From Pontibacillus chungwhensis (GTDB lineage Bacteria; Bacillota; Bacilli; Bacillales; BH030062), in assembly GCF_030166655.1 (NCBI RefSeq), contig NZ_CP126446.1, forward strand, positions 434,001 to 498,000: DNA of 64,000 nucleotides, given 5' to 3'. Both the position numbers and the translations under genes were made by a program. Every line of letters begins with the position of its first letter. The first letter of the stretch is position 1. Below the pieces are notes generated by a model. The model saw nothing but the letters and a program-made list of their open reading frames with translations, was not told where the DNA came from and ran no database searches. This document shows, one piece after another, positions 1 to 64,000 of the stretch.

Positions 1-867
1 TGGGAAACAGTAACCCAAAATAGCGCAGAAGCTGAAGCTTATGTGACAGCAGAAGAGCGATTTATGCATATGAATATTGCAGATGGCGGATCTGATATGA
101 AAGATATTCAGTTGAAGCAAAACGGTCTGCAATTCTTAAAAGGAAGCACCTATGACCTCACATTCCGGGCGAAGGCTCAACAAGATAAAGAGATATCCGT
201 TAGCTTTGTGAATGAGGATGGATCCATGGTTTATCAAGAAGCTGAAGTTATTTCCTTAGGAAGTGAATGGAACACGTATACCGTTCCATTTGAAATGACG
301 AAAGAAATGTCTGATTTGGATGGTCAACTGATCTTTAACATGGGTGGAGATGCGGCAAACGTTTATATGGATGACGTTCGTCTGGATCAAACATCTAGTT
401 ATGTTGATTACAGTGATGTTGATTTGAGTCCGTTAACGAATGGCTATTTCTTAGAAGGTATGAAATTATGGTCTAATTACGTTCACTTTGATGCTAATGC
501 TAATGTAGAGGTAGTGGATGAAGCCTTGAATGTTGATATCACAAATGCAGGAAATGAAACTTGGAGCGTCCTTGTAGAACAACCTGGTTTAAAATTATCT
601 AAAGGGATATCGTACGAGTTATCTTTTGACGCCAAATCTTCTGTACCACGTGATATCGAGGTAACGTTAGAGAATGCTGGTTATTACCGATACCTTAGTG
701 AAAAAGTTTCCTTAACCGAAGACTACAATACTTTTACTTATCAATTCGAGATGCCAGCAAATGATACGGTTTCTCTAAAATATCTAATGGGCCAATTTGC
801 TGGAGAGCATTCCATTGAGATCGACAACGTCAGTCTGGAAGTCGTTATGCCAGAACAAGCAAATTAA
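1..867 (+). CDS. C-terminal part of a carbohydrate-binding (CBM4/9-like) secreted protein, cut by window start
   Basis: The reading frame is open from base 1, so this is the 3' end of a longer gene; 288 residues are visible. They hold two similar beta-sandwich modules of the CBM4/9 (galactose-binding-like) type, at about residues 15-133 and 145-284. Each has a KG-[SI]-x-Y-x-L-x-F-x-A-K core and closes with a D-[DN]-V-x-L strand (YMDDVRL, IEIDNVSLEV). Such paired modules normally sit at the C-terminus of extracellular glycoside hydrolases, for example GH16 or GH10 enzymes. The catalytic domain lies outside the window, so substrate and family cannot be named. A strong terminator follows the stop codon. 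Confidence 0.75.
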   Translation, partial: WETVTQNSAEAEAYVTAEERFMHMNIADGGSDMKDIQLKQNGLQFLKGSTYDLTFRAKAQQDKEISVSFVNEDGSMVYQEAEVISLGSEWNTYTVPFEMTKEMSDLDGQLIFNMGGDAANVYMDDVRLDQTSSYVDYSDVDLSPLTNGYFLEGMKLWSNYVHFDANANVEVVDEALNVDITNAGNETWSVLVEQPGLKLSKGISYELSFDAKSSVPRDIEVTLENAGYYRYLSEKVSLTEDYNTFTYQFEMPANDTVSLKYLMGQFAGEHSIEIDNVSLEVVMPEQAN

Positions 868-896
868 GATCTCTTATGAAACTAAGATGAGAATCA

Positions 897-936
897 AAAA
901 AGACAAGAATCGCAAATCGATTCTTGTCTTTTTTTG
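897..936 (+). terminator. Rho-independent terminator of the CBM protein gene
   Basis: AAGACAAGAATCG pairs with CGATTCTTGTCTT across a five-base loop and is followed by a run of T. Confidence 0.9.
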
Positions 937-947
937 TCCTCTTCAAA

Positions 948-982
948 TTGTTATACACCAAATAGAACAATTTTGTTATAAT
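948..982 (+). promoter_or_regulatory. Putative promoter/operator of the gntR operon
   Basis: A TATAAT hexamer at 977-982 lies 28 bases before the gntR start. TTGTT at 948-952 and AACAA at 966-970 form a spaced inverted repeat, in the place expected for an autoregulatory GntR operator. No good -35 sits at 17 bp, so this is tentative. Confidence 0.35.
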
Positions 983-1010
983 AAGAGTAGAACAGAATGG
1001 AGGTGGGAGG

Positions 1011-1397
1011 ATGTATATTCAAATTGAGCCAGACTCGGATATACCGATCTATTCCCAGGTGAGCACGCAGGTTATGGAAGAAATTATTCGCGGAGAATTG
1101 CAGGCTGGTGATGTATTGCCGTCTGTACGTGGTCTTGCAGGAGACCTTGGTGTGAACATGCATACGATTAATAAGAGTTATCATGACTTGGAGGCAAAAG
1201 GGGTTATAACGATCGTACCGAAATCAGGGGCTGTTATAAACGCGGATCCAACGAAAGATATCTCTAAAGAGCAACATGATAGATTGTCTGAAAAGCTACG
1301 ACCTACTGTTGTTGAGGCTATGGTTTCAGGGATGAATGATGAACAGATTCACGCGCTTGTAGACTCAATAATGAGAAATGTAAGGGAGATGAAGTAA
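1011..1397 (+). CDS. GntR-family transcriptional regulator, YtrA-type
   Basis: A 128-residue DNA-binding repressor. The N-terminal winged helix-turn-helix (about residues 10-75) carries the GntR signature IxxGxLxxGDxLPSVRxLA and the recognition helix segment VNMHTINKSYHDLEAKG. Only about 45 residues follow, too few for a FadR or HutC effector domain, which is the hallmark of the YtrA subfamily. The ATG is preceded by AGGTGGGAGG. The stop abuts the start of the next gene, a DUF1648 membrane protein; YtrA-type regulators are usually encoded with the membrane or ABC proteins they control, so it probably regulates its own operon. The ligand is unknown. Confidence 0.9.
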   Translation: MYIQIEPDSDIPIYSQVSTQVMEEIIRGELQAGDVLPSVRGLAGDLGVNMHTINKSYHDLEAKGVITIVPKSGAVINADPTKDISKEQHDRLSEKLRPTVVEAMVSGMNDEQIHALVDSIMRNVREMK

Positions 1398-2501
1398 ATG
1401 GAAGGGATCATTTTATTCTTATCCACGCTGATCGTGAGTGTCATTCAAGTTTCTATACCGTTCTTGGTGAAACGGACTGTTGTGTTTGGTGTGACGGTGC
1501 CGATGGAACATACGAAACACGCGGTGATTAAGCGATCGAAGAAAATCTATTCTCTTATTACCGGTGTGTTAACTCTTGGGGTTCTTATCACGTTCTTAGT
1601 TTGGAGCATGAGCACGAGTCCGAGCGATGTCCAGATGGCGCTAGCGGGAATGATGTTGCCGCTTCTCGTGATTGTTACGTCTCTTGCTCTTTACTTCTAT
1701 TTCCATGTGAAGATCTCTAAGTTGAAGAAGGAAAAGCGCTGGTTTGAAGGGAAAAAGCAAGTGAAAATCTCAGACCTTACTATACGAGCCAACGATGAAA
1801 TGCTGCCTTGGTATGTGGTTTCCCTGCCTGTCCTTTTAACGATTGGATTAATCGCTTTTACAGTAGCTAACTATAATCAATTCCCAGATCAGATTCCGGT
1901 CCACTGGGGAGCGGATGGAAAACCAGATGCTTATACGGAAAAGAGTGTCTTTTCGGTGTTATCTCTTCCGCTTATATTGCTTGTCCTTCAAGGAATGTTC
2001 GTAGGAATCACCGAGATGACGAAGCGTTCTGGTATTAAAATCCGCCCGACCAATAAACAAGCGTCTAAAAAGAGGCAAATGAACTTACGTAAATACACAA
2101 GCTGGTTATTGCTATTGGTCTCATTGTTACTAACGATGCTATTCTCATTTCTGCAAGTAATGACGCTTTATGGGAACATATTTGGCGACATGATGATCAT
2201 GTTGGTACCTCTTATTTTCATGTTTCTCACATTGGCCGGATCGGTCGTCTTTGCCATTAAAGTGGGGAAAGTCGATTCTGATTTAGATGAAGTGGTTGTG
2301 ACAGATCAAGATTATCAGATAGAGGAGTATGATGAAGACAGGTACTGGATCGGTGGGATGATCTACTTTAATAAGCAAGATCCTTCTGTGTTGGTAGAGA
2401 AGCGGTTCGGGATCGGAATGACGATAAACTTTGCACGTCCTATGGCTTACATGGTGTTAGTAGTTCCAATACTACTAATTTTATTACTGTCTTTCCTTTA
2501 A
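1398..2501 (+). CDS. DUF1648/DUF5808 polytopic membrane protein
   Basis: 367 residues with about eight predicted transmembrane helices (near 1-24, 50-69, 80-104, 136-156, 185-204, 237-259, 267-288, 349-367). The loop FPDQIPVHWGADGKPD (about 164-179) is the DUF1648 signature, also found in SdpI-type immunity proteins. The segment near 312-347 (YWIGGMIYFNKQDPSVLVEKRFGIG, described in parts) matches DUF5808. The gene begins directly after the gntR stop, so the two are translationally coupled. By analogy with SdpI and the Ytr/Yhc systems it may take part in resistance to, or sensing of, envelope-active compounds; that role is inference. Confidence 0.8.
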   Translation: MEGIILFLSTLIVSVIQVSIPFLVKRTVVFGVTVPMEHTKHAVIKRSKKIYSLITGVLTLGVLITFLVWSMSTSPSDVQMALAGMMLPLLVIVTSLALYFYFHVKISKLKKEKRWFEGKKQVKISDLTIRANDEMLPWYVVSLPVLLTIGLIAFTVANYNQFPDQIPVHWGADGKPDAYTEKSVFSVLSLPLILLVLQGMFVGITEMTKRSGIKIRPTNKQASKKRQMNLRKYTSWLLLLVSLLLTMLFSFLQVMTLYGNIFGDMMIMLVPLIFMFLTLAGSVVFAIKVGKVDSDLDEVVVTDQDYQIEEYDEDRYWIGGMIYFNKQDPSVLVEKRFGIGMTINFARPMAYMVLVVPILLILLLSFL

Positions 2502-2555
2502 AGAGTATCCTTCAAAAATTGGCAAAATCCCTTTGATATCAAAGGTGATAAGCTT

Positions 2556-2575
2556 TTGATCAAACGTTTGATCAA
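2556..2575. repeat. 20-bp perfect palindrome, copy 1 of 3
   Basis: TTGATCAAACGTTTGATCAA lies between the ends of two convergent genes. Identical copies are at 4896-4915 and 44253-44272. A second perfect palindrome, CTTTGATATCAAAG, is just upstream at 2531-2544. There is no T-run after it, so it is not simply a terminator. Confidence 0.9.
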
Positions 2576-2590
2576 TTCTATTTAGTTAAA

Positions 2591-2624
2591 AAATAAGACA
2601 GGGCTCTAGAGCCCTGTCTTATTT
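2591..2624. terminator. Bidirectional terminator, 34-bp perfect palindrome
   Basis: The arms AAATAAGACAGGGCTCT and AGAGCCCTGTCTTATTT abut with no spacer. It serves the DUF1648 gene (+) and the DsbA-like gene (-). Confidence 0.85.
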
Positions 2625-2644
2625 CTGTACATCTAATGAAGAGT

Positions 2645-3358
2645 TTAGATGTCGCATCCTTCATCTGTACATACTTCTGTATCTTTCCCGCCAATGGATT
2701 CAAATGCCGGTGCTTGTTTCTCTTCTTCGTAAGCTTTCTGTAACCCTTGTAAGAAGACTTCTTTCGGCTGAGCGCCGGAGATGGCAAATTTACGGTTGAA
2801 GACGAAGAACGGAACGCCTTGAACGCCGATTTGGCCCGCTTCTTGCTCATCATTTCTGACAGCTTCAGCATATTTCTCTTCCGTAAAGGCAGCTTTTACG
2901 TCTTCTTCTGACAGACCCGCTTCTAAGGCGATTTCTTTTAAGACAGAGCGGTCCCCGACGTGTTTACCGGCTTCAAAGTAAGAATGGAACAGCTGCTCTG
3001 ATACTTTGTTGCCGATTCCTTTCTCAGAAGCTCGTTGGAACAGACGATGAGCATCGAACGTATTCGTTGGAATGGTGCGATCAAAGTCAAAATCAAGCCC
3101 TTCAGCAGCTGCTTGCTGAGTCATGTTTGCTGTCATTTCTTTCGCTTCTTCCAAGCTTTTCCCGTACTTTTGAGCAAGTTTTTCATTTGTTGTCTGATTG
3201 CTATTTACTGGAGCATTTGGATCTAATTCGAAGCTTTTAAACTGTATATCAATTTCTACTTGATCGGCTTGTTCAAATTCCTTCATAGCCGCTTCTAAAC
3301 GACGTTTTCCAATATAGCAAAACGGACAAACTACATCTGACCATACTTCAATTCTCAT
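2645..3358 (-). CDS. DsbA-family oxidoreductase (FrnE-like)
   Basis: 237 residues, cytoplasmic (no signal peptide). It has a thioredoxin fold with the DsbA/FrnE helical insertion. The active site is CPFC at residues 11-14, within VWSDVVCPFCYIGKRR, and the cis-proline loop is GVQGVPFFV near residue 185, followed by FAISGAQP. Family members are 2-hydroxychromene-2-carboxylate isomerase/DsbA-like proteins used in thiol-disulfide chemistry, and FrnE homologues aid oxidative-stress tolerance. The ATG at 3358 is preferred over the upstream one at 3373 because GGAGG sits eight bases before it. The C-terminus ends in a Cys-containing tail (EVCTDEGCDI). It is monocistronic. Confidence 0.9.
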   Translation of the reverse strand: MRIEVWSDVVCPFCYIGKRRLEAAMKEFEQADQVEIDIQFKSFELDPNAPVNSNQTTNEKLAQKYGKSLEEAKEMTANMTQQAAAEGLDFDFDRTIPTNTFDAHRLFQRASEKGIGNKVSEQLFHSYFEAGKHVGDRSVLKEIALEAGLSEEDVKAAFTEEKYAEAVRNDEQEAGQIGVQGVPFFVFNRKFAISGAQPKEVFLQGLQKAYEEEKQAPAFESIGGKDTEVCTDEGCDI

Positions 3359-3524
3359 GTTAACGACCTCCATGTTTCTTTCGTGGCTCTATTATAACAT
3401 CAGCGAGGCTTATAGGCATGTGAGGTGATTGGGGGGGATGGATCGATTTTATTAAGGGAGGCATTACATACTTGGTGGAAAGGGTATAAAATAAGACAAA
3501 AAGCCTCACCGAGGAGGAATAGGG

Positions 3525-4397
3525 ATGCACGTCGAACTCATCGTAGATTCGAAATCGTTATTAGGGGAAGGACCCAGTTGGGATCGTGAGAAGAAAGTGC
3601 TTTACTGGGTTGATATCTTGGGGGAACAAATCCACTTTTATCAACCTAACACTACTGAGAACAAAACCATTGATGTTGGACAGGTTCCTGGAGCTATTGC
3701 CCCAAGGGAAAATGGGGGAGCCGTGCTTGCTCTTGAGAATGGATTTTACGCTTATAATGGAGCTGGTGAGACGTTCGAGTTTATTTGTAATCCTGAGGAA
3801 CATTTACCTCATAACCGTTTCAATGATGGCAAGTGTGACCCGGCGGGGAGATTTTGGGCAGGAACAATGGACAAAGAAGAGGAAAAGAGGAGCGGGACTC
3901 TCTATTGCCTCGATGAGAACCGTTCTGTTAAGGAGAAAGTCACTGGGGTAGGCATTTCAAATGGAATAGCGTGGTCACCGGATCACACGTACATGTATTA
4001 CATTGATACATTCGACAATCAGGTGGTACGGTATCAGTATGAAATGGCAACAGGTGAAATCCAGAATCCTGATTCAGTACTTTCATTTGAGCAGGAAGAG
4101 GGTGCTCCAGATGGAATGACGATCGATGAAGAAGGGATGCTTTGGATTGCGCACTTTGGCGGAGCTAAAGTGTCCAGATGGAACCCTGCGACAGGTGAAA
4201 AAGTAGATGAAATCCAGGTTCCTGCTCTCAATGTAACGTGCTGTGTCTTCGGCGGAGAGAACATGAATGAACTGTTTATCACTACTGCCAGGAAAGACAT
4301 GAGTGAAGAAGACCTTCAGAAATATCCACATGCAGGCGGGCTCTTTAAAGTGAAAACCAACGTGCGTGGTTGCGAATCTTACAAGTTTTCAGGATAG
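3525..4397 (+). CDS. SMP-30/gluconolactonase-family hydrolase
   Basis: 290 residues folding as a six-bladed beta-propeller. Residues matching the divalent-metal site of SMP-30/regucalcin are visible: Glu15 (LLGEGPSW), Asn146 (GISNGIAWS) and Asp196 (APDGMTID), with the conserved FNDGKCDPAGRFWAGTM segment near 99-115. Enzymes of this family hydrolyse sugar lactones such as gluconolactone or arabinonolactone; the real substrate cannot be read from sequence. The ATG follows a strong GAGGAGG. No sugar dehydrogenase or sugar-acid gene is adjacent, although a PQQ-type dehydrogenase lies near 42.5 kb. Confidence 0.88.
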   Translation: MHVELIVDSKSLLGEGPSWDREKKVLYWVDILGEQIHFYQPNTTENKTIDVGQVPGAIAPRENGGAVLALENGFYAYNGAGETFEFICNPEEHLPHNRFNDGKCDPAGRFWAGTMDKEEEKRSGTLYCLDENRSVKEKVTGVGISNGIAWSPDHTYMYYIDTFDNQVVRYQYEMATGEIQNPDSVLSFEQEEGAPDGMTIDEEGMLWIAHFGGAKVSRWNPATGEKVDEIQVPALNVTCCVFGGENMNELFITTARKDMSEEDLQKYPHAGGLFKVKTNVRGCESYKFSG

Positions 4398-4429
4398 GAT
4401 CAAGAAATAGTAAGGAAGGAATGAGACTG

Positions 4430-4894
4430 ATGAAAGTGAACCTTCAAACCATTGCAGAAAACGCAGAAATAAATGATGGCGATGTAAATATCTATCTAGA
4501 CAAAGAGACAGGTCAATTGGTCAAGATTACACATGATGAGATTCGTGATGCAAAAGATGAAAAACCAGTTGATCATTTACCTGATTGGCAGCAAGAAAAC
4601 CGCAAATGGGCTGACTTGTTTGTAGCTGATGAGGATGGCCGCTTCGTAGAATTGCCCACACCTCGTGACCTGGACGAGTACAGGGTGATGGAATCCTTTG
4701 CTCAATCGGTAGAGGATGAAGAGAAAGGAAACAAGTTACTCCGCGCCATCCGTGGACGAGGAGCTTTCCGTCGCTTTAAAGATATGGTCGGGGATCTGGG
4801 CCTTGAGGAAGATTGGGTTGCTTACCGCGAAACTCAATTTCTCAAAGTCGCTAAGAGATGGTGTGAGGATGAAGGAATTCCTTACGAATCCTAA
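4430..4894 (+). CDS. UPF0158 family protein
   Basis: 154 residues, soluble and acidic. It matches the UPF0158 family: YLDKETGQLVKI near the N-terminus, a FVELPTPRDLDEYRVMESF centre, then an alpha-helical end with GRGAFRRFKDMVGDLGLEEDW and W-x(3)-R near the C-terminus. The family function is not known. The start at 4430 is chosen because AAGGAAGGA lies about nine bases upstream; the in-frame ATG at 4421 overlaps that ribosome binding site. The 20-bp palindrome begins two bases after the stop codon. Confidence 0.85.
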   Translation: MKVNLQTIAENAEINDGDVNIYLDKETGQLVKITHDEIRDAKDEKPVDHLPDWQQENRKWADLFVADEDGRFVELPTPRDLDEYRVMESFAQSVEDEEKGNKLLRAIRGRGAFRRFKDMVGDLGLEEDWVAYRETQFLKVAKRWCEDEGIPYES

Positions 4895-4895
4895 A

Positions 4896-4915
4896 TTGAT
4901 CAAACGTTTGATCAA
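4896..4915. repeat. 20-bp perfect palindrome, copy 2 of 3
   Basis: TTGATCAAACGTTTGATCAA directly after the UPF0158 stop and before the shared terminator. It again lies between convergent gene ends. Confidence 0.9.
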
Positions 4916-4921
4916 GGAAAA

Positions 4922-4948
4922 GAGGGAGACAGTTTAACTGTCTCCCTC
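4922..4948. terminator. Bidirectional terminator for UPF0158 and DUF4317 genes
   Basis: GAGGGAGACAGTT pairs with AACTGTCTCCCTC around a single base. The right arm reaches into the 3' end of the minus-strand gene. Confidence 0.75.
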
Positions 4949-6148
4949 TTCATTAACTTCTGCTTTTGAAGCTCCGCCAAAGGCTTCTGGTAACATCTTA
5001 AAGCCTTCGATCTCTGCGTCTTCTTCTAGCTCAATCATTAGATAACGTCTTCCGTCGAAGTTGACTTGTTTGACGTGCTCTAAGTCTTGAGGACTGATTG
5101 AAATATTGGCGAGCTTTGTATTGATTTTAATGGATTTTGATTTGTATTTCGGTACAATACTGCTTGCTTTTAATTCATAGTTATCGTTTTCTGTGTACTT
5201 CTTAAAGGATTCTTTAATCTTCTCAGAATCAATTTTCTCTTGTTCGACACCGCTCATTGTGAGGACCCGTTCAACGTCTTTGTAATCGAGCTTCGGAGGC
5301 TCATCCCCCTCCTCGTGATCTTCAACAACCTGGTTAACCTCCCGGTAGACGTTTCCAAGCGTAGAGGGATTCATTTGGTCCCCAACAACATCACGAATGA
5401 CTTCCTCAAAGACCGCCTTATCTTCCATCGCTGTCATCGGCTCTTCTCCGTTTAACACTTCTTCTACGAAATGAAGATCCGGCTCATGAGCTTTTCCAGA
5501 AGCATAAAGAATATGGTTCACATCAGCTGTGTGATTCGTGAACGTAGGGAAGAGGAAACCTCCCATTGGGGTATTCAGATCAACCACAGGGTCGACTTCG
5601 ATGTTGTACTTAAATTCTTTCTGCACATAGTCAAATTGATATTCTTTCTTAGGGTCTTGTGTTTTATTTACGCTACAGAGAATGAAGGGATGAGAGTAGA
5701 CGGTATCACGATCGCTTTCTTCCGATTCTCCACCGCCTCTGCGTGTCGGTTTCAGATATTCTGCCCGGACGAACGTAATGACGACATCATGTTCATAGGG
5801 GCGTTCTGCGATCATTTTCTCTGTCATATAGAGCATTTCCTGCATCCAGTCCTGAACATTATTGGTTAAGAGGCCTTTATGTAGGATGAGCTGCGCATGG
5901 TTTTCGGCCTCTCTTTGAAACTTAAGTTCAAATAATTTCTCATCAAGCTGTCCTGTGAGCAATTTCTTGAAGTTGTTCATAAATAATTCCTGCTGTTCTC
6001 GCTCTAGCAGTTCAAAGGGCTGGCTCTGGTGGTGATAGATCTCAGTTGTTTCCCTCATAATATAGACGTTAAAGATGTTCTGGATCTTTAATAGGTCATT
6101 ATCGACTTTCAGCTGCCGGCGAATTCCGGCGATATCCTTCTTATCCAT
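4934..6148 (-). CDS. DUF4317 domain-containing protein
   Basis: 404 residues, soluble. It begins MDKKDIAGIRRQLKVDNDLLKI and contains the IFNVYIMR and VITFVRAEYLKPTRRGG segments typical of DUF4317, a conserved but uncharacterised Firmicutes family. A rather acidic stretch (DHEEGDEPPKLDY) separates an N-terminal alpha/beta half from a C-terminal half with FGGA near the end. No catalytic motif is apparent. It is divergent from the helicase gene and monocistronic. Confidence 0.85.
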   Translation of the reverse strand: MDKKDIAGIRRQLKVDNDLLKIQNIFNVYIMRETTEIYHHQSQPFELLEREQQELFMNNFKKLLTGQLDEKLFELKFQREAENHAQLILHKGLLTNNVQDWMQEMLYMTEKMIAERPYEHDVVITFVRAEYLKPTRRGGGESEESDRDTVYSHPFILCSVNKTQDPKKEYQFDYVQKEFKYNIEVDPVVDLNTPMGGFLFPTFTNHTADVNHILYASGKAHEPDLHFVEEVLNGEEPMTAMEDKAVFEEVIRDVVGDQMNPSTLGNVYREVNQVVEDHEEGDEPPKLDYKDVERVLTMSGVEQEKIDSEKIKESFKKYTENDNYELKASSIVPKYKSKSIKINTKLANISISPQDLEHVKQVNFDGRRYLMIELEEDAEIEGFKMLPEAFGGASKAEVNEEGDS

Positions 6149-6241
6149 CGGTCGTTCACTCCTACGTGGTTGTGCTTATAATAGTATATTTTAACATAGC
6201 TTACTCCCTTAAAAGAGGTAGAATCTCATAGAAATAGAAGA

Positions 6242-6330
6242 TATAATACGAGTAGGACATAGGCCGAAGTAGTCGCGTGAGAGGAATAGATGGAAGAGGG
6301 GTGCTGTGCCTTCTTCCATCTATTTTTCTT
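6242..6330 (+). ncRNA. Possible short leader or small RNA upstream of the helicase gene
   Basis: A TATAAT at 6242-6247 is followed after about 40 bases by a strong intrinsic terminator: ATAGATGGAAGA pairs with TCTTCCATCTAT (about 6286-6324), then a T-rich tail. The helicase start is 38 bases further on. A transcript from this promoter would end before the gene, giving either an attenuator or a small RNA of about 75 nt. The -35 is poor, so this is tentative. Confidence 0.4.
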
Positions 6331-6367
6331 TTCGTTTTTTCACATGAAATGAAAGGGAGAGGCTTTA

Positions 6368-8560
6368 ATGGATTTCTTTACAAGAATGGAAGAGGCAACA
6401 GGAGTTCGATTGAATGAGGTGCAACAAGAGGCTGTCGTGCATACGGATGGCCCTCTGCTGCTGTTAGCTTCGCCAGGGTCAGGGAAGACAACAACTCTTA
6501 ATATGAAGATCGGGTACTTGTTACTAGAGAAGAAAGTTAGGCCGGATCGCATTATGGCGATTACGTTTAGTAAGCAATCGGCTCAGGATATGTCAGAGCG
6601 TTTTGATGAGTTTTTCTCTGAATTAACGAATGATAAAGTTCATTTCTCCACCATTCACAGCTTCGCTTTCAAGGTGGTCCGGGAGGCTTTAAGGAAAGAA
6701 GGGCAAGACTTTCAGCTAATCGAAGGACAGATTAATGAGGGCGAGTGGAAGAAAGGATTTGACGGTCAACATGTGCCGCTCCATAAGAAATTTATCCTGA
6801 AGAAGCTCTTTGAAGATGAGAACGGGACACAAATCTCTGATGATGAGATGGACGAGCTGATGACCTATATTAGTTTTGTGAAGAATCGCATGCTTACCGG
6901 GAAAGAGCTTTATAAAGTGAAAGCGAACGTGAAGAATGCAGCTTCTATTTACGAATCGTATGAGCGGTTTAAGAAGGAGTATACCCACTCCCTGTTGCTC
7001 GACTTTGACGATATGCTCACCTATTGTCATCAGAGTTTGTTGGATGACCCTGAGATTCTAAATCGATATCAGCAACAGTTTGAGTATATCTTAACGGATG
7101 AGAGTCAGGATAATTCCGTCGTTCAGCATGAGATTGTTGAACTGCTTGCTAAGCCTCAAGATAACTTATGTGTCGTAGCCGACGATGACCAGTCGATCTT
7201 CATGTGGCGGGGGTCTGATGTGACGAAGCTTCTTCAATTTGAGAAGACGTATCCTGATGCTACGGTCTTGACGATGTCACAGAATTATCGGTCATCTGTT
7301 GAGATTGTTGAAGTCTCTAATCAGTTTATTAAGCGGAATCAGAACCGATTTCACAAAGAAATGTTCACAGAGAACCCTTCAGCTAACCCGATTGCGATTA
7401 AAGCAATGCGTAGCTATGAGGACCAGCTGAAGTATGTAACGGAGCAGGTGAAAAAGAGCAGCCCAGAAGAAGAGGTCGCTGTTCTGTATAGAAATAACGC
7501 CTCTGCTGTGCCCCTTGCTGATAAGCTCAGTAAAGCTGGGATCGACTTCTACATGAAAGATATTGATGCGAAGTTCTTCAAGCACTGGATTGTTGAGGAC
7601 ATTCTGAACTTCATGAGGCTTACGTACAATGATCGCCGGGCGGATATTCTAGAAAGAATTCATACGAAGTTTAATGCGTATATCACCAAGAGGCAGATCG
7701 CGTTTCTTAAGAATCGACAAAGTCAGGAATCCGTATTTGATCTCCTTCTTGAAACAGAGCTTCCTTCTTATCAGAAGAAAAACGTGACCCAGGCGAAGAA
7801 GCTATTCGCTGAAATGAACAAGATGGAACCAGCCAGAGCGATCCGTGTTATTCGTGACAGACTCGGATACGATAAAGCGATTCAGAAGATGGTAGAGAAG
7901 TTTGGCTTTAACGGGGAACATCTATTTACGGTTCTAGATACGCTTGAGGAGATTGCAGAAGGTCTGGGTTCTTTAAAAGGATTCGCTGACCGTTTGAAAG
8001 AACTTGAGCAGTTGGTCCAGACATCTAAATATAATAAACAGACGTGTTCGCTTACGCTGACAACGTTCCATAGTGCAAAAGGGCTTGAGTATGACAAAGT
8101 GTATATGATCGACTTGATTAACGGAGTGGTACCTTCTAAAGATGATATGGACCAGTACCGTAAGAAGGAATATGGGCCGATGGAGGAAGCGGTGCGTCTC
8201 TTCTATGTAGGGATGACCCGTGCCAGAACGCATTTGGAGCTGTTAACCTATGGCTATAAAGGGCAAGAACGTGTGTCAGAGTCCCAGTTCGTCACAAATG
8301 TAAGGCGTATTGCCAAGTTCCCTGATGAGAAGAGAGCTGTGACAAGACGGAAAAAGCCAGCCCCTGATTTATCAGATGAGAGCTTACTTGGCTGGGATGA
8401 AATTGAGGTCGGAAAGTCAGTGGAGCATCAGAAATTTGGTGCTGGTGTGATTAAAGAGTATGGTGGAGATGCCATTACGATCCAATTTGACGAGATTGGC
8501 TATAAAGAGTTTAATGCGGAGATTTGTATTGATAATGGGATTTTACGTAAACGAAGTTAG
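6368..8560 (+). CDS. UvrD/PcrA-family ATP-dependent DNA helicase (YjcD-like)
   Basis: 730 residues of a superfamily 1A 3'-5' helicase. Motifs in order: Walker A SPGSGKTT (35-42), motif Ia ITFSKQSAQDM, Walker B/motif II TDESQD (near 240), motif III VVADDDQSIFMWRGS, motif IV LTMSQNYRSS, motif V TFHSAKGLEYDKVY and motif VI RLFYVGMTRAR. After the helicase core comes a short Tudor-like tail with VEHQKFGAGVIKEY, as in PcrA. The length and this tail resemble B. subtilis YjcD rather than the main PcrA, which is normally in an operon with ligA. The ATG follows AAAGGGAGAGG. It probably acts in repair or removal of protein-DNA complexes. Confidence 0.88.
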   Translation: MDFFTRMEEATGVRLNEVQQEAVVHTDGPLLLLASPGSGKTTTLNMKIGYLLLEKKVRPDRIMAITFSKQSAQDMSERFDEFFSELTNDKVHFSTIHSFAFKVVREALRKEGQDFQLIEGQINEGEWKKGFDGQHVPLHKKFILKKLFEDENGTQISDDEMDELMTYISFVKNRMLTGKELYKVKANVKNAASIYESYERFKKEYTHSLLLDFDDMLTYCHQSLLDDPEILNRYQQQFEYILTDESQDNSVVQHEIVELLAKPQDNLCVVADDDQSIFMWRGSDVTKLLQFEKTYPDATVLTMSQNYRSSVEIVEVSNQFIKRNQNRFHKEMFTENPSANPIAIKAMRSYEDQLKYVTEQVKKSSPEEEVAVLYRNNASAVPLADKLSKAGIDFYMKDIDAKFFKHWIVEDILNFMRLTYNDRRADILERIHTKFNAYITKRQIAFLKNRQSQESVFDLLLETELPSYQKKNVTQAKKLFAEMNKMEPARAIRVIRDRLGYDKAIQKMVEKFGFNGEHLFTVLDTLEEIAEGLGSLKGFADRLKELEQLVQTSKYNKQTCSLTLTTFHSAKGLEYDKVYMIDLINGVVPSKDDMDQYRKKEYGPMEEAVRLFYVGMTRARTHLELLTYGYKGQERVSESQFVTNVRRIAKFPDEKRAVTRRKKPAPDLSDESLLGWDEIEVGKSVEHQKFGAGVIKEYGGDAITIQFDEIGYKEFNAEICIDNGILRKRS

Positions 8561-8590
8561 GGCTTCCTGTAATGAGGAAGCCCTTTTTTT
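8560..8590 (+). terminator. Terminator of the helicase gene
   Basis: GGGCTTCCT and AGGAAGCCC enclose a six-base loop and are followed by seven or more T. The left arm starts in the stop codon. Confidence 0.9.
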
Positions 8591-8596
8591 ATGGGA

Positions 8597-8779
8597 TTAA
8601 TTTTGTTCTGGATTCTTTGATTTGCGTGCGCGTTTAGCTGATTCTTTGTGTGCTTTATTCGCTGCAGCACTTCCGAATTCGCCCGCCACTTCCTGCCCGA
8701 ATTCTACATCCATTTTCTTCGGTTCAAATCCTTTTTTATGCTTTTGTTCTGCGTCATGCTTCTTTGTTTTCTTTGCCAT
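8597..8779 (-). CDS. Small basic protein, probably forespore-expressed (SASP-like)
   Basis: 60 residues, about one-quarter Lys or Arg, low in hydrophobics. It begins MAKKTKKHDAEQKHKKG, has a central EFGQEVAGEFGS stretch and ends in KRARKSKNPEQN. It is not a recognisable alpha/beta or gamma SASP, though the EFGxE stretch and composition recall small spore proteins such as gamma-type SASP or YfhD-like proteins. AGGAGGG lies nine bases before the ATG. The upstream DNA matches a sigma-G promoter very well, which supports expression in the forespore. Role proposed by inference only. Confidence 0.65.
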   Translation of the reverse strand: MAKKTKKHDAEQKHKKGFEPKKMDVEFGQEVAGEFGSAAANKAHKESAKRARKSKNPEQN

Positions 8780-8806
8780 GGTTGATTCCCTCCTTTTGTT
8801 CAGCTT

Positions 8807-8837
8807 TAGTATGTTTTCTCTGACAGTGGTTTATACA
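8807..8837 (-). promoter_or_regulatory. Sigma-G-type forespore promoter
   Basis: Read on the minus strand, TGTATA is followed by 18 bases and then CATACTA, close to the B. subtilis sigma-G consensus (TGAATA, 17-18, CATACTA). The -10 ends 28 bases before the start codon of the small basic protein. Confidence 0.6.
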
Positions 8838-8949
8838 GAAGCTTTCCGTTATCAAAAGAAGGAGAATTCGTTATAATGGGATTTAAAGGAATAATATTAC
8901 AGAAGGCTGATAACGTTTTACGAATACATAAGGAAAGGGATTGGGCGGA

Positions 8950-9180
8950 ATGAGTATTGGGGCCATGATTCATATCGTAGTGATTGGACTTTTGTTTGTT
9001 ACCTCGGTTTATGCTGGGAACTGTGTGAAGGAACGATCAGATGGCGTGAGAGGTGCGCTCGTAAGTGGAGCGATTCCTGTCCTATTCTATCTGTTGTTCA
9101 CCTATAGTCCTGCTCTTTTGCTTTCCCCGTTCTTTGTCCTCATCATGGTGATGACGTGGAGAAGAACAGACACGGCCTAA
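8950..9180 (+). CDS. Small two-helix membrane protein
   Basis: 76 residues. Two or three hydrophobic segments (about 5-22, 37-55 and 54-72) separated by a charged loop, CVKERSDGVRG. No known family is recognised. The ATG at 8950 is preferred over the in-frame TTG at 8941, which would overlap the AAGGAAAGGG ribosome binding site. It is monocistronic, followed by a strong terminator. Confidence 0.55.
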   Translation: MSIGAMIHIVVIGLLFVTSVYAGNCVKERSDGVRGALVSGAIPVLFYLLFTYSPALLLSPFFVLIMVMTWRRTDTA

Positions 9181-9195
9181 CTACAACACGGAACG

Positions 9196-9238
9196 GACCT
9201 CGGTTGCTAAGGTTTTCCCTTAGCAACCGAGGTCTTTT
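9196..9238 (+). terminator. Strong terminator before sigM
   Basis: A 17-bp stem (GACCTCGGTTGCTAAGG and its complement) with a short T-rich loop, followed by TTTT. Confidence 0.85.
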
Positions 9239-9275
9239 GACTATGGAGCGAATGAGAATAAAAAGTTGAATAACC

Positions 9276-9302
9276 TGCAACTTTTTCCAAATGAAATACG
9301 TG
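9276..9302 (+). promoter_or_regulatory. Putative ECF (sigma-M autoregulatory) promoter
   Basis: TGCAAC at 9276-9281, 17 bases, then CGTG at 9299-9302, 25 bases before the sigM start. ECF promoters of Bacillus have an AAC-containing -35 and a CGT-type -10. The -35 is also one arm of an inverted repeat (AAAAAGTTG at 9260-9268, CAACTTTTT at 9278-9286). Confidence 0.5.
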
Positions 9303-9326
9303 GTTAGGTCAGAAGGGAGGGGAGCC

Positions 9327-9827
9327 ATGGAGATAGAGGAGTACTATGAACAATATGTAAAAGATGTGTACCGATATATCTTATCGATGTGTGGCGACCC
9401 TTACCTTGCAGAAGATGTCACGCAAGATACGTTTATCAAGGCTTTTCAATCTCTTGGAGCGAACCCGCCAATGCGGGTGAAGCCTTGGCTGTTTACGATC
9501 GCTTACAGAGTCTTTGTAGACAATCACCGGAAAACGAAGCGGATCCATCCAAAAGACCCAAGCGATTTCAGGACTTTGGCTGATTCCGTAACAACGGAAG
9601 ATCAAGCGGTAGATCGCTCGAAGCAGGAGGTCTTCTACGAGTTGTTACAAGAGCTGCCAGACAATCAGAGACAAGCGATTCTGTTGGTGGATGTGAATGA
9701 ATTGTCGATTAAGGAAGCTTCACAAGTCTTATCGATCAAAGAAAATACATGTAAGAGTCATCTGTTCCGCGGACGGACGAAGATAAAGAAGTGGATTCAT
9801 GAAAGGTGGGAGGAAGATGACGGATGA
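9327..9827 (+). CDS. sigM: ECF RNA polymerase sigma factor SigM
   Basis: 166 residues. Region 2 contains YYEQYVKDVYRYILSMCGD and the core-binding helix LAEDVTQDTFIKAF; region 4 has LPDNQRQAILLVDVNELSIKEASQVLSI with the HTH ENTCKSHLFRGRTKIK. It is assigned to sigma-M because the next two genes match YhdL and YhdK, the known anti-sigma-M pair, in the same order. Sigma-M controls cell-wall, salt and antibiotic stress genes in Bacillus. The ATG at 9327 follows GGGAGGGG; an in-frame ATG at 9291 lies inside the promoter. The gene overlaps yhdL by 11 bases. Confidence 0.9.
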   Translation: MEIEEYYEQYVKDVYRYILSMCGDPYLAEDVTQDTFIKAFQSLGANPPMRVKPWLFTIAYRVFVDNHRKTKRIHPKDPSDFRTLADSVTTEDQAVDRSKQEVFYELLQELPDNQRQAILLVDVNELSIKEASQVLSIKENTCKSHLFRGRTKIKKWIHERWEEDDG

Positions 9828-10902
9828 TTTTAAAGAGCGTCTACGGCGCTATCAGGAAGGGGAATTATCGAAAGAGGAAGAAGACGAAATGGAGCAAGAT
9901 TTGGATAAGTTTGATGTGTATCAATCATTTCTTGAGGAGCAGTCAGAAGAGAAAGAAGAGCCTTTTATTAATAGTCAGGAAGTCATCCGGAAGGGATGGT
10001 TCTACCAGCGCTTTTCCCTGATTGCGACTGTACTGACGGTTTTACTCCTCATTATCCCAGTTCTTGAATTAGGCAGTAAGATGTATTATGTCGGGAAAGC
10101 AGGAAAGCTTGTTGATCTCACAACGAAAACCATTTATCTGACAGAACCGAATGTCACCATTGATGACGATCGTCTGGACGTTCGCGCCAGATTCTTTAAC
10201 CTTACGTTTTCCCTTGATCTCTACAAACAAATAGGCGGGGAGAAGGTTCGGATTGGAGATTGGGATGTGCTTTATGAGCTCGATAAGGTGGATTATCCTG
10301 ATTATCCGGACCGGGAGTATGTGATTGGGGATCCACCACTTGATATCCCCCATCCAGAAGAGAAAAAGCTTTATCATCCTGATGACCCTGCACCCAATTC
10401 TGATTGGGAGCGCTTAGAAGCATTGCCTGATGGCACGGTAGCTGAAGTATATGTATCCTTTGATCAGCTTTATGAGGAAGGAGAAGTATTGAACCTACTT
10501 GGGTCCATGCGAAGTGAATGGCAGTGGTTTGCTGTTAACACAGGTCTTGAGGCAAGTGGTAAAAGCACAGAAGGCGGCTATCTAACGCCAATTGGTTATC
10601 CAACGGATTCAAACGAGCGGGTATGGTCCCCCCGTGAAGGAATCGATGATAATGGCAGCTCGAACAAGGAGCAATTCCTCCGGGTTATGAGGGAGTTAGA
10701 ACAGTATGAAGAACAGGCAACAGATATAGCCAGGACCAAGTGGCTTGACCTTAAAGAACGGAATGATTACCTAGACAAGAACGGCGTTACAATCTATGGC
10801 GGTGTCGTGACAGGACCTGTAGAAGAATTGCTGTCTTTACGTGACAAAAAGGAAATTCAGCATATGAAAGTCGGGGAGGTGCGCTTATGGAATTACGATT
10901 GA
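9817..10902 (+). CDS. yhdL: Anti-sigma-M factor YhdL
   Basis: 361 residues, single-pass membrane protein. The cytoplasmic N-terminus (1-62, FKERLRRYQEGELSKEEEDEME) binds the sigma factor in this family (Sigma_reg_N). A transmembrane helix spans about 66-86. The extracellular part carries the Sigma_reg_C domain ending in NGVTIYGGVVTGPVEELL and VGEVRLWNYD, which closely follows the end of B. subtilis YhdL as I recall it. It holds sigma-M inactive at the membrane until envelope stress. The start overlaps sigM and GGGAGG lies just before it, indicating translational coupling. Confidence 0.9.
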   Translation: MTDDFKERLRRYQEGELSKEEEDEMEQDLDKFDVYQSFLEEQSEEKEEPFINSQEVIRKGWFYQRFSLIATVLTVLLLIIPVLELGSKMYYVGKAGKLVDLTTKTIYLTEPNVTIDDDRLDVRARFFNLTFSLDLYKQIGGEKVRIGDWDVLYELDKVDYPDYPDREYVIGDPPLDIPHPEEKKLYHPDDPAPNSDWERLEALPDGTVAEVYVSFDQLYEEGEVLNLLGSMRSEWQWFAVNTGLEASGKSTEGGYLTPIGYPTDSNERVWSPREGIDDNGSSNKEQFLRVMRELEQYEEQATDIARTKWLDLKERNDYLDKNGVTIYGGVVTGPVEELLSLRDKKEIQHMKVGEVRLWNYD

Positions 10903-11186
10903 AAAAAGGCTCTTCTAATGAAACGCGCTTTGGGATGGTATCCATCATCCTAGCCCTTATCTTCTTAGTGTTTCTGAACGCTTTGGTGCTAACGGATCGT
11001 ATGATTCTTCCGGGTGCTTTGTTCATGCCATTACCTGGTATTGGGATCGTTTTTGGATTAATTGGGCTGATTAGGTTGAGAAAGAAATTCTCTTATTCTG
11101 TCTTTGGAATTCTGTTGAACGGTGCTTGCTACGTTATTTTATTCTTATATTTTGTGGCCAGTTTATCCGTTTATCCAATTCCCTAA
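10887..11186 (+). CDS. yhdK: YhdK-like membrane partner of the anti-sigma-M complex
   Basis: 99 residues with three hydrophobic helices (about 17-36, 44-62 and 70-96) after a short basic N-terminus. Size, position and topology match YhdK, which works with YhdL to restrain sigma-M. It overlaps the 3' end of yhdL by 16 bases, with GGGGAGGT before the ATG, so the three genes form one operon. Sequence similarity of YhdK proteins is low, so the name relies mainly on synteny. Confidence 0.75.
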   Translation: MELRLKKGSSNETRFGMVSIILALIFLVFLNALVLTDRMILPGALFMPLPGIGIVFGLIGLIRLRKKFSYSVFGILLNGACYVILFLYFVASLSVYPIP

Positions 11187-11218
11187 TGGTGAGGGAACTT
11201 TTTAGAGGAGGGTAAGCT

Positions 11219-11500
11219 TTGAATAAAAGAGCTTTTCATATCTATAATATACTGGTTTTACTGGTGCTTCTTTGTTTCAATCTTCTCGTTTTATTTGCGT
11301 TTGGGATAGGTGAAGGTGGTATAGATGTTGCGGCAATGGTCGCGCTCGTGTTCTCATTTTTGCTTTGGGGCGTATTTTATTTCATTCAATTTGTTCGAAA
11401 CGAGAAAGTATGGAGAATAGCCTGGTTCTGTATTATGGTGGTTGTCCTGTACTTGTGGGAAACAGGGTATGGGGCCTGGGTTGGCAGGGTGATCTTTTAA
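11219..11500 (+). CDS. Small three-helix membrane protein
   Basis: 93 residues with helices near 8-32, 40-62 and 69-88. The start is a TTG placed six bases after GAGGAGGG. It follows yhdK by 32 bases without an obvious terminator, so it may be read from the sigM operon, although it is not part of the classical three-gene set. No family is recognised. Confidence 0.55.
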   Translation: MNKRAFHIYNILVLLVLLCFNLLVLFAFGIGEGGIDVAAMVALVFSFLLWGVFYFIQFVRNEKVWRIAWFCIMVVVLYLWETGYGAWVGRVIF

Positions 11501-11618
11501 AGGATTATAGCCGTTGTGTGAATAGATGCCTATTTCTCCGCTTAAATCATTCAATATCGGGTAATGGAATTAAATAAGTCCATACTGAAGATGAGATGAT
11601 TGATTGGAGGAAGAAACG

Positions 11619-12083
11619 ATGAAGAAAATGAACCGAGGAATTCTGACCGCGATCTCATCCATTGGAATCGCACAGGCACTTAAGATCCTGACCCATAAGA
11701 AGCTTTCAGGAAAATGGGATGTAACGCAGGTTGCCACAACAGGCGGGATGCCAAGCTCACACTCTGCCGGCGTGTGTGCGCTCGCCACATACTTAGCTTC
11801 TCATAAAGGAACACGTCACACCGAAACAGCTCTAGCAACCGTCTTCGGAGCAATTGTCATGTATGATGCACAAGGCATTCGCCGCCACACTGGTGAAATT
11901 GCACGCCTTGTTAATGAATTAGAAGATAGTTTTGCCTCTTTAGCTGGTGACTTTCCTAGCTTTGAATTTGTAGAACGTGAGAAAGAATTAAAAGAACTTC
12001 TCGGCCACCAACCTGTTGAGGTACTAGGTGGAGCCATCTTAGGATGTTTACTAGGCTTTGGTTCTGCGAAACTGGAGAAGTAA
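11619..12083 (+). CDS. Divergent PAP2 family protein (YuiD-like, DUF212)
   Basis: 154 residues. The family signature GGMPSSHSAGVCALATYL sits near residues 44-61, and YDAQGIRRHTGEIA near 86-99, matching the phosphatase-like motifs of the DUF212/divergent PAP2 group. Three or four hydrophobic segments suggest a membrane protein. Homologues occur in most Bacillaceae as single genes; the substrate, presumably a phospholipid or polyprenyl phosphate, is unproven. The ATG follows GGAGG by eight bases. Confidence 0.85.
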   Translation: MKKMNRGILTAISSIGIAQALKILTHKKLSGKWDVTQVATTGGMPSSHSAGVCALATYLASHKGTRHTETALATVFGAIVMYDAQGIRRHTGEIARLVNELEDSFASLAGDFPSFEFVEREKELKELLGHQPVEVLGGAILGCLLGFGSAKLEK

Positions 12084-12095
12084 TGAACGTATACG

Positions 12096-12127
12096 GAACC
12101 TCTCATACACACGTATGGGAGGTTTTT
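12096..12127 (+). terminator. Terminator of the PAP2-like gene
   Basis: AACCTCTCATAC and GTATGGGAGGTT enclose ACAC and are followed by TTTTT. Confidence 0.85.
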
Positions 12128-12220
12128 TTAGTAAGAGGAACCATATCTATAGGAAATGTCAATATATATCAGAATCGGAAGCGCTATCAAATTCTATATA
12201 TGACAAAATCGTGAGAACAG

Positions 12221-12269
12221 TTGCTGATTAGAGGAAACAAGCATATGATTATATGTGAAATAGTTCACA
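12221..12269 (+). promoter_or_regulatory. Promoter with Fnr/CRP-type box for the formate/nitrite channel
   Basis: TTGCTG (12221-12226), 17 bases, TATGAT (12244-12249) form a sigma-A promoter. TGTGAAATAGTTCACA at 12254-12269 is a full match to the B. subtilis Fnr palindrome TGTGA-N6-TCACA. It overlaps the expected transcription start, a position that suggests repression from this promoter rather than activation. Confidence 0.6.
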
Positions 12270-12292
12270 AGTTAATTGAGGTGGTGGTTAAC

Positions 12293-13135
12293 ATGGAGGA
12301 GAAAACGATTGACCTACTTATAGAAAAAGCATTAGGGAAGAAAGAAATGGTGGAGGTGAGCCCGAGTCATTATTTAATAAGGGCGGCGCTCGCAGGCATA
12401 TATATTGGATTTGCACTTATTCTATCTTTTCAATTGGCCCAACCGTTCTATGAACAGCATGCACCTTCAACCTATTTGATAAACGCTTTGTTCTTCGGGA
12501 TTGCCTTTTGCTTAATTATTTATGGCGGTTCAGAACTCTTTACATCCAATACGATGTATATGACGGTGTCTTCATTAAAGAAAGAAACCACCTGGGTGGA
12601 TACGCTAAAGGTGTGGGGCTACTGTTATGCCGGAAATGTGGTCGGCATCCTATTCTTTACCGGAATGATCTACATGACAGGCTTACTTCAAACAATTCTG
12701 CCAGACGAATCCTTGCTCATTGCAGCTGCCGAGAAGAAAATGAACGTCCCGACTTCTCAACTATTCTTCCGCGCCATCTTAGCAAACTGGCTTGTGTGTT
12801 TAGCCGTATGGCTTCCAATGCAAGTCAAAGAAGATATCTCAAAGATTCTCTTGATGATGCTTCTCGTGTTCACCTTTTTCATTTCAGGCTATGAACACAG
12901 CATTGCCAACATCGCCTTATTCTCACTAGCCCTCTCATCCCCTCACACAGCACTCGTGAGCATGGGAGGATTCATCCATAACCTAATCCCTGTCACCCTT
13001 GGCAACATCATCGGAGGTGGTTTCTTTGTCGGAGCCGTCTACGTCTACTTAAATCAGAAAAAACAACCAGCTCCAATGTCCATAAAAGCACTAAAGCCAT
13101 TAAAAAAACGCCCATCCAAAACCTCGCATGTTTAA
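12293..13135 (+). CDS. Formate/nitrite transporter (FNT) family channel
   Basis: 280 residues with six predicted membrane helices. The FNT omega-loop motif is visible as YGGSELFTSNTMYMTV, and ILANWLVCLAVWLPMQV holds the central N-W-x-V-C segment with the conserved Asn. Family members carry formate, nitrite or hydrosulfide. The ATG at 12293 has GAGGTGG about ten bases upstream. The Fnr-type box in front and the following DUF2294 gene, a family often found next to formate dehydrogenase genes, favour formate; that choice is inference. The C-terminus is basic and cytoplasmic. Confidence 0.85.
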   Translation: MEEKTIDLLIEKALGKKEMVEVSPSHYLIRAALAGIYIGFALILSFQLAQPFYEQHAPSTYLINALFFGIAFCLIIYGGSELFTSNTMYMTVSSLKKETTWVDTLKVWGYCYAGNVVGILFFTGMIYMTGLLQTILPDESLLIAAAEKKMNVPTSQLFFRAILANWLVCLAVWLPMQVKEDISKILLMMLLVFTFFISGYEHSIANIALFSLALSSPHTALVSMGGFIHNLIPVTLGNIIGGGFFVGAVYVYLNQKKQPAPMSIKALKPLKKRPSKTSHV

Positions 13136-13156
13136 GTTAGATCTAGAGGGGGAGAA

Positions 13157-13188
13157 TACTCTTTTTACTTTCGCTTGAGTAAAAGGTT
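13157..13188 (+). terminator. Probable terminator of the FNT gene
   Basis: CTTTTTACT and AGTAAAAGG pair around a seven-base loop, about 25 bases after the stop. The T-run lies in the left arm, so efficiency is uncertain. Confidence 0.45.
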
Positions 13189-13223
13189 GAATAACTGGTG
13201 ATTTTCAAGGTATGCCTACAGCT

Positions 13224-13470
13224 GTGGGGACGCTCGTAAAACTATAGTCAGGGGTGTCTGGGGAACGGGGAGACTCCTACGGGAGAGAGAGGTAGACGAG
13301 ACCCCGGAATGAGCGTAGCGATTGAGGAGGAACATATAAGGAAGCGGAAGTTCGACTAAAACCGTCACGTCCTGTGACAACGTCGAACGACCCCACCTCG
13401 TGTGGGGCCCGTGGAAAGCGAGTCGTTCCCCAGACACCCCAACCTCTCATCAAACATAGCGTTCCCAACC
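13224..13470 (-). repeat. Long-hairpin repeat element, copy 1 (inverted orientation, with insert)
   Basis: The core 13251-13440 has exact inverted ends, GGGGTGTCTGGGGAACG and its complement. Inside are the conserved blocks GACTCGCTTTCC and GGAGTCTCCCCGTTCCCC, here on the minus strand relative to the other three copies. An outer stem (GGGACGCT with AGCGTTCCC) encloses unpaired 15-18 base strips. About 60 extra bases with their own small hairpins replace the middle. See copies at 29496, 33904 and 61194. Confidence 0.8.
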
Positions 13471-13566
13471 CCATAAAATGTATTATATTCAAGCTTCCTA
13501 AATGGAGCATGAATATATAAATAACTTTGTTTCACCAAGTTTTAACATTATTATTTAAAAATAATG

Positions 13567-13678
13567 GAAACAGCGTTATAATAGCTGTGGGAGAAATGAA
13601 TAAACTTTTCTCCAATAATAGAAAACCACAAGTACTGTCTACCGAAGCCATCGAAGGTCAGCCTTCTTTGGCTTTTTT
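13567..13678 (+). promoter_or_regulatory. Promoter and 5' leader with terminator ahead of the DUF2294 gene
   Basis: TTTAAA, 17 bases, TATAAT starts a transcript near 13588. The leader holds a first hairpin (GGGAGAA with TTCTCC) and an intrinsic terminator at 13644-13678 (AAGCCA/GAAGG arms pairing with CCTTC/TGGCTT, then six T). The gene starts 110 bases beyond. This arrangement fits an attenuator or riboswitch; I do not recognise the class. Confidence 0.45.
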
Positions 13679-13789
13679 GAACGCTCCAATTCAACTCACA
13701 TGCAGCTTCGGCAATCTTTTGTTTAGCTTATTTTCTCAAGTGGTATATCGAAGAATAATAGAAACTGCAAGAGAAAAGGGTTGAGAGAG

Positions 13790-14488
13790 ATGGAAGAGAA
13801 GTCTATGCAAGCTGAGTTAGCGAGTTATACCGGAAAGCTTTTACGAGAGCATTATGGCAAAGGGCCGGCTTCGGTCTATGTTTCCATTAAGCATCCGTTT
13901 ATTACATTTTATCTTCGGGATTTCCTCACCCCAACAGAACGAGTGCTTCGTACTCAAGGGCACGATCAGAAGGTCGAAGAGACACGAGATCTCTTAATGA
14001 AGCAGGTGTTGCATGAATTAAAAGCCACCATAACCGTGGTAGCTGACCTGCATGTAGAGAACCTATATTATGACTGGTCATTAGAAAATCGGACAGGAGT
14101 GATCCTCGGCGTCCTGTCAGAAGATAAAACGAACAAAGATGAATCGTTTGCCGAATATCCGGCAAAAGATAAGCTGCATAAAGAAATTAATCGTGTAAGC
14201 GCACAAGTAGAAAAAGAACCGGAAGAGACCAATTCTCTCTATTTAAATGATCGAACGCTCGTTATTCAACGAAAAGGAATTCTAGTAGATATTGAGAGAG
14301 AATTAATTCGTTCTGGTTATGAGCAGCCGCTGCGTTTAAGTAAACGAAGGTTAGAGAAAGATATGCTCGATCGGAGACTCTATGAATCCATTTTGGATGT
14401 TCACATCATGGATACCTTTGTAGATTGGGACTTTCAATTGGATCAGAGTTTTATAACGTTAATCATTCAAAAGAATAAACCGATGTAG
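13790..14488 (+). CDS. DUF2294 domain protein (tandem domains)
   Basis: 232 residues built from two related halves (about 1-110 and 125-230), each ending in a YDWSLEN or VDWDFQL-type strand. The first half shows LREHYGKGPASVYVSI and FLTPTERVL, typical of DUF2294. The family is soluble and uncharacterised; it commonly neighbours formate dehydrogenase genes in Bacillus, and here it follows an FNT channel. The ATG at 13790 lies nine bases after AAAAGGG; the in-frame TTG at 13781 is too close to it. A leader with an intrinsic terminator precedes the gene. Confidence 0.8.
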   Translation: MEEKSMQAELASYTGKLLREHYGKGPASVYVSIKHPFITFYLRDFLTPTERVLRTQGHDQKVEETRDLLMKQVLHELKATITVVADLHVENLYYDWSLENRTGVILGVLSEDKTNKDESFAEYPAKDKLHKEINRVSAQVEKEPEETNSLYLNDRTLVIQRKGILVDIERELIRSGYEQPLRLSKRRLEKDMLDRRLYESILDVHIMDTFVDWDFQLDQSFITLIIQKNKPM

Positions 14489-14520
14489 GTGGAAATGGGC
14501 TAGACAATAGAGCTAGACAT

Positions 14521-14562
14521 AAGCCGAAAAGACGTCATGTGACGTCTTTTCGGCTTTTTTTT
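14521..14562 (+). terminator. Terminator of the DUF2294 gene
   Basis: AGCCGAAAAGACGTCA and its exact complement are separated by two bases and followed by eight T. Confidence 0.92.
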
Positions 14563-14600
14563 GTGGATAAATTGTAAAGAAAGAAAAGGAGTAATAGAAC

Positions 14601-15089
14601 ATGTTTGGAATTGCAGGAGCCATTAAACTGATCCTATCAGCATTTATTATTTTGCCCGTTGTATCAATCATTCGGGAAGGAGGTTATTTAATTGCTAGTT
14701 ATTTATTAGGGGCGAGCAGTTCGAAAGTGACAGTTGGCTGCGGTCCGAAAGTCTTTCAGCTAGGGGTTTTTGAAGTTCGTCGTTATTACTTTATGTACAG
14801 CTGGTGTAGCTATGATTCTTTGAAATTCGATAAGAAATGGGCGCACATTGTGATTTATTCAGCCCCTATTATGAGTAACATCATTGTTGCGATTGGAGTT
14901 AACGCTCTTTTAGCAGTCGATGGCATTCCCATGGAATCGTTCTGGACGCAGTTTATTTTCTATGCGTTTTATTTTGTCTTATTTGACTTTCTTCCTGTTT
15001 ATTATCCAGATGGACAGCCGAGTAATGGAAGGGTGATTTACGATTTGGTTCGTCATAACAAATTCCCGGACTTTGAAAAAGAGGGATGA
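14601..15089 (+). CDS. Site-2-protease-like (M50 fold) membrane protein lacking the zinc site
   Basis: 162 residues with about four membrane helices. Helix one ends in REGGYLIA (25-32), exactly where M50 proteases have HExxH, and the third conserved block DFLPVYYPDG (129-138) matches the NxxPxxxLDG motif. Both zinc-binding histidines are replaced (Arg25, Tyr29), while Glu26 and Asp137 remain. I infer a catalytically dead relative of small M50 peptidases, perhaps a scaffold or decoy. Family assignment rests on these motif positions and topology. AAAGGAG precedes the ATG. Confidence 0.55.
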   Translation: MFGIAGAIKLILSAFIILPVVSIIREGGYLIASYLLGASSSKVTVGCGPKVFQLGVFEVRRYYFMYSWCSYDSLKFDKKWAHIVIYSAPIMSNIIVAIGVNALLAVDGIPMESFWTQFIFYAFYFVLFDFLPVYYPDGQPSNGRVIYDLVRHNKFPDFEKEG

Positions 15090-15174
15090 TAAGACTTTTT
15101 TTCAAGTGGACGACCTCTAAACCTCCTGACCTGGGCATAAAGTGTAAAGAATAGCCTGGATAGGAGGAACATCA

Positions 15175-16212
15175 ATGTGGAATTCGAATGGGTATTATGA
15201 TCCTTATCAAATTCAAGCTCCTTATGATAACCAATTACGACAAGGATGGCAGGGAGGGAATGTGCCCTATCAACAACCTTATTATGAACCTTCAACAACC
15301 TATGGGTACCAGCCTCCTGTAGAGCCGTATACAGAACCTGCTTATCGGGCCAGCTGGAAGTCATGGGAAGACTTAGGTTCCCCGCCAAGAGGAATGAAGG
15401 GCGCACCTGCTGTGGCTTCCTGGCAGCCTAATCGTTTGGACTGCTTCGTGCGGGGCGAGGATAACGCCATGTGGCACAAATGGTGGGATGGTTCGCGCTG
15501 GAGGGAATGGGAGAATCTCGGCGCCCCACGAGGCGGGCTAAGAAGTTATCCGGCGGCTGTATCATGGGGTGCCAATCGAATTGACTGTTTCGTACGTGGT
15601 AGAAATGACCGCATGTGGCATAAGTGGTGGGATGGTTCACAGTGGAGAGGTTGGGAAGACCTTGGCGCCCCTCCTAGAGGGATGAAAGGCGCACCGGCAG
15701 TAGCTTCCTGGCAGTCGGGACGCCTGGATTGCTTTATTCAAGGTGAGGATAATAATATGTGGCACAAATGGTGGGATGGCGCCACTTGGAGTCAATGGGA
15801 AGATCTTGGCTCTCCGCAAGGTGGATTACGTGATGCTCCAGGTGCTGTATCATGGGGACCCAATCGAATTGACTGTTTCGTACGTGGTCGTAACGACAAA
15901 CTGTGGCATAAGTGGTGGAACGGGGCCGCTTGGAGCGAGTGGGAAAATCTTGGTGCCCCGCGTGGAGGGTTTGAAAATGCTCCGGCAGCGTCCTCCTGGT
16001 CATCGAACCGACTGGATGTCTTCGTCCGCGGAGACAATAATAGCTTGTGGAAGAAGACATGGAAAGCGACAAAGTGGAGTGATTGGAAGGACCTTGGCTC
16101 TCCTCAAGGTGGCGTCCGTTCAAGTCCGGGCGCGGTATCCTGGGAAAGAAAACGAGTCGATTGCTTCGTAAGAGGAAGAAACGACAACATGTGGCATAAG
16201 TGGTATTCCTAA
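15175..16212 (+). CDS. DUF346/PLL-type beta-propeller lectin-like protein
   Basis: 345 residues. Residues 1-57 are rich in Tyr, Pro and Gln (YDPYQIQAPYDNQ, YQQPYYEPST), a composition common in spore coat proteins. Six repeats of about 48 residues follow, each with W-x-x-L-G-[AS]-P, a short Gly-rich turn, SW, R-[LIV]-D-[CV]-F-[VI]-[RQ]-G and [ML]-W-H-K-W. This is the DUF346 repeat of the Photorhabdus PLL lectin, a fucose-binding seven-bladed propeller. Repeat 5 has lost the HKW motif (KKTW). There is no signal peptide. The ATG follows AGGAGGA. A spore-surface glycan-binding role is inference. Confidence 0.8.
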   Translation: MWNSNGYYDPYQIQAPYDNQLRQGWQGGNVPYQQPYYEPSTTYGYQPPVEPYTEPAYRASWKSWEDLGSPPRGMKGAPAVASWQPNRLDCFVRGEDNAMWHKWWDGSRWREWENLGAPRGGLRSYPAAVSWGANRIDCFVRGRNDRMWHKWWDGSQWRGWEDLGAPPRGMKGAPAVASWQSGRLDCFIQGEDNNMWHKWWDGATWSQWEDLGSPQGGLRDAPGAVSWGPNRIDCFVRGRNDKLWHKWWNGAAWSEWENLGAPRGGFENAPAASSWSSNRLDVFVRGDNNSLWKKTWKATKWSDWKDLGSPQGGVRSSPGAVSWERKRVDCFVRGRNDNMWHKWYS

Positions 16213-16216
16213 ATAG

Positions 16217-16254
16217 AAAAGCCTGCAGCTCTATGTGGAGTAGCAGGCTTTTTT
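16217..16254 (+). terminator. Terminator of the DUF346 gene
   Basis: AAAAGCCTGC and GCAGGCTTTTTT enclose a loop of about 16 bases. Confidence 0.9.
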
Positions 16255-16260
16255 CGTTTG

Positions 16261-16722
16261 TGTGTCTAGAATTCCGGGTCTGACGTCGAGAAAAGAATCG
16301 GCGACGACTAGAATATTGAGCCTGACATCGAGAAAAGAATCAGCGGCGACTAGAATATTAAGCCTGACGTCGAGAAAGCAGCCAGGGACGACTAGAATAT
16401 TGAGCCTGACGTCGAGAAAGGAGTCAGGGATGTCTGGAATGTTGAGCCTGACGTCGAGAAAAGAGTCAGTGATGTCTAGATTTTTGAGTCTGACGTCGAG
16501 AAAGCAGCCAGGGACGTCTAGAATATTGAGCCTGACGTCGAGAAAGGAGTCAGGGACGACTAGAATATTGAGCCTGACGTCGAGAAAGCAGCCAGGGACG
16601 TCTAGAATATTGAGCCTGACGTCGAGAAAGGAGTCATTGACGTCTAGAATCCTGAGCCGGACGACTAAAAAGAAGCCCGTCATGTCTAGAATCAAAGGCC
16701 TGACATCTAGAAAAGCGCATTA
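16261..16722. repeat. 21-bp phased array A (22 units)
   Basis: Units begin with GACGTCGAGAAA or GACGTCTAGAAT (or close variants) followed by nine variable bases. Two unit types alternate, giving a 42-bp higher-order repeat. Unit starts at 16261, 16282, 16303 and onward to 16702 keep an exact 21-bp register. It fills the space between convergent genes. Because 21 is a multiple of three, long but meaningless ORFs run through it on both strands. Confidence 0.9.
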
Positions 16723-16739
16723 CGTGGTTTTTCTATGAA

Positions 16740-17180
16740 TTATCGACCCTCTTGAAGGGGAACGATTTGCCCTCTTATTTCACCCGAGAGGTTCTGTTCG
16801 GTGTGAACGTTTACGTATGTTAATTCTTTTTTCATGCAGTCGAGAAGATCGGCAATAGAGTGAATTCCGACGTCATTTTTCACAATGTCTTCATCCTTTA
16901 GGATACCTGTTACCACGCCTTTTTGAGTCGATATTCCATTTTGATTTGGAAGTGTTTCAAGGTCTGCGCCGAATAAGAACGCAACTACGGGGCCGTTCTG
17001 CTCTCTGTTACCAAAATGGATGTGGGCTTGAACAAAATTTTCGATATCTTCTATTTTTAAAACGAATTTAATTTTCGTGTCATGCTTGTTTGAAGCAAAT
17101 TTTGCAATTCCAGATGCATGGGTTTCGACAGGTGGAACTTCATTTTTCCCTTTTAATCGTGCCTTAAATAATTTATCCAT
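16740..17180 (-). CDS. CHRD-domain protein
   Basis: 146 residues forming one CHRD domain, the fold first seen in chordin. Visible signatures are FKARLKGKNEVPPVETHASGIA at the N-terminus, QAHIHFGNREQNGPVVAFLF in the middle and YVNVHTEQNLSGEIRGQI at the end. The His residues in HIHFG and NVHT are conserved in the family. No signal peptide or anchor is present. Function in bacteria is unknown. The start at 17180 follows AAGGAGG and skips 13 upstream codons. Confidence 0.85.
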   Translation of the reverse strand: MDKLFKARLKGKNEVPPVETHASGIAKFASNKHDTKIKFVLKIEDIENFVQAHIHFGNREQNGPVVAFLFGADLETLPNQNGISTQKGVVTGILKDEDIVKNDVGIHSIADLLDCMKKELTYVNVHTEQNLSGEIRGQIVPLQEGR

Positions 17181-17259
17181 ATCAACGCCTCCTTTAGTGA
17201 ACGCTCTTATCTTATTCACTGGGCGCGAGATGGTGTTTGTATATTATAGAAGAGGAGTC

Positions 17260-18060
17260 TTATATGCTTTTTAGAAGTAAATCGACTTCTTCAAGGACAG
17301 CTTCCCAAGCTTCTGTTTTGGTGTCTGTCAGCATAAAATGTTCAGCTTCTGTCAGCTCCACAAACTTCACAAACTCAGCGAGTTCTTCAGCGTGTCGCTG
17401 GTAACGAGAGCTGATTCCAATAGGGACATGGATATCCAATGATCCGTGAATAAGCACATGTGGAACCTCAATAGGAAGTAGTTCAAGAGGTGAAGCTGCT
17501 TGCAGACGCTCCCGTACTTCTTCTGGTTTTCCTTTTAATAAGTCGGCCACCGGGTTGTTGGGTTCTGATCCCATGGACGCGTCTCTGAAATGATGGACAG
17601 TATACATTGTTTCAGGATCTACAACTCCAGCAAGGCTAATGGCTCCTGCAACAGGGTGAGGATTCTCGCAGTAAAGTTCACTAGTCGCAGGAATCTTATG
17701 GCGTCCAGCGAGCCACATAGCTAAATGACCACCAGCTGAATGGCCAATAGTGATCGTTTTGTCTATATCCAGATTATAGTCTTGTGCAAGGTTTTTAACG
17801 TAATCATGAGCCCTTCCAACGTCCAGGAGGGTGTTGGGCCAGGCTCCATCATCTTGTCCAACTCGGCGGTACTCAATATTCCAAGTGGCGTAACCGTGAG
17901 CGGTTAAATCTTCTGCTGCGTCTGTCATGAGTTCTAGTGTAAAGGGTTCTCTCCAGAATCCTCCGTGAATAACAACGGCAACAGGGTGAGGACCTTCTCC
18001 CTCAGGGATTCGAAGTTCTCCGTATTGATCCTTTTGTTCTCCGTAAAAAATTTTCTTCAT
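17260..18060 (-). CDS. Alpha/beta hydrolase (BD-FAE/kynurenine formamidase-like)
   Basis: 266 residues. The oxyanion motif HGGFW is at 32-36, the nucleophile Ser108 in GHSAGG, and the likely acid and base are Asp209 (GSLDIHVP) and His241 (EAEHF). The HGGxW motif and overall length match the BD-FAE-type esterases and the kynurenine formamidase group. No other tryptophan-degradation gene is nearby, so a general esterase or peptidase is as likely. It is cytoplasmic and monocistronic. Confidence 0.85.
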   Translation of the reverse strand: MKKIFYGEQKDQYGELRIPEGEGPHPVAVVIHGGFWREPFTLELMTDAAEDLTAHGYATWNIEYRRVGQDDGAWPNTLLDVGRAHDYVKNLAQDYNLDIDKTITIGHSAGGHLAMWLAGRHKIPATSELYCENPHPVAGAISLAGVVDPETMYTVHHFRDASMGSEPNNPVADLLKGKPEEVRERLQAASPLELLPIEVPHVLIHGSLDIHVPIGISSRYQRHAEELAEFVKFVELTEAEHFMLTDTKTEAWEAVLEEVDLLLKSI

Positions 18061-18294
18061 CGTACCACCTCTTTATTTTTTATAGGGGTATTATCTCACA
18101 GATCACCGAGAAAAAGGGAAGATTGGACGGTATAAAAGATTTAATTTTCTGATTACTTATTGACTTTCCTTTTCTTTCAAGATAAGTTAGTAAGTAAATG
18201 ATGTAACGAAAAAAAATTATTCGGAATTTAAGTGCAATACGATTCATTCTGTCTGCCGGGTTTTGGGATTCTAAACGAAAATGGGGGAAGATCT

Positions 18295-19608
18295 ATGATT
18301 TTGCACAAAAATGAAAGCGCTTCAAAAAATGATAGGGAACACGTTCAGCTTGCTGGATTGAAGAAAACCGTAGAACGAGTGTATGAGAATGTGCCTTTTT
18401 ATCGTGAAAAGTTTGAGGCATTAGGCCTAAAGCCGAGTGATATTCAAACTCTTGAGGATGTTCAAAAGCTACCGTTTTTACAGAAAAAAGATCTTCGCGC
18501 CCACTATCCATTTGGGTTATTCGCAGTCGACCAAAGTGAAATTGTGCGTTTGCATGCTTCCTCTGGGACAAGCGGAAAGCCTACCGTTGTGGGGTACACA
18601 AAGAACGATGTTCAGATGTGGTCGGATCTTGTAGCGCGTGCGATCTCCTTAGCGGGAGGAAAGAAAGGGGAAATCCTTCATAATGCGTATGGCTATGGAT
18701 TGTTCACTGGGGGACTGGGTCTTCATTTCGGAAGTGAAGAGCTGGGCATGGCCACGGTACCTGTATCTGGAGGGAATACCGAAAGACAAATCACTTTGAT
18801 TGAGGACTTTAAACCAACCGTCATCTGCGGCACACCTTCTTATATGTTAAATATTGCAGAGCGTATGGAACTAATGGGGAAAGACCCTCGTGCCACGTCC
18901 ATTAAGTACGGCATATTCGGAGCTGAACCGTGGTCTGAGGAGATGAGGCGTACCCTTGAAGAGAAATTCGATATCAAAGCTTGTGATATTTATGGACTGA
19001 GTGAAGTGTTAGGTCCTGGGATAGCTATGGAATGTCACGAAGCACAGGAAGGGCTTCATATTGCAGAGGACCATTTCTTAGTAGAAGTTATTGATCCGGA
19101 AACAATGCAACCTGTTCCGGATGGAGAAGACGGAGAGTTGGTCTTTACAAGTTTAACGAAAGAGGCCTTCCCTGTTATCCGTTACCGGACAGGCGATATC
19201 GCATCAATTACCCATGAGCCTTGCGCATGTGGTCGGACGACAGCACGCATGTCGAGAGTAAAAGGACGGATTGATGATATGTTAATCATCCGTGGCGTAA
19301 ATGTATTCCCGTCTGAGATCGAACATTTCCTATTGCAAGTAAAAGGAATTGTGCCTCATTATCAGCTCCATTTAATGCGAAAGGGGAGCCTGATGCAAGT
19401 TGAACTACAGGTAGAAGTGGATGAGGCGTTTTATGGAAGTATTGATGGGGATCTGAAGCATGAGAAATGTGATACCTTATCCAAACAAATCCGAACGATT
19501 ATGAAGAATAATTGCCTTGTCTCAGTAGACGTTCGTGTGAATAAACCGAACTCCATCCCTCGCTCAGAAGGGAAAGCCGTGCGAGTCGTAGAACAGATGA
19601 TGAGCTAA
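18295..19608 (+). CDS. paaK: Phenylacetate-CoA ligase family enzyme (PaaK)
   Basis: 437 residues of the ANL adenylating superfamily. The phosphate-binding loop is HASSGTSGKPT (88-98); IFGAEPWSEEMR, DIYGLSE and FPVIRYRTGD are the other PaaK signatures, with CACGRTTARMSRVKGRIDDM before the C-terminal AMP-binding subdomain (RGVNVFPSEIE). It activates phenylacetate or a similar aryl acid as the CoA thioester. The gene is alone, with no paa ring-hydroxylating genes here. The ATG follows GGGGGAAG. A spaced inverted repeat, GTTA-N14-TAAC near 18186, could be a regulator site. Confidence 0.88.
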   Translation: MILHKNESASKNDREHVQLAGLKKTVERVYENVPFYREKFEALGLKPSDIQTLEDVQKLPFLQKKDLRAHYPFGLFAVDQSEIVRLHASSGTSGKPTVVGYTKNDVQMWSDLVARAISLAGGKKGEILHNAYGYGLFTGGLGLHFGSEELGMATVPVSGGNTERQITLIEDFKPTVICGTPSYMLNIAERMELMGKDPRATSIKYGIFGAEPWSEEMRRTLEEKFDIKACDIYGLSEVLGPGIAMECHEAQEGLHIAEDHFLVEVIDPETMQPVPDGEDGELVFTSLTKEAFPVIRYRTGDIASITHEPCACGRTTARMSRVKGRIDDMLIIRGVNVFPSEIEHFLLQVKGIVPHYQLHLMRKGSLMQVELQVEVDEAFYGSIDGDLKHEKCDTLSKQIRTIMKNNCLVSVDVRVNKPNSIPRSEGKAVRVVEQMMS

Positions 19609-19624
19609 TTTTATATCGCAAAAA

Positions 19625-19660
19625 GTAAAAGCCTAAATCGACAAAGATTTAGGCTTTTTA
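19625..19660. terminator. Bidirectional terminator between paaK and the ABC importer
   Basis: GTAAAAGCCTAAATC pairs with GATTTAGGCTTTTTAC around six bases, with A and T runs on the two sides. Confidence 0.85.
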
Positions 19661-19664
19661 CATG

Positions 19665-20387
19665 CTATAAAATTTTGCTTAAGAAGGATTGTGTTCTGGA
19701 GTTCTGTGGGTCATCGAAGATTTGAGAAGGCGATCCGTTTTCCATAATAATGCCTTCATCCATAAAGAGCACGCGGTCACCGACTTCTCGGGCGAAGCCC
19801 ATCTCGTGTGTCACAACGACCATTGTCATACCTTCAACAGCCAGGTCTTTCATTACCTGGAGAACATCCCCGACTAGCTCTGGGTCAAGAGCAGATGTCG
19901 GTTCGTCAAAGAGCATAACTTTTGGATTCATGGCGAGAGAACGAGCGATGGCGACACGCTGCTTCTGCCCGCCTGATAAGCTCTCAGGATACACATCCGC
20001 TTTGTCTCCAAGACCAACCTTTTCAAGGAGAGAGTGTCCTGTTTTGTCCGCTTCGCTTTGAGACAACCCCTTTACTTTAATGGGGGCCAATGTAATGTTC
20101 TCTAATACGGTTTTATGAGGAAATAAATTGAAGTGCTGAAACACCATTCCGACCTGGGAGCGAACGGCATTAATATCTACTTTTGGATCTGTTAGGACGT
20201 CACCATCGATGACGATTTCTCCTGATGTGACCTCTTCTAAAAGATTCAAACACCTTAAGAATGTACTCTTACCAGAGCCAGATGGGCCTATGACACAGAC
20301 CACTTCACTTTCTTCTACTTTCGCATCTATTCCTTTTAAGACTTCTGTTTTACCAAATGATTTGTGGAGATCTTTTACGGTAATCAT
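19665..20387 (-). CDS. Polar amino acid ABC importer, ATP-binding subunit
   Basis: 240 residues of the GlnQ/ArtP type. Walker A is GPSGSGKST (34-42), Q-loop [17 protein letters not shown], signature [15 protein letters not shown] and Walker [13 protein letters not shown], with switch His in VVTHEMGFA. Its ATG follows the permease stop directly, so the two are co-translated. It energises uptake of the amino acid bound by the lipoprotein encoded first in the operon. Confidence 0.93.
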
Positions 20388-21053
20388 TTATACGTCCAGC
20401 TTCCTTTCTAATCTTCTTAAGTAAAATGAGGCAGGTATTGTAATGCATAGGTATAAGAGGCAAACTACTATTAACGTTTGGAAAGGTGTATACGTTATGT
20501 TGTAGTACTGCTTACCAAGGTATAGAAGCTCCCCTATGGCAATAACGGAAAATAAAGAGGTATCTTTCAGACTAATTACGAACTGGTTTCCAAGAGGCGG
20601 AATCATTCGTTTAAAAGCCTGAGGCCATACAATATGGCGCATCGTTTCACGTTCACTTAATCCTAGTGCTCGTCCAGCTTCACGTTGCCCTTTATCAATT
20701 GAGTGTACCGTACCACGAACGATCTCAGCAATATATGCACCGGCATTTATGGCGATTGCAATAATTGCAGTAGGCAGCGCGGCAATGTTAAAGCCAATAA
20801 TATCTTCTGTTAGACCTGAGTAGATAAAGAGAATCTGTGCGAGCATCGGAGTTCCTCGTACAATCTCTACAAACCACAGAGCAGGTATGTTCACCCATTT
20901 CTTCTTAGATAAACGCCCGAGTCCAACGATGGCACCAATGATAAATCCGAAAAATAAACCAGCTAATGTAATTCCTAGTGTGAGTAATATTCCTTCAGGA
21001 AAGACAGCCTGAAAACTACGAACGTAGTGAGAATCCATAAAAGCTTCAAACAT
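20388..21053 (-). CDS. Polar amino acid ABC importer, permease subunit
   Basis: 221 residues, about five membrane helices. It shows the HisM/GlnP signature: GTPMLAQILFIYSGL, and the EAA loop EAGRALGLSERETMRHIVWPQAFKRMIPPLGNQFV that contacts the ATPase. It is the middle gene of a three-gene operon. Its start is 109 bases after the binding-protein stop, with a hairpin between them. Confidence 0.92.
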   Translation of the reverse strand: MFEAFMDSHYVRSFQAVFPEGILLTLGITLAGLFFGFIIGAIVGLGRLSKKKWVNIPALWFVEIVRGTPMLAQILFIYSGLTEDIIGFNIAALPTAIIAIAINAGAYIAEIVRGTVHSIDKGQREAGRALGLSERETMRHIVWPQAFKRMIPPLGNQFVISLKDTSLFSVIAIGELLYLGKQYYNITYTPFQTLIVVCLLYLCITIPASFYLRRLERKLDV

Positions 21054-21086
21054 GATTTAATCGCTCCTTAATTAAGTACGAAATAG

Positions 21087-21124
21087 AAAAAAGCGCAACA
21101 AGTTCATAACTCGCTGCGCTTTTC
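21087..21124 (-). terminator. Intra-operon hairpin after the binding-protein gene
   Basis: Read on the minus strand, GAAAAGCGCA and TGCGCTTTTTT enclose a loop of about 17 bases. Placed after the first gene, it would let more binding protein than permease be made, or protect the 3' end of that transcript. Confidence 0.7.
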
Positions 21125-21162
21125 ATTGTGCCTTCTAAGGTGTTATGAACCTAAGTGTTCTA

Positions 21163-21972
21163 TTACTCTGGCTTTTTGCCGAAGTATTCTTCATAGATTT
21201 CGTCGTATTTTCCGTTTTCTTTTAGAGTAGCGAGTGCTTCATTTACAGGTTCTACAAGGTCAGATCCTTTCTCCATTGCAATACCATAAGACTCACCTTG
21301 AAGCGTTTCTCCAACTGTTTTTAGCTCATCTTTGCCGCTTTCTTTAATGTAGAATTCAACGTTTGGCTTGTCATATAAAGATGCATCTACACGACCGTTT
21401 CGAACGTCCATGTATGCGTTGATAATTTGAGGGAAGGCTTTGATTTTAGCATCTGTATTTTCTTTTAAGTATGCCTCACTTGTTGTCCCTGTCTTAACGC
21501 CGACTTCTTTTCCATCAACATCATCAATCGATTTAATCTCATCGTTATCACTTTGAACCATTAAAATTAAACCAGAATCGTAATATGGATCTGAGAAATC
21601 AATGCTTTCTTTTCGCTCTTCCGTAATGGAGATCCCTGCAATAGCAAGTGGGTAACGTCCGGACTGCATTCCTGTAATCAGTCCATCAAATTGCATGGAC
21701 TTAAATTCGACGTTAAAGCCAGCTTCATCCGCAATCGCCTTCATTAAATCAATATCAAAGCCTTTCATCTCTCCACTGTCTGGATCTTTATATTCAAAAG
21801 GCTTAAAGTTTGCATCTGTGGCAACGGTGTAGGTCTCTTTTTCTCCTGAATCGCCGCCGCTGTCCCCGCTATCTCCATTTGTAGAGTCACCGTTTGAATC
21901 TGATGAGCTACCACACGCTGCGAGTACAGCAATTGATAGAATTGTGATAAAAAGTGCAAATAAACGTTTCAC
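21163..21972 (-). CDS. Amino acid-binding lipoprotein of an ABC importer
   Basis: 269 residues. A lipoprotein signal peptide ends in LAAC (Cys20), followed by an acidic Ser/Gly/Asp linker (about 21-45). The periplasmic-binding-protein fold (SBP_bac_3) shows FKPFEYKDPDSGEMKGFDIDLMKAIA and IAGISITEERKESIDFSDPYYDSGL. The SITEER and conserved Arg in this block are usual for polar amino acid binding proteins; cystine, arginine or glutamine are possible. It is the first gene of the operon. A CodY-like box lies about 52-66 bases upstream. Confidence 0.92.
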   Translation of the reverse strand: MKRLFALFITILSIAVLAACGSSSDSNGDSTNGDSGDSGGDSGEKETYTVATDANFKPFEYKDPDSGEMKGFDIDLMKAIADEAGFNVEFKSMQFDGLITGMQSGRYPLAIAGISITEERKESIDFSDPYYDSGLILMVQSDNDEIKSIDDVDGKEVGVKTGTTSEAYLKENTDAKIKAFPQIINAYMDVRNGRVDASLYDKPNVEFYIKESGKDELKTVGETLQGESYGIAMEKGSDLVEPVNEALATLKENGKYDEIYEEYFGKKPE

Positions 21973-22023
21973 CTAATGGACATCCCCTTCCAAATTTTAT
22001 AAGTCTGTATACCAGTATCTCAT

Positions 22024-22038
22024 AATCGTCAGAAAATT
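22024..22038 (-). promoter_or_regulatory. Candidate CodY box upstream of the amino acid importer
   Basis: AATCGTCAGAAAATT matches 13 of 15 positions of the CodY motif AATTTTCWGAAAATT. It is part of a larger near-palindrome running to 22048. Amino acid importers are typical CodY targets. Confidence 0.45.
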
Positions 22039-22249
22039 TAAATTTCTGTTTGAGGGAGTAATTGATAGAAAAGTCTGAAAAATTAAAGGTGAGCTAAAAA
22101 TACAGCCGATTTATTTAAAATAGCTTCGAATTCTTTCATTTTTCTACCTTTTATTCATAGTTTACGAGATTTTATCTACAAAAAAGGTTTTTTGGAAGAA
22201 ATTGTTGAATGATCGTATGGGTGTAATATTTTTTGAGGGGGGCGTAGAT

Positions 22250-23206
22250 TTGGGGAGAACGTTGATCCAGACGTGTTTCATTTGGTTGTTCGTAACGATT
22301 GTGCTCATACTCGTGGTCTTGATTCCGAGAGGGAACCCGGAGGTGGACCGTAACCTATCCCGAACAGAGCAGGCTGAACAATACAGGGAAGGGATTACGG
22401 ATTTCTCTTGGGAAGCATACCGACAAAATGTGACGACACTTCTTCAATATGCATGGGAACATAAGAGTTTAGGGGATACCATTCACACTCACTCGGTAGA
22501 ATATGAGGTTTGGAGATATTTAAAGAAGAGTTTATGGCTGATCGTTCCGAGTTTTATTATAAGTTCGATTTTGGGTGTGCTAAAAGGAATCTATGATTTT
22601 TACGTGAAGCGGAGGCGGTTTAATGTATTGGGGGAAAAAGCGACTGTATTTTTTCTTTCCGTACCGGATTTTTTCTTGTTACTCATGATTCAGGTGGCTC
22701 TCATTACGTTTGCGGATTATGGACTTCCGCGTATTAGTTTATATGGAAGTGAGGCTGTTTCGAATAAAGTGGTTGGGATTACTTTTCTGGCTATCTATCC
22801 GACCTTTTACATAGCTAGGTTAACGTATTCGAGCTTGGAACAACAATCTACGCAGGATTACATACGCACCGCGTTTAGCAAAGGGACGAACCGTTTCAAA
22901 ATAGTTTGGAAACACATGCTCAGTAACTGTTGGCTAGCAGTTGTGAGTCATTTGAATACGATTATGCTGTATATTTTGTCGAATTTATTTATCGTTGAGT
23001 TAATTACATCTTATCGAGGAGCGGCTTACAGGTTCTATAAAGCCCTCCGCGTCAGAGGTAGCTTTACAGTCGGGAGCCCGCAATCCATAGATACGTCACT
23101 TGTGATCGAATATATCATCGTCTTTACAGGGATCGTTCTAATAGTCCAGCTCCTCAGCAAACTAGCTGCTCATCAGCTTTTACGAAGAGGAGGCGAGGCT
23201 TCGTGA
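22250..23206 (+). CDS. DppB/OppB-like ABC permease
   Basis: 318 residues. One N-terminal helix, a long external loop, then about five helices. The EAA-type loop is DYIRTAFSKGTNRFKIVWKHMLSN (quoted in part: RTAFSKGTNRFKIVWKHM), as in peptide and nickel permeases. The start is a TTG at 22250 preceded by GAGGGGGG; an earlier in-frame TTG at 22202 has no ribosome binding site. It overlaps the next permease by four bases. No binding protein or ATPase is encoded with the pair. Confidence 0.8.
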   Translation: MGRTLIQTCFIWLFVTIVLILVVLIPRGNPEVDRNLSRTEQAEQYREGITDFSWEAYRQNVTTLLQYAWEHKSLGDTIHTHSVEYEVWRYLKKSLWLIVPSFIISSILGVLKGIYDFYVKRRRFNVLGEKATVFFLSVPDFFLLLMIQVALITFADYGLPRISLYGSEAVSNKVVGITFLAIYPTFYIARLTYSSLEQQSTQDYIRTAFSKGTNRFKIVWKHMLSNCWLAVVSHLNTIMLYILSNLFIVELITSYRGAAYRFYKALRVRGSFTVGSPQSIDTSLVIEYIIVFTGIVLIVQLLSKLAAHQLLRRGGEAS

Positions 23207-24108
23207 AATGGAACAAACAGCTAATAGCAGGGTGTATCTTTTTAGTCGGCCTTCTGTTTGTCGCCTTTCTGGGTCCATACCTTCCATTTATCGATGAGAA
23301 TGTGGAAACGAAAGGGATGATGCGCACAGAGGAGGGAGAAATGACAATTCCTCCATTCCCGCCATCTGGTGAGTATTGGCTAGGGTCGGATCACTATGGG
23401 AGAGATATACTAAGTCGCTTGGTGGTCGGTACGAAAGAAGTGTTGGCGGTTGTCTTGTCTGTCGTGCTGATTCGCTATAGTATAGCTATTCCTCTTGGGC
23501 TTGGGGCTTTCTATTATCGTCCGGTCCGAGCTTTGTTGCAGTTTTTAAATCAAACTTTATCATTTGTTCCGATGATTTTTATTGTATTGTTTTTCCTTAT
23601 GTTGCCTTATGTGTATTTCTCCCCCCACCGTACAACCTGGCTCATTATCATTTTGGCCGTGGTGGAAGTAGGGAGAGTGGGTGATGTATTGTATAAGCAA
23701 ACGGAGGAGATCTCCTATAAGCCATTTATGGATACGGCCATTACTTCAGGGAATACCTCTTTTCAAATGCTGAGGCGATACTATTTCCCTCAACTGTTCC
23801 CTCATATGGCTGTAAATGTTTCGTTAGATATTAGTCGAGTCATGTTTGTCATTGGGCAGCTTGGGTTAATTCAAGTGTTTATTAGTCACAAGATTGAAGC
23901 TTTGCCATCTGTGACCACACCGGCATATAAGGTCGTAAATACATCGAATGCCTGGCCGGTGCTCTTCCAGCGAGCAACCGCTGATGTGTTCGGAAGCGTT
24001 TGGATTCCTTTCGCAGGAGCAGGAGCGATTACCATTTTTGTTGTAGGATTTTATTTGCTAGGCAACGGGATTCGCCACTACTTTGAGAAGCGACAGAGTT
24101 ATATATGA
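23203..24108 (+). CDS. DppC/OppC-like ABC permease
   Basis: 301 residues. An N-terminal helix is followed by PPSGEYWLGSDHYGRDILSR, the hallmark of DppC/OppC proteins (LGTDxxGRD), and by four or five more helices. The EAA loop is less typical than usual (YKPFMDTAITSGNTSFQML). GTG start overlapping the stop of the preceding gene. With its partner it forms the membrane part of a peptide-type importer whose ATPases and binding protein must be encoded elsewhere, if it works. Confidence 0.8.
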   Translation: MKWNKQLIAGCIFLVGLLFVAFLGPYLPFIDENVETKGMMRTEEGEMTIPPFPPSGEYWLGSDHYGRDILSRLVVGTKEVLAVVLSVVLIRYSIAIPLGLGAFYYRPVRALLQFLNQTLSFVPMIFIVLFFLMLPYVYFSPHRTTWLIIILAVVEVGRVGDVLYKQTEEISYKPFMDTAITSGNTSFQMLRRYYFPQLFPHMAVNVSLDISRVMFVIGQLGLIQVFISHKIEALPSVTTPAYKVVNTSNAWPVLFQRATADVFGSVWIPFAGAGAITIFVVGFYLLGNGIRHYFEKRQSYI

Positions 24109-24115
24109 TAGGAAA

Positions 24116-24155
24116 AGAGAAAAGCTGCCTTCTTTTAGGAAGGCAGCTTTTTGAG
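24116..24155 (+). terminator. Terminator after the permease pair
   Basis: AAAAGCTGCCTTC and GAAGGCAGCTTTTT around a short loop. Confidence 0.9.
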
Positions 24156-24178
24156 GTTGGTGATAGAAAAAGTGCTGG

Positions 24179-24493
24179 GACGTCTAGAACTGCGATTCTG
24201 ACGGCTAGAAGGCGTCGCGTGATGTCTAGAAAAGAGACACTGACGACGAGAAAGCGTCGCGGGGTGTCTAGAAAAGAGACACTGACGTCGAGAAAGCGTC
24301 GCGGGGTGTCTAGAAAAGAGACACTAACGTCGAGAAAGCGTCGTGTGATGTCTAGAAAAGAGACGCTAACGTCGAGAAAGAATCGCAGGACGTCTAGAAT
24401 AGAAAGCCTGACGTCGAGAAAGCGTCGCGTGATGTCTAGAAAAGAGACTCTGACGTCTAGAAACACTTTGAGACGTCGATATTCTGGCCAGCG
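24179..24493. repeat. 21-bp phased array B (15 units)
   Basis: Same unit as array A: GACGTCGAGAAA alternating with GRTGTCTAGAAA. Starts at 24179, 24200, 24221, 24242 and so on to 24452 are all 21 apart; the last unit slips by one base. The nine variable bases are mostly GCGTCGCGG and AGAGACACT. Located between convergent genes, directly after a terminator. Confidence 0.9.
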
Positions 24494-24618
24494 CTTTTCA
24501 CGATGTCCAGCTCCGGCTCCTAGCCCCTAGCGTCATAAGCAAGCTAACTCCAGTCCGCTACGCGAACTTGCGTCATCTTGCTTATGCGTACGGGGCTAAA
24601 CAGTCGCCTGCGCTTTTC
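24491..24618. repeat. Bacillus-type stem-loop repeat element
   Basis: A GC-rich element with the arms AGCCCCTAGCGTCATAAGC and GCTTATGCGTACGGGGCT, an inner hairpin with CGCTACGCG, and flanking 9-bp direct repeats GCGCTTTTC at 24491-24499 and 24610-24618. From memory, closely similar elements recur in many Bacillus genomes. It ends at the stop codon of the minus-strand gene and may serve as its terminator. Confidence 0.7.
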
Positions 24619-26580
24619 TTAAACCCAAGTATAGTCCTCTCCCCAACTCTCCTTTGCCAGTTGTTTGACCTGGTTGATGAGGTGGGGTTCGACTGCGTAG
24701 GCGTCGCCTTGTTCGTATGGGTTGTAGTGGAATGCGTATAGGCGGGAGGTGAATTCGTGGAAGGGTAGAGAGCATTCGCCTTCTTGTTCACCGTTGCCCA
24801 TGACGCTTGGTTCGATATTTTGGCCCCAGTTTTGAGAGCTGTCGTTGTTTGGGTTATAAAAGTAAACCCGGTATTGATCTTGTTGGTCTTTGGCAATTCG
24901 GATAATGGAAACGGCATGGAAGCCGAGTAATTTTCCCCTTACATTGGTGATAAAGATCCCAACCGGATTTGGGTAAATCAATTCGTAATCATCGTTGTAA
25001 TCAGGGTGGTGCGTTGCGTAAAACAAGCGTACGAATCCTGAGAAATCATTGATAAACCCTGTAAGCGGGTCAATAACGGTACTGAATCCTTTCGATACCC
25101 AGCTTCCATAAAATGCAGGATTGACCCAACGGTGGCCATCTTCGCCGCGCAGAGCTACTTTTGTCATCATTTCACTATAAATTCGATCCAGGTGAGGCAC
25201 GAGGACGAGTGAAACGGGATCAAGTTCTGTATGAAGCTCAGGGGCCAGGCCGCCTTTTAAATCTTTTGAGTGGATCTGAAGGCCTTCGAATGTGAAATCT
25301 ATATCCCCATCCCGCGCTGCTCGTGGGATTAAATCTAGCAATACACCTGGGGCGTGCTGCGCCCACAGACTAATCCCGCGCGCGGCTTGGCATGTGGGAT
25401 TAAACCCTTGCCCGACTCCTAATGGTTGCCCGAGAACACTGATGACACCGGCGACCAGGATGCTATTTGCTGTCATTCCTTCCCCGTTTCGAACGGTTTT
25501 CAAAAGGGCGGTTCGGACATCTGGAAGGATATCCAATTCGATTAACCTTCTTAAACCAGGCATGACCGGAGAGGAAGATAGGACTCCGCGCTCAAGCATC
25601 AGAGCTAATCCGTAGATGGACTGACAGGTAGATGGAAAGATCGCCACTTTAATTAGCTGTGTTACCATATCCTGGTGTTCCTCTAGGTTGGCCTTTCCTT
25701 TTCCGTTCAGCTGAAGAGCATACGGGATAAGGGTAGGGACCTTTTTCGTAAGCACTCTTAGAAGGGTCGCGTGATGTGGGCAGGTGAGGCCAGTTTTTCT
25801 CATGGAGTTGGCCATCGCAACACACTCAGATCGCAATTCTTGCTGGGACAACTCACGCAGTCGACTACGGTAAGTGCTTAAGTCTTTGTATTGTTTGCTT
25901 AGAGGGGAAGGCCCCTCAATCGCTTCAATATAAGTCAGGAGCGATTCTCGTTCCTCATATTCAAGGTCTGACTTCAGCATTTCTTTACCCATTCGAATCA
26001 TCGACACGACACGCTTAATCATGATTGGCCGCTGAGCTGTAATTCTCGTAATTTCAGACACGAGCGTTTTCGTTAATGCATTGGTAGACAAATAGCTTGC
26101 GATAAATTGAAAGACTTCGCTTGTTCGTTCATCATTTTCATGCTTTTCAATTCGTGCACTTTCGCTGGCGTCAGGGAAGAGGAGATTTAAATTCAAAGCT
26201 AATACTTCATTTAAAAACTCCTCTGCCATTTCAGCTGATACCTTTGGATGTGTGAAGGCACCCTTAGCTATGGCAAGCATTCGTAATTCACTTAGAATTT
26301 CTATAATCATTGGCAGTCCTTTAGCCTTTAAAGACCCGGACACAAGAGGGGGCTGAAGGTTCTCAGCCTTTTCCCATGGGCCATCCTGGAAGACGCCGAT
26401 CTCTTCGAATTGATGAGCAAAATGAAAGAGTTGCTCTAGCCCGTCTTCTGTTTGAAGAAGGCGGTTCGCTTCTTGATAGACGTCGGTTTGGTATCGTGAT
26501 TTTGCAAAAGGTGCAGCTGTTTCTAAAGCTTGTAAAGCATGGGTGAAACGTTCGACTAGATCTTCAGTACGTTGAGCCAT
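24619..26580 (-). CDS. Large protein with papain-like cysteine peptidase/transferase domain
   Basis: 653 residues, no signal peptide. Residues 1-380 are alpha-helical and unlike any family I recognise. The C-terminal part carries a papain-type arrangement: Gln391 and Cys397 in GQGFNPTCQAARGISLW (Gln six before Cys, as in papain), His555 in LLGFHAVSIIRI and Asn576 in YRVYFYNPNND, the last resembling the DPN-type motif of YopT-like and related peptidases. It could cleave, transfer or ligate a peptide. Its start is 26 bases after the ATP-grasp gene, so both form one operon. AAAGGGAG precedes the ATG. The fold call is inference from motifs. Confidence 0.6.
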   Translation of the reverse strand: MAQRTEDLVERFTHALQALETAAPFAKSRYQTDVYQEANRLLQTEDGLEQLFHFAHQFEEIGVFQDGPWEKAENLQPPLVSGSLKAKGLPMIIEILSELRMLAIAKGAFTHPKVSAEMAEEFLNEVLALNLNLLFPDASESARIEKHENDERTSEVFQFIASYLSTNALTKTLVSEITRITAQRPIMIKRVVSMIRMGKEMLKSDLEYEERESLLTYIEAIEGPSPLSKQYKDLSTYRSRLRELSQQELRSECVAMANSMRKTGLTCPHHATLLRVLTKKVPTLIPYALQLNGKGKANLEEHQDMVTQLIKVAIFPSTCQSIYGLALMLERGVLSSSPVMPGLRRLIELDILPDVRTALLKTVRNGEGMTANSILVAGVISVLGQPLGVGQGFNPTCQAARGISLWAQHAPGVLLDLIPRAARDGDIDFTFEGLQIHSKDLKGGLAPELHTELDPVSLVLVPHLDRIYSEMMTKVALRGEDGHRWVNPAFYGSWVSKGFSTVIDPLTGFINDFSGFVRLFYATHHPDYNDDYELIYPNPVGIFITNVRGKLLGFHAVSIIRIAKDQQDQYRVYFYNPNNDSSQNWGQNIEPSVMGNGEQEGECSLPFHEFTSRLYAFHYNPYEQGDAYAVEPHLINQVKQLAKESWGEDYTWV

Positions 26581-26606
26581 ATCTACTCTCCCTTTACATT
26601 AGAAAC

Positions 26607-27875
26607 TTAACGGTAGAAATTATATTCTTCGTACAACTGTAGTAATCGACGCATTTCTTCGCTGTCTTCTCCGTGGAAGAAAATTGTTCCGTAATGGTTA
26701 CCAAAGCCGATTCGCTCTGCAACTTTTCCCTGAGCAGGGGTGAACAGATCATGTTTCTCAAAGTATGGGTGTTCTTCGAGTTCTTCCGGAATGTTTAACG
26801 ACTCCACGTAGTCCGTGTGAGGGTGGACCATTAGGCACCCAGCATAGCCATCAGCACTAGATGGATCAGGGAAGAAGAGTTCTAATTCTTCGTCTGTTGT
26901 ATTTGGATCACTGCATAGAATTTGAGCTTCATAGGCACTAAATCCATAGGCCTTTTCAATTAAGTCAAAGATGTGTCCCCCTGGAACTCGAGCGGCCACT
27001 TCGCCGAAATGAAGCGTTCCGTCTGGCATAATAAAATATTCTGGGTGAATGACGCCGTATTCAATTTCGAACGCATCAACAAGTTGTTGGACAGCCTTCT
27101 CAATTAGAGGACGCTTCTCTTCTAAAGAAGGGGAAGCGGGTACGAAGTTTGAGTAGCCTAACCGGATGTATTCCGTGATATTTAAGAAACGGACTTTGCC
27201 CTTATGAATAAACGCTTCGCACGAGAACTCTTGCCCGTCCAAATGGCTTTCCATCAATAACGGGAAGTCTTGCTCCTGTAGTTTCTCAACATCTTCAATC
27301 GTGTTAATGGCTAGGTGCCCGACAGAACCTGCTTTATCAAGAGGTTTTACATGGATTGGATCATACACATCGCCGTCAATTTTAAGAAGCGCTTCGTTCA
27401 CACGTCTTAAGAACCATTTCACGTCTTCAATAGAGCGTGCTTCTTCGAATACACCGACCTTAATCCCAGCAATTTGCGCTTTCCGTTTCATCATCCCTTT
27501 GTCACGTAATAGAAGGGAACGGTTAAAAATGCGAGGTTCTTCTCTGAAGCGTGCGTTCAGGGCACCGGCCCATTCTACACACTCTTCATATAATGGAACC
27601 GCTAGTTCAGCCCCAAGTGCATGTAACTTTTTGTACAATAAGTCAGATCCTTCATTGAGTTTGTGGAAGTCCCAACCGACAAAGGCGATATCATGTTTTT
27701 CCGCGTAAGCTTCAAAGTCAGGAGGTCCAACTACAACAAATGGTCGATTCAATCTGGATGCAGCCTCTATAGCAGGGAGGCTCCACCCAATTAAAGCTGT
27801 TAAGTATGGTTTCGTTTGTTCTTCTAAATCCGTTTCTTGTGTAGATGAAGCTCGTTCTAATTGATCAAGTTCCAT
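26607..27875 (-). CDS. ATP-grasp carboxylate-amine ligase
   Basis: 422 residues. An N-terminal Rossmann-like domain (27-115) precedes the ATP-grasp fold: HVKPLDKAGSVG (175-186, nucleotide-binding loop), SHLDGQEFSCEAFI (210-223) and FGEVAARVPGGHI (290-302), the Mg/ATP site with the Glu-x-x-x-Arg and G-G-H. This is the pattern of BtrJ/biotin-carboxylase-like enzymes that join a carboxylate to an amine. Substrates are unknown. First gene of a two-gene operon with the papain-like protein and divergent from the HTH/C45 pair. AAAAGGAGCG precedes the ATG. Confidence 0.88.
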   Translation of the reverse strand: MELDQLERASSTQETDLEEQTKPYLTALIGWSLPAIEAASRLNRPFVVVGPPDFEAYAEKHDIAFVGWDFHKLNEGSDLLYKKLHALGAELAVPLYEECVEWAGALNARFREEPRIFNRSLLLRDKGMMKRKAQIAGIKVGVFEEARSIEDVKWFLRRVNEALLKIDGDVYDPIHVKPLDKAGSVGHLAINTIEDVEKLQEQDFPLLMESHLDGQEFSCEAFIHKGKVRFLNITEYIRLGYSNFVPASPSLEEKRPLIEKAVQQLVDAFEIEYGVIHPEYFIMPDGTLHFGEVAARVPGGHIFDLIEKAYGFSAYEAQILCSDPNTTDEELELFFPDPSSADGYAGCLMVHPHTDYVESLNIPEELEEHPYFEKHDLFTPAQGKVAERIGFGNHYGTIFFHGEDSEEMRRLLQLYEEYNFYR

Positions 27876-27976
27876 AAAAAATCGCTCCTTTTAATCAATA
27901 AATGATGAAACATTAGAAGAGAAGCATGATGATTGCCATGTGAGAATTAGATCGATTACCGTGATAACATAAACGT

Positions 27977-28037
27977 ATCATAACTACCAAAAAGAGTAAG
28001 GACTTTATGGGTGATTCGACAAAACTAGTGTCGAATC
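27977..28037 (-). promoter_or_regulatory. Paired Spo0A boxes between the ATP-grasp and HTH genes
   Basis: GATTCGACA (28013-28021) and TGTCGAATC (28029-28037) form a perfect inverted repeat with a seven-base spacer; each contains a 0A box (TGTCGAA). Reading toward the ATP-grasp gene, a TATGAT -10 lies at 27982-27977, which puts the boxes about 40-65 bases upstream of the start of transcription, the usual place for activation by Spo0A. Confidence 0.55.
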
Positions 28038-28130
28038 TACAAAACTTTAACGAGCCTTTTATCGAATAATTGTGTTTTCATGCTGAGTTTGGTAATTTGA
28101 ACGTACAACAGAAGTGTAGAAGGTGAAGGT

Positions 28131-28361
28131 ATGTATTTATCCATACAAGAAACAGCTGACTATTTAGAGTTACCTGTGGAGTATATAGAAAAGCTTGTCA
28201 GAGAGAGGCGCATACGCGCTTTATTCGATGGAGAGCACTATTTGATTAATCAAAATCAGTTTACGACCCATTTTGAACAGGTGGAGAAGTATCGCCAATA
28301 TATCCAAGAGTATTTAAATGAACCGATTCCTGAAGATCCCGATATCAAAGATGAAGATTAA
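28131..28361 (+). CDS. Small excisionase-type helix-turn-helix protein
   Basis: 76 residues. An HTH_17 (MerR/excisionase-like) domain fills residues 1-48: YLSIQETADYLELPVEYIEKLVRERRIRA, then a wing with FDGEHYLIN. The tail is acidic (PIPEDPDIKDED). It probably binds DNA as a small regulator. The C45 hydrolase gene follows after 35 bases without a terminator, so they are one operon; the paired 0A boxes lie 94 bases upstream. It may control the divergent ATP-grasp operon, by position only. Confidence 0.75.
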   Translation: MYLSIQETADYLELPVEYIEKLVRERRIRALFDGEHYLINQNQFTTHFEQVEKYRQYIQEYLNEPIPEDPDIKDED

Positions 28362-28396
28362 TCAGGGAGAGGCCCATCTAGAAAGGGAGCTTTACA

Positions 28397-29449
28397 TTGA
28401 AACAAATCTATAGTGAAGTACTGCAATTCCGAGGGACCCATTATGACTTTGGCTATAAGCAAGGGGAGCTGTTAAAAGATTCTCTCACGATTCGAAACAG
28501 GGAGAAGCAGTGGAAGATCCGTAAGCCGCGTTTTACTGTTGAAGAAGAGGAAGTGAAACGTGCGATTCAGAAGTTTGCCCCTGGCGTCTGGGATGAATTG
28601 TTAGGGCTAAGGGATGCCCTTGGTTGGACCATGGAACGTGTGATGATGGAGTTTGGTGGTTACCGGGTTGAGTATGTGAAGTCAGGTTGCTCAATCGTAA
28701 CAGGCGATGGCTACATGATTCGTAACTACGATTACCAGCCGAAAACGTATGAAGGTCGCTATGTCTTCTATCAGCCAACTGATGGAGGCTACGCAATAGC
28801 TGGTCCATCTCAGCGTGTAACAGGTCGAATGGATGGTATTAATGAAAAGGGGCTGGCCATCGGATATAATTTTATGCACCGTAAAAATCCTGGGAATGGC
28901 TTTATTTGTTGTATGATTGGTCGATTAATTCTTGAGTCGTGTGCCAACGTGGAAGAAGCGGTAGCCATGCTTCAAGAAATTCCTCATCGACACTCCTTTA
29001 GTTACATCGTTTATGACGGGAAAGGCGAAACGTTCGTCGTGGAAACCTCTCCTCGGGGTGTTGAAGTGCGCCAATCAAATGTATGTACAAACCATTTTGA
29101 AATCATGAAAGATGAGAATCGAAATTACTTAAAAGATTCTGAGCGTCGTATGGATGTTATCAATCAGGAAAAAACGCGAATTACTAGCGGATATGAAGCG
29201 TTTCGCCTCATGAATGATTCTGACCGAGGTGTATTCTCAAAGCAGTATCGCAACTGGGCAGGAACGATCCATACATCTGCTTACTTTCCAAATACCCTTA
29301 CCGCCTGGATTGCTCTTGGCGGAGACAAAGAGCCAGTAGAATTTGACTTTGCTCATTGGTTAGAAGGGAATGACGTTGACGTGTCGCGTATTTATGGTGA
29401 GGTCGATACTGACTTGCCATTTGTCCACATGGACGAAAATGCAAGGTAA
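28397..29449 (+). CDS. C45 family autoproteolytic acyltransferase/hydrolase
   Basis: 350 residues of the Ntn-hydrolase superfamily related to fungal acyl-CoA:6-aminopenicillanate acyltransferase. Cys98 in VKSGCSIVTGDG is the expected new N-terminal nucleophile after self-cleavage, followed by MIRNYDYQP and, later, GRMDGINEKGLAIGYN. Bacterial members hydrolyse or transfer acyl groups on amides; the substrate is unknown. TTG start, six bases after AAAGGGAGC. Its operon partner is a small HTH protein, and divergently there is an ATP-grasp ligase, so it may process a product with an amide bond. Confidence 0.82.
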   Translation: MKQIYSEVLQFRGTHYDFGYKQGELLKDSLTIRNREKQWKIRKPRFTVEEEEVKRAIQKFAPGVWDELLGLRDALGWTMERVMMEFGGYRVEYVKSGCSIVTGDGYMIRNYDYQPKTYEGRYVFYQPTDGGYAIAGPSQRVTGRMDGINEKGLAIGYNFMHRKNPGNGFICCMIGRLILESCANVEEAVAMLQEIPHRHSFSYIVYDGKGETFVVETSPRGVEVRQSNVCTNHFEIMKDENRNYLKDSERRMDVINQEKTRITSGYEAFRLMNDSDRGVFSKQYRNWAGTIHTSAYFPNTLTAWIALGGDKEPVEFDFAHWLEGNDVDVSRIYGEVDTDLPFVHMDENAR

Positions 29450-29450
29450 C

Positions 29451-29481
29451 AAAAAAGCCACCCGACGAGGGTGGCTTTTTT
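29451..29481 (+). terminator. Terminator of the C45 gene
   Basis: AAAAAAGCCACCC and GGGTGGCTTTTTT enclose five bases; works in both directions by sequence. Confidence 0.92.
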
Positions 29482-29495
29482 GTTATTATGAGCGC

Positions 29496-29682
29496 TTGGG
29501 GGCCGTTGCGTTTGTTGAGCGCGTTTGGGGTGGCTGGGGAACGACTCGCTTTAAACGGGCGAGCTGTCGAGCCTCCTCGTTCGCTTGCGCTCTCTGTGGG
29601 GTCTCGTCGACCTCTTTCTCCCGTAGGAGTCTCCCCGTTCCCCAGCCACCCCTTATTAAAAGTTGAAATAACGGCCCCAACC
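29496..29682 (+). repeat. Long-hairpin repeat element, copy 2
   Basis: Core 29527-29652 begins GGGGTGGCTGGGGAACG and ends with its exact complement. Inside, GAGCCTCCTCGTTCGCTTGC and GTGGGGTCTC are shared with copy 3. An outer stem, TTGGGGGCCGTT (29496-29507) with AACGGCCCCAA, encloses two strips of about 17-19 bases. It lies between convergent genes. Confidence 0.85.
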
Positions 29683-29727
29683 ACATGTAATGATCTTAAT
29701 TCAGCAAATAGAAAGGCTCATACGAAG

Positions 29728-30114
29728 TTATGCGTCGGAGCGGTGGGCAACGACTTCTACTTCGACTTTAACATCTTTAGGGAGGCGGCTTACTTCAATC
29801 GCTGCTCGAGCCGGGTATGGTTCTTGCAGAAAGCTTGCATAAACCTCATTGACTGTTTGGAAGTCTTCCATGGAAGCAAGATAAATATTGGCTTTAGCGA
29901 TATGAGCATAGTTTAGGCCTGCTTCTTCAAGGATCGCTCCAACATTTTTCATAACTTGTGTCGTTTGTTCGCTCACGTCATCAGAGACGATTTCCATCGT
30001 GCTTGGATTTAGTGGGATTTGACCGGAAACAAATACGATCTGACCGAGGTCAATTGCCTGAGAATAAGGTCCAATTGCTTCTGGTGCTTTGTTCGTTGAA
30101 ATTGCTTTAACCAT
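29728..30114 (-). CDS. ridA: RidA family 2-iminobutanoate/2-iminopropanoate deaminase
   Basis: 128 residues, the full length of a RidA/YjgF subunit (trimeric). Conserved features are AIGPYSQAI, VFVSGQIPLNP and the catalytic Arg103 in PARAAIEV, with Glu in KVEVEVVAHR near the end. It hydrolyses reactive enamine/imine intermediates released by PLP enzymes such as threonine dehydratase. The ATG follows AAAGGAG. A long leader containing an intrinsic terminator precedes the gene, which is unusual for this family. Confidence 0.93.
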   Translation of the reverse strand: MVKAISTNKAPEAIGPYSQAIDLGQIVFVSGQIPLNPSTMEIVSDDVSEQTTQVMKNVGAILEEAGLNYAHIAKANIYLASMEDFQTVNEVYASFLQEPYPARAAIEVSRLPKDVKVEVEVVAHRSDA

Positions 30115-30172
30115 TTTGAAAAACTCCTTTAATTATTGGATTAGGAAGCATAAAAGGGGATCCCCCTTGAAT

Positions 30173-30240
30173 AAAAAAAACCCTCATTATTAAATTGAAC
30201 TATACAGGCATAAAAGAAAGCTTCCTTTTATATAATGAGG
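30173..30240 (-). promoter_or_regulatory. Terminator hairpin in the ridA 5' leader (candidate attenuator)
   Basis: On the minus strand, CCTCATTAT (30240-30232) and ATAATGAGG (30190-30182) frame a loop of about 40 bases and are followed by eight T. AGGAAGC copies in the loop and GCTTCCT downstream could pair in an alternative fold. No minus-strand gene lies upstream, so this terminator acts inside the ridA leader. A TATGAT -10 with TTAAAA lies further upstream (about 30283-30312). Confidence 0.45.
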
Positions 30241-30352
30241 ATACAAAATGAATGAACATACTCACCTTAAGGAGCAAGTACGAATATCATATCACAGGTT
30301 ATCAGAAAATTTTAACGTTTAAGAATATGTGAAAAAATTAGGTGTTTATCAC

Positions 30353-30381
30353 TTTACTTCACTAACGGGATCATGTATGAT
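30353..30381 (+). promoter_or_regulatory. Sigma-A promoter of the SAM-riboswitch/msrA transcript
   Basis: TTTACT, 17 bases, TATGAT, ending 33 bases before the riboswitch. Confidence 0.6.
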
Positions 30382-30414
30382 TTGGGATAACATAAAATAT
30401 TAAATAGCGATAAA

Positions 30415-30534
30415 CTTCTTATCCAGAGAGGCGGAGGGACTGGCCCTTTGATGCCCGGCAACCATCAAGTCAATGTAACCATTGACGAGAACGGTGCCAA
30501 TTCCTGCAGGAACTTGATTCCTGGAAGATGAGAG
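30415..30534 (+). promoter_or_regulatory. SAM-I (S-box) riboswitch controlling msrA
   Basis: The S-box core is plain: CTTATCCAGAGAGGCGGAGG, then GATGCCCGGCAACC, then GAACGGTGCCAATTCCTG and closing GGAAGATGAGAG. P1 pairs CTTATC with GATGAG. It is followed at once by a terminator hairpin, so SAM binding should stop transcription before msrA. Confidence 0.95.
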
Positions 30535-30556
30535 GATCGTACGGATATACACTTAC

Positions 30557-30592
30557 GAGCCCTTTCTTGGATAAAAAAGAGAGGGCTCTTCT
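30557..30592 (+). terminator. Riboswitch expression-platform terminator
   Basis: GAGCCCTTTCTT pairs with AAGAGAGGGCTC (one G-T pair), followed by a short T-rich tail. Confidence 0.7.
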
Positions 30593-30659
30593 ATATGTAA
30601 GAGGCCGTGATCGTACTCTCGAAGAAAGAAGTGTCGTTTTAAGAAAGGAAGAGATGAGA

Positions 30660-31130
30660 ATGGCAACAGCAGTTTTCGCAGCAGGATGTTTTTGGGGAGT
30701 AGAGGCTTATTTCGAACGTATTGAGGGCGTAGTTGCGACACGCGTCGGCTTTATGGGAGGTACTGTTGTGAACCCTTCTTACCAACAAGTAAAAGCAGGA
30801 GGTACGGGGCACGCAGAGGCGATTCGAGTTGAATTTGATCCAGAAGTGATTTCTTATAGTGAACTAGTAGACCATTTCTTCGAGTGTCATAATCCGACTC
30901 AACGAAATCGTCAGGGAGAAGACGTAGGATATCAGTATCGCTCCGTCATCTTTGCTACAGAAGATCAAGAAGAAACTGCAGCAGCTAAGATTCGCGAATG
31001 GGATAATAAAGGACTCTTCAAGAGTGAAATTGTAACGGAAGTGAATAAGGTTTCCGAATTCTACGATGCTGAAGAATATCACCAAAAGTATCTTCAGAAG
31101 AATGGTTCCGTTTCTTGTGGAATCGGCTAA
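30660..31130 (+). CDS. msrA: Peptide methionine-S-sulfoxide reductase MsrA
   Basis: 156 residues. The catalytic motif is AAGCFWGVEAYF with Cys10; GGxxNPSYxxVxxGGTGHAEAIRVEFDP (in parts) and GYQYRSVIF are the other family signatures. The resolving cysteine is in the tail GSVSCGIG. It reduces Met-S-sulfoxide in proteins. The ATG at 30660 gives the canonical N-terminus MATAVFAAGCFWG and suits AAAGGAAG; the ATG at 30654 is too close. Control by a SAM riboswitch puts this repair enzyme in the methionine regulon. Confidence 0.95.
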   Translation: MATAVFAAGCFWGVEAYFERIEGVVATRVGFMGGTVVNPSYQQVKAGGTGHAEAIRVEFDPEVISYSELVDHFFECHNPTQRNRQGEDVGYQYRSVIFATEDQEETAAAKIREWDNKGLFKSEIVTEVNKVSEFYDAEEYHQKYLQKNGSVSCGIG

Positions 31131-31157
31131 ATCAGCCTAACTTGTATTTCTGCATCA

Positions 31158-31243
31158 CTTATGATATTTTAATTTCAATGCCACCTCGCAATCGATACGA
31201 CTGCGGGAACTTAACCATCCTTTGAGGTGGCAGGTTACATAAG
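31158..31243. other. Nested hairpin of unknown class between msrA and a methyltransferase gene
   Basis: CTTATG (31158-31163) pairs with CATAAG (31238-31243); inside, TGCCACCTC (31179-31187) pairs with GAGGTGGCA (31224-31232); inside again CGCA pairs with TGCG. There is no T-run, so it is not a plain terminator. It may be a structured RNA or a short mobile palindrome. Confidence 0.45.
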
Positions 31244-31250
31244 AAGGTAA

Positions 31251-31291
31251 AGCGACCCCAAATGGATTTTCCGTTTGGGGTCGCTTTTTTA
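31251..31291. terminator. Bidirectional terminator for msrA and the methyltransferase gene
   Basis: AGCGACCCCAAA and TTTGGGGTCGCT enclose 11 bases and are followed by six T. Confidence 0.9.
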
Positions 31292-31816
31292 TTTATATAT
31301 GTAGATCGGAGTTGTGCCGAGCCAGGATGCTACATTTTTGGTGGCGGTGGGCACGGTGTTTGGTAAGGCGAACGTGTTTGAGATTACGGTCCCATTATAG
31401 GAAGCAAACATAGGGGACAGTTGTTTCATGGCTCCGGTGAATAAGTAACAATAGATCAAATCAAATTCTCCCGCGCGAACAGTAAAGAAGTCTTTTTTTA
31501 GAATCCTAACATTTGAATATCCTTTAAGCTTTGCCATCCCTTTCATGTAAAGGTAGGGGACCAGTGAGGTTTCATAGGCGTAAATATCCGTGTGCGGGAA
31601 TTCTTTCGCAAGTGCGAAAGCCATCGTCCCCCAGCCGGCCCCAAAGTCAGCGATGGTAGTAGGGGTATAGTTCTTTACGATTGCTGTGACTTCTTCCTTT
31701 ACTTTTGGGCTCGTTGGTGTTGGCGTGATGCCGTTCTTAGAAGAGCGAGTAACGATGGAAATCAGAATTAAAAGAATGAGAGCGAGTAGAATGAGCGTTA
31801 GTGCATTTGAAATCAT
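31289..31816 (-). CDS. Membrane-anchored class I SAM-dependent methyltransferase-like protein
   Basis: 175 residues. A single N-terminal helix (about 5-23) is followed by a Rossmann fold with motif I ADFGAGWGTMAF (56-67), an acidic residue at the end of the second strand (IYAYET) and DLIYCYLF at motif IV. The catalytic part is short for a methyltransferase and lacks an obvious substrate domain, so the substrate is unknown. The helix should tether it to the inner face of the membrane. Confidence 0.75.
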   Translation of the reverse strand: MISNALTLILLALILLILISIVTRSSKNGITPTPTSPKVKEEVTAIVKNYTPTTIADFGAGWGTMAFALAKEFPHTDIYAYETSLVPYLYMKGMAKLKGYSNVRILKKDFFTVRAGEFDLIYCYLFTGAMKQLSPMFASYNGTVISNTFALPNTVPTATKNVASWLGTTPIYIYK

Positions 31817-31946
31817 GTAGAGAAAGTCCTTTCTGGTTCAAAATCCATAACATGTAAGAAGACTACAAATTTTGTCATTTATCTTAAGTATACAGAGGAA
31901 TGTGTCGATAAAAAAAGAAAAGACATCTTCTGGAGGTACCCTAATT

Positions 31947-33419
31947 ATGAATGGTTCAGAATTACGTTTACTGGACGTGAAAAAGAAAAACGTACTGATG
32001 ACATCTACATACAGTATAGCAATGTTGTCAGCACTAGCCCTTTCCTTACAAGAGGGCACGATTATTCGATCATCGATCTACGGAACGGAGCTAGCTTTGT
32101 TCTGGATTTTGTTGTTTGGATTGCAACGGATTTTACATAAACCGAGAATGTTTGCTTACATAGCAGTAAGTATGCCGATCATTGGCTATGGTCTATTAAT
32201 CTATGTAGAAGGGGGGACCCTTTCCGGTGACTTAATCCTTCTCTTCCTGGCTGTTTTCTCTGCCGTGCACTTGGATCGTAGAATATTTGCTACAGGATAT
32301 AGCCTTGGTCTTATTGCTTTAATTGCCAGTCATACCTGGTCAAATGCTGAGCAAGCTAATTTAATGGGCACGCTACTCTCCTCTATGGTGTTAATTTATG
32401 TGCTAATGGGAGTCATATTAGGGGTAATGGTCCATCTGGCTGGTCAGACATTTAAGAAACTTGAAACCATTCTTTCTTCTACTGAGCAGGAAAGGGAGCT
32501 TCAAGCTAGACAAAAAGAAAAGCTAGAAAAAGAGGCTACGCTCATAGCCGAAAATATTTCTCGTGTGAATGATCAGGTTCAGCAAAACGTTCAGGCACAA
32601 GGTGAAATGAAACTAGCCGTTCAGGAAGTTTCAGCTGGTGGTCAAAGTCAAAGTGAGCAGATCACCGATATCTCTGCCCATGCTCAAAGCACAATGACGA
32701 CTATTTCTACAATGAAAGAATCCCTAACCGTTCTTCAATCAGAGACGAATCAAGCTTCTGATGAAATTAATGGCGGGCAGGAACGGATTTATCATCTTGA
32801 GACGGAAATGAATGAGCTGCGGAATGTTATTCACATGCTTAATGACACGTTTAATATTTTAACAGGAAAAATTGAAGAAACGAATCAGTTTACAGAAGAC
32901 ATTCAGCAAATTACAGAGCAGACGAACCTCCTTGCTCTAAATGCTTCTATTGAAGCCGCAAGAGCTGGAGAAGCTGGGAAAGGATTCTCCGTAGTAGCTG
33001 AGGAGATTCGCAAACTAGCAGAAGTAACGGGTCAGTCCGCTAAAAAGATTACCACAAACCTTGGAGAGTTAAATGATAGTAACGCTCAAGCACTGAATCA
33101 GATGAAAACAGGGAGTCAGAAACTGGATGAAAGTGTAGGCAGCATGAATGAAGTTGTCTCTTCATTTGAACGAATCCAAACTTCGTTACGCCATGTAAAG
33201 GAACGTACGGATGAGTGCAACAGCATCAGCGTAGACGTTGAAGATCGATCTCGTCAGGTCGAAGCAGCAACGAGCGAACTCGCTGCTATTATCGAGCAAG
33301 CTTCTGCAAGTATGGAAGAAATGAGCGCAACGATTGAAAGTCTTAATGATGACAGTGAGAAAATCGGGGCTTATATCAATGAAACCTCTAAGAGTGCGCA
33401 ACAGCTTATTTCGCTTTAA
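31947..33419 (+). CDS. Methyl-accepting chemotaxis protein without periplasmic sensor domain
   Basis: 490 residues. The N-terminal half has about six membrane helices (roughly 20-180) and almost no external loop. There is no clear HAMP domain. A coiled-coil signalling domain follows, with the conserved hairpin tip [35 protein letters not shown] (in parts). It should form arrays with CheA/CheW and may sense membrane state or an intramembrane ligand. The ATG at 31947 follows GGAGGT by nine bases; an upstream in-frame GTG/TTG start lacks a site. Confidence 0.88.
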
Positions 33420-33509
33420 ATTCGAATACCCCCATGAGCATATAAGGGAGTAAGATGGGACACCCTGTGGTACAATACGAATAACAGATTATAGCTAGGT
33501 GGTGTACCT

Positions 33510-33836
33510 ATGAAACACGTTCACACAATGGATGAGATTCACTCAACGATTGGACAAAGTGGTTTAAATCTTTTATATATTTCAAGACCAGGATGCTCCG
33601 TTTGCCATGCTCTTTTGCCGCAGATTGATGAAGTGCTAGAGCGATATCCAGCTGTTGAAGCTGTTCATGCTGACGCAGATGAAATCCCAGAGATCGCAGG
33701 CGAGTTTTCGATCTTTACGGTGCCTGTGGTGATGGTTTATGCCGATGGTAAAGAGCAGTTCCGTAAAGCTCGCTTTGTTCCAGTAGATGAGTTTGAAGAC
33801 CAGCTTGGGAAGTTGTATCGTCTTATCCATGAATAA
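33510..33836 (+). CDS. Thioredoxin-family protein with CSVC active site
   Basis: 108 residues, cytoplasmic. Thioredoxin fold with Cys29 and Cys32 in PGCSVCHAL, the cis-Pro in FTVPVVMVYADG and a C-terminal helix. The CxxC dipeptide (Ser-Val) differs from CGPC of thioredoxin; small proteins of this kind in Bacillus (YtpP/YdbP group) are associated with thiol redox or de-bacillithiolation. It is monocistronic. Confidence 0.88.
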   Translation: MKHVHTMDEIHSTIGQSGLNLLYISRPGCSVCHALLPQIDEVLERYPAVEAVHADADEIPEIAGEFSIFTVPVVMVYADGKEQFRKARFVPVDEFEDQLGKLYRLIHE

Positions 33837-33845
33837 GCAGCATAG

Positions 33846-33882
33846 CTCGTTCATTTCCGAATGGAAATGAGCGAGTTTTTTT
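33846..33882 (+). terminator. Terminator of the thioredoxin-like gene
   Basis: CTCGTTCATTTCC and GGAAATGAGCGAG around GAAT, then seven T. Confidence 0.9.
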
Positions 33883-33903
33883 ATATGATCTAAATTGAGG
33901 AGT

Positions 33904-34080
33904 GTTTCCGTTGCTTTGTTCAGAGTATAGGTGGTTCGGGAGATCACTCGCTTTCCGCGGCGAGCTGGGAAGCCTCCTCGTTCGCTTGCGCTCTCTGTGG
34001 GGTCTTCCCTAGGCTCCTTATGCCGCAGGAGTCTCGCAATTTCCCGAACCACCTTGCCCGAATTTTGGAGGAACGGAAAC
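33904..34080 (+). repeat. Long-hairpin repeat element, copy 3
   Basis: Core 33930-34053 starts GGTGGTTCGGGA and ends TCCCGAACCACC (in near-perfect complement). It shares AGCCTCCTCGTTCGCTTGCG and CTCTCTGTGGGGTCT with copy 2. Outer stem GTTTCCGTT (33904-33912) with AACGGAAAC (34072-34080). The remaining 34081-34274 holds no gene that I can see. Confidence 0.85.
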
Positions 34081-34274
34081 AAGCCAAGCAGAGGCGGACT
34101 TTATTCTAAACTTTCTTGCCGTTCTTTTTGGGCTGATTCCGTGATAAAATACTAACAAAAATAATTGTAGAAGATGGATACATCTCTAAAATCTAAAAAA
34201 CAAGTAAATGATTGAGGTAAAGAGGAAATACTAGAATGAGTAACGAACTTCATTAAAGAGAGGGATGGTCCGGT

Positions 34275-34712
34275 ATGATTTACGTACTATTTGCGATTGT
34301 GGCGATCTTCCTTGCGTACATGATTATTCGTACGGATCGAAAGAGAGAAGAGGTTGAAGAACAAGGGCAGATGCCTATTATAAGCAACTATATCGTTATG
34401 GAGTCAGAAGATGAGGATCAGTTTCATACTTGTGTGCAACCGTTAGAGGAGCTATCTAATCAGTATTCATGGTTTGAAACTGGGCATCTTTTATGTCGGA
34501 TGGATCGGCACGGGGATCATTTTGAAGATACGTGGGAAGGACTCCTCACGCACACGAACTATTCTAAGGAAGAAGAGCCGTACTATTTATTCTTCGAAAA
34601 GGCTGATCATGTTGTGAAGCAGTCAGAGATTTCTTGGAAGGCTTTAGTGTTTGAAACGAGTGATCCGGAAGAGGCCAAGCGTTTTGTGCAAGACTATCCG
34701 GTAGCGAAATAG
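34275..34712 (+). CDS. Membrane-anchored hypothetical protein
   Basis: 145 residues: one N-terminal helix (1-18), a charged stop-transfer (RTDRKREE), then a soluble cytoplasmic domain of about 110 residues with Trp/Tyr-rich patches (YSWFETG, EEPYYLFFEK) and ETSDPEEAKRFVQDYP at the end. I recognise no family. GAGAGGG lies about ten bases before the ATG. Confidence 0.65.
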   Translation: MIYVLFAIVAIFLAYMIIRTDRKREEVEEQGQMPIISNYIVMESEDEDQFHTCVQPLEELSNQYSWFETGHLLCRMDRHGDHFEDTWEGLLTHTNYSKEEEPYYLFFEKADHVVKQSEISWKALVFETSDPEEAKRFVQDYPVAK

Positions 34713-34771
34713 GTTTATCGTTCCTCTTATTGCGGTAATCTGTAAGAAAAAGGTTACTGGAGGTGGGCGTT

Positions 34772-35233
34772 ATGCCTTGGGATACGAAGGATTATCCAAG
34801 TTCATTGAAGAATTTAGAAACCCCTGTAAGAAAGAAAGCGATTGATATAGCTAATGCGATGTTAGATGACGGGTATGATGAGGATCGGGCCATTCCGATT
34901 GCAACAGAACAGGCGAAGGAATGGTATGATAATGCGACCGAGAAGGAGATTAATCAGGTCAAACAAATGAGTGATCAGGATTTAAAGAAGCGTGACGATC
35001 AAGGACAGCGGTCCGAGAGTCGCCCAGAACTTCTCGAGAAAGGTGAACATGTCGTCGCTCATGAAGAAGGTTGGGCGGTTCAAACGGAACAGGCGAAGAA
35101 GCCTTCAGATGTGTTTGACCAGAAGCAAGAAGCCATTGATCGAGCGAAGGAGATTGCCAAGAATAAGGGGACGAAAGTTATTATTCATAAGAAAGATGGC
35201 AGTATCCAGGACCAGACATCATACGATTCATAA
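34772..35233 (+). CDS. DUF2188 protein with ChaB-like N-terminus
   Basis: 153 residues. The N-terminal third (PWDTKDYPSSLKNL, then helices to EQAKEWYDNA) resembles ChaB-like stress proteins. The C-terminal part, HVVAHEEGWAVQTEQAKKPS followed by EAIDRAKEIAKNKGTKVIIH, is DUF2188, which is common in small general-stress proteins. The ATG follows GGAGGTGGG. Probably cytoplasmic; function unknown. Confidence 0.8.
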   Translation: MPWDTKDYPSSLKNLETPVRKKAIDIANAMLDDGYDEDRAIPIATEQAKEWYDNATEKEINQVKQMSDQDLKKRDDQGQRSESRPELLEKGEHVVAHEEGWAVQTEQAKKPSDVFDQKQEAIDRAKEIAKNKGTKVIIHKKDGSIQDQTSYDS

Positions 35234-35239
35234 TTTGTG

Positions 35240-35277
35240 AAGCTGTCTCATACAAAAAAGGTGGGACAGCTTTTTTT
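35240..35277 (+). terminator. Terminator of the DUF2188 gene
   Basis: AAGCTGTCTCA pairs with TGGGACAGCTT, followed by T7. Confidence 0.88.
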
Positions 35278-35337
35278 AAATCTAATGAAGTTTCACCATC
35301 TATACAATAGAGAAATGGAAAAGGGAGTGGGCTACCG

Positions 35338-36036
35338 GTGAAAAACAACTATTCTATTGATGAATTTATTCGCCAGACGAAACAAGATGAAGAAGAGAAT
35401 GATTATTTTGAATTAGAGACCCCTCGTATGCTTGAAGTGAATCTGAATGGAGATGTGTGGGCGAAGATGGGTTCGATGATCTCCTACAATGGATCAATTC
35501 GTTTTGAACGGGAAGGGATCCTTGAACACGGAATTGGTAAGATGTTTAAAAAGGCGTTCTCAGGAGAAGGCGCTTCTCTTATGAAAGCAGAAGGAAACGG
35601 AAAACTATATTTAGCCGATCAAGGGAAGAAGATTACGATTCTTCACTTGAACAATGAAGCCATTACGGTAAATGGCAATGACCTTCTGGCTTTTGAACCA
35701 GGGATTGAGTGGGACATCAAGTTAATGAGAAAGGTTGCCGGAATGATGTCAGGTGGGCTTTTTAATATTCGATTAGAAGGTCGCGGTCTTGTGGCGATTA
35801 CATCTCATTATGAGCCTTTAACGCTTTTAGTTACTCCAGATCAACCTGTCATGACAGATCCAAATGCTACTGTCGCATGGTCTGGGCATTTGCAGCCTGA
35901 ATTTAAGACGGACGTAACGTTAAAGAGTTTCTTCGGCCGTGGAAGCGGGGAGTCGATTCAGATGAAATTCTCTGGAGAAGGCTTTGTCATTGTTCAACCG
36001 TTTGAAGAAGTCTATTATTCTCAGTCGAATCAATAA
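35338..36036 (+). CDS. AIM24 family protein
   Basis: 232 residues of the AIM24/TIGR00266 beta-rich fold (two jelly-roll-like halves). Typical features are VWAKMGSMISYNGSIRFEREG near 40-60, a Gly-rich EGNGKLYLADQGKKI strand and the closing GEGFVIVQPF. Bacterial members have no settled role. GTG start after GGGAGTGGG. A separate 92-residue gene follows after 78 bases. Confidence 0.85.
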   Translation: MKNNYSIDEFIRQTKQDEEENDYFELETPRMLEVNLNGDVWAKMGSMISYNGSIRFEREGILEHGIGKMFKKAFSGEGASLMKAEGNGKLYLADQGKKITILHLNNEAITVNGNDLLAFEPGIEWDIKLMRKVAGMMSGGLFNIRLEGRGLVAITSHYEPLTLLVTPDQPVMTDPNATVAWSGHLQPEFKTDVTLKSFFGRGSGESIQMKFSGEGFVIVQPFEEVYYSQSNQ

Positions 36037-36114
36037 ACGAGATTAGATGTAGTCAGTAGTATGTTTCAGCTCCCTGTCGTTCATACTAGTTGAAAAAAGC
36101 AGGGAGTGGGAAAC

Positions 36115-36393
36115 TTGAAACATCAGCTTAAACGAATTGAGCGTAGCGGGAATCGAAGAGCGGAACACAAACTAGTGGGCGTTAGTGTTGGGGAGCGAGA
36201 AGAATGGCTCTGGACGGCATTTGTGAAGAAAGGGAACGTTGGTTGGGTATTTGTATCAAGCCGTCCTAAGATGATTAATAGCAGAGAAGTAGACTGGAAG
36301 AGTCAGGACACCGTCCCGGAAGATGTGAATCGATTTATAAGTGAACTTGCTCAGCGGGTTGATGCTTTGTTTAAAGCAAGCGAGGTATCTTGA
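36115..36393 (+). CDS. Small basic hypothetical protein
   Basis: 92 residues. The N-terminus is basic (KHQLKRIERSGNRRAEHKL), then two beta strands with Trp-rich WLWTAFVKKGNVGWVFV and a helical end. I do not recognise it. TTG at 36115 is chosen because AGGGAGTGGG lies just upstream; an in-frame GTG at 36106 is within that site. Confidence 0.55.
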   Translation: MKHQLKRIERSGNRRAEHKLVGVSVGEREEWLWTAFVKKGNVGWVFVSSRPKMINSREVDWKSQDTVPEDVNRFISELAQRVDALFKASEVS

Positions 36394-36398
36394 ATAGA

Positions 36399-36438
36399 AA
36401 AAGCGGCTTTCTCGGAATGCGAGATAGGCCGCTTTTTT
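36399..36438. terminator. Terminator between the small basic gene and the CDGSH gene
   Basis: AAAAGCGGC and GCCGCTTTTTT arms with an inner CTCG/CGAG pair. Confidence 0.88.
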
Positions 36439-36457
36439 GTGTTTAGAACTGACCGAT

Positions 36458-36658
36458 TTAAGGGGGGTTAGGGGCCCGGGATTCGTCTTTAAATACCCCT
36501 TTATGGGTTCCGTCACAAAATGGTTTATTGTTCGATAATCCGCATCGGCACAAGGAACAGCCTTTCTTGGTTACATATTCTTGCCCGGTGGCGTCTTTAA
36601 TCGTGAACTCCCCTGATACGAACAAGGGTCCGTTATCTCTTACTTTAATATCTGCGAT
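36458..36658 (-). CDS. CDGSH iron-sulfur protein, apparently with an AUC start
   Basis: 66 residues. The 2Fe-2S motif is unmistakable: CRCGLSNNKPFCDGTH, which is Cys-x-Cys-x2-Ser-x3-Pro-x-Cys-Asp-Gly-x-His. The N-terminus, ADIKVRDNGPLFVSGEF, aligns with family members from its second residue. There is no ATG, GTG or TTG in the expected place. The codon where Met should be is ATC at 36658, with AGGAGGG six bases upstream. Either a rare AUC start or a single-base error in an ATG is likely. Family members act in redox or iron-sulfur transfer. Confidence 0.75.
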   Translation of the reverse strand: MADIKVRDNGPLFVSGEFTIKDATGQEYVTKKGCSLCRCGLSNNKPFCDGTHKGVFKDESRAPNPP

Positions 36659-36782
36659 CGTGATCCCTCCTTTTTTGTTTACTATATGATGATGACCTAA
36701 CTTTTACGACTGCCTAGGCACATTACACAAGTAAACGAATAAACTAATGTAAACGTGTTTAGCTTAGGGAGGTAGAACGGGC

Positions 36783-38489
36783 ATGTCTATTAAGCGTTTC
36801 CCAGTGCTGGTTCAAACAGATAGCGGGGAGAAATGGGGATATATCGACCGTAAAGGGACAATACGGATTAAGCCTCAATACTCGTATGCGCGAGATTTTC
36901 AGAAGAATGGGTTAGCGGTTGTGGAAGTGGATAATCGCAGTGGGGTGATCGACACAAAGGGCGACTATGTGGTTGAACCTTTGTATGAATCCGTTACGGA
37001 ATTCAGTGAAGGGCGGGCAACGGTTTACAAAGATAACGGATTTCAGGTTATTAATGAAAAAGGGACCATACTGACACCTGGACCCTATCCATATATCGGT
37101 TCTTATCAAAATGGGTTAGCCCTTTTTAGTCTGGAGAAAGACGGAACGACGTATTACGGCTATTTAAATAACCAAGGTGAAGAAGCCATTCCTGCTCAGT
37201 ATCTATCTGCTGATCCATTTACAGATGCACGGGCAGTTGTGCAGGTGAAGGAAAATCAATTTGCATTAATTAATCGTGATGGAAACCCGTTTTATACGTA
37301 CAATTACCCGTATGTCGGTAATTATGGAGAAGGGTTACTTGCTTTTCAAGAAGACCGGGGAGGGAAGTATGGGTACATTAACGAAAGAGGGCGTGTGGTT
37401 ATAGAGCCTTCTTACGATTATGTGCAGGCTTTTAAAGAAGGGCGCGCCGTCGTGACTGTGGCTGAAGACTATATCTTTCGTTATGGCCTCATCGACCAAA
37501 AAGGAAAGCAAATCATAAAGCCAATTTATGATGATCTAAATCGTCTTGGTGAGAAACGAATTGCGGTTGGGAAGGCTATTGTTCCTGAACAGACTTATCT
37601 TGGGAGTCACTATGCTATTGCGAATCTAAACGGTGATCTTTTGTCACCCTTTCGCTATCAAAATGTCACAGATTACGAGAAAGGATTGGCCTCAGCTCAC
37701 GACAATGAGAATACCTTCTTTCTCAATCGGAAAGGAAACATCGCTCAAGGAAAACCTGTGTTACCTGGTCAAGGGACCCTTTCTTTAGAAGGCCCCCTTA
37801 TTAAAGCGATGATTGATTATGAACTTCTGTATCTAACACAAGAAGGTGAAGTTGTGTGGAGACCGAAACGGACTATTCGTCTCAACAACCAATATCGAAT
37901 TCTTAAGATGAAGTTTAAGCCAAACGTCGACTACCTGGTCTATTATCCAGTGGTTAGAGGATTGGAAGACGGTGCTATTCAGAAGGCCGTTAATGAGAAG
38001 TTAAGGGATTTATCGCAAGTGAAAGATGTCCCAAAAGATAAAAAGCTTGATTATAGCTATTTCGGCGACTTTGCGGTTGAATATTTTCATAAAGACCTAG
38101 TAGTCATTGAGTTAAACGGCTCTCAATATTACTTCGGAGCAGCCCACCCTATGCCGACTAAGGTGTATGCGAATATTAACCTTGTGGAGGGAACCTTTTA
38201 TCAACTAGCTGATTTATTTAAAGAAGGCAGCCCTTATACAGAGGTACTCACGAAAATTGTCAACGACCAAATCCAATCACAAGAAGATTCCTATTACTTT
38301 GATGATGTGGATGTGAAAGTGGCCGCTGACCAGCCTTTTTATGTGAATGGAACGTCATTGTTTGTGTATTACGCTCCTTATGAAATTGCTCCGTATGTGG
38401 CTGGCTTTCCTACATTTGAAATTCCGTTTGAACAAATTACAGAGATCATCGATAAGAATGGGGAATTTTGGAGATCGTTTCATAATTGA
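36783..38489 (+). CDS. WG-repeat protein with C-terminal DUF3298 (RsiV-like) domain
   Basis: 568 residues. Residues 10-320 contain WG-type repeats (WGYIDRKGTIRIKPQY, GVIDTKGDYVVEPLY, YGYINERGRVVIEPSY, YGLIDQKGKQIIKPIY), which form a beta-propeller-like fold. From about 380 the sequence matches DUF3298: FGAAHPMPTKVYANINL, LADLFKEGSPYTEVL and a closing FEIPFEQI. That domain is the extracellular, lysozyme-binding part of the anti-sigma factor RsiV. No signal peptide is seen, so the protein looks cytoplasmic. AGGGAGG precedes the ATG. Confidence 0.85.
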   Translation: MSIKRFPVLVQTDSGEKWGYIDRKGTIRIKPQYSYARDFQKNGLAVVEVDNRSGVIDTKGDYVVEPLYESVTEFSEGRATVYKDNGFQVINEKGTILTPGPYPYIGSYQNGLALFSLEKDGTTYYGYLNNQGEEAIPAQYLSADPFTDARAVVQVKENQFALINRDGNPFYTYNYPYVGNYGEGLLAFQEDRGGKYGYINERGRVVIEPSYDYVQAFKEGRAVVTVAEDYIFRYGLIDQKGKQIIKPIYDDLNRLGEKRIAVGKAIVPEQTYLGSHYAIANLNGDLLSPFRYQNVTDYEKGLASAHDNENTFFLNRKGNIAQGKPVLPGQGTLSLEGPLIKAMIDYELLYLTQEGEVVWRPKRTIRLNNQYRILKMKFKPNVDYLVYYPVVRGLEDGAIQKAVNEKLRDLSQVKDVPKDKKLDYSYFGDFAVEYFHKDLVVIELNGSQYYFGAAHPMPTKVYANINLVEGTFYQLADLFKEGSPYTEVLTKIVNDQIQSQEDSYYFDDVDVKVAADQPFYVNGTSLFVYYAPYEIAPYVAGFPTFEIPFEQITEIIDKNGEFWRSFHN

Positions 38490-38537
38490 AACACCGTCTA
38501 GGGTCACACCTCTAGCCGGTTTTTATTTTGGTAGATA

Positions 38538-38569
38538 TGTCGAACAATGACGAAAAACCGATAATACCC
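38538..38569 (+). promoter_or_regulatory. Tandem Spo0A boxes and possible sigma-H promoter before the kinase
   Basis: TGTCGAA (38538-38544) and TGACGAA (38548-38554) both fit the 0A box TGNCGAA and lie one helical turn apart. CGAAT follows at about 38570, spaced from ACGAAAA as in sigma-H promoters, but with mismatches. Confidence 0.45.
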
Positions 38570-38668
38570 TCGAATCTATACAAACTTTTACTTTTTTAGT
38601 ATATGATGAGAGTACTATTATACGTGTATCTAATGAGTAAGAACTACGCGAGCAAGGAAAAGAGAGGG

Positions 38669-40573
38669 ATGAGTGTGGTTCAAACAGAAAGAGTTGACGA
38701 GCACTTTCTCATAGATGAGTGCTTAGAAATGTTTAATGTATCGGGGAATTGGCTTTGTTTATTGAACGAGGAGCAAAATCAAGTTCATGTGAATGAACGA
38801 TTTAGGGAACTGTTTCGCTTAGACCATTCTGTCATGAAACGTGATACGTGTGCCTCCTTGCTTGGGAAAACGGAGCAGGAATTGTTTGAAATTGATGAAG
38901 ATGAAACCAGATCCATTTTGCTTTCAGGCGCCGGGGGTCTTCCTGTAGAGGGGGTCGTGAAGAGAACATCGGCTAATCGAATTATGATCTCAGGCCGAGT
39001 TCCGTCCAGCGTGCCGGACCACCAGGGGTATCAATTTGAGCGTCAGCTTGGGACAATTTCCAACTCCCAGTCTGTGGATCATTTTATGACCTGGCTCTCT
39101 TTAATTGATGATCAGATGAAGAATCAATCGCTAAACTCTAAAAGTATTGAGAACTTGCTTGGTTCACCGAATGCTAGTCCGATTGTTTATAACCGTCTCA
39201 AAGAAGTGGTAGAACACATCCCTCACGGCTTCGCTGTCATTAGTAGGGATTGGGAAATTCTCTACGTGAACCCTACTCTTGAGGAAATATTAGGACGATC
39301 TTCTGAAACGCTATGTAATCATAATCTATGGGAGGTGTTCCCGCGGAGCACCTATCATAATTATTTCACTCATTACGAGAAGGCATTTGAACTAAATCAA
39401 GTAGTGAAATTTCAAGATTATATTTATGAAAGGGGTAGGGTGGTCGATGTTACCGCTTATCCATCGAATCGTGAATTAACGGTGTTCATTCAAGATATCA
39501 CGGAGGTGAACACATACATTCATGCGCTTCAAGAGACAGAAGAACGCTTTTCTCTGCTTGCGGATAATATCAATGAAGCATTCTGGGTGTTATCTGCTAA
39601 CTTTCAAACATGGGAATACATGAGCCCGACCTTTGAATCCATATTTGGCATCGCCATTCCTACTGTGGAGAAAGACTATAGTACTTGGCTTGACCGGATC
39701 CATGCAGGCGACAGGGACCGTGTTATTAAGTCACTCAGGCAAATGAGTATTGAAAAGATAGCTTGTGAGTATCGTTTTGAATTCGAACCTGGTGTGTGGA
39801 AGTGGATTCGTACGAAAGGGTATCCGTTAGAAAAAGCTGAGAAAATCATGGTTGTAGGTGTTCATGAAGATATTACAGACCTCAAAGAAAAAGACGAGCT
39901 CATTGCACGTTCTGAACAGTTTGAAACGATTACACGCGTAGCTGCCGGAATTGCGCACGAAATTAAGAATCCTCTCACATCCATCAAGGGCTTCTTGCAA
40001 CTGATGATGTCAGGTGAGACGAGTGGTCAATACGGAGATATTGTGTTTTCAGAGTTATCACGTATTGAGTCGATTGTTAATGAATTTATGCTTTTAGCCA
40101 AACCGGATCAAGAGGTCGAGCTTGAAAAGATCAATCTTATAGATATTATTCATTATGTTCTTGCCCTTTTCAGAGCTCAGTGTCGTCAGGGTGGCGTGAG
40201 AGTAACGACGGACTTTGATGCTTCCATCCCTGACCTGCCTTCAGATCCAAAACGTTTAAAGCAAATTTTTATTAATGTCGTAAAGAATGCAATTGAAGCC
40301 ATCGATGGTCCTGGTGACCTTAACGTGGTGGGGACGTACCGATCTGAGATTGACTGTGTTGTCGTCTGTATAACGGACAGCGGAAAAGGGATTGAATCCG
40401 AGCAAATTAAACGAATTGGTGAGCCCTTCTTCACAACGAAAGAAAAAGGGACAGGCCTTGGTATGATGGTGACCACGAAGTTCGTTGAGAGTCTAGGCGG
40501 CACTATTCAATACCGAAGCAAAGTGAACGTTGGAACTACAGTGGTGATCACACTTCCCGTTCTTTCTTCTTGA
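38669..40573 (+). CDS. Soluble multi-PAS sensor histidine kinase (sporulation-kinase type)
   Basis: 634 residues with no membrane helix. Three PAS-like regions: about 15-75, 175-285 (HIPHGFAVISRDWEILYVNPTLEEILG) and 293-408 with a PAC end (VVGVHEDITDLKEKDE). Then HisKA with the phosphoacceptor His430 in GIAHEIKNPLTSIKG, and HATPase_c with N box NVVKNAIEAI, G1 DSGKGI, F box GEPFFTTKEKGTGLG. This is the layout of KinA/KinE-like kinases that feed the Spo0F/Spo0A phosphorelay. There is no partner response regulator, as expected for such kinases. ATG at 38669; an upstream in-frame ATG lacks a ribosome site. Confidence 0.85.
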   Translation: MSVVQTERVDEHFLIDECLEMFNVSGNWLCLLNEEQNQVHVNERFRELFRLDHSVMKRDTCASLLGKTEQELFEIDEDETRSILLSGAGGLPVEGVVKRTSANRIMISGRVPSSVPDHQGYQFERQLGTISNSQSVDHFMTWLSLIDDQMKNQSLNSKSIENLLGSPNASPIVYNRLKEVVEHIPHGFAVISRDWEILYVNPTLEEILGRSSETLCNHNLWEVFPRSTYHNYFTHYEKAFELNQVVKFQDYIYERGRVVDVTAYPSNRELTVFIQDITEVNTYIHALQETEERFSLLADNINEAFWVLSANFQTWEYMSPTFESIFGIAIPTVEKDYSTWLDRIHAGDRDRVIKSLRQMSIEKIACEYRFEFEPGVWKWIRTKGYPLEKAEKIMVVGVHEDITDLKEKDELIARSEQFETITRVAAGIAHEIKNPLTSIKGFLQLMMSGETSGQYGDIVFSELSRIESIVNEFMLLAKPDQEVELEKINLIDIIHYVLALFRAQCRQGGVRVTTDFDASIPDLPSDPKRLKQIFINVVKNAIEAIDGPGDLNVVGTYRSEIDCVVVCITDSGKGIESEQIKRIGEPFFTTKEKGTGLGMMVTTKFVESLGGTIQYRSKVNVGTTVVITLPVLSS

Positions 40574-40574
40574 A

Positions 40575-40604
40575 AAAGAACCTCCTTATGGGGGTTCTTT
40601 TTTT
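40575..40604 (+). terminator. Terminator of the histidine kinase gene
   Basis: AAAGAACC and GGGGTTCTTTTTTT around a short loop. Confidence 0.85.
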
Positions 40605-40630
40605 GTCTGATGAGAGGGGCGTGGTGGAGT

Positions 40631-40930
40631 GGACTTGTGCTGAGGGAGTGGCTCGAGTTTAGGTTGTGGTGGGTCGAGCTGGGGGGAGTGGCTCAAGTTT
40701 TTGATGTGGTGGCTCGAGCTGGGGGAGTGGCTCAAGTTTTTGTGTTGCGACTCAAGCTACAGCGAATTGACTCATACCGGGAGGCGTGTGGCTCATCTTT
40801 TTCGGTTACTGGCTCAAGCATTCAAAATAACAGCTCAAGTTAGAGGAGACTGACTCAGGATTAGGATGAATGACTCTAGTTTGGAGTTCTTGGCTCAAGT
40901 TGCGTGTGGAGCGACTCAAGCCCCTCCCCG
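40631..40930. repeat. Array of RRCTCAAG repeats (about 15 units, 18-21 bp spacing)
   Basis: GGCTCAAG, GGCTCGAG, GACTCAAG or AGCTCAAG recur at 40650, 40671, 40690, 40711, 40729, 40749, 40769, 40790, 40811, 40832, 40852, 40872, 40892 and 40913. Several units continue with a T-tract (GTTTTTG). Spacing varies between 18 and 21. It follows a terminator, like arrays A-C, but the motif differs. Confidence 0.8.
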
Positions 40931-40997
40931 CCCCCTCAGTGTGATGGAGCGTGTCCCGGTCAGTTCGATTCGAAAGAAACTCTATCGGCGCGAGGCT

Positions 40998-41126
40998 ATG
41001 AATCGTGATGAATTCTCAAAGAATATCATGTATCATTGGTTTAAGTTTGTAATCAGATTCTTCCTTGGATTGTTTATTGGAGGATCCTTATTTGTTATAG
41101 GAGCATCTTTACTTAACTTTATATAA
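40998..41126 (+). CDS. Small single-helix membrane protein
   Basis: 42 residues: a charged N-terminus (MNRDEFSKNIMYHW) and one long hydrophobic helix (FVIRFFLGLFIGGSLFVIGA). The ribosome site is weak (GCGAGG). It ends 28 bases before iadA. I cannot assign a family, and it may be spurious. Confidence 0.4.
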   Translation: MNRDEFSKNIMYHWFKFVIRFFLGLFIGGSLFVIGASLLNFI

Positions 41127-41154
41127 AGAGACAGCAGGAAAGGTGTGAGAAACT

Positions 41155-42324
41155 ATGTTAACACTCATTCAAAATGGTGACGTATATGCACCAAACTATA
41201 TCGGGAAGAAAGACATTCTACTTGTCGATCAAAAGATCGGAGCGATTGAAGATTCGATTTCGGTTCCAGATAACTTTGTAGATATGAAAGTGATTGATGC
41301 TACAGGAAAACGAATTGTTCCTGGATTTATTGATTCCCACGTCCATATTACAGGAGGTGGGGGAGAAGGAAGTTATAAAACTAGGACGCCCGAACTTCAG
41401 CTAACAGATGCAACACTCAGTGGGGTGACAACGTTAGTGGGTGTGTTAGGAACAGATGGAACGACTCGGACCATGACGAACCTCATTGCGAAGGCAAGAG
41501 GGCTCCGGGAAGAGGGGATTAGTTGCTACGCTCACACAGGCTCTTATCAAGTACCGGTGAAGACCTTAACAGGGAAGATTGAAGATGATTTAATCTTAAT
41601 TGATCTCATTATTGGGGCGGGCGAAATTGCCATAGCTGATCACCGTTCTTCTCAGCCTACGGTTGAAGAATTAGCGAAGATTGCCTCCCAAGCAAGGATT
41701 GGCGGGATCTTGTCAGGAAAAGCTGGTATTGTGAATGTTCATGTTGGCGATAGTGCTGATGGGGTCGCGATTTTAGAGGAGATTGCCGAAGGAACGGATA
41801 TTCCAATTAAACAATTCTACCCAACTCACATGAACCGGAATCCGCAGTTGTTTGAAGCAGGAATACAGTATGCTTTAAAAGGTGGGTATGTTGATTTTAC
41901 GACAAGCACCATTCCGAAATTCCTTGAAGAGGGAGAAGTGAAATGTGGACAGGCGCTTAAGAGAATGTTAGAAGCTGGTGTCCCGATTGAGCAGATCACG
42001 TTTACTTCAGATGGGCAAGCTAGTCTACCTGATTTCGATGAAAAAGGGGACTTTATTGGTCTGAAGTTAGGGAAAGTCGATACTCTTTATAAAGCCGTAA
42101 GAGAAGCTGTGGTAGAAGAAGGTGTGGAGCTTGAGACAGCACTTCGGACAGTGACGGCAAACCCAGCCCATATATTGAAACTTTCTCATAAGGGGGAATT
42201 GACGAAAGGTAAAGATGCCGATCTTGTTCTGCTCGATCAGGATCTTCAGGTCGACACTGTGTTTGCCCTTGGACAGTTGATGGTGGAAGAGAAAGAAGCT
42301 GTGGTGAAAGGAACATTTGAGTAG
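41155..42324 (+). CDS. iadA: Isoaspartyl dipeptidase
   Basis: 389 residues of the amidohydrolase superfamily. Metal ligands are His62 and His64 (DSHVHITGGGGEG, with Glu71 for substrate amine), later HVGD and THMNRN histidines, and Asp in TSDGQAS. The N- and C-terminal beta-sandwich ends (LIQNGDVYAP, KGKDADLVLLDQDL) are typical. It cleaves beta-aspartyl dipeptides left from damaged proteins. AGGAAAGG precedes the ATG. Confidence 0.93.
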   Translation: MLTLIQNGDVYAPNYIGKKDILLVDQKIGAIEDSISVPDNFVDMKVIDATGKRIVPGFIDSHVHITGGGGEGSYKTRTPELQLTDATLSGVTTLVGVLGTDGTTRTMTNLIAKARGLREEGISCYAHTGSYQVPVKTLTGKIEDDLILIDLIIGAGEIAIADHRSSQPTVEELAKIASQARIGGILSGKAGIVNVHVGDSADGVAILEEIAEGTDIPIKQFYPTHMNRNPQLFEAGIQYALKGGYVDFTTSTIPKFLEEGEVKCGQALKRMLEAGVPIEQITFTSDGQASLPDFDEKGDFIGLKLGKVDTLYKAVREAVVEEGVELETALRTVTANPAHILKLSHKGELTKGKDADLVLLDQDLQVDTVFALGQLMVEEKEAVVKGTFE

Positions 42325-42340
42325 ATATTGAATGAGGAAG

Positions 42341-42373
42341 AACGATCAGAGGGTAGACTCTGGTCGTTTTTTT
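42341..42373 (+). terminator. Terminator of iadA
   Basis: AACGATCAGAG pairs with CTCTGGTCGTT, followed by T7. Confidence 0.88.
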
Positions 42374-42532
42374 GTTCTTTTACGCTCTCGGTCAGGTTGA
42401 TGAGCAATGCGCCCTAATAAGAGTGAAGCCTCCCTCACAATTTAAAAGCATTTCTTTGAAGGTTTGAAGGGTCTATTTCTATGCTTAATGGGGAATCGTG
42501 ATAGTAATAAAACGTAAAAGGGGTCGGTTTGA

Positions 42533-43597
42533 GTGAAGTACATATGGGCCATGGCATTAGTGCTTTTATTAGTTGCGTGTAACGAGAGTGAGCCAGTAGA
42601 AGAAGGGGAACCTGTTTCAAATAATAAAGGGGAGAGAGGGGAAGTGATTGCCTCAAACCTTGACGTGCCTTGGGATATTAACAAGGTGGGGCAGTCCTTT
42701 TACATTAGTGAACGTCGGGGTACGATTGTGAATGTCCAAGAAGATGGGACGAAAAAAGAGATGCCTCTTCAATTGGATAAAAAGGTGGTCCAACAAGGGG
42801 AGGGAGGTCTCCTCGGTTTTGTGCTACATCCTGATTTTAAGGAGAATGGGTTGGCTTTTTTATACCATACGTATGAAGCGCAGGGACGGTTTAACCGAGT
42901 TCTTACGGTTAAGCTTGTCGACGGGACTTGGCAAGAAGAGAACGTTCTTATTGACCGGATCCCTGGGAGTAATATTCATAACGGAGGGCGTTTGGAGATT
43001 GGGCCTGATCAGCTTCTTTATATAACGACTGGGGATGCAGCGAATGAGAGTAGTGCACAGGACCGGAATAGCCTGGCGGGTAAAATACTGCGAATGAATA
43101 TGGACGGTTCTATCCCTGAAAGTAATCCATTTGCTAACTCCTATGTCTATAGTTATGGGCACCGAAATCCCCAAGGTTTGGCTTGGGCTGAGGATGGAAC
43201 GATGTATGCAGCGGAACATGGCTCAAGAGCATATGATGAGATTAACTTGATTAAACCGGGAGCCAATTATGGCTGGCCTGTTATTCGAGGAGATGAGCAA
43301 AAGGCTGGAATGGAGAAGCCGCTCTTTCATTCTGGGAAAGATACGTGGGCACCATCAGGGCTGGTCTATCATAACGGGAAGCTTTATATGGCAGGTCTTA
43401 GAGGAGAACAAATCAGACAATTTGATGTGAAGAAGGGTACCTCACAGATCTATAAAAAGGGAGTCGGACGGATCAGAGACCTTCTTATTGAAGACGATTC
43501 TATGTATTTCGTCACGAATAATACGGATGGAAGAGGGACGCCAGAACCTGATGATGATAAGCTCTATCGTATTGAGATGACGAGTCAGGAACAGTAA
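42533..43597 (+). CDS. PQQ-dependent sugar dehydrogenase-like lipoprotein
   Basis: 354 residues. A lipoprotein signal ends in VAC (Cys16), then an acidic linker. The six-bladed GSDH/YliI-type propeller shows LDVPWDI, GEGGLLGFVLHPDF, NIHNGGRLEIGPDQLLYI, GHRNPQGLAW and EHGSRAYDEINLI. These residues form the PQQ and calcium sites in soluble aldose dehydrogenases. Many bacterial members of this family have no proven PQQ use. GTG start nine bases after AAAGGGG. Confidence 0.85.
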   Translation: MKYIWAMALVLLLVACNESEPVEEGEPVSNNKGERGEVIASNLDVPWDINKVGQSFYISERRGTIVNVQEDGTKKEMPLQLDKKVVQQGEGGLLGFVLHPDFKENGLAFLYHTYEAQGRFNRVLTVKLVDGTWQEENVLIDRIPGSNIHNGGRLEIGPDQLLYITTGDAANESSAQDRNSLAGKILRMNMDGSIPESNPFANSYVYSYGHRNPQGLAWAEDGTMYAAEHGSRAYDEINLIKPGANYGWPVIRGDEQKAGMEKPLFHSGKDTWAPSGLVYHNGKLYMAGLRGEQIRQFDVKKGTSQIYKKGVGRIRDLLIEDDSMYFVTNNTDGRGTPEPDDDKLYRIEMTSQEQ

Positions 43598-43601
43598 AAG
43601 A

Positions 43602-43631
43602 GTCACATTTGCCCAAACGGTTGAATACACT
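43602..43631 (+). promoter_or_regulatory. Sigma-E-type mother-cell promoter
   Basis: GTCACATT, 14 bases, AATACACT; each element differs from the B. subtilis sigma-E consensus (GTCATATT, 13-15, CATACAMT) at one position. It lies 35 bases before the start of the repeat protein. Confidence 0.55.
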
Positions 43632-43665
43632 AACATCGACTTAGAAACATAAAGGGGAGATAAAT

Positions 43666-44256
43666 GTGTATCAACCAAACTATATGCAAATGCCTGGTCA
43701 ACAAGGCATGATGGATCAAGGCAACGGAATGCAAATGCCACAACAAGGCATGATGGATCAAGGGAATGGAATGCAAATGCCTCAGCAGGGCATGATGGGG
43801 CAAGGAAATGGAATGCAAATGCCTCAGCAAGGTATGATGGGGCAAGGCAACGGGATGCAAATGCCTCAGCAAGGTATGATGGGGCAAGGCAACGGGATGC
43901 AGATGCCTCAGCAAGGTATGAATCAAGGGAACGGTATGATGTCCAATCAAGGCATGACGATGAAAGATAAACAAAATCAAGCGAAAAGTCATATGCATTA
44001 CTTTGTGATTATCGAAATGCAAGATGGTTCTCAATATGAAGGGATTATTGATGAAGTAGATAAAGAAAACGTCTATATGCTTGTTCCGATGGGAGAAGAG
44101 GAAGAAGAAGAGTCATCCGATGAACGTCAGTTTGGATATGGTGGCTACGGGTGGTATGGCGGTGGCTATGGTTACCCAAGGCGCTTCCGACGTTTCAGAA
44201 GATATCGCTTCCCATTCTTCGGTATCGGACGTCTGTACTATCCGTTTTTCTTTTGA
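43666..44256 (+). CDS. Met/Gln/Gly-rich repeat protein, probably spore coat
   Basis: 196 residues. Residues 1-100 hold six copies of a 14-residue repeat QGMM[DG]QGNGMQMPQ (42 bp in the DNA). Residues 108-140 form a small Sm-like domain, HYFVIIEMQDGSQYEGIIDEVDKENVYM, and the end is rich in Gly, Tyr and Arg (GYGWYGGGYGYPRRFRRFRR). This domain plus Arg/Tyr tail is common in small Bacillus spore-associated proteins. GTG start after GGGGAGA. The sigma-E-like promoter supports mother-cell expression. The 20-bp palindrome overlaps its stop codon. Confidence 0.75.
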   Translation: MYQPNYMQMPGQQGMMDQGNGMQMPQQGMMDQGNGMQMPQQGMMGQGNGMQMPQQGMMGQGNGMQMPQQGMMGQGNGMQMPQQGMNQGNGMMSNQGMTMKDKQNQAKSHMHYFVIIEMQDGSQYEGIIDEVDKENVYMLVPMGEEEEEESSDERQFGYGGYGWYGGGYGYPRRFRRFRRYRFPFFGIGRLYYPFFF

Positions 44257-44272
44257 TCAAACGTTTGATCAA
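44253..44272. repeat. 20-bp perfect palindrome, copy 3 of 3
   Basis: TTGATCAAACGTTTGATCAA, here including the TGA stop of the coat-like gene. It is followed closely by a normal terminator. Confidence 0.9.
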
Positions 44273-44276
44273 TTAT

Positions 44277-44306
44277 AAAAGAGGCCTTTATAGGGGCCTC
44301 TTTTTG
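44277..44306 (+). terminator. Terminator of the coat-like gene
   Basis: AAAAGAGGCC and GGCCTCTTTTT around a loop of about nine bases. Confidence 0.88.
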
Positions 44307-44388
44307 TTTTGGTCCTTATCATTCAGGGGGGTGACAAATGAGGTGCGTCCCGTCATATTCCACCTCCCATAAATTACTGTCTATCTCC

Positions 44389-44422
44389 CGTGGAAAATGT
44401 CTTGCCGTGAAACGCTTCCACG
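44389..44422 (+). promoter_or_regulatory. Spaced inverted repeat before the alanine symporter gene
   Basis: CGTGGAA (44389-44395) and TTCCACG (44416-44422), 20 bases apart, about 60 bases before the start. GTGAAACGCTTCCAC within it resembles a cre site but lacks one base. Confidence 0.35.
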
Positions 44423-44482
44423 TGCGATACTCTTCTATGGTATTATGCGTGAATTATGAAAAGAGATCGAGAGGAATACATT

Positions 44483-45826
44483 GTGGAATTTCTAACTACT
44501 ATATTTGAACAGATCAACAGTTTCTTGTGGGGACCGGTCATGCTCCTGTTCTTGCTTGGAACAGGCATTTGGTTAACGATCCAGCTTGGATTTATTCAGG
44601 TTCGTTTTTTAGGAGAAGGTTTCAAGCGTACGTTTGCGCCATTATTTAAGAAACAAGAAGAGGATGGAATCAATTCGTTTAAAGCACTCGCGACCTCTAT
44701 CTCGGCACAGGTCGGTACAGGAAACCTGGCTGGTGTCGCGACGGCGATTGCTGCCGGGGGTCCGGGGGCGATTTTCTGGATGTGGATTAGTTCTTTCTTT
44801 GGCATGGCAACGATCTTTGCTGAGGCGGTTCTGGCACAAGTTTATAAGGTGAAAAAGGGAGATCAGGTTCATGGAGGTCCGGCTTACTATATCAGAGATG
44901 GTCTAGGCAGCCGCTTTTTAGCTGGATTCTTTGCTATTGCGATTGTATTTGCGCTTGGATTTGTCGGAAATATGGTTCAGTCGAATGCTATTACAGTCGC
45001 TATGAATGAAGCGGTAGGGAATGATTCTACACTCTTTAACGTCATTCTTGGTGTGCTTATTGCCTTTTTTGTAGGCTTGATTCTTTTTGGTGGCATCAGC
45101 CGAATCTCTACTTTCGCAGGGAATGTCGTTCCTGTAATGGCCCTTTTATATATCATAGGGAGTCTTGTGATTCTGGCAATGTATTGGGATCAGGTGATTC
45201 CTACGCTCACACTAATTGTTCAGTCTGCTATAAGTCCAGAAGCAGCAGGTGGCGGTGTGCTCGGGGCGACCATTAAAGAAGCCGTACGCTATGGGATTGC
45301 GCGCGGTTTATTCTCAAATGAAGCAGGTATGGGTTCCACCCCTCACGCTCATGCTGTGGCAAATGTGAAGCACCCTGCTCAACAAGGTCTTGTTGCGATG
45401 GTTGGGGTGTTCATTGATACAGTGGTTATTTGTACGTTAACAGCCATGGTTGTGTTGTTGACTGATGCCCATAAGTCCGGTTTAGAAGCGAGTGCCATTA
45501 CTCAAGAAGGATTTGCAAGAGGTCTTGGTTCATTTGGAACACCATTTATCGCAATCTGTTTGTTGTTCTTTGCTTTTACGACTATCTTAGGATGGGCTTA
45601 TTTCGGAGAAGTGAACGTGAAGTTCTTATTTGGAGATAAAGGGATCCCATTTTACCGATCTCTCGTATTGATTTGTATTGTGTTAGGAGCTTTAGTTCAA
45701 GTCGATTTCGTATGGGAAATGGCAGATACGTTCAACGCATTAATGGTCATTCCAAACATTCTGGCTATACTTGGCTTAACGAAAATGATTAAGAAAACAT
45801 GGAAAACCTATTTGCAGGATTATTAA
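44483..45826 (+). CDS. Alanine/glycine:cation symporter (AGCS) family
   Basis: 447 residues with about ten or eleven membrane helices. The AGCS signature is clear: FKALATSISAQVGTGNLAGVATAI, FWMWISSFFGMATIFAEAVLAQ and GGPAYYIRDGLG, later GLFSNEAGMGSTPHAHA. It imports alanine or glycine with Na+. The start is probably the GTG at 44483, eight bases after GAGAGGA, rather than the ATG at 44456, which has no site. Confidence 0.93.
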   Translation: MEFLTTIFEQINSFLWGPVMLLFLLGTGIWLTIQLGFIQVRFLGEGFKRTFAPLFKKQEEDGINSFKALATSISAQVGTGNLAGVATAIAAGGPGAIFWMWISSFFGMATIFAEAVLAQVYKVKKGDQVHGGPAYYIRDGLGSRFLAGFFAIAIVFALGFVGNMVQSNAITVAMNEAVGNDSTLFNVILGVLIAFFVGLILFGGISRISTFAGNVVPVMALLYIIGSLVILAMYWDQVIPTLTLIVQSAISPEAAGGGVLGATIKEAVRYGIARGLFSNEAGMGSTPHAHAVANVKHPAQQGLVAMVGVFIDTVVICTLTAMVVLLTDAHKSGLEASAITQEGFARGLGSFGTPFIAICLLFFAFTTILGWAYFGEVNVKFLFGDKGIPFYRSLVLICIVLGALVQVDFVWEMADTFNALMVIPNILAILGLTKMIKKTWKTYLQDY

Positions 45827-45836
45827 TAGACTATAC

Positions 45837-45894
45837 AAAAGGGGACAGACCCCTGTAGCACATTATCGTGCTACAGGGAGCCTGTCCCTTTTTT
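45837..45894. terminator. Bidirectional terminator between the symporter and NhaC genes
   Basis: A long imperfect stem, AAAGGGGACAG and CTGTAGCAC with their complements, reaches into the 3' end of the minus-strand gene and encodes its last residues. Confidence 0.85.
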
Positions 45895-47293
45895 GCTGCT
45901 CATTCGCATCTTGTTTACCTGAAACCTCTGCTTTAGTAATAGAAATTCCTGTATATCCGTAAAACAGGTTAATCGCGATCACGAGATAGGCAAAGAAAAT
46001 AAATGGAATAAAGCTATAAGGGCTAACGTTTGTAATGTTACTAACGAACAGAGCTGTCACTCCCCAAGGTACTAAGTTAATTCCAACTGTACCTGCAGCT
46101 TCAACAGTACGAGATAAATTCTTCGGGTGAATACCCTGTTTCTCGTATGCTTCAGCCATAGCCCGGGATGGGAGAATGACGGAAAGATACTGTTCTCCAC
46201 TCGTAAAGGCGACAACGAGAGTGGAGAGAACGGTTCTGAGCACAAGCGATCCGGTTGATTGTATGGTATGAACAATTCGGTTTAAAAGGACTGTGAAGAT
46301 TCCTGTTCCTTCAAGAACTCCGCCAAGTGCTGTGGCTGCAATAATTAATCCGATCGTTGGTAGCATAGATGTAATGCCTCCGCCTTGGTCAAACAGTGCG
46401 TTTAATGTTTCTGAGCTTGTGCTTGGGGCAAAGCCGTCTGTCATAGCCCCCATAATTTGAGCAAGTGAGCTCCCTTGAACGAAAAAGGCTGCCATTCCTC
46501 CAATAACACTCACAATAACAAGAGAAGGGACCGCCGGTAATCGCTTCACAATTAGAAGGATCGTGATTACAGGGAGGGTCAGTAGTAAAGGATGAATGGT
46601 GAAAGTGTCCGTTAGTCCGTCCATAATGGAAGTGATTTTCTCAGATTGAGCACCATCTCCACTTGCATTTAAGCCAAGGAACCAGAAAAGAATTAAACTG
46701 ATCAAAAATGCAGGAATTGTATCCCAAAGCATATGGCGTACGTGATCGAAGAGATTGACCCCTACCATTGCAGGGGCAATGTTCGTTGTATCAGATAAAG
46801 GGGAGATCTTATCTCCGAAGAATGCCCCTGAAACGAGGGCACCCACAATGTATGGGTCTGGTATTCCCATTCCGGCACCAATTGCCATGAAGGCGACACC
46901 GACTGTTGCCATAGCCGTAAATGAACTGCCAAGGGTGATCGCAACAATACCTGTTGTTAATGCAATCGTAGGAAGGAACAAGTTTGGTTGGATAAACTCT
47001 AATCCGTAATAAATAATTGAAGGAATGGTTCCGCTTAACATCCACGATCCTACAATCGTACCTATAATAAATAATATAAAAATAGCAGGCAAAGCTCTTG
47101 CTACTCCGGTTTTCATATATTCTTGTAGCTCTTCCCATGAGAAACCAGTAACCATTCCAACGATACAAGTTACGGCAATGCCGATCAGTAGAGGGAGAAA
47201 CATCCCTAGTTCGTTTGGAATGGAATAAGCAGCAGCTGCAATAAGGGCAGCTGGTGGGAGCAGAGCTAGTAGAAAGCTAGGTTGTTTATTCAT
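45863..47293 (-). CDS. nhaC: Na+/H+ antiporter, NhaC family
   Basis: 476 residues with 11-12 membrane helices. NhaC signatures include TLGSSFTAMATVGVAFMAIGAGMG, GAFFGDKISPLSDTTNIAPAMVGVNLFDH and AGTVGINLVPWGVTALFV. It exports Na+ in exchange for protons, and related MleN exchanges malate and lactate, so the exact substrate is open. The ATG at 47293 is used because AAAGGA is nine bases before it; the ATG at 47302 touches that site. Confidence 0.9.
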   Translation of the reverse strand: MNKQPSFLLALLPPAALIAAAAYSIPNELGMFLPLLIGIAVTCIVGMVTGFSWEELQEYMKTGVARALPAIFILFIIGTIVGSWMLSGTIPSIIYYGLEFIQPNLFLPTIALTTGIVAITLGSSFTAMATVGVAFMAIGAGMGIPDPYIVGALVSGAFFGDKISPLSDTTNIAPAMVGVNLFDHVRHMLWDTIPAFLISLILFWFLGLNASGDGAQSEKITSIMDGLTDTFTIHPLLLTLPVITILLIVKRLPAVPSLVIVSVIGGMAAFFVQGSSLAQIMGAMTDGFAPSTSSETLNALFDQGGGITSMLPTIGLIIAATALGGVLEGTGIFTVLLNRIVHTIQSTGSLVLRTVLSTLVVAFTSGEQYLSVILPSRAMAEAYEKQGIHPKNLSRTVEAAGTVGINLVPWGVTALFVSNITNVSPYSFIPFIFFAYLVIAINLFYGYTGISITKAEVSGKQDANEQQKRDRLPVAR

Positions 47294-47434
47294 AACGTGC
47301 ATTCCTTTCGTAGTGAAGAAGGTCTTAGATGTAATATTTTACTTTAACACTTTTATGCTTTTATGCTTTTACTCACTAAATTATTTTACGGGTATCTTCT
47401 TGGGATGTCAACCGAGTTGGAGTGGTGGGGAGTG

Positions 47435-47760
47435 GACGTTGAGAAAGAGAGCTCGGACGTCGAGAAAGAGAGACCGGACGTCGAGAAAGAGAGCTCAGAC
47501 GTCGAGAAAGAGAGGCTGAACGTCGAGAAAGAGAGGCTGGACATCGAGAAAGCGAGCTCGGAAGTCGAGAAAGAGAGCCAGAACGTCGAGAATGAGAGGC
47601 CGGACGTCGAGAAAGGGAGCCAGAATGTCGAGAAAGAGAGGCTGGACGTCGAGAAAGAGAGCTCGGACGTCGAGAAAGAGAGCCCGGACGTCGAGAATGA
47701 GAGCCTGAACGTCGAAAAAACGAGGCCGAACGTCGAAAAACGGCCACGAATATCTAAAAA
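47435..47760. repeat. 21-bp phased array C (16 units)
   Basis: Nearly homogeneous units GACGTCGAGAAAGAGAG plus four bases; no alternation with the TCTAGAA form except the last unit. Starts from 47435 to 47729 are exactly 21 apart. It fills the space between the nhaC promoter region and the 3' end of mreBH. The translated heptad DVEKES- is a by-product of the period. Confidence 0.9.
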
Positions 47761-47790
47761 AGCCTGTCCCCAGAGATGGGGACAGGCTTA
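47755..47790 (-). terminator. Terminator of mreBH
   Basis: On the minus strand AAGCCTGTCCCC and GGGGACAGGCTT around five bases, then T6. Confidence 0.9.
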
Positions 47791-47797
47791 GATGCTG

Positions 47798-48805
47798 TTA
47801 TTTTGCTGCTTTTTGTAGTTTTTGAATCATTTTCAGTGAACGGCCTGTGCCGATTGCGACAGATTCTAATGGGTTTGGAGCAAGGTGGACTGGGACAGAA
47901 ATCTCGCTGCTCAGCCATTCTTCCATACCATTTAGTAAAGCACCACCGCCTGTAATAACAACACCGTGGTCTACGATGTCACCGCTAAGTTCTGGTGGGC
48001 AATCTTCAAGTGTTGCGCGTACGGTTTCAAGAATATTTTCTAAGTTCTCGCGCAGAGCGGACTGAACTTCTGTCGAGCTAAGCGTGATCGTTTTAGGTAA
48101 GCCCGTTACCATGTCGCGTCCACGTACTTCCATTGTTAACTCTTCGTGATCAACTAGAGCGTAGCCGATGTTGATCTTCACTTCTTCTGCAGTGCGTTCA
48201 CCGATTAGAACATTGTAGTGACGACGGACGTGCTGAATGATTTCTTCGTCCATTGTATCTCCGCCATTTCGTACAGAACGGCAGGAAACAACGCCACCGA
48301 AGGAGATGATCGCTACTTCACTTGTACCGCCACCAATATCAAGGATAACGTTTGCAACAGGCTCGCTTACAGGAAGATCAGCGCCAATTGCGGCTGCTAC
48401 CGGTTCTTCAATTAGGTGGACGTTTTTAGCGCCATAGCTCTTCACGGCGTTATGAATAGCGCGTCGTTCTACTGATGTAGAGCCAGAAGGGGTACAAATC
48501 ACAACGTTTGGTTTACGCATGGATAGGCCCATCTTTTTGCTGACCTTTTTGAGCATTTCTTTTAGCATCTGTGCCGTAATGTCATAGTCCGCAATGACTC
48601 CTTCACGAAGTGGGCGGATCGGAATGACGTTTTTAGGCGTTTTACCGACCATTTGTTTTGCTTCTTTTCCAACAGCTAATACATTCTTTGTTTCTGTATC
48701 AATCGCAACAACTGAAGGTTCGTTTAACACGATCCCTTTATTTTTTGAGTAAATTAAGACGTTCGCAGTACCTAAATCAATACCAATTTCTGCATTAGAA
48801 AACAT
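47798..48805 (-). CDS. mreBH: Rod-shape determining actin homologue MreBH
   Basis: 335 residues, the length of B. subtilis MreBH. Actin-fold motifs: phosphate 1 [13 protein letters not shown] (8-20), connect 1 [14 protein letters not shown], phosphate 2 [19 protein letters not shown], adenosine [14 protein letters not shown] and connect 2. The N-terminus [20 protein letters not shown] and the end [19 protein letters not shown] resemble MreBH more than MreB or Mbl. It guides lateral cell-wall synthesis and the LytE hydrolase. It is monocistronic. The ACACCCCCACA run upstream recalls a sigma-I -35, but no -10 is convincing. Confidence 0.9.
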
Positions 48806-48942
48806 ATGTAGCGTTCCTCCAATGATGTATTTCTTCCTATAGAATTTCTCTTATAGGCCAGTTTTTGTGGGGGTGTCGAATGTCGTGATTGATGAACAAT
48901 ATATTCCAATGCGCTAAAGAAGGATGAGGTGGAGAAAGGCAT

Positions 48943-48977
48943 AAAAAAACAGAGAGCTTTAGGGGCTCTCTGTTTTT
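48943..48977. terminator. Terminator of the DUF2639 gene
   Basis: AAAAACAGAGAGC and GCTCTCTGTTTTT around six bases, usable in both directions. Confidence 0.88.
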
Positions 48978-48986
48978 CAAGCAACC

Positions 48987-49121
48987 TTACTTAGCAGCTT
49001 TGCCGAAGTATAGGTTTGCAAGAATGTGCTTTTTATAGCTTTCAAGCTTACGGCCTTCGTAACGGCTCATGCCAGTTTTTTTAAGTTCATTAACGTACCA
49101 GCCTTTGCTTCCGATATGCAT
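48987..49121 (-). CDS. DUF2639 small protein (YflJ-like)
   Basis: 44 residues: MHIGSKGWYVNELK, then GMSRYEGRKLESYKKHILANLYF. The SKGWxVxxLK and EGRKLExYK segments are those of DUF2639, a family of very small Bacillus proteins. The ATG at 49121 lies nine bases after GAAAGG; an in-frame ATG three codons earlier is too close. Function unknown. Confidence 0.8.
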   Translation of the reverse strand: MHIGSKGWYVNELKKTGMSRYEGRKLESYKKHILANLYFGKAAK

Positions 49122-49370
49122 GGCTAACATCCTTTCTTCTATAGCATTTAATAAAGAGCATTAATCATCGGTGTTATTGTACCATCTTTTCCAAGCGAGT
49201 GAAAGGATATCCCAAAAATTTTTGCGTGAAGTCATAGAGCGAGTCTGTAGTTCCACACATCCGGGGATGCAGAAGCATATATCTGGGAATTCTTTTTCGA
49301 AACTAGTACAAAGGTGAGGGCTGATGTTAAACTATTGGAAGTAGGTAAGGATTAGGAAAGGGTGTAAGGT

Positions 49371-50123
49371 GTGACATCACAGCACTATTTGTCATATGAA
49401 GATATTTTAAAGCGTATTGAATTGTTAAATGAACAATACGAATTAAACGATAGATATTTTGCTTCCATTACAGATCAGCTACTGGCTAGTGAACGCTCGG
49501 CTGATGAAATTATAATGGATGGGTTTCAACAGTTCTTGCAACAAGTTAATGAAGAAATGAGTAACATGGAGCAGTTCATGGATGTGAAAGCATCTTGTTT
49601 CATGGGCTGTGCGTTTTGTTGTTACTTCCCAATCATCATAACTGAATTAGAAGCGAAGACGATGAAGCGGATTATTGACCATTGGCCGGCAGAGCGTAAG
49701 CAACGGATTATGGATCATTTAGAGAAGTGGAAAGCTAATTATAAGGAAGAAATTGAACATGTTACTTCCATTGATCATGAGAATGATCCTGAATTTAAGA
49801 AGAAATACATCGCTTCGCAGGTACCTTGTCCGATGTTGGATACGGAGAGCAACATGTGTATGGCTTACGAGATTAGACCCATACCGTGCAGAACATATGT
49901 GAACTACGCCGATCCGAAAGTGTGTGCGGATAACTATATGCCAAAGGAAACCATTAGTTACGAATTCCTTTATGACTTCTATATGGGTTCTTTAAATGAA
50001 GTCCTTCAAGAGCTTTATGAAGACGGAGAAGAGATGTTTGTGGACTATCCATCCGATGTTTGGAACTATGACTACCTGGCTAACTGGGCGAAAGAATGGC
50101 TTAAAGAAGAACAACAGAAATAA
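49371..50123 (+). CDS. YkgJ family cysteine-cluster protein
   Basis: 250 residues. The zinc/iron-chelating cluster is visible as ASCFMGCAFCCYFPIIIT (Cys-x3-Cys-x2-Cys-Cys) and, 75 residues later, VPCPMLDTESNMCMAYEIRPIPCRTY. The rest is helical and acidic. YkgJ proteins are thought to bind a metal or Fe-S centre; function unproven. GTG start after AAGGGTGTAAGG. It is monocistronic. The 249 bases upstream contain no other gene. Confidence 0.85.
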   Translation: MTSQHYLSYEDILKRIELLNEQYELNDRYFASITDQLLASERSADEIIMDGFQQFLQQVNEEMSNMEQFMDVKASCFMGCAFCCYFPIIITELEAKTMKRIIDHWPAERKQRIMDHLEKWKANYKEEIEHVTSIDHENDPEFKKKYIASQVPCPMLDTESNMCMAYEIRPIPCRTYVNYADPKVCADNYMPKETISYEFLYDFYMGSLNEVLQELYEDGEEMFVDYPSDVWNYDYLANWAKEWLKEEQQK

Positions 50124-50140
50124 TGTAACAAGTCTATTAC

Positions 50141-50176
50141 AACCCCTCCCTTATGTTACAAAGGGAGGGGTTTTTT
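50141..50176 (+). terminator. Terminator of the YkgJ-like gene
   Basis: AACCCCTCCC and GGGAGGGGTTTTTT around 12 bases. Confidence 0.9.
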
Positions 50177-50412
50177 ATTGTACGTCAATAGTGATTCTCT
50201 TAAAAATAATTCTATTAAAGTAAAATAGTGGTAGTTGCTTTGCGGTATTCTAAATTCTGCTTGTTACCTGATCTGTCAATTTGTGAAGAGGTCGTACTGA
50301 AGTTGAGAGGACTCCCGTTTTATCCTTCATCCATTTTTACCCAAAATTATTACATAAAACCCGGTGGTATGATGAAGGTGTTCCAAACAAGAACACTACA
50401 GGAGGAGATTAC

Positions 50413-51141
50413 ATGTTTAAGAAAGTAACGATTACGACTGCTTTAGCATCAACTCTAATGGCAGGGGGCGTGATGCAGTCTGACGTGCATGCCCAGTCTC
50501 AAGATTCAATCCAGACAAAAACGTTTAAATTTGAAAGTGGTCAACAATTCAATCAAGAACAAATAAATCAATATATTAATAAGTATCTATCAAACTATGA
50601 AATAAAATGGGACCAAGCTAAACAAGAACAACCTAAATCAGATCAAGAAGCACCACAAACGCAGCAGAAAGCACCAGAAAGAGTGGAACAACAGGCGCCA
50701 ACTTCTCAACAACAAGAACCAGCTCAAGCTAAAGAACAAACCACAGAACAGCAAACAAATGCTTTAAGCCAGTTTGAACAGAAAGTCGTCGAACTGACAA
50801 ATGAAGAACGCGCAGCTCAAGGGTTAGATCCACTTAAGATTGATAAAGAATTAAGCAATGTAGCAGAGAAGAAATCTCAAGACATGGCTCAAAATGGATA
50901 TTTCTCTCACAACAGTCCAACGTATGGCTCTCCATTTGATATGATGAAGCAGTTTGGCATTGAGTACCGTACTGCTGGGGAAAACATCGCGAAAGGTCAA
51001 CAAACTCCGCAGGAAGTAGTTGACGCTTGGATGAATAGTGAAGGTCACCGTGCGAATATCTTAAATGAGAACTTTACACACATTGGCGTAGGTTTTGTTG
51101 AGGATGGAAACGTATGGACGCAACAATTTATTGGTAAATAA
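50413..51141 (+). CDS. Secreted CAP/SCP-domain protein (YkwD-like)
   Basis: 242 residues. A signal peptide ends at about VHA (27). Residues 45-115 are a Gln/Pro/Glu-rich linker. The CAP domain (117-242) has VVELTNEERAAQGLDPL, FSHNSPTYGSPFDMM, AGENIAKGQQTPQEVVDAWMNS and GHRANILN, with His and Glu of the CAP cavity. Homologues such as YkwD are secreted or cell-wall associated in Bacillus, and CAP/SafA-type proteins occur in spore coats. Strong AGGAGGAG site. The 289 bases upstream show no gene. Confidence 0.88.
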   Translation: MFKKVTITTALASTLMAGGVMQSDVHAQSQDSIQTKTFKFESGQQFNQEQINQYINKYLSNYEIKWDQAKQEQPKSDQEAPQTQQKAPERVEQQAPTSQQQEPAQAKEQTTEQQTNALSQFEQKVVELTNEERAAQGLDPLKIDKELSNVAEKKSQDMAQNGYFSHNSPTYGSPFDMMKQFGIEYRTAGENIAKGQQTPQEVVDAWMNSEGHRANILNENFTHIGVGFVEDGNVWTQQFIGK

Positions 51142-51147
51142 CTCATT

Positions 51148-51180
51148 TAGCCCCGGATAAATTCCGGGGTAATTTTTTTA
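51148..51180 (+). terminator. Terminator of the CAP gene
   Basis: AGCCCCGG pairs with CCGGGGT around seven bases, followed by seven T. Confidence 0.85.
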
Positions 51181-51272
51181 GATTTTCCCTCGTTGAGGGA
51201 TGTGCTTTGGTTAAAAGGAATTGGGTTAAAGCCATGTGTAACGGGTATATTTACTATAGGAAGTAGACTACG

Positions 51273-51311
51273 TTGACAGTGCTTGACAATCCCTATGGAT
51301 ACGTTTACTCT
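51273..51311 (+). promoter_or_regulatory. Promoter and cre-like site of the EIIA-sacT transcript
   Basis: Two TTGACA boxes (51273-51278 and 51283-51288) could serve as -35; the second has TACTCT at 17 bp. TGGATACGTTTACT at 51296-51309 matches 12 of 14 positions of the cre consensus TGWAARCGYTWNCW, so CcpA should repress here. Confidence 0.55.
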
Positions 51312-51332
51312 TAAAAGTAAACAATAGAGCTT

Positions 51333-51366
51333 GGATTGTAACTGACTCGATCAGGCAAGACCTAAA
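51333..51366 (+). promoter_or_regulatory. RAT antiterminator site 1
   Basis: Begins GGATTGTAACTG and ends CAGGCAAGACCTAAA, the SacT/LicT-type RNA target. It overlaps the left arm of the following terminator, so bound antiterminator protein prevents its folding. Confidence 0.9.
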
Positions 51367-51403
51367 ACGTAGATGTCTTCTACCCGTTTTAGGTCTTTTT
51401 ATT
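51358..51403 (+). terminator. Conditional terminator before the EIIA gene
   Basis: AGACCTAAAACG and CGTTTTAGGTCT followed by T5; shares bases with RAT 1. Confidence 0.9.
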
Positions 51404-51434
51404 TCACAAATATTCAGAAAAAGGGTGACCTAAT

Positions 51435-51932
51435 ATGTTAAAGAAATTATTCGGTAAAAAAGACAAAGTCTCTGAAGAAGTACTAGTAGCGCCATTGAAC
51501 GGTAAGGTGCTAGATCTTGAAGAGGTACCAGACCCTGTTTTCTCTCAAAAAATGATGGGAGAAGGATTGGCGATTGAACCTGCAGATGGGAATGTTGTTG
51601 CTCCGATCGCTGGGGAAATCGTTCAGTTGTTCCCAACTAAACACGCCATCGGAATTAAGACAGCGGGTGGACTAGAAGTATTAATCCACATCGGTCTTGA
51701 AACGGTAAGTATGGAAGGGGACGGTTTTGAAGGTCACGTTGAAGTTGGCGATAAAGTAAAACCAGGTGATTCTCTTATCACATTTGATGTAGATAAAGTG
51801 AAAGAAAAAGCAAAAAGCACTATTACACCAGTTATCATTACGAACAGTGACGAAGTAGAAAATATGGAGCGCTTAAATAGCGGCGAAACAACAAAAGGTG
51901 AAACGGAACTTCTAAAAGTAACCTTAAAATAA
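51435..51932 (+). CDS. PTS glucose-type EIIA component
   Basis: 165 residues of the EIIA-Glc (Crr) fold. The phosphorylated His is His85 in EVLIHIGLETV, and His70 in FPTKHAIGI is the second active-site His. Its N-terminus MLKKLFGKKDK is the membrane-binding helix. It passes phosphate from HPr to a EIIBC lacking its own EIIA, here the sucrose permease encoded downstream. A separate EIIA gene next to the antiterminator is unusual for the Bacillus sac system. The RAT/terminator controls it. Confidence 0.92.
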   Translation: MLKKLFGKKDKVSEEVLVAPLNGKVLDLEEVPDPVFSQKMMGEGLAIEPADGNVVAPIAGEIVQLFPTKHAIGIKTAGGLEVLIHIGLETVSMEGDGFEGHVEVGDKVKPGDSLITFDVDKVKEKAKSTITPVIITNSDEVENMERLNSGETTKGETELLKVTLK

Positions 51933-51960
51933 ATAGTAGCCGCCATTTGCTCGATCTAAA

Positions 51961-52010
51961 GTTGTGTTTATCATGGAAAACTGCCATGATAAACACAACC
52001 TTTTATTTTT
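51961..52010 (+). terminator. Terminator between EIIA and the antiterminator gene
   Basis: A 16-bp perfect stem (GTTGTGTTTATCATGG) with a seven-base loop and a T-rich tail. Readthrough must give the lower level of sacT needed, unless a promoter is present. Confidence 0.85.
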
Positions 52011-52037
52011 TAGAAACGTATAGGAGGTGGCGGCGAT

Positions 52038-52865
52038 ATGAAAATTAATAAAATCCTAAATAATAATGCGGTTGTTGTAAAAGAAGATGATCAGGAAAAG
52101 ATTGTCATGGGGGCAGGGATTGCCTTTCAAAAATCGAAGAATGATGTCATCAGTCAGTCTAAAATTGAGAAAATCTTCGTGATGTCAGAAGGAAACAAAA
52201 AGTTCCAGGAGTTGTTGAAAACGCTGCCTGAAGATGTAATTGAACTTGCTGAAGAGATTATCAGCTATGCGGAGGGCTTCTTGAAAGTTCCTCTTAGTAA
52301 TCATATTCACATCTCTTTAACCGATCATATTTCATTTGCAATTGAACGTCTTAAGCAAGGCTTCCGAATTCAAAACAAGCTTATTACAGAAATCAAAACG
52401 CTTTATGCGCAAGAATTCTCGATTGGTTTATGGGCGATTGATTTGATCGAAAAAAGGACTGGTGTGGCGATTCCAGAAGATGAGGCGGCTCACATTGCGT
52501 TACACATTCATACGGCAAAGCTCGGTGCCAGTACAATGGAAAACACAATGAAGCATACGACTATGATTAATGAAATGATCGGTGTATTAGAAGAGGAATC
52601 TGGCTCAACAGTGGATCCTGAGGGGATTTCCCATCAACGTATGGTGACACACCTTCATTTTGCATTAAACCGTATTGAAACAGGGGAACCGTTCCACGAT
52701 ATGGACCCGGACATGCTCGAGCTGATTCAGACAAAGTATGAAGGCGCTTTTGTGCTGTCGCAGAAAATGGCCCAATTCATCAAAGACGAGTATGAAGTTT
52801 CATTCCCTGCTTCTGAGGTTGGGTATATTGCTCTTCACATCCAGAGAGTGCTAGAACGTACCTAG
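52038..52865 (+). CDS. sacT: BglG/SacT-family transcription antiterminator
   Basis: 275 residues. The RNA-binding CAT domain (1-56) shows MKINKILNNNAVVVKEDDQEKIVMGAGIAFQK. Two PRD domains follow (about 65-170 and 172-275) with the phosphorylated His residues in NHIHISLTDH, HIALHIHTA, HLHFALNRIE and ALHIQRVLE. It binds the two RAT sites in this locus and is controlled by PTS phosphorylation according to sucrose supply and HPr state. AGGAGGTGG precedes the ATG. Confidence 0.92.
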   Translation: MKINKILNNNAVVVKEDDQEKIVMGAGIAFQKSKNDVISQSKIEKIFVMSEGNKKFQELLKTLPEDVIELAEEIISYAEGFLKVPLSNHIHISLTDHISFAIERLKQGFRIQNKLITEIKTLYAQEFSIGLWAIDLIEKRTGVAIPEDEAAHIALHIHTAKLGASTMENTMKHTTMINEMIGVLEEESGSTVDPEGISHQRMVTHLHFALNRIETGEPFHDMDPDMLELIQTKYEGAFVLSQKMAQFIKDEYEVSFPASEVGYIALHIQRVLERT

Positions 52866-52893
52866 TCTGGAAAGTATTTTTAGAGTAAAGGTG

Positions 52894-52922
52894 TTGCATA
52901 TCGGCAACGCTTACATTACAAT
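52894..52922 (+). promoter_or_regulatory. Promoter and cre-like site of the sacP operon
   Basis: TTGCAT, 17 bases, TACAAT. CGGCAACGCTTACA at 52902-52915 matches 11 of 14 positions of the cre consensus and lies between -35 and -10. Confidence 0.5.
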
Positions 52923-52945
52923 GGAGTTACAAATTCAATAAAGCA

Positions 52946-52978
52946 GGATTGTTACTGTTTTGGCAGGCAAGACCTAAA
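52946..52978 (+). promoter_or_regulatory. RAT antiterminator site 2
   Basis: Begins GGATTGTTACTG and ends GGCAGGCAAGACCTAAA; overlaps the next terminator arm by 13 bases. Confidence 0.92.
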
Positions 52979-53033
52979 GTGTTTACGAGGGTGACGTGTA
53001 CCCTTTGTAAATAGTTTAGGTCTTGCCTTTTTT
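52966..53033 (+). terminator. Conditional terminator before sacP
   Basis: GGCAAGACCTAAA and TTTAGGTCTTGCC pair, with an inner hairpin (AGGGT/ACCCT), followed by T6. Confidence 0.9.
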
Positions 53034-53084
53034 ATGTTTTAGAACGTTTAGGGTTAACTTATTTTGAAAAGGGAGGAAAACAAC

Positions 53085-54458
53085 ATGGACTACAAAGATA
53101 TAGCACAGAAGTTAGTTCCGTTGTTAGGTGGAAAGGATAACGTAGTTAGTGCAACACACTGCGCGACGCGTCTTCGCTTGGTTATTAGTGACGAAAGCCA
53201 AGTCGACCAATCTGCCATTGAAGAACTTGATGGAGTTAAAGGGGCTTTCTCAAGTTCAGGTCAGTATCAAATTATCTTTGGTACAGGCGTTGTGAACAAA
53301 GTGTTCCAACCATTTGCTAAAGAATTAGGCATTGAGCAAGGGGAACAAAAAGAAGGCGTGAATCATAAAGAAGCAGCAAAACAAAACATGAATCCATTTG
53401 CTCGTTTTGCCCGTATGCTTTCAAATATTTTCGTTCCGATCATTCCGGCAATCGTAGCCAGCGGTATGTTAATGGGTCTTCTTGGATTGATGAAAGCTTA
53501 TGAATGGGGCGACCCAGATGGTGCGATCTTCACCATGTTAGATATGTTCTCTTCTGCTGCCTTTATTATCTTACCGATTCTAATTGGTTTTAGTGCAGCA
53601 AGAGAGTTTGGTGCTACACCTTATCTAGGTGCTGTTATCGGTGGAATTATGACGCACCCGGCGTTGTTAAACGCTTGGAATGCTGGTAGTGCAGAAATTC
53701 CGACGATGGATTTCTTCGGATTTTCTATTGAAATGCTAGGGTATCAAGGAACGGTAATTCCGGTCCTATTAACGGTATATATCATGAGTCTTCTTGAGAA
53801 GAATATCCGCAAAGTTGTGCCAGGTGTAATTGATTTACTTGTGACACCGTTCTTAACGGTTATCTTAACTGGTTTCGCAGCCCTTCTTGTTATTGGCCCT
53901 GCAGGTCGCTTACTTGGTTCAGGTATTACGACCGTTCTGGATGTTGTGTACGGTACGGCTCAAGGGTTAGCGGGTCTTGTGTTTGGTGGTACGTACTCTC
54001 TGATTGTCTTAACAGGTGTACACCACAGCTTCCACGCTATTGAAGCAGAGATTTTAACTAAAACAGGTAACTACCTTTTACCAATTTGGGCGATGGCAAA
54101 CGTTGCTCAAGGTGGTGCTGGTCTGGCTGTGTTCTTCAAAACCAAGAACAAAAAGACGAAAGAGATTGCGTTACCAGCAGCTGTCTCAGCATTCTTAGGT
54201 ATTACAGAGCCTGTCATCTTTGGTGTTAACTTAAAACACCGTCGTCCATTCATAGGGGCGATGATCGGTGGTGCGCTAGGTGGCTTCTACGTTACCTTTA
54301 CTGGTGTCATTGCAAACGGTATTGGTCTAACCGGTCTTCCGATGATTGCCTTAACCACTGGTTCTGACACATTGAACTATATCATCGGCCTTGTGATCGC
54401 TATTGGTGGTGCCTTCTTAGCAACACTACTTCTAGGTTGGAAAGAAGAGAAAAAATAG
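53085..54458 (+). CDS. sacP: Sucrose-type PTS EIIBC permease
   Basis: 457 residues. The EIIB domain (1-85) contains the phosphocysteine Cys26 in ATHCATRLRL. EIIC (about 105-455) has some eight to ten helices and the G-[IV]-T-E-P motif as FLGITEPVIFGVN. No EIIA domain is fused, so it depends on the EIIA gene upstream. It takes up sucrose as sucrose-6-phosphate. The start at 53085 follows GGGAGG and skips seven in-frame codons. Confidence 0.9.
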   Translation: MDYKDIAQKLVPLLGGKDNVVSATHCATRLRLVISDESQVDQSAIEELDGVKGAFSSSGQYQIIFGTGVVNKVFQPFAKELGIEQGEQKEGVNHKEAAKQNMNPFARFARMLSNIFVPIIPAIVASGMLMGLLGLMKAYEWGDPDGAIFTMLDMFSSAAFIILPILIGFSAAREFGATPYLGAVIGGIMTHPALLNAWNAGSAEIPTMDFFGFSIEMLGYQGTVIPVLLTVYIMSLLEKNIRKVVPGVIDLLVTPFLTVILTGFAALLVIGPAGRLLGSGITTVLDVVYGTAQGLAGLVFGGTYSLIVLTGVHHSFHAIEAEILTKTGNYLLPIWAMANVAQGGAGLAVFFKTKNKKTKEIALPAAVSAFLGITEPVIFGVNLKHRRPFIGAMIGGALGGFYVTFTGVIANGIGLTGLPMIALTTGSDTLNYIIGLVIAIGGAFLATLLLGWKEEKK

Positions 54459-54469
54459 AACAAGTGAAC

Positions 54470-54501
54470 AAGAAGTCAGGCCCATTGCCTGACTTCTTTT
54501 A
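54470..54501 (+). terminator. Terminator after sacP
   Basis: AAGAAGTCAGGC and GCCTGACTTCTT around five bases, then TTTT. It probably limits expression of the next two genes. Confidence 0.8.
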
Positions 54502-54570
54502 TTCATGTGAGACAGCGCTATGCGTTTTTGATAATCTATAACTATGGAACTCTTGAAGGGAGAGCGTAAC

Positions 54571-55521
54571 ATGACAAAAGGCATTATTAGTTTGGGAGAA
54601 GCACTGATTGATTTCATTCCATTGACTAGTGAAAACACAGAATATCAGAAGAGCCCAGGTGGTGCCCCGGCAAACGTTGCTGTAGGGTTGGCACGCCTTG
54701 GGGCTAAGTCTACGTTTTTAGGGAAGGTAGGAGATGACTCATTAGGTCACTTCCTTAAAGACACTTTAACCTCTTATGGTGTTAAAACAGATGGTATGAC
54801 GTTTACAGAAGACGTGCGCACAGGCGTTGTATTTGTAACCCTTGCAGACAATGGAGAGAGAAGCTTTGAGTTCTTTATTAATCCAAGTGCGGATCAAATG
54901 CTTCGTGTCGAAGATGTAGAAGAATCCTTGTTTGATGAACACCGTGTCCTTCACTTTGGAACGATCTCTATGATTAATGAGCCAGCGAAACAAGCGACGA
55001 AGCATGCGGTACAGGTCGCACGTGATAAAGGGTTGGTCGTATCCTTTGACCCTAATCTTCGTATGAGTTTATGGTCTTCAGAAGATCAGGCGAAAGAAGC
55101 GATTGTCTCTATGCTTGATCAGGTTGATGTGCTTAAAGTTTCAGAGGAAGAACTTGAGTTTGTTACAGGTGAGAAAGATATTGAATCCGGAATTAAACAA
55201 ATGAATGACAAATATGATATTCCATTTATGCTTGTAACACTTGGTGGAGATGGTAGTTACGTGGTGACGAATGGAGAAATGGCTAAAGTGGACGCCATGA
55301 AAGTGGATGCGGTTGATACCACTGGTGCAGGAGATGCATTCGTTTCAGGTATTTTATATGCAATCAATGAAGCAGATGTTTCGATGGAGGAACTCTCCAT
55401 TGAGCAGGCTGTTGAGATGGCGAAAATGGCTAGTGTATCAGGTGCCCTTGCTGCTTCTACTAAGGGTGCTATGACAGCTTTACCAACAATCGATCAAGTG
55501 AAACAACACTTATCTTCCTAA
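54571..55521 (+). CDS. scrK: Fructokinase (PfkB/ribokinase family)
   Basis: 316 residues. N-terminal GEALIDFIP and GGAPANVAVGLARLGA form the sugar lid; VDTTGAGDAFVSGIL near 250-264 holds the catalytic Asp and anion hole. It phosphorylates the fructose released by sucrose-6-phosphate hydrolase. The ATG at 54571 follows GAAGGGAGAG; nine upstream in-frame codons are excluded. It is 12 bases before sacA. Confidence 0.9.
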   Translation: MTKGIISLGEALIDFIPLTSENTEYQKSPGGAPANVAVGLARLGAKSTFLGKVGDDSLGHFLKDTLTSYGVKTDGMTFTEDVRTGVVFVTLADNGERSFEFFINPSADQMLRVEDVEESLFDEHRVLHFGTISMINEPAKQATKHAVQVARDKGLVVSFDPNLRMSLWSSEDQAKEAIVSMLDQVDVLKVSEEELEFVTGEKDIESGIKQMNDKYDIPFMLVTLGGDGSYVVTNGEMAKVDAMKVDAVDTTGAGDAFVSGILYAINEADVSMEELSIEQAVEMAKMASVSGALAASTKGAMTALPTIDQVKQHLSS

Positions 55522-55533
55522 GGAGGGACTTTT

Positions 55534-56982
55534 GTGTCTCAAAGAGATAACCAGCTTCGCCAAGAGGCTTATGCAGAAATAGAGAAATTTCGTGATCAGG
55601 TAGAAGCCGACCCTCATCGTCTTCGCTTTCATATACAGCCGCCTGTGGGGTTATTAAATGACCCAAACGGCTTCATTCAATATAACGGCACCTACCACAT
55701 GTTTTATCAGTGGATGCCGTTTAAAACAGGGCACGGGGCTAAGTTCTGGGGGCATTACACGTCTTCAGATCTCGTAAACTGGCAGGCGGAGCCTATTGCG
55801 CTTACACCTTCTGAGTGGTTTGAGAAGAATGGCTGTTATTCTGGTAGTGCCATTGAAGCAAATGGAAAGATGAATCTGTTCTATACCGGAAATGTGAAAG
55901 ATGAAGAAGGGAACCGAGAAAGCTATCAAGTATTGGCGACATCAGAAGATGGAATTCACTTCGAGAAGCAAGGTGTTGTACTAGAATTACCTGAAGATTA
56001 TACCGCTCACTTTCGCGACCCAAAAGTTTGGAAACATGAGGACACCTGGTATATGGTGGTTGGAACACAGAACCACGATTTACAGGGGCGCGTTGCGTTG
56101 TTCCGTTCAACAGATCTTGAAGCCTGGGAGCATATGGGGATTGTAACAGGAGCTCATACCGATCAACTAGATGACTTTGGCTTCATGTGGGAATGCCCGG
56201 ATCTATTCGAACTGCAAGGCAAGCATATCTTAGTCGTATCTCCTCAAGGGTTAGAAGCAGATGGTAACCATTATCAAAATGTTTATCAATCTGGATACTT
56301 TGTCGGGGATATGAATTACAACACAGGAAAGCTTAATCACGGTTCTTTTAAAGAGCTTGACCAAGGGTTCGAATTTTACGCTCCGCAAACCACTGTCGAT
56401 GAACATGGTCGTCGTATTTTAGTTGGATGGATGGGTGTACCTGACCAGGATGAAGAGCATCATCCAACGATTAAACACAAATGGATCCATACGCTTACTC
56501 TTCCAAGAGAGTTAATACTTGAGGGAGATAAGCTTATTCAAAAGCCTGTACAAGAATTAGAGAAGCTTCGAAAAGAAGAAGTTTCCTATGAACGCGTAGA
56601 GTTAAACGATGTGGAAACAACGATTGAAGGAATCGAAGGGGATGCGTTTGAGCTTCATGTTGGATTTGAAAGCAATGATTCTGATGTGTTTGAACTAACG
56701 TTACGAAATGATGCAAGGCTTGTTTATCACAAACCGAGTGGAGAATTAACGCTTGAGCGTAAACGCTTTGAAGATCGTCGTACGGAATCAAGAACGTGTA
56801 AGATTGGAAACTTAGAGGACCTTCATTTGTTTGTAGATACCTCATCTATAGAGATGTTCGTCAATGGTGGGGAAGAGGTCTTTACGGCCCGTTATTACCC
56901 GTCAGAAAACAATCGTACCGTTCAGTTTGCAGCTTCAGGAGAAGTGACATTAAACATTTCTCATTGGAAACTATCCGAATAG
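55534..56982 (+). CDS. sacA: Sucrose-6-phosphate hydrolase (GH32)
   Basis: 482 residues. GH32 motifs: nucleophile Asp43 in GLLNDPNGF, FHMFYQW-type strand HMFYQWMPF, transition-state FRDPKVW and acid/base ECPDLF. A C-terminal beta-sandwich starts near 360. It hydrolyses imported sucrose-6-phosphate to glucose-6-phosphate and fructose. GTG start after AAGGAGGG. Last gene of the sucrose operon. Confidence 0.93.
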   Translation: MSQRDNQLRQEAYAEIEKFRDQVEADPHRLRFHIQPPVGLLNDPNGFIQYNGTYHMFYQWMPFKTGHGAKFWGHYTSSDLVNWQAEPIALTPSEWFEKNGCYSGSAIEANGKMNLFYTGNVKDEEGNRESYQVLATSEDGIHFEKQGVVLELPEDYTAHFRDPKVWKHEDTWYMVVGTQNHDLQGRVALFRSTDLEAWEHMGIVTGAHTDQLDDFGFMWECPDLFELQGKHILVVSPQGLEADGNHYQNVYQSGYFVGDMNYNTGKLNHGSFKELDQGFEFYAPQTTVDEHGRRILVGWMGVPDQDEEHHPTIKHKWIHTLTLPRELILEGDKLIQKPVQELEKLRKEEVSYERVELNDVETTIEGIEGDAFELHVGFESNDSDVFELTLRNDARLVYHKPSGELTLERKRFEDRRTESRTCKIGNLEDLHLFVDTSSIEMFVNGGEEVFTARYYPSENNRTVQFAASGEVTLNISHWKLSE

Positions 56983-56993
56983 ATTGAACCAAA

Positions 56994-57028
56994 AAAGACG
57001 CCTCGGAGGTCATCTCCCAGGCGTCTTT
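56994..57028. terminator. Terminator of the sucrose operon and glsA
   Basis: AAAGACGCCT and AGGCGTCTTT around 15 bases, with A and T runs on either side. Confidence 0.85.
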
Positions 57029-57041
57029 CGTTTTACTCAAA

Positions 57042-57989
57042 TTATTTCTTACCTTTTGGATGAAAGATGTTCAGGTCGAGATCTTTCGAAAGACGTTCTA
57101 AGATTTTACTCCCCCCTACACTGTTTCCTTTCGGGTTAATAGCAGGTCCTATGACGCCAATCCCATATCTCCCTGGAACAGCCCCGAAAATGCCGCCGCT
57201 AATTCCGCTTTTGCATGGAAATCCAACGTTTACAGCGAAGCGACCTGACTCATTATACATACCCGAAGTCATCATGATCGCTTCAATTGTCGTTAAATGA
57301 TCAGGGTGTAGGAGTTGTTCTCCTTGTTCAATCGTCCGGCCGCCATTTGCAAAGAACAAACCTAATAAGGCTAAGTCGCGTACCTGAAACTGAATGGAGT
57401 TGATTCGGAAGTATAAGTCGAGTGCTTCTTCCGGGTCAAGGGCTACAGAACCTGTACTACTCATATAATAAGCGAGGGCACGATTGCGGTCTCCTTTTCG
57501 TTTCTCGGATTCGTACACTTCTTCGTTCATGTGGATGTCATCGTGACCGAGTACAGTCTTTAACATCATCATGATTCGATCAAAGCGCTCCTCGACGGTT
57601 GATCCTTTGATTAGAGAGCATATGGCAATAGCTCCTGCGTTAACCATGGGGTTGAACGGTCTATGTACATCATCTGCTTCGAGATGACTAATAGTATTGA
57701 AGTGGTCTCCCATTGGCTCCATACCAACGGTTTGAAACACTTTCTCCTCTCCGAGATCTTCTAATGCAATCATAAGACTGACTACCTTAGAGGCGCTTTG
57801 CAGAGAGAAGGAAAGGTCCTTCGTTCCTGCTGTATAAATGTTCTGATCCAAATCGATTACAGCAATGCCGATATCGTTTTGGTTTAACTCACTCACACAT
57901 GGAAGGCTTTCTACGACTTCTCCTTGAGTGGTATACGGTGTATATTCAGTTATAATTTCTTGTAAATAGTCATCGCTTAATTTAACCAT
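57042..57989 (-). CDS. glsA: Glutaminase A
   Basis: 315 residues of the beta-lactamase-like Ser glutaminase family. Catalytic Ser-x-x-Lys is in FSLQSASKVVS (Ser66/Lys69 approximately); RPFNPMVNAGAIA, YYMSSTGSVALDPEEALDLYF and VGFPCKSGISGGIFG are the other signatures. It deaminates glutamine to glutamate, feeding nitrogen or osmolyte pools. Monocistronic, with GGGGG seven bases before the ATG. Confidence 0.95.
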   Translation of the reverse strand: MVKLSDDYLQEIITEYTPYTTQGEVVESLPCVSELNQNDIGIAVIDLDQNIYTAGTKDLSFSLQSASKVVSLMIALEDLGEEKVFQTVGMEPMGDHFNTISHLEADDVHRPFNPMVNAGAIAICSLIKGSTVEERFDRIMMMLKTVLGHDDIHMNEEVYESEKRKGDRNRALAYYMSSTGSVALDPEEALDLYFRINSIQFQVRDLALLGLFFANGGRTIEQGEQLLHPDHLTTIEAIMMTSGMYNESGRFAVNVGFPCKSGISGGIFGAVPGRYGIGVIGPAINPKGNSVGGSKILERLSKDLDLNIFHPKGKK

Positions 57990-58115
57990 TTTGCTGCCCC
58001 CAATCGTCTTCGTCCTAATTATGTAGCCTAACTTATCCGTGTCGAAACCTCCTAAAGGTTATGTTACAATTTTTGTAATGTTGAGTAGATCTTTAAGTAA
58101 AGGGGTGGAGTCGAT

Positions 58116-58490
58116 TTGGATTTCGTAACCATGATGGCTGAGGAGAAGATTAAGCAGGCTGAACGTGAAGGTGTGTTTAAGGATCTTCCGGGTAAAGGGA
58201 AACCCCTTGATTTATCTGAGATTCAAGCTGTACCGGAGGATCTAAGGGCGAGTTATACGATCCTGAAGAACGCGAATATGCTTCCTGAAGAAATGGAAGT
58301 GAAGAAAGAAATTGTTCGTATTGAAGAACTGGTAGCACTTTGTACGGATGAGGAAGAACGAATGGCTTATCAGAAAGAGTTAAAAGAAAAGGAGATTCAT
58401 TTTCAAACTCTTATGGAAAAGCGGAAGATGAAGCAATCAGGTGCTTATAAGAGATATAGTGGTAAGATCCGACGCCGATTTGGTTTATGA
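58116..58490 (+). CDS. DUF1992 (DnaJ-homologue subfamily C member 28-like) protein
   Basis: 124 residues. Begins VTMMAEEKIKQAEREGVFKDLPGKGKPLDL and continues RASYTILKNANMLPEEMEVKKEI, the defining segments of DUF1992. The rest is a long charged helix ending in a basic tail. No J domain is present. TTG start after AAAGGGG. Monocistronic; function unknown. Confidence 0.85.
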   Translation: MDFVTMMAEEKIKQAEREGVFKDLPGKGKPLDLSEIQAVPEDLRASYTILKNANMLPEEMEVKKEIVRIEELVALCTDEEERMAYQKELKEKEIHFQTLMEKRKMKQSGAYKRYSGKIRRRFGL

Positions 58491-58521
58491 GTGTTGGACT
58501 AGTAGCCAGTTTTCAACGTTT

Positions 58522-58553
58522 AAAGAACCCATGTGGAAAAGGGTTCTTTTTTT
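58522..58553 (+). terminator. Terminator of the DUF1992 gene
   Basis: AAAGAACCC and GGGTTCTTT around ten bases, then T run. Confidence 0.88.
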
Positions 58554-58612
58554 GTGGAAATAGAATTTTGTTCAAACACATATAAACAAATGAAAGCATA
58601 CATATTATTTAT

Positions 58613-58628
58613 GTGAGTGATTACTCAC
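58613..58628 (+). promoter_or_regulatory. TetR-type operator 1 of the ABC exporter operon
   Basis: GTGAGTGATTACTCAC, an almost perfect palindrome, ending at the -35 of the promoter. Confidence 0.8.
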
Positions 58629-58657
58629 TTTACAAGCGCGCAAAACTGTTTTACTAT
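58629..58657 (+). promoter_or_regulatory. Promoter of the ABC exporter-tetR operon
   Basis: TTTACA, 17 bases, TACTAT, flanked on both sides by operator palindromes. Confidence 0.7.
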
Positions 58658-58661
58658 AAAA

Positions 58662-58677
58662 GTGAGTAATCACTCAC
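58662..58677 (+). promoter_or_regulatory. TetR-type operator 2
   Basis: GTGAGTAATCACTCAC, the reverse complement of operator 1, over the transcription start. The gap of 33 bp places both dimers on similar helix faces. Confidence 0.8.
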
Positions 58678-58702
58678 TTATGTGGAAGAGGGGTTGAGAA
58701 TT

Positions 58703-59425
58703 ATGGATACAGTAATTGAAGTTAAGGGGATGGCCCATTCGTTTGGGGAAGAAGCGGTTTTGAAAGATATTAATATGAACATAGGCAGCGGTGAAATCTA
58801 TGGATTGTTAGGCCCTTCTGGGGCTGGGAAGACCACCCTTGTCAAAATGATTGTGGGTATTATGGAAGCTGATACTGGTGAAGCATGGGTAGAGGGTGTG
58901 AAGATGCCTTCTTTAGAGCAGATGAGGAAGGTCGGGTATATGGCTCAATCGGATGCGTTGTATAGTGAACTGTCGGCCCGTGAGAATCTGGAATTCTTTG
59001 CATCTATTTATGGATTGAAGCGTCCAAAGCGAAAAGAACGGATAGAAGATGTGATGAGAGTTGTTGGGCTGACGGAGCACATGAATAAACCTGTACGGAA
59101 TTATTCAGGTGGAATGAAAAGGCGCCTTTCTCTGGCGATTGCCCTTTTGCATGAACCGAATGTATTGATATTGGATGAACCCACAGTAGGGATTGATCCA
59201 GTGTTGCGGCAATCCATCTGGGCTGAGCTAAATCGGTGGAAAGAAAAGGGAGCTTCGATTATTGTAACGACTCACGTAATGGATGAGGCAGATAAATGTG
59301 ATCGTTTAGCAATGCTTCGTGATGGTTATGTGATTGCTTCAGGAACTCCTGAGGAATTGAAACAACAAACGGGTGGAGCGACAATTGAAGAAGCCTTTCT
59401 AGCGTATGGAGGTGGTCGTTCATGA
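58703..59425 (+). CDS. ABC exporter ATP-binding protein
   Basis: 240 residues. Walker A GPSGAGKTT, signature YSGGMKRRLSLAIAL, Walker B VLILDEPTVGIDP and switch TTHVMDEADKC. This is the drug/antibiotic exporter type (DrrA/LnrL-like). The start at 58703 has GAGGGG about ten bases upstream. It overlaps the permease gene by four bases. First gene of an operon with its own TetR repressor, which suggests export of a toxic compound. Confidence 0.9.
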   Translation: MDTVIEVKGMAHSFGEEAVLKDINMNIGSGEIYGLLGPSGAGKTTLVKMIVGIMEADTGEAWVEGVKMPSLEQMRKVGYMAQSDALYSELSARENLEFFASIYGLKRPKRKERIEDVMRVVGLTEHMNKPVRNYSGGMKRRLSLAIALLHEPNVLILDEPTVGIDPVLRQSIWAELNRWKEKGASIIVTTHVMDEADKCDRLAMLRDGYVIASGTPEELKQQTGGATIEEAFLAYGGGRS

Positions 59426-60450
59426 ATGTTCAAGCGATTACGCTGCGGATTATACGACAATTTAGACGGGATAAACGATCTCTTGCCCTTATGCTTCTAG
59501 CGCCGCTTCTTGTACTAACGCTAATGTGGCTTGTGTTAGATGGGGATCGTTATGAACCAACGATTGCCTTAGTAAACGTTCCTGAACAGATGAGCGAGTT
59601 ACTAGAAGAGCAGGATGTTACGATTCAAAAGATGGACCTCTCAGAAGCTGAAGAGGCACTAGACGATTTGGAAATAGATGCGCTTATTCATAGGCAGCAA
59701 TCAGAGTTGAATGTGACTCTTGAAGGAAGTGATCCATCTACTAATCAGGCTGTGATGGGTGTTGTGCAGAAGGCGATGCAAAATGCTGTTCCCGCACAAT
59801 CAATGCCTTTTAAGCCTCAATTTGATTATCTTCATGGCTCAGATAGTTTAGGGTTATTTGATAATGTGGGGCCTGTGCTTATCGGATTCTTTGTGTTCTT
59901 CTTTGTATTTATCATCGGAGGCGTTTCTTTCTTGCGTGAACGAACTCAAGGTACGCTTGAAAGGATTCTATCCACTCCCCTTAAAAGGTGGGAGATCGTG
60001 ACGGGGTATGTATCTGGATTTGGCCTGTTTACGATTCTTCAAACCGCTCTTATTGCCTTTTTCGCAATTTATGCATTAGATGTGTGGATGGCTGGTTCTA
60101 TTTGGTATGTGCTGCTTGTGTCGATGTTACTTGCGCTAACCGCTCTCACCTTTGGCACTTTACTGTCCGCTTTTGCGAACAATGAATTTCAAATGATTCA
60201 ATTTATTCCTATCGTGATCGTCCCGCAAGTTTTCTTTTCTGGCTTGTTTAATCTCGATGCGGTTGCTTCATGGATTAAGATGATTGGACAAATTATGCCA
60301 CTCACCTATGGAGCTAGTGCGTTAAGAGGGGTGATGATCCGCGGTGAAGGTTTTACCGATATTCAAATGGACGTATACGTATTAGTAGCATTTGCCCTTA
60401 CCTTTTTTATCTTGAATATAGTAGCGTTGAAAAAGCATCGCAAGCTATAA
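59422..60450 (+). CDS. ABC-2 type exporter permease
   Basis: 342 residues. One N-terminal helix (about 22-40), an external domain of about 110 residues, then five helices from about 150. SFLRERTQGTLERILSTPLKRWEIVTGY is the ABC-2 coupling region, and FFSGLFNLDAVASWIKMIGQIMPLTYGASALRG the typical end. With the ATPase it forms a complete dimeric exporter. ATG overlaps the preceding stop. Confidence 0.9.
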   Translation: MNVQAITLRIIRQFRRDKRSLALMLLAPLLVLTLMWLVLDGDRYEPTIALVNVPEQMSELLEEQDVTIQKMDLSEAEEALDDLEIDALIHRQQSELNVTLEGSDPSTNQAVMGVVQKAMQNAVPAQSMPFKPQFDYLHGSDSLGLFDNVGPVLIGFFVFFFVFIIGGVSFLRERTQGTLERILSTPLKRWEIVTGYVSGFGLFTILQTALIAFFAIYALDVWMAGSIWYVLLVSMLLALTALTFGTLLSAFANNEFQMIQFIPIVIVPQVFFSGLFNLDAVASWIKMIGQIMPLTYGASALRGVMIRGEGFTDIQMDVYVLVAFALTFFILNIVALKKHRKL

Positions 60451-60481
60451 TAGAGGTTAGATTGAAAAAGGGGGTCAAAGC

Positions 60482-61135
60482 GTGACGGAATATGATGCTT
60501 TCAAGGAACTGCTAGAATCAGATGATCAAGAGCAGCTTACCCCGAAGCAACAACAAATTGTGCAAGCGGCTATAGAAATGTTCTCTGAAAAAGGTTATGC
60601 ATCGACCTCAACAAGCGAGATTGCAAAACGTGCTGGGGTGGCGGAAGGAACCATCTTTCGTCATTACAAAACCAAGAAGGACCTCTTACTGGCGATTGTT
60701 TCTCCTGTTATTACAAAGCTCGCTGTTCCATTTATTGCTCAGTCCTTTGTGAAACAAGTGTTTAAAGAAGGGGAACATGAAGATTTCGAAGAATTGTTGA
60801 GGACGATTCTTGTGAATCGATTTGAATTTGCGAAGAAGAATGTCCCGCTTTTAAAAATCGTCCTGCAGGAGGTCGCCTTTCACCCCGAGCTCCAGGATCG
60901 ATATAAAGAAGTGTTTCGTGCAGAAGTATTGCCGCACTTCGAACGTTTCATAAGCCACTATCAGGAACAAGGGCTTATTAAAGATTACCCGACCGAAACG
61001 GTTCTTCGGTTAGTCATTACAACAGTCATCGGGTTTTTAGTGACTCGATTTATCATCATGCCAGATGGTGAATGGGATGATGAAGCGGAGATTGATCGTA
61101 CAATCGACTATATTTTGAATGGTCTTCAGGTATGA
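60482..61135 (+). CDS. TetR/AcrR-family repressor
   Basis: 217 residues. N-terminal HTH: AAIEMFSEKGYASTSTSEIAKRAGVAEGTIFRHYKTKKDLL (in parts). The ligand-binding domain is helical and ends in a hydrophobic segment (TVIGFLVTRFIIM). GTG start after AAAGGGGG. It is the third gene of the exporter operon and surely acts on the two palindromes in front of that operon, giving negative autoregulation relieved by a drug-like ligand. Confidence 0.92.
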   Translation: MTEYDAFKELLESDDQEQLTPKQQQIVQAAIEMFSEKGYASTSTSEIAKRAGVAEGTIFRHYKTKKDLLLAIVSPVITKLAVPFIAQSFVKQVFKEGEHEDFEELLRTILVNRFEFAKKNVPLLKIVLQEVAFHPELQDRYKEVFRAEVLPHFERFISHYQEQGLIKDYPTETVLRLVITTVIGFLVTRFIIMPDGEWDDEAEIDRTIDYILNGLQV

Positions 61136-61142
61136 CCTAAAG

Positions 61143-61178
61143 AAGCCACTGCGTTCTCTAAGGAGAGTGCAGTGGCTT
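61143..61178 (+). terminator. Terminator of the exporter operon
   Basis: AAGCCACTGC and GCAGTGGCTT with an inner TCTCT/AGAG pair. Confidence 0.85.
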
Positions 61179-61193
61179 TATACTTTTATAGCG

Positions 61194-61397
61194 AGGTTAC
61201 CGTTAGCCTTAGTTGAGAGTAAGGTGGACCTGGAAACCACTCGCTTTCCTGTGGGGAGCTGGTGAGCCTCCTCAGCCTGCAAAGCCGGCCTCCGGGGTCT
61301 CACCTAGGCTCTTTTGCCCGAGGAGGCTCGACAGCTCGCCCGTGGAAAGCGAGTCGTTCCCCAGCCCCCCCAAGCACTCATCAACCACAACGGACCT
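61194..61397 (+). repeat. Long-hairpin repeat element, copy 4
   Basis: Core starts near 61221 with AAGGTGGACCTGG. It contains CACTCGCTTTCC, GAGCCTCCTC, CCGGGGTCTCACC and ends GGAAAGCGAGTCGTTCCCC followed by a C run. Ends match less well than in the other copies. CCGTT at the left and AACGG at the right form the reduced outer stem. It ends eight bases before a convergent stop codon. Confidence 0.8.
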
Positions 61398-61404
61398 GAC
61401 AAAT

Positions 61405-62235
61405 TCAAAGAATATCTGTTAACGACCTGACAGGATGTAGTTTCTCGTGTTCGATATTTGGCTCATCTGGTGTGAGCCAAACAGCATGCATGCCATATTG
61501 AAGGGCAGGTGCGATTTCGTTCATGAAATTATCTCCGACAGAGACAGCTTCTTCTGGCTTTACCTTGTAGCGTTTTAGAAGTTCATGGAAGTGCTCGCTC
61601 GTTTGCACAGGCTTCGTGGCTGAGGTAATACGGTCGTCAAACAGGTCATGAAGATTTAACTCTTTCAATAAGCGGTCCACATCTGTAGCTTCGCTGTTGG
61701 TCATCAGTACGATCGTTTTCTCTTTTTTAATCTCTTCTAAAAACGGGCGCAGGCCAGGTGTTTGGGTCAGCCAGCCCTCTTGTGAGGACATGTCGACTTT
61801 CGTGTCGTCATAGGCCTGGTGACAGTCGATTATGGGCAATCCATAATGAAGGGCTAGCACATACGGGGGCCACCAGCCATCTCCGATTGCGATCCAACGC
61901 TCAAAGTCGAATGTCGAGGCTGGGAACGTTTCTGCTGTTTGACTCTGAACGTGTTTCCCTTCCCAAGACTGTGGGTTGCTTAGCTGTTCAGTAAACGGAT
62001 CCCATGTCCAGAAGATATCTTCCTGAGCATCGTAGACCTTCCCGATTGATAATGGATGATTTCCTTCTTGAACACGCTTGTAATCGTTCAAGAAAGCCTC
62101 TTGTTTCTCTTTAGGTAATTGGTCTTTTAATTTATAGGCGAAATGATCGAAGTGGTTGGTGTCTTCGTAAAGAGTCCCATCCAGGTCGAAAATGAGAAGG
62201 TGACTTTGGTTCAGAAATGCGTGAGTTGATGCCAT
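61405..62235 (-). CDS. HAD-superfamily hydrolase
   Basis: 276 residues. Motif I is IFDLDGTLYED (nucleophile Asp17, Asp19), motif II VLMTNSEATD, motif III Lys in TSATKPV and motif IV VSVGDNFMNEIAPA. A large alpha-helical cap lies between motifs I and II with Trp-rich WTWDPF and GDGWWPPY. Probably a small-molecule phosphatase; substrate unknown. GGAAGC precedes the ATG. Confidence 0.88.
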   Translation of the reverse strand: MASTHAFLNQSHLLIFDLDGTLYEDTNHFDHFAYKLKDQLPKEKQEAFLNDYKRVQEGNHPLSIGKVYDAQEDIFWTWDPFTEQLSNPQSWEGKHVQSQTAETFPASTFDFERWIAIGDGWWPPYVLALHYGLPIIDCHQAYDDTKVDMSSQEGWLTQTPGLRPFLEEIKKEKTIVLMTNSEATDVDRLLKELNLHDLFDDRITSATKPVQTSEHFHELLKRYKVKPEEAVSVGDNFMNEIAPALQYGMHAVWLTPDEPNIEHEKLHPVRSLTDIL

Positions 62236-62402
62236 GGATGATCAGCTTCCTTTCGGGCAATTTGTTTTATTATCTGAGATCGCTCGGAGGATTTCAAGTA
62301 AAGAGGGGCGGAAGAACATGTAAAAAAATTGTCGATTCCCTAGGAGAGGTCGCTTGTTTTTAGTAAAATGATAGTAAACGTTCTTAGAGAGGTGTGATGA
62401 AT

Positions 62403-64000
62403 ATGAGCAAACACCGAATTTGGATAGTAGTTGTGCTCATGCTGTTTGTTCTTTCTCCGGGGGTTGTATACGGAGATGAGGATCATGCGGTAGCAGTAGA
62501 ATCTACGTCCTATACGATTAGCTATCACGAGAAAGGCTCTCCTAACGGCCTTGTCCCGACAGCATCACCTGTCATCAGCTATTATGTGAAGCTATCAAAC
62601 TATGATTTGGCTTATGATATGGAGATGTTGTTGAATGGAGAGAAAGTTTCCGCCTCCTATAATGAAGAATCAGGAATGCTTACATATCAGGCGAAAGGTC
62701 TCTCGGGTGAGAATACTGTAACGGTTCGAAGTGTTGTGCACGGCGTGAAGCAACTTGAGCGTACGTGGTCATTTGAAGTCGACCGTCGTAATTTGAATCC
62801 TTTCGCTTCAACAGATGAAAGCGTCTTGTCCACAGTTGAAGATGATGCGCTTCAACGTGCGAATGAATACCGTGAACGATTAGGCGCACCTATGCTTAAG
62901 CGGAATGATCAACTGAAAAGCGCTGCACAGGCCCATGCCAATTATATTCAGTCCTATACAAAAGGGCACTATGAATCAGCTAGTCATGAAGATTTATTTA
63001 CAGGTAAGAAACCAGCACAGCGTACGGCCTTCTTTGGTTATCCAAAATGGTTCGTAGGGGAAGGAATTACTTATCAAGAGCCTGGTGGACAAGCCTCAAT
63101 TGATCATTTATTTGATGCTCCTTACCACCGCATGAGTTTGATGAACCCTTTCTATAATGAAGCGGGGACGGGATACAATGATGAAGGTGATTTCGTCATG
63201 AATTTTGGCGGAGAGGGTAGCAATGGAGAACACCATGTCATTCAGTACCCTTATGCCAATCAGGAAGATGTGCCAGTATCTTGGTATGCATATGAATCAC
63301 CAAATCCTCTTCGATTCTTTAACCAAGATAAAGTGTGGACAGGTTATCCAATCTCTTATGTGTATTATGGTCCTTCCTCTGATGAACTTCAGGTAGACAA
63401 TGTTGAGTTGACGGACGAAAGTGGTGAAGTGGTAGAGTCCTATACCATCACCCCAGATATGGAAGATGAAGGGGACCATCATGTGTTTATTATTCCACAT
63501 GATAAGCTCTCACCTGGAGAGGAATATAAGGCCAGCGTTCAAGCTCAAGTAACCCCTGGTGATGGAGAGGCCTTTGATGTATCACGTACGTGGTCTTTTA
63601 CAACAGGAGAGAATATTGCCTTTAAGGATATTTACTTTGAGGATCAAAATGATATTCATTTCCTTACCCTTGAGTGGATGAATGGAGAGGATCCTAAAGC
63701 TCAAATAACGTTAGAAAAGAATGGACAAGTTTACTTAGAGAAGAAAGGAAATACTCAGCGTAACGTACGCTCCCTTGAATCAGGGACGTATCAATTGAAG
63801 GTGGACAGCCCTCATTTTGATCAGGAAGAGACGTATACCGTCAAGATTCAGTCAGGTGACATCGCTCACTATGAATCGGGGAGTGAGCTATCGGTTACTA
63901 ACTTCTATCAATCTGATTCCCTTGAGGCCCTCTATCAGAAATATCCAATTTGGGAAGCTGGTGAGAGTGCTTATGGAGCTCATAAAGAGTGGACCATTTC
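62403..64000 (+). CDS. Secreted CAP-domain protein, cut by window end
   Basis: 532 residues are visible and the frame is open at the last base. A signal peptide spans about 1-24 (IWIVVVLMLFVLSPGVVYG). A small beta domain (40-130) comes first, then a CAP-like domain (about 140-290) with ALQRANEYRERLGAPML, LKSAAQAHANYIQSY, SHEDL and AGTGYND, and then two or more beta-sandwich modules (TWSFTTGEN, LTLEWMNGEDPKAQI). The fold suggests a cell-surface protein. GAGGTG lies eight bases before the ATG at 62403. It is longer and more divergent than the CAP protein at 50.4 kb. Confidence 0.8.
   Translation, partial: MSKHRIWIVVVLMLFVLSPGVVYGDEDHAVAVESTSYTISYHEKGSPNGLVPTASPVISYYVKLSNYDLAYDMEMLLNGEKVSASYNEESGMLTYQAKGLSGENTVTVRSVVHGVKQLERTWSFEVDRRNLNPFASTDESVLSTVEDDALQRANEYRERLGAPMLKRNDQLKSAAQAHANYIQSYTKGHYESASHEDLFTGKKPAQRTAFFGYPKWFVGEGITYQEPGGQASIDHLFDAPYHRMSLMNPFYNEAGTGYNDEGDFVMNFGGEGSNGEHHVIQYPYANQEDVPVSWYAYESPNPLRFFNQDKVWTGYPISYVYYGPSSDELQVDNVELTDESGEVVESYTITPDMEDEGDHHVFIIPHDKLSPGEEYKASVQAQVTPGDGEAFDVSRTWSFTTGENIAFKDIYFEDQNDIHFLTLEWMNGEDPKAQITLEKNGQVYLEKKGNTQRNVRSLESGTYQLKVDSPHFDQEETYTVKIQSGDIAHYESGSELSVTNFYQSDSLEALYQKYPIWEAGESAYGAHKEWTI

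Follow-up and report, generated by a model that had tools for sequence, protein, structure and literature searches.

Array A lies between two convergent genes

The window analysed here, a stretch of 64,000 nucleotides of Pontibacillus chungwhensis DNA (434001-498000 of a 4,141,606-bp contig; the second contig measures 31,815 bp), carries a tandem array, named array A, in the gap between two convergent genes (Table 1). An earlier note on this DNA had described 22 units in an exact 21-bp register, and this is what we find: unit starts run from 16261 to 16702, and 21/21 intervals are 21 bp. The two alternating unit types that it proposed, forming a 42-bp super-repeat, are also borne out in core and spacer, identity being higher two units apart (0.88 versus 0.57 for adjacent units at the variable core positions, 0.71 versus 0.14 in the spacers). 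The difference for the core was reached by 0/1000 shuffled unit orders. In TRF the array appears as repeats of 42 bp (9.1 copies) and 126 bp, free of indels (0%), while its 21-bp row is a poor alignment (59% matches, 17% indels) because adjacent units differ. A two-unit pattern allowing up to 3 mismatches occurs at 93 + 77 places in the genome, versus 0 + 2 for the reversed control; the array A pattern is far above chance.

Two further arrays of the same core family (B and C) and one of a second family lie in the window, array C being on the strand opposite to both its flanking genes. An Rfam search of the window gave two gathering matches, neither at an array, and none at arrays A, B and C.

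Table 1. Features of the window (numbered from its first letter) and chromosomal positions of the arrays that share the core of array A
Feature	Position	Strand	Description
Bacillaceae-1 RNA	13340-13406		Rfam gathering match
Upstream neighbour of array A	15175..16212	+	DUF346-repeat protein; stops 48 bp before array
Terminator-like hairpin and T-run	16219..16254	+	between upstream gene and array A; seen by eye, unscored
Array A	16261..16722	+	core GACGTCKAGAAA at unit positions 1-12, then 9-bp spacer
Downstream neighbour of array A	16740..17219	-	CHRD-domain protein; convergent
Second gene downstream of array A	17260-18060
Array B	24179..24492	+	array A core family; 15 units, 20-bp step before last unit
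SAM riboswitch	30416-30534		Rfam gathering match
Second-family array	40650..40932	+	core GGCTCAAGT; 13 units, steps of 18-21 bp, one of 41 bp
42-bp repeat within an ORF	43684-43921		MQMPQQGMMGQGNG-like; coding
Array C	47435..47749	+	array A core family; 15 units
Same-core arrays, chromosome	about 237k (236k), 450k, 458k, 481k, 888k, about 963-964k, 1377k, 1468k, 3807k	+
Same-core arrays, chromosome	366k, 3398k, 3482k, about 3486-3487k, 3540k, 3607k, 3608k, 3622k, 3791k, 3818k	-
3607k array, complement	L019 3249-3626		of the strands folded, greatest predicted stability against shuffles (z -5.0)

A conserved core and a free spacer at a two-turn pitch

Array A is not a lone minisatellite: the chromosome has 19 or more arrays built on the GACGTCKAGAAA core, array A among them, all with a pitch of 21 bp and rare 20-bp steps. 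The census model (sequence-only, four units, 37 rows, gapless) returned 17 arrays and a weak stretch at 3807k, where an array of 17 units with a variant core can be made out by eye; a broader model added a worn six-unit array at 366k, giving a total of 19. One match, at 3472k (E 0.28), was judged by eye not to be an array. This census is possibly incomplete, the models being biased to the cores that they were built from, and the scoring in the model searches of the own genome covered, of 621 and 534 first-look candidates, 150 each. Exact GACGTCKAGAAA cores number 47 (31 + 16) in the genome, 46 of them within arrays, with 3 + 3 for the reversed control.

Core and spacer were compared over 17 of these arrays, each counted once, with the variant array at 3807k and the later-found one at 366k set aside. 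Between arrays, identity is 0.75 in the core and 0.29 in the spacer, where 0.26 is expected from spacer composition; within arrays the values are 0.79 and 0.42. Core positions 2, 4, 6, 8, 9, 10 and 11 carry 1.5-1.9 bits each, and all spacer positions carry <0.35 bits.

Of the 343 intervals in the 27 arrays listed for three species, 330 measure 21 bp, 10 measure 20 bp and 3 measure 22 bp, two of the last being artefacts of start coordinates; the chain method used prefers 21 over 20 or 22 in ties. The intervals other than 21 bp lie mostly close to array ends. Outside this count stand 1377k, which yielded no interval and has two 20-bp steps, and 366k, which was not included and also has 20-bp steps. 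The word "locked", which the earlier note had used, thus suits array A and is not absolute across arrays, 13/343 intervals being off 21 bp. Its broader proposal that the register is maintained is well supported, since the pitch is kept at many loci of the genome and in the sister species G005 despite randomized spacers: against 1230 nearest-neighbour substitutions over 373 units stand the 13 off-register intervals, about 1% of substitutions, in a count to which slips of more than one base, which end a chain, are invisible. The tolerance of 20-22 bp, together with a pitch of 20-21 bp in arrays with other cores (see below), fits helical phase rather than a length of exactly 21 bp or 7 codons.

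Core alternation reaches p<0.05 in 15/23 arrays (10/16 in the own genome, 5/7 in G005). At 3486k the core alternates (p=0.002) while the spacers show almost no alternation, and in five arrays picked afterwards for weak spacer periodicity the combined p for core alternation is 0.002. DNA curvature, another suggestion of the earlier note, comes out weak as the selected property in a wedge model: 21/23 arrays are bent above half of their position-permuted same-period controls, but only 4/23 are in the top 5% (median 0.215).

Placement of the arrays on the chromosome

Given that dnaA lies at base 1 and that the sign of the GC skew flips from the sample at 2.05 Mb to that at 2.10 Mb, we took the origin to be at 0 and the terminus near 2.05 Mb. 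The genome-wide count and mapping that the earlier note had called for then place the core on the leading strand in 17/19 arrays (p=7e-4; exceptions 366k and 3807k) and on the origin side, with 19/19 arrays no farther from the origin than 0.72 of an arm (KS p=9e-4) and no array of the GACGTCKAGAAA core being found in the terminus-most 28% of either arm. The origin bias is weaker when neighbouring arrays are merged (p=0.063, 12 clusters). By local GC skew, 8/8 arrays of G005 are on the leading strand, six of them at sites equivalent to own arrays. In G012, a near-complete genome of another family, the origin bias of the arrays alone gives p=0.065 and 4/7 placed arrays are on the leading strand, a count that leaves out small clusters such as a four-hit + strand cluster at 3719k, which goes against the leading-strand rule. 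The genomes G126 and G098 have 8/15 arrays of a TATCRAGAAA core on the leading strand by local GC skew, several being equivalent pairs. Because G012 and G126/G098 follow no such rule, it was dropped as a general law. The refuting case of arrays random in location, named in the earlier note, is answered in part: placement is skewed in the own genome, and elsewhere the skew is less clear. Among seven arrays with other cores, from the scan described below or the window, six are leading by the chosen core strand and one, at 371k, is not; that at 2729k lies in the terminus half.

With respect to genes, 14/18 arrays lie 3′ of a gene of the same direction (236k was placed in no class). Array C and 3807k oppose both neighbours and 3608k has a 5′-side gene reading away; with a gene that reads away on the 5′ side of these 3/18 arrays, the transcription-linked role offered in the earlier note is not supported as a general rule. 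At eight of nine convergent sites with the GACGTCKAGAAA core, it is the leading-strand gene that the array follows, the exception being 366k; this count omits 3607k, whose left ORF (118 aa) is doubtful and which would agree. Replication direction fits the own genome better than transcription direction, which we rejected as the cause of array orientation. The 30 flanking ORFs scanned, part of all flanks, include 27 with Pfam matches of mixed functions; no replication or partition protein gene was matched among these 30, and no transposase, recombinase or templated-polymerase-type enzyme was linked.

Concerted change of the core in a sister species

Seven congeners were searched with the same model. 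G005 bears related-core arrays on eight contigs, G006 one two-unit relic, and five bear none by this model, so a GACGTCKAGAAA-core array is dispensable. Six G005 arrays have flanking genes whose sizes and directions match those of A, C, 963k, 1377k, 3486k and 3818k. The equivalence is backed by the identity of a neighbouring protein at A (82%, for the second gene downstream, whose G005 relative is also array-adjacent) and at 963k (95%); at C (C22 in G005), 1377k, 3486k and 3818k it is judged from gene sizes.

The core of the G005 arrays is a dialect, CACGGCCAGAAA, and at 6/6 apparently equivalent sites the core has shifted towards this form. In 17 own versus 8 G005 arrays, T at core position 5 goes from 0.79 to 0.17 (p 1.3e-4) and C at position 7 from 0.04 to 0.63 (p 5e-5), and the direction is the same at 6/6 equivalent sites, if weakly for position 5 at 963k. 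Spacers at equivalent sites are 0.22-0.31 identical, no higher than between unrelated arrays.

At the 963k site, the array-free G001-G004, G007 and G008 have one terminator-like hairpin between both genes, and the array species have terminator-like sequence on either array side (both by eye); it is at this one locus that absence in species without arrays is shown. In the stretch of G006 beside the relative of array A's neighbour gene, TRF found no tandem repeat.

Other core families and other lineages

Since the model searches were biased to the known core, we ran a core-free scan (9-mers repeated at least 5 times, each spacing taking in its neighbours by design) over 860 kb of the own genome: the window, 398 kb of the terminus half and 398 kb of the origin half. 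The sampled stretches include L214 and L215, picked for weak matches. Over spacings of 12-33 bp, the scan gave 14 places at 20 bp and the same 14 at 21 bp, 7 at 19 bp, 5 at 22 bp and 0-3 at each other spacing; the 14 places correspond to 11 arrays, one of them coding (2912k). The first census had therefore missed other core families, namely GGCTCAAGT (371k, 475k, 762k, 1129k and 3963k), GCGTCAGAA (1011k) and TGWAGAAAG (2729k). The GGCTCAAGT core of the window's second-family array thus occurs at four other sampled own loci, and it is also found in G005 (L185).

In 398 kb of G003, a congener with no GACGTCKAGAAA-core array, 6/6 chains of at least 5 units (5 places) have a pitch of 20-21 bp, as do 20/20 in G126/G098 and 11/12 in G005, in stretches of these genomes chosen because of their arrays. 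The G003 arrays at L242, L246, L248 and L251 have cores GCTCATA, AGTGAGGAA and CAGGCGGT-like; that at L248 lies within a possible ORF. Six 50-kb stretches of E. coli K-12 (300 kb) gave two chains, of 18 and 24 bp, and none at 20-21 bp, and eleven random 6-kb spots of G012 (66 kb) gave no chain of 5 units. For four-unit chains the peak at 20-21 bp is weaker: 13/17 in the own origin half and window, 4/15 in the own terminus half, 8/21 in G003 and 0/3 in E. coli.

The broader model matches 13/397 genomes of the order and 1/398 of a phylum sample, the own genome being among both; the matches L079, L081 and L083 overlap, or may overlap, possible ORFs. For the other genomes examined, TRF gives tandem repeats with a period near 20-21, 41 or 42 bp at the matched loci, G006 being the exception. 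The G012 core is TGTCGAAAATGCACG, in a super-repeat of about 103 bp made of 20-21-bp steps (arrays L139 and L142-L147); it contains TGTCGAA, the Spo0A box. A reading of the cores as Spo0A boxes is not favoured, as the G005 core is without TGTCGAA and a conserved regulator should keep one dialect. G126 and G098 hold short arrays of TATCRAGAAA and of ATGGATAAA, with a pitch of 20-21 bp. In L173-L175, L181 and L182 of these two genomes, arrays of ATGGATAAA and of TATCAAGAAA (20-21 bp) share 20-kb stretches, and in L175 and L182 they are about 100 bp apart. Arrays of ACGTCGAGAA and ACGTCTAGAAA, at 21 bp, stand at contig ends of a Bacillota MAG and of a contig from a viral collection. Among 24 matched stretches, two contigs of one MAG (L036 and L047) hold clear arrays; a chain scan of the other 22 found 14 arrays, with a 20-22-bp pitch in L028 (two), L029, L032, L033, L035 and L045, a pitch that the query itself favours.

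Alternative explanations

In favour of neutral minisatellites, which would arise wherever slippage or unequal crossing-over happened to act and would take their pitch from some property of replication or repair, are the higher-order repeats and the worn array ends, as unequal exchange typically leaves them, and the differences in presence among species. Such a process would place no constraint common to loci, and here core identity between arrays is 0.75 against 0.29 for the spacer; it also leaves unexplained why 19 loci with unrelated spacers have one core, why that core shifts at equivalent sites, why core alternation outlasts spacer similarity at 3486k and why off-register steps are rare. 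We consider it unlikely. One core at many loci, the species dialects and the patchy spread (13/397 and 1/398 genomes, as above) could also point to a selfish or mobile satellite, spread and re-expanded by a core-recognizing transposase, recombinase or templated polymerase. No recent copying between loci is seen, however, as the mean identity of spacers between arrays is near the composition expectation; arrays stand at apparently equivalent sites in two species, and the 30 flanking ORFs scanned include no linked enzyme of that kind, which together make this origin quite unlikely. Iterons, too, have a pitch of about two turns, and chromosomal decoys or iteron-like arrays titrating foreign replication initiators would account for the coexistence of two or more core families in one genome. 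Yet array B has no match in 72,556 plasmid records and array A none in 50,697 phage records, neither core occurs in the first 15 kb of the second contig (31.8 kb), and nineteen loci exceed the need for titration; a decoy role appears improbable. A plasmid or phage origin was dropped on these negative matches and on the lack of a plasmid match for the same 15 kb of the second contig.

That the arrays act as transcribed repeat RNA or as regulatory 3′ elements would suit the 14/18 arrays downstream of a same-direction gene and two of 16 folded strands that are more stable than shuffles (3607k complement, z -5.0; 3486k array strand, z -2.5). The remaining 14/16 strands (8 arrays folded) are within 2 standard deviations of their shuffled controls, arrays A, B and C have no Rfam match, and array C and 3807k oppose both neighbours, so that RNA structure is not supported and this role seems most improbable. 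As for coding repeats of 7-residue units, 21 bp do equal 7 codons and long ORFs cross several arrays, but no frame is stop-free in all arrays, the 20-bp steps break the frame, and families with 20-bp steps could not code regularly; we rejected this reading as next to impossible.

A proposed row of binding sites for a putative core-reading protein

From the sequences alone, we give roughly even chances to array A being a row of binding sites for a putative sequence-specific DNA-binding protein. The conservation of a core at many loci next to free spacers, together with a joint shift of dialect, is the trace expected of a trans-acting reader of the core, and with a two-turn pitch that allows one base of deviation the sites share one helix face; from these two points, a bound cooperative patch is the best-supported mechanism for such a putative protein. 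In this model the 12-bp core would be the protein site, with the free 9-bp spacer setting distance only, and successive sites, two turns apart on one face, would bring bound copies into contact, so that a nucleoprotein patch builds up cooperatively. The step may comprise two sites, as the 42-bp alternation suggests, with half-sites that differ slightly, and the proteins would co-evolve with each core. Because the core shifts at 6/6 equivalent sites, a protein reading it is favoured over pure mechanics.

At least 19 such patches would mark the chromosome outside the terminus, and it is for this reason that we prefer a role in its layout, by anchoring, compaction or spatial marking. This role, which the skewed placement suggests by analogy with the sites of Noc, SlmA and RacA, is the weakest step of the model. 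A wider reading, which we offer as a possible but doubtful one, is that members of the order carry a counterpart of satellite or centromere DNA: several array families per genome with units of about two helix turns, the core of each family being read by a DNA-binding protein of its own (perhaps paralogous) and drifting in dialect through an arms race or co-evolution and organizing the chromosome outside the terminus.

In bacteria, tandem repeats are commonly taken for noise or put to use as typing markers, and a limited literature search found no fitting published account of such arrays. The combination of a near-constant pitch, a core common to loci and a core shift across the genome between sister species is the mark that a trans-acting reader leaves. 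If there is such a reader, the arrays represent an unrecognized layer of chromosome marking, for which the dialects, and the species with and without arrays, would be natural experiments.

Comparison with known systems

Plasmid iterons and the centromere repeats of ParR and TubR are helically phased direct repeats on which a protein complex forms; they lie at a single origin or centromere, beside the gene of their own protein. The arrays described here have the helical phase (330/343 intervals of 21 bp), but are spread over the chromosome, with no adjacent replication or partition gene among the 30 flanking ORFs scanned. REP/BIME elements of enterobacteria are likewise intergenic, frequently on the 3′ side of a gene or in the gap of a convergent pair; they are palindromic and lack a fixed two-turn pitch, whereas the arrays are direct repeats at such a pitch. 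Alphoid satellite with its CENP-B box has alternating tandem unit types and keeps the box while the rest drifts, as the arrays keep their core and drift elsewhere, although it is eukaryotic with 171-bp units and they are bacterial with units of 21 bp.

The ram motif of RacA is an inverted repeat (TGACGCCGTCA-like), unlike the directly repeated core, and TGACGNCGTCA (ram) was absent from the 23 own-genome stretches scanned, arrays A-C included, on which ground we rejected the reading of the arrays as RacA sites. A passage of PMC6593407 describes ram motifs in B. subtilis as dense near the origin and bound by an oligomerizing helix-turn-helix protein. For the arrays, the origin-side bias has p=9e-4, or 0.063 with neighbouring arrays merged. 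For Noc of B. subtilis and SlmA of E. coli, passages of PMC4726725 describe many sites of the same sequence, under-represented in the terminus region, and large nucleoprotein complexes at Noc sites. The arrays resemble these in having many sites of one sequence, scarce near the terminus, with no GACGTCKAGAAA-core array found in the last 28% of either arm. The sites of Noc (14 bp) and SlmA are, however, palindromic, isolated and dispersed, with known proteins, and the arrays are tandem direct repeats.

A short core that varies genome-wide between species is also described for DNA uptake sequences of Neisseriaceae, whose dialects track the receptor ComP, in a passage of PMC3630211 that gives thousands of copies read by a surface receptor and no tandem fixed pitch. 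Here, by comparison, 46/47 exact cores are in arrays rather than at thousands of dispersed single sites. By analogy, the dialects of DNA uptake sequences are the closest evolutionary parallel to those of the array cores.
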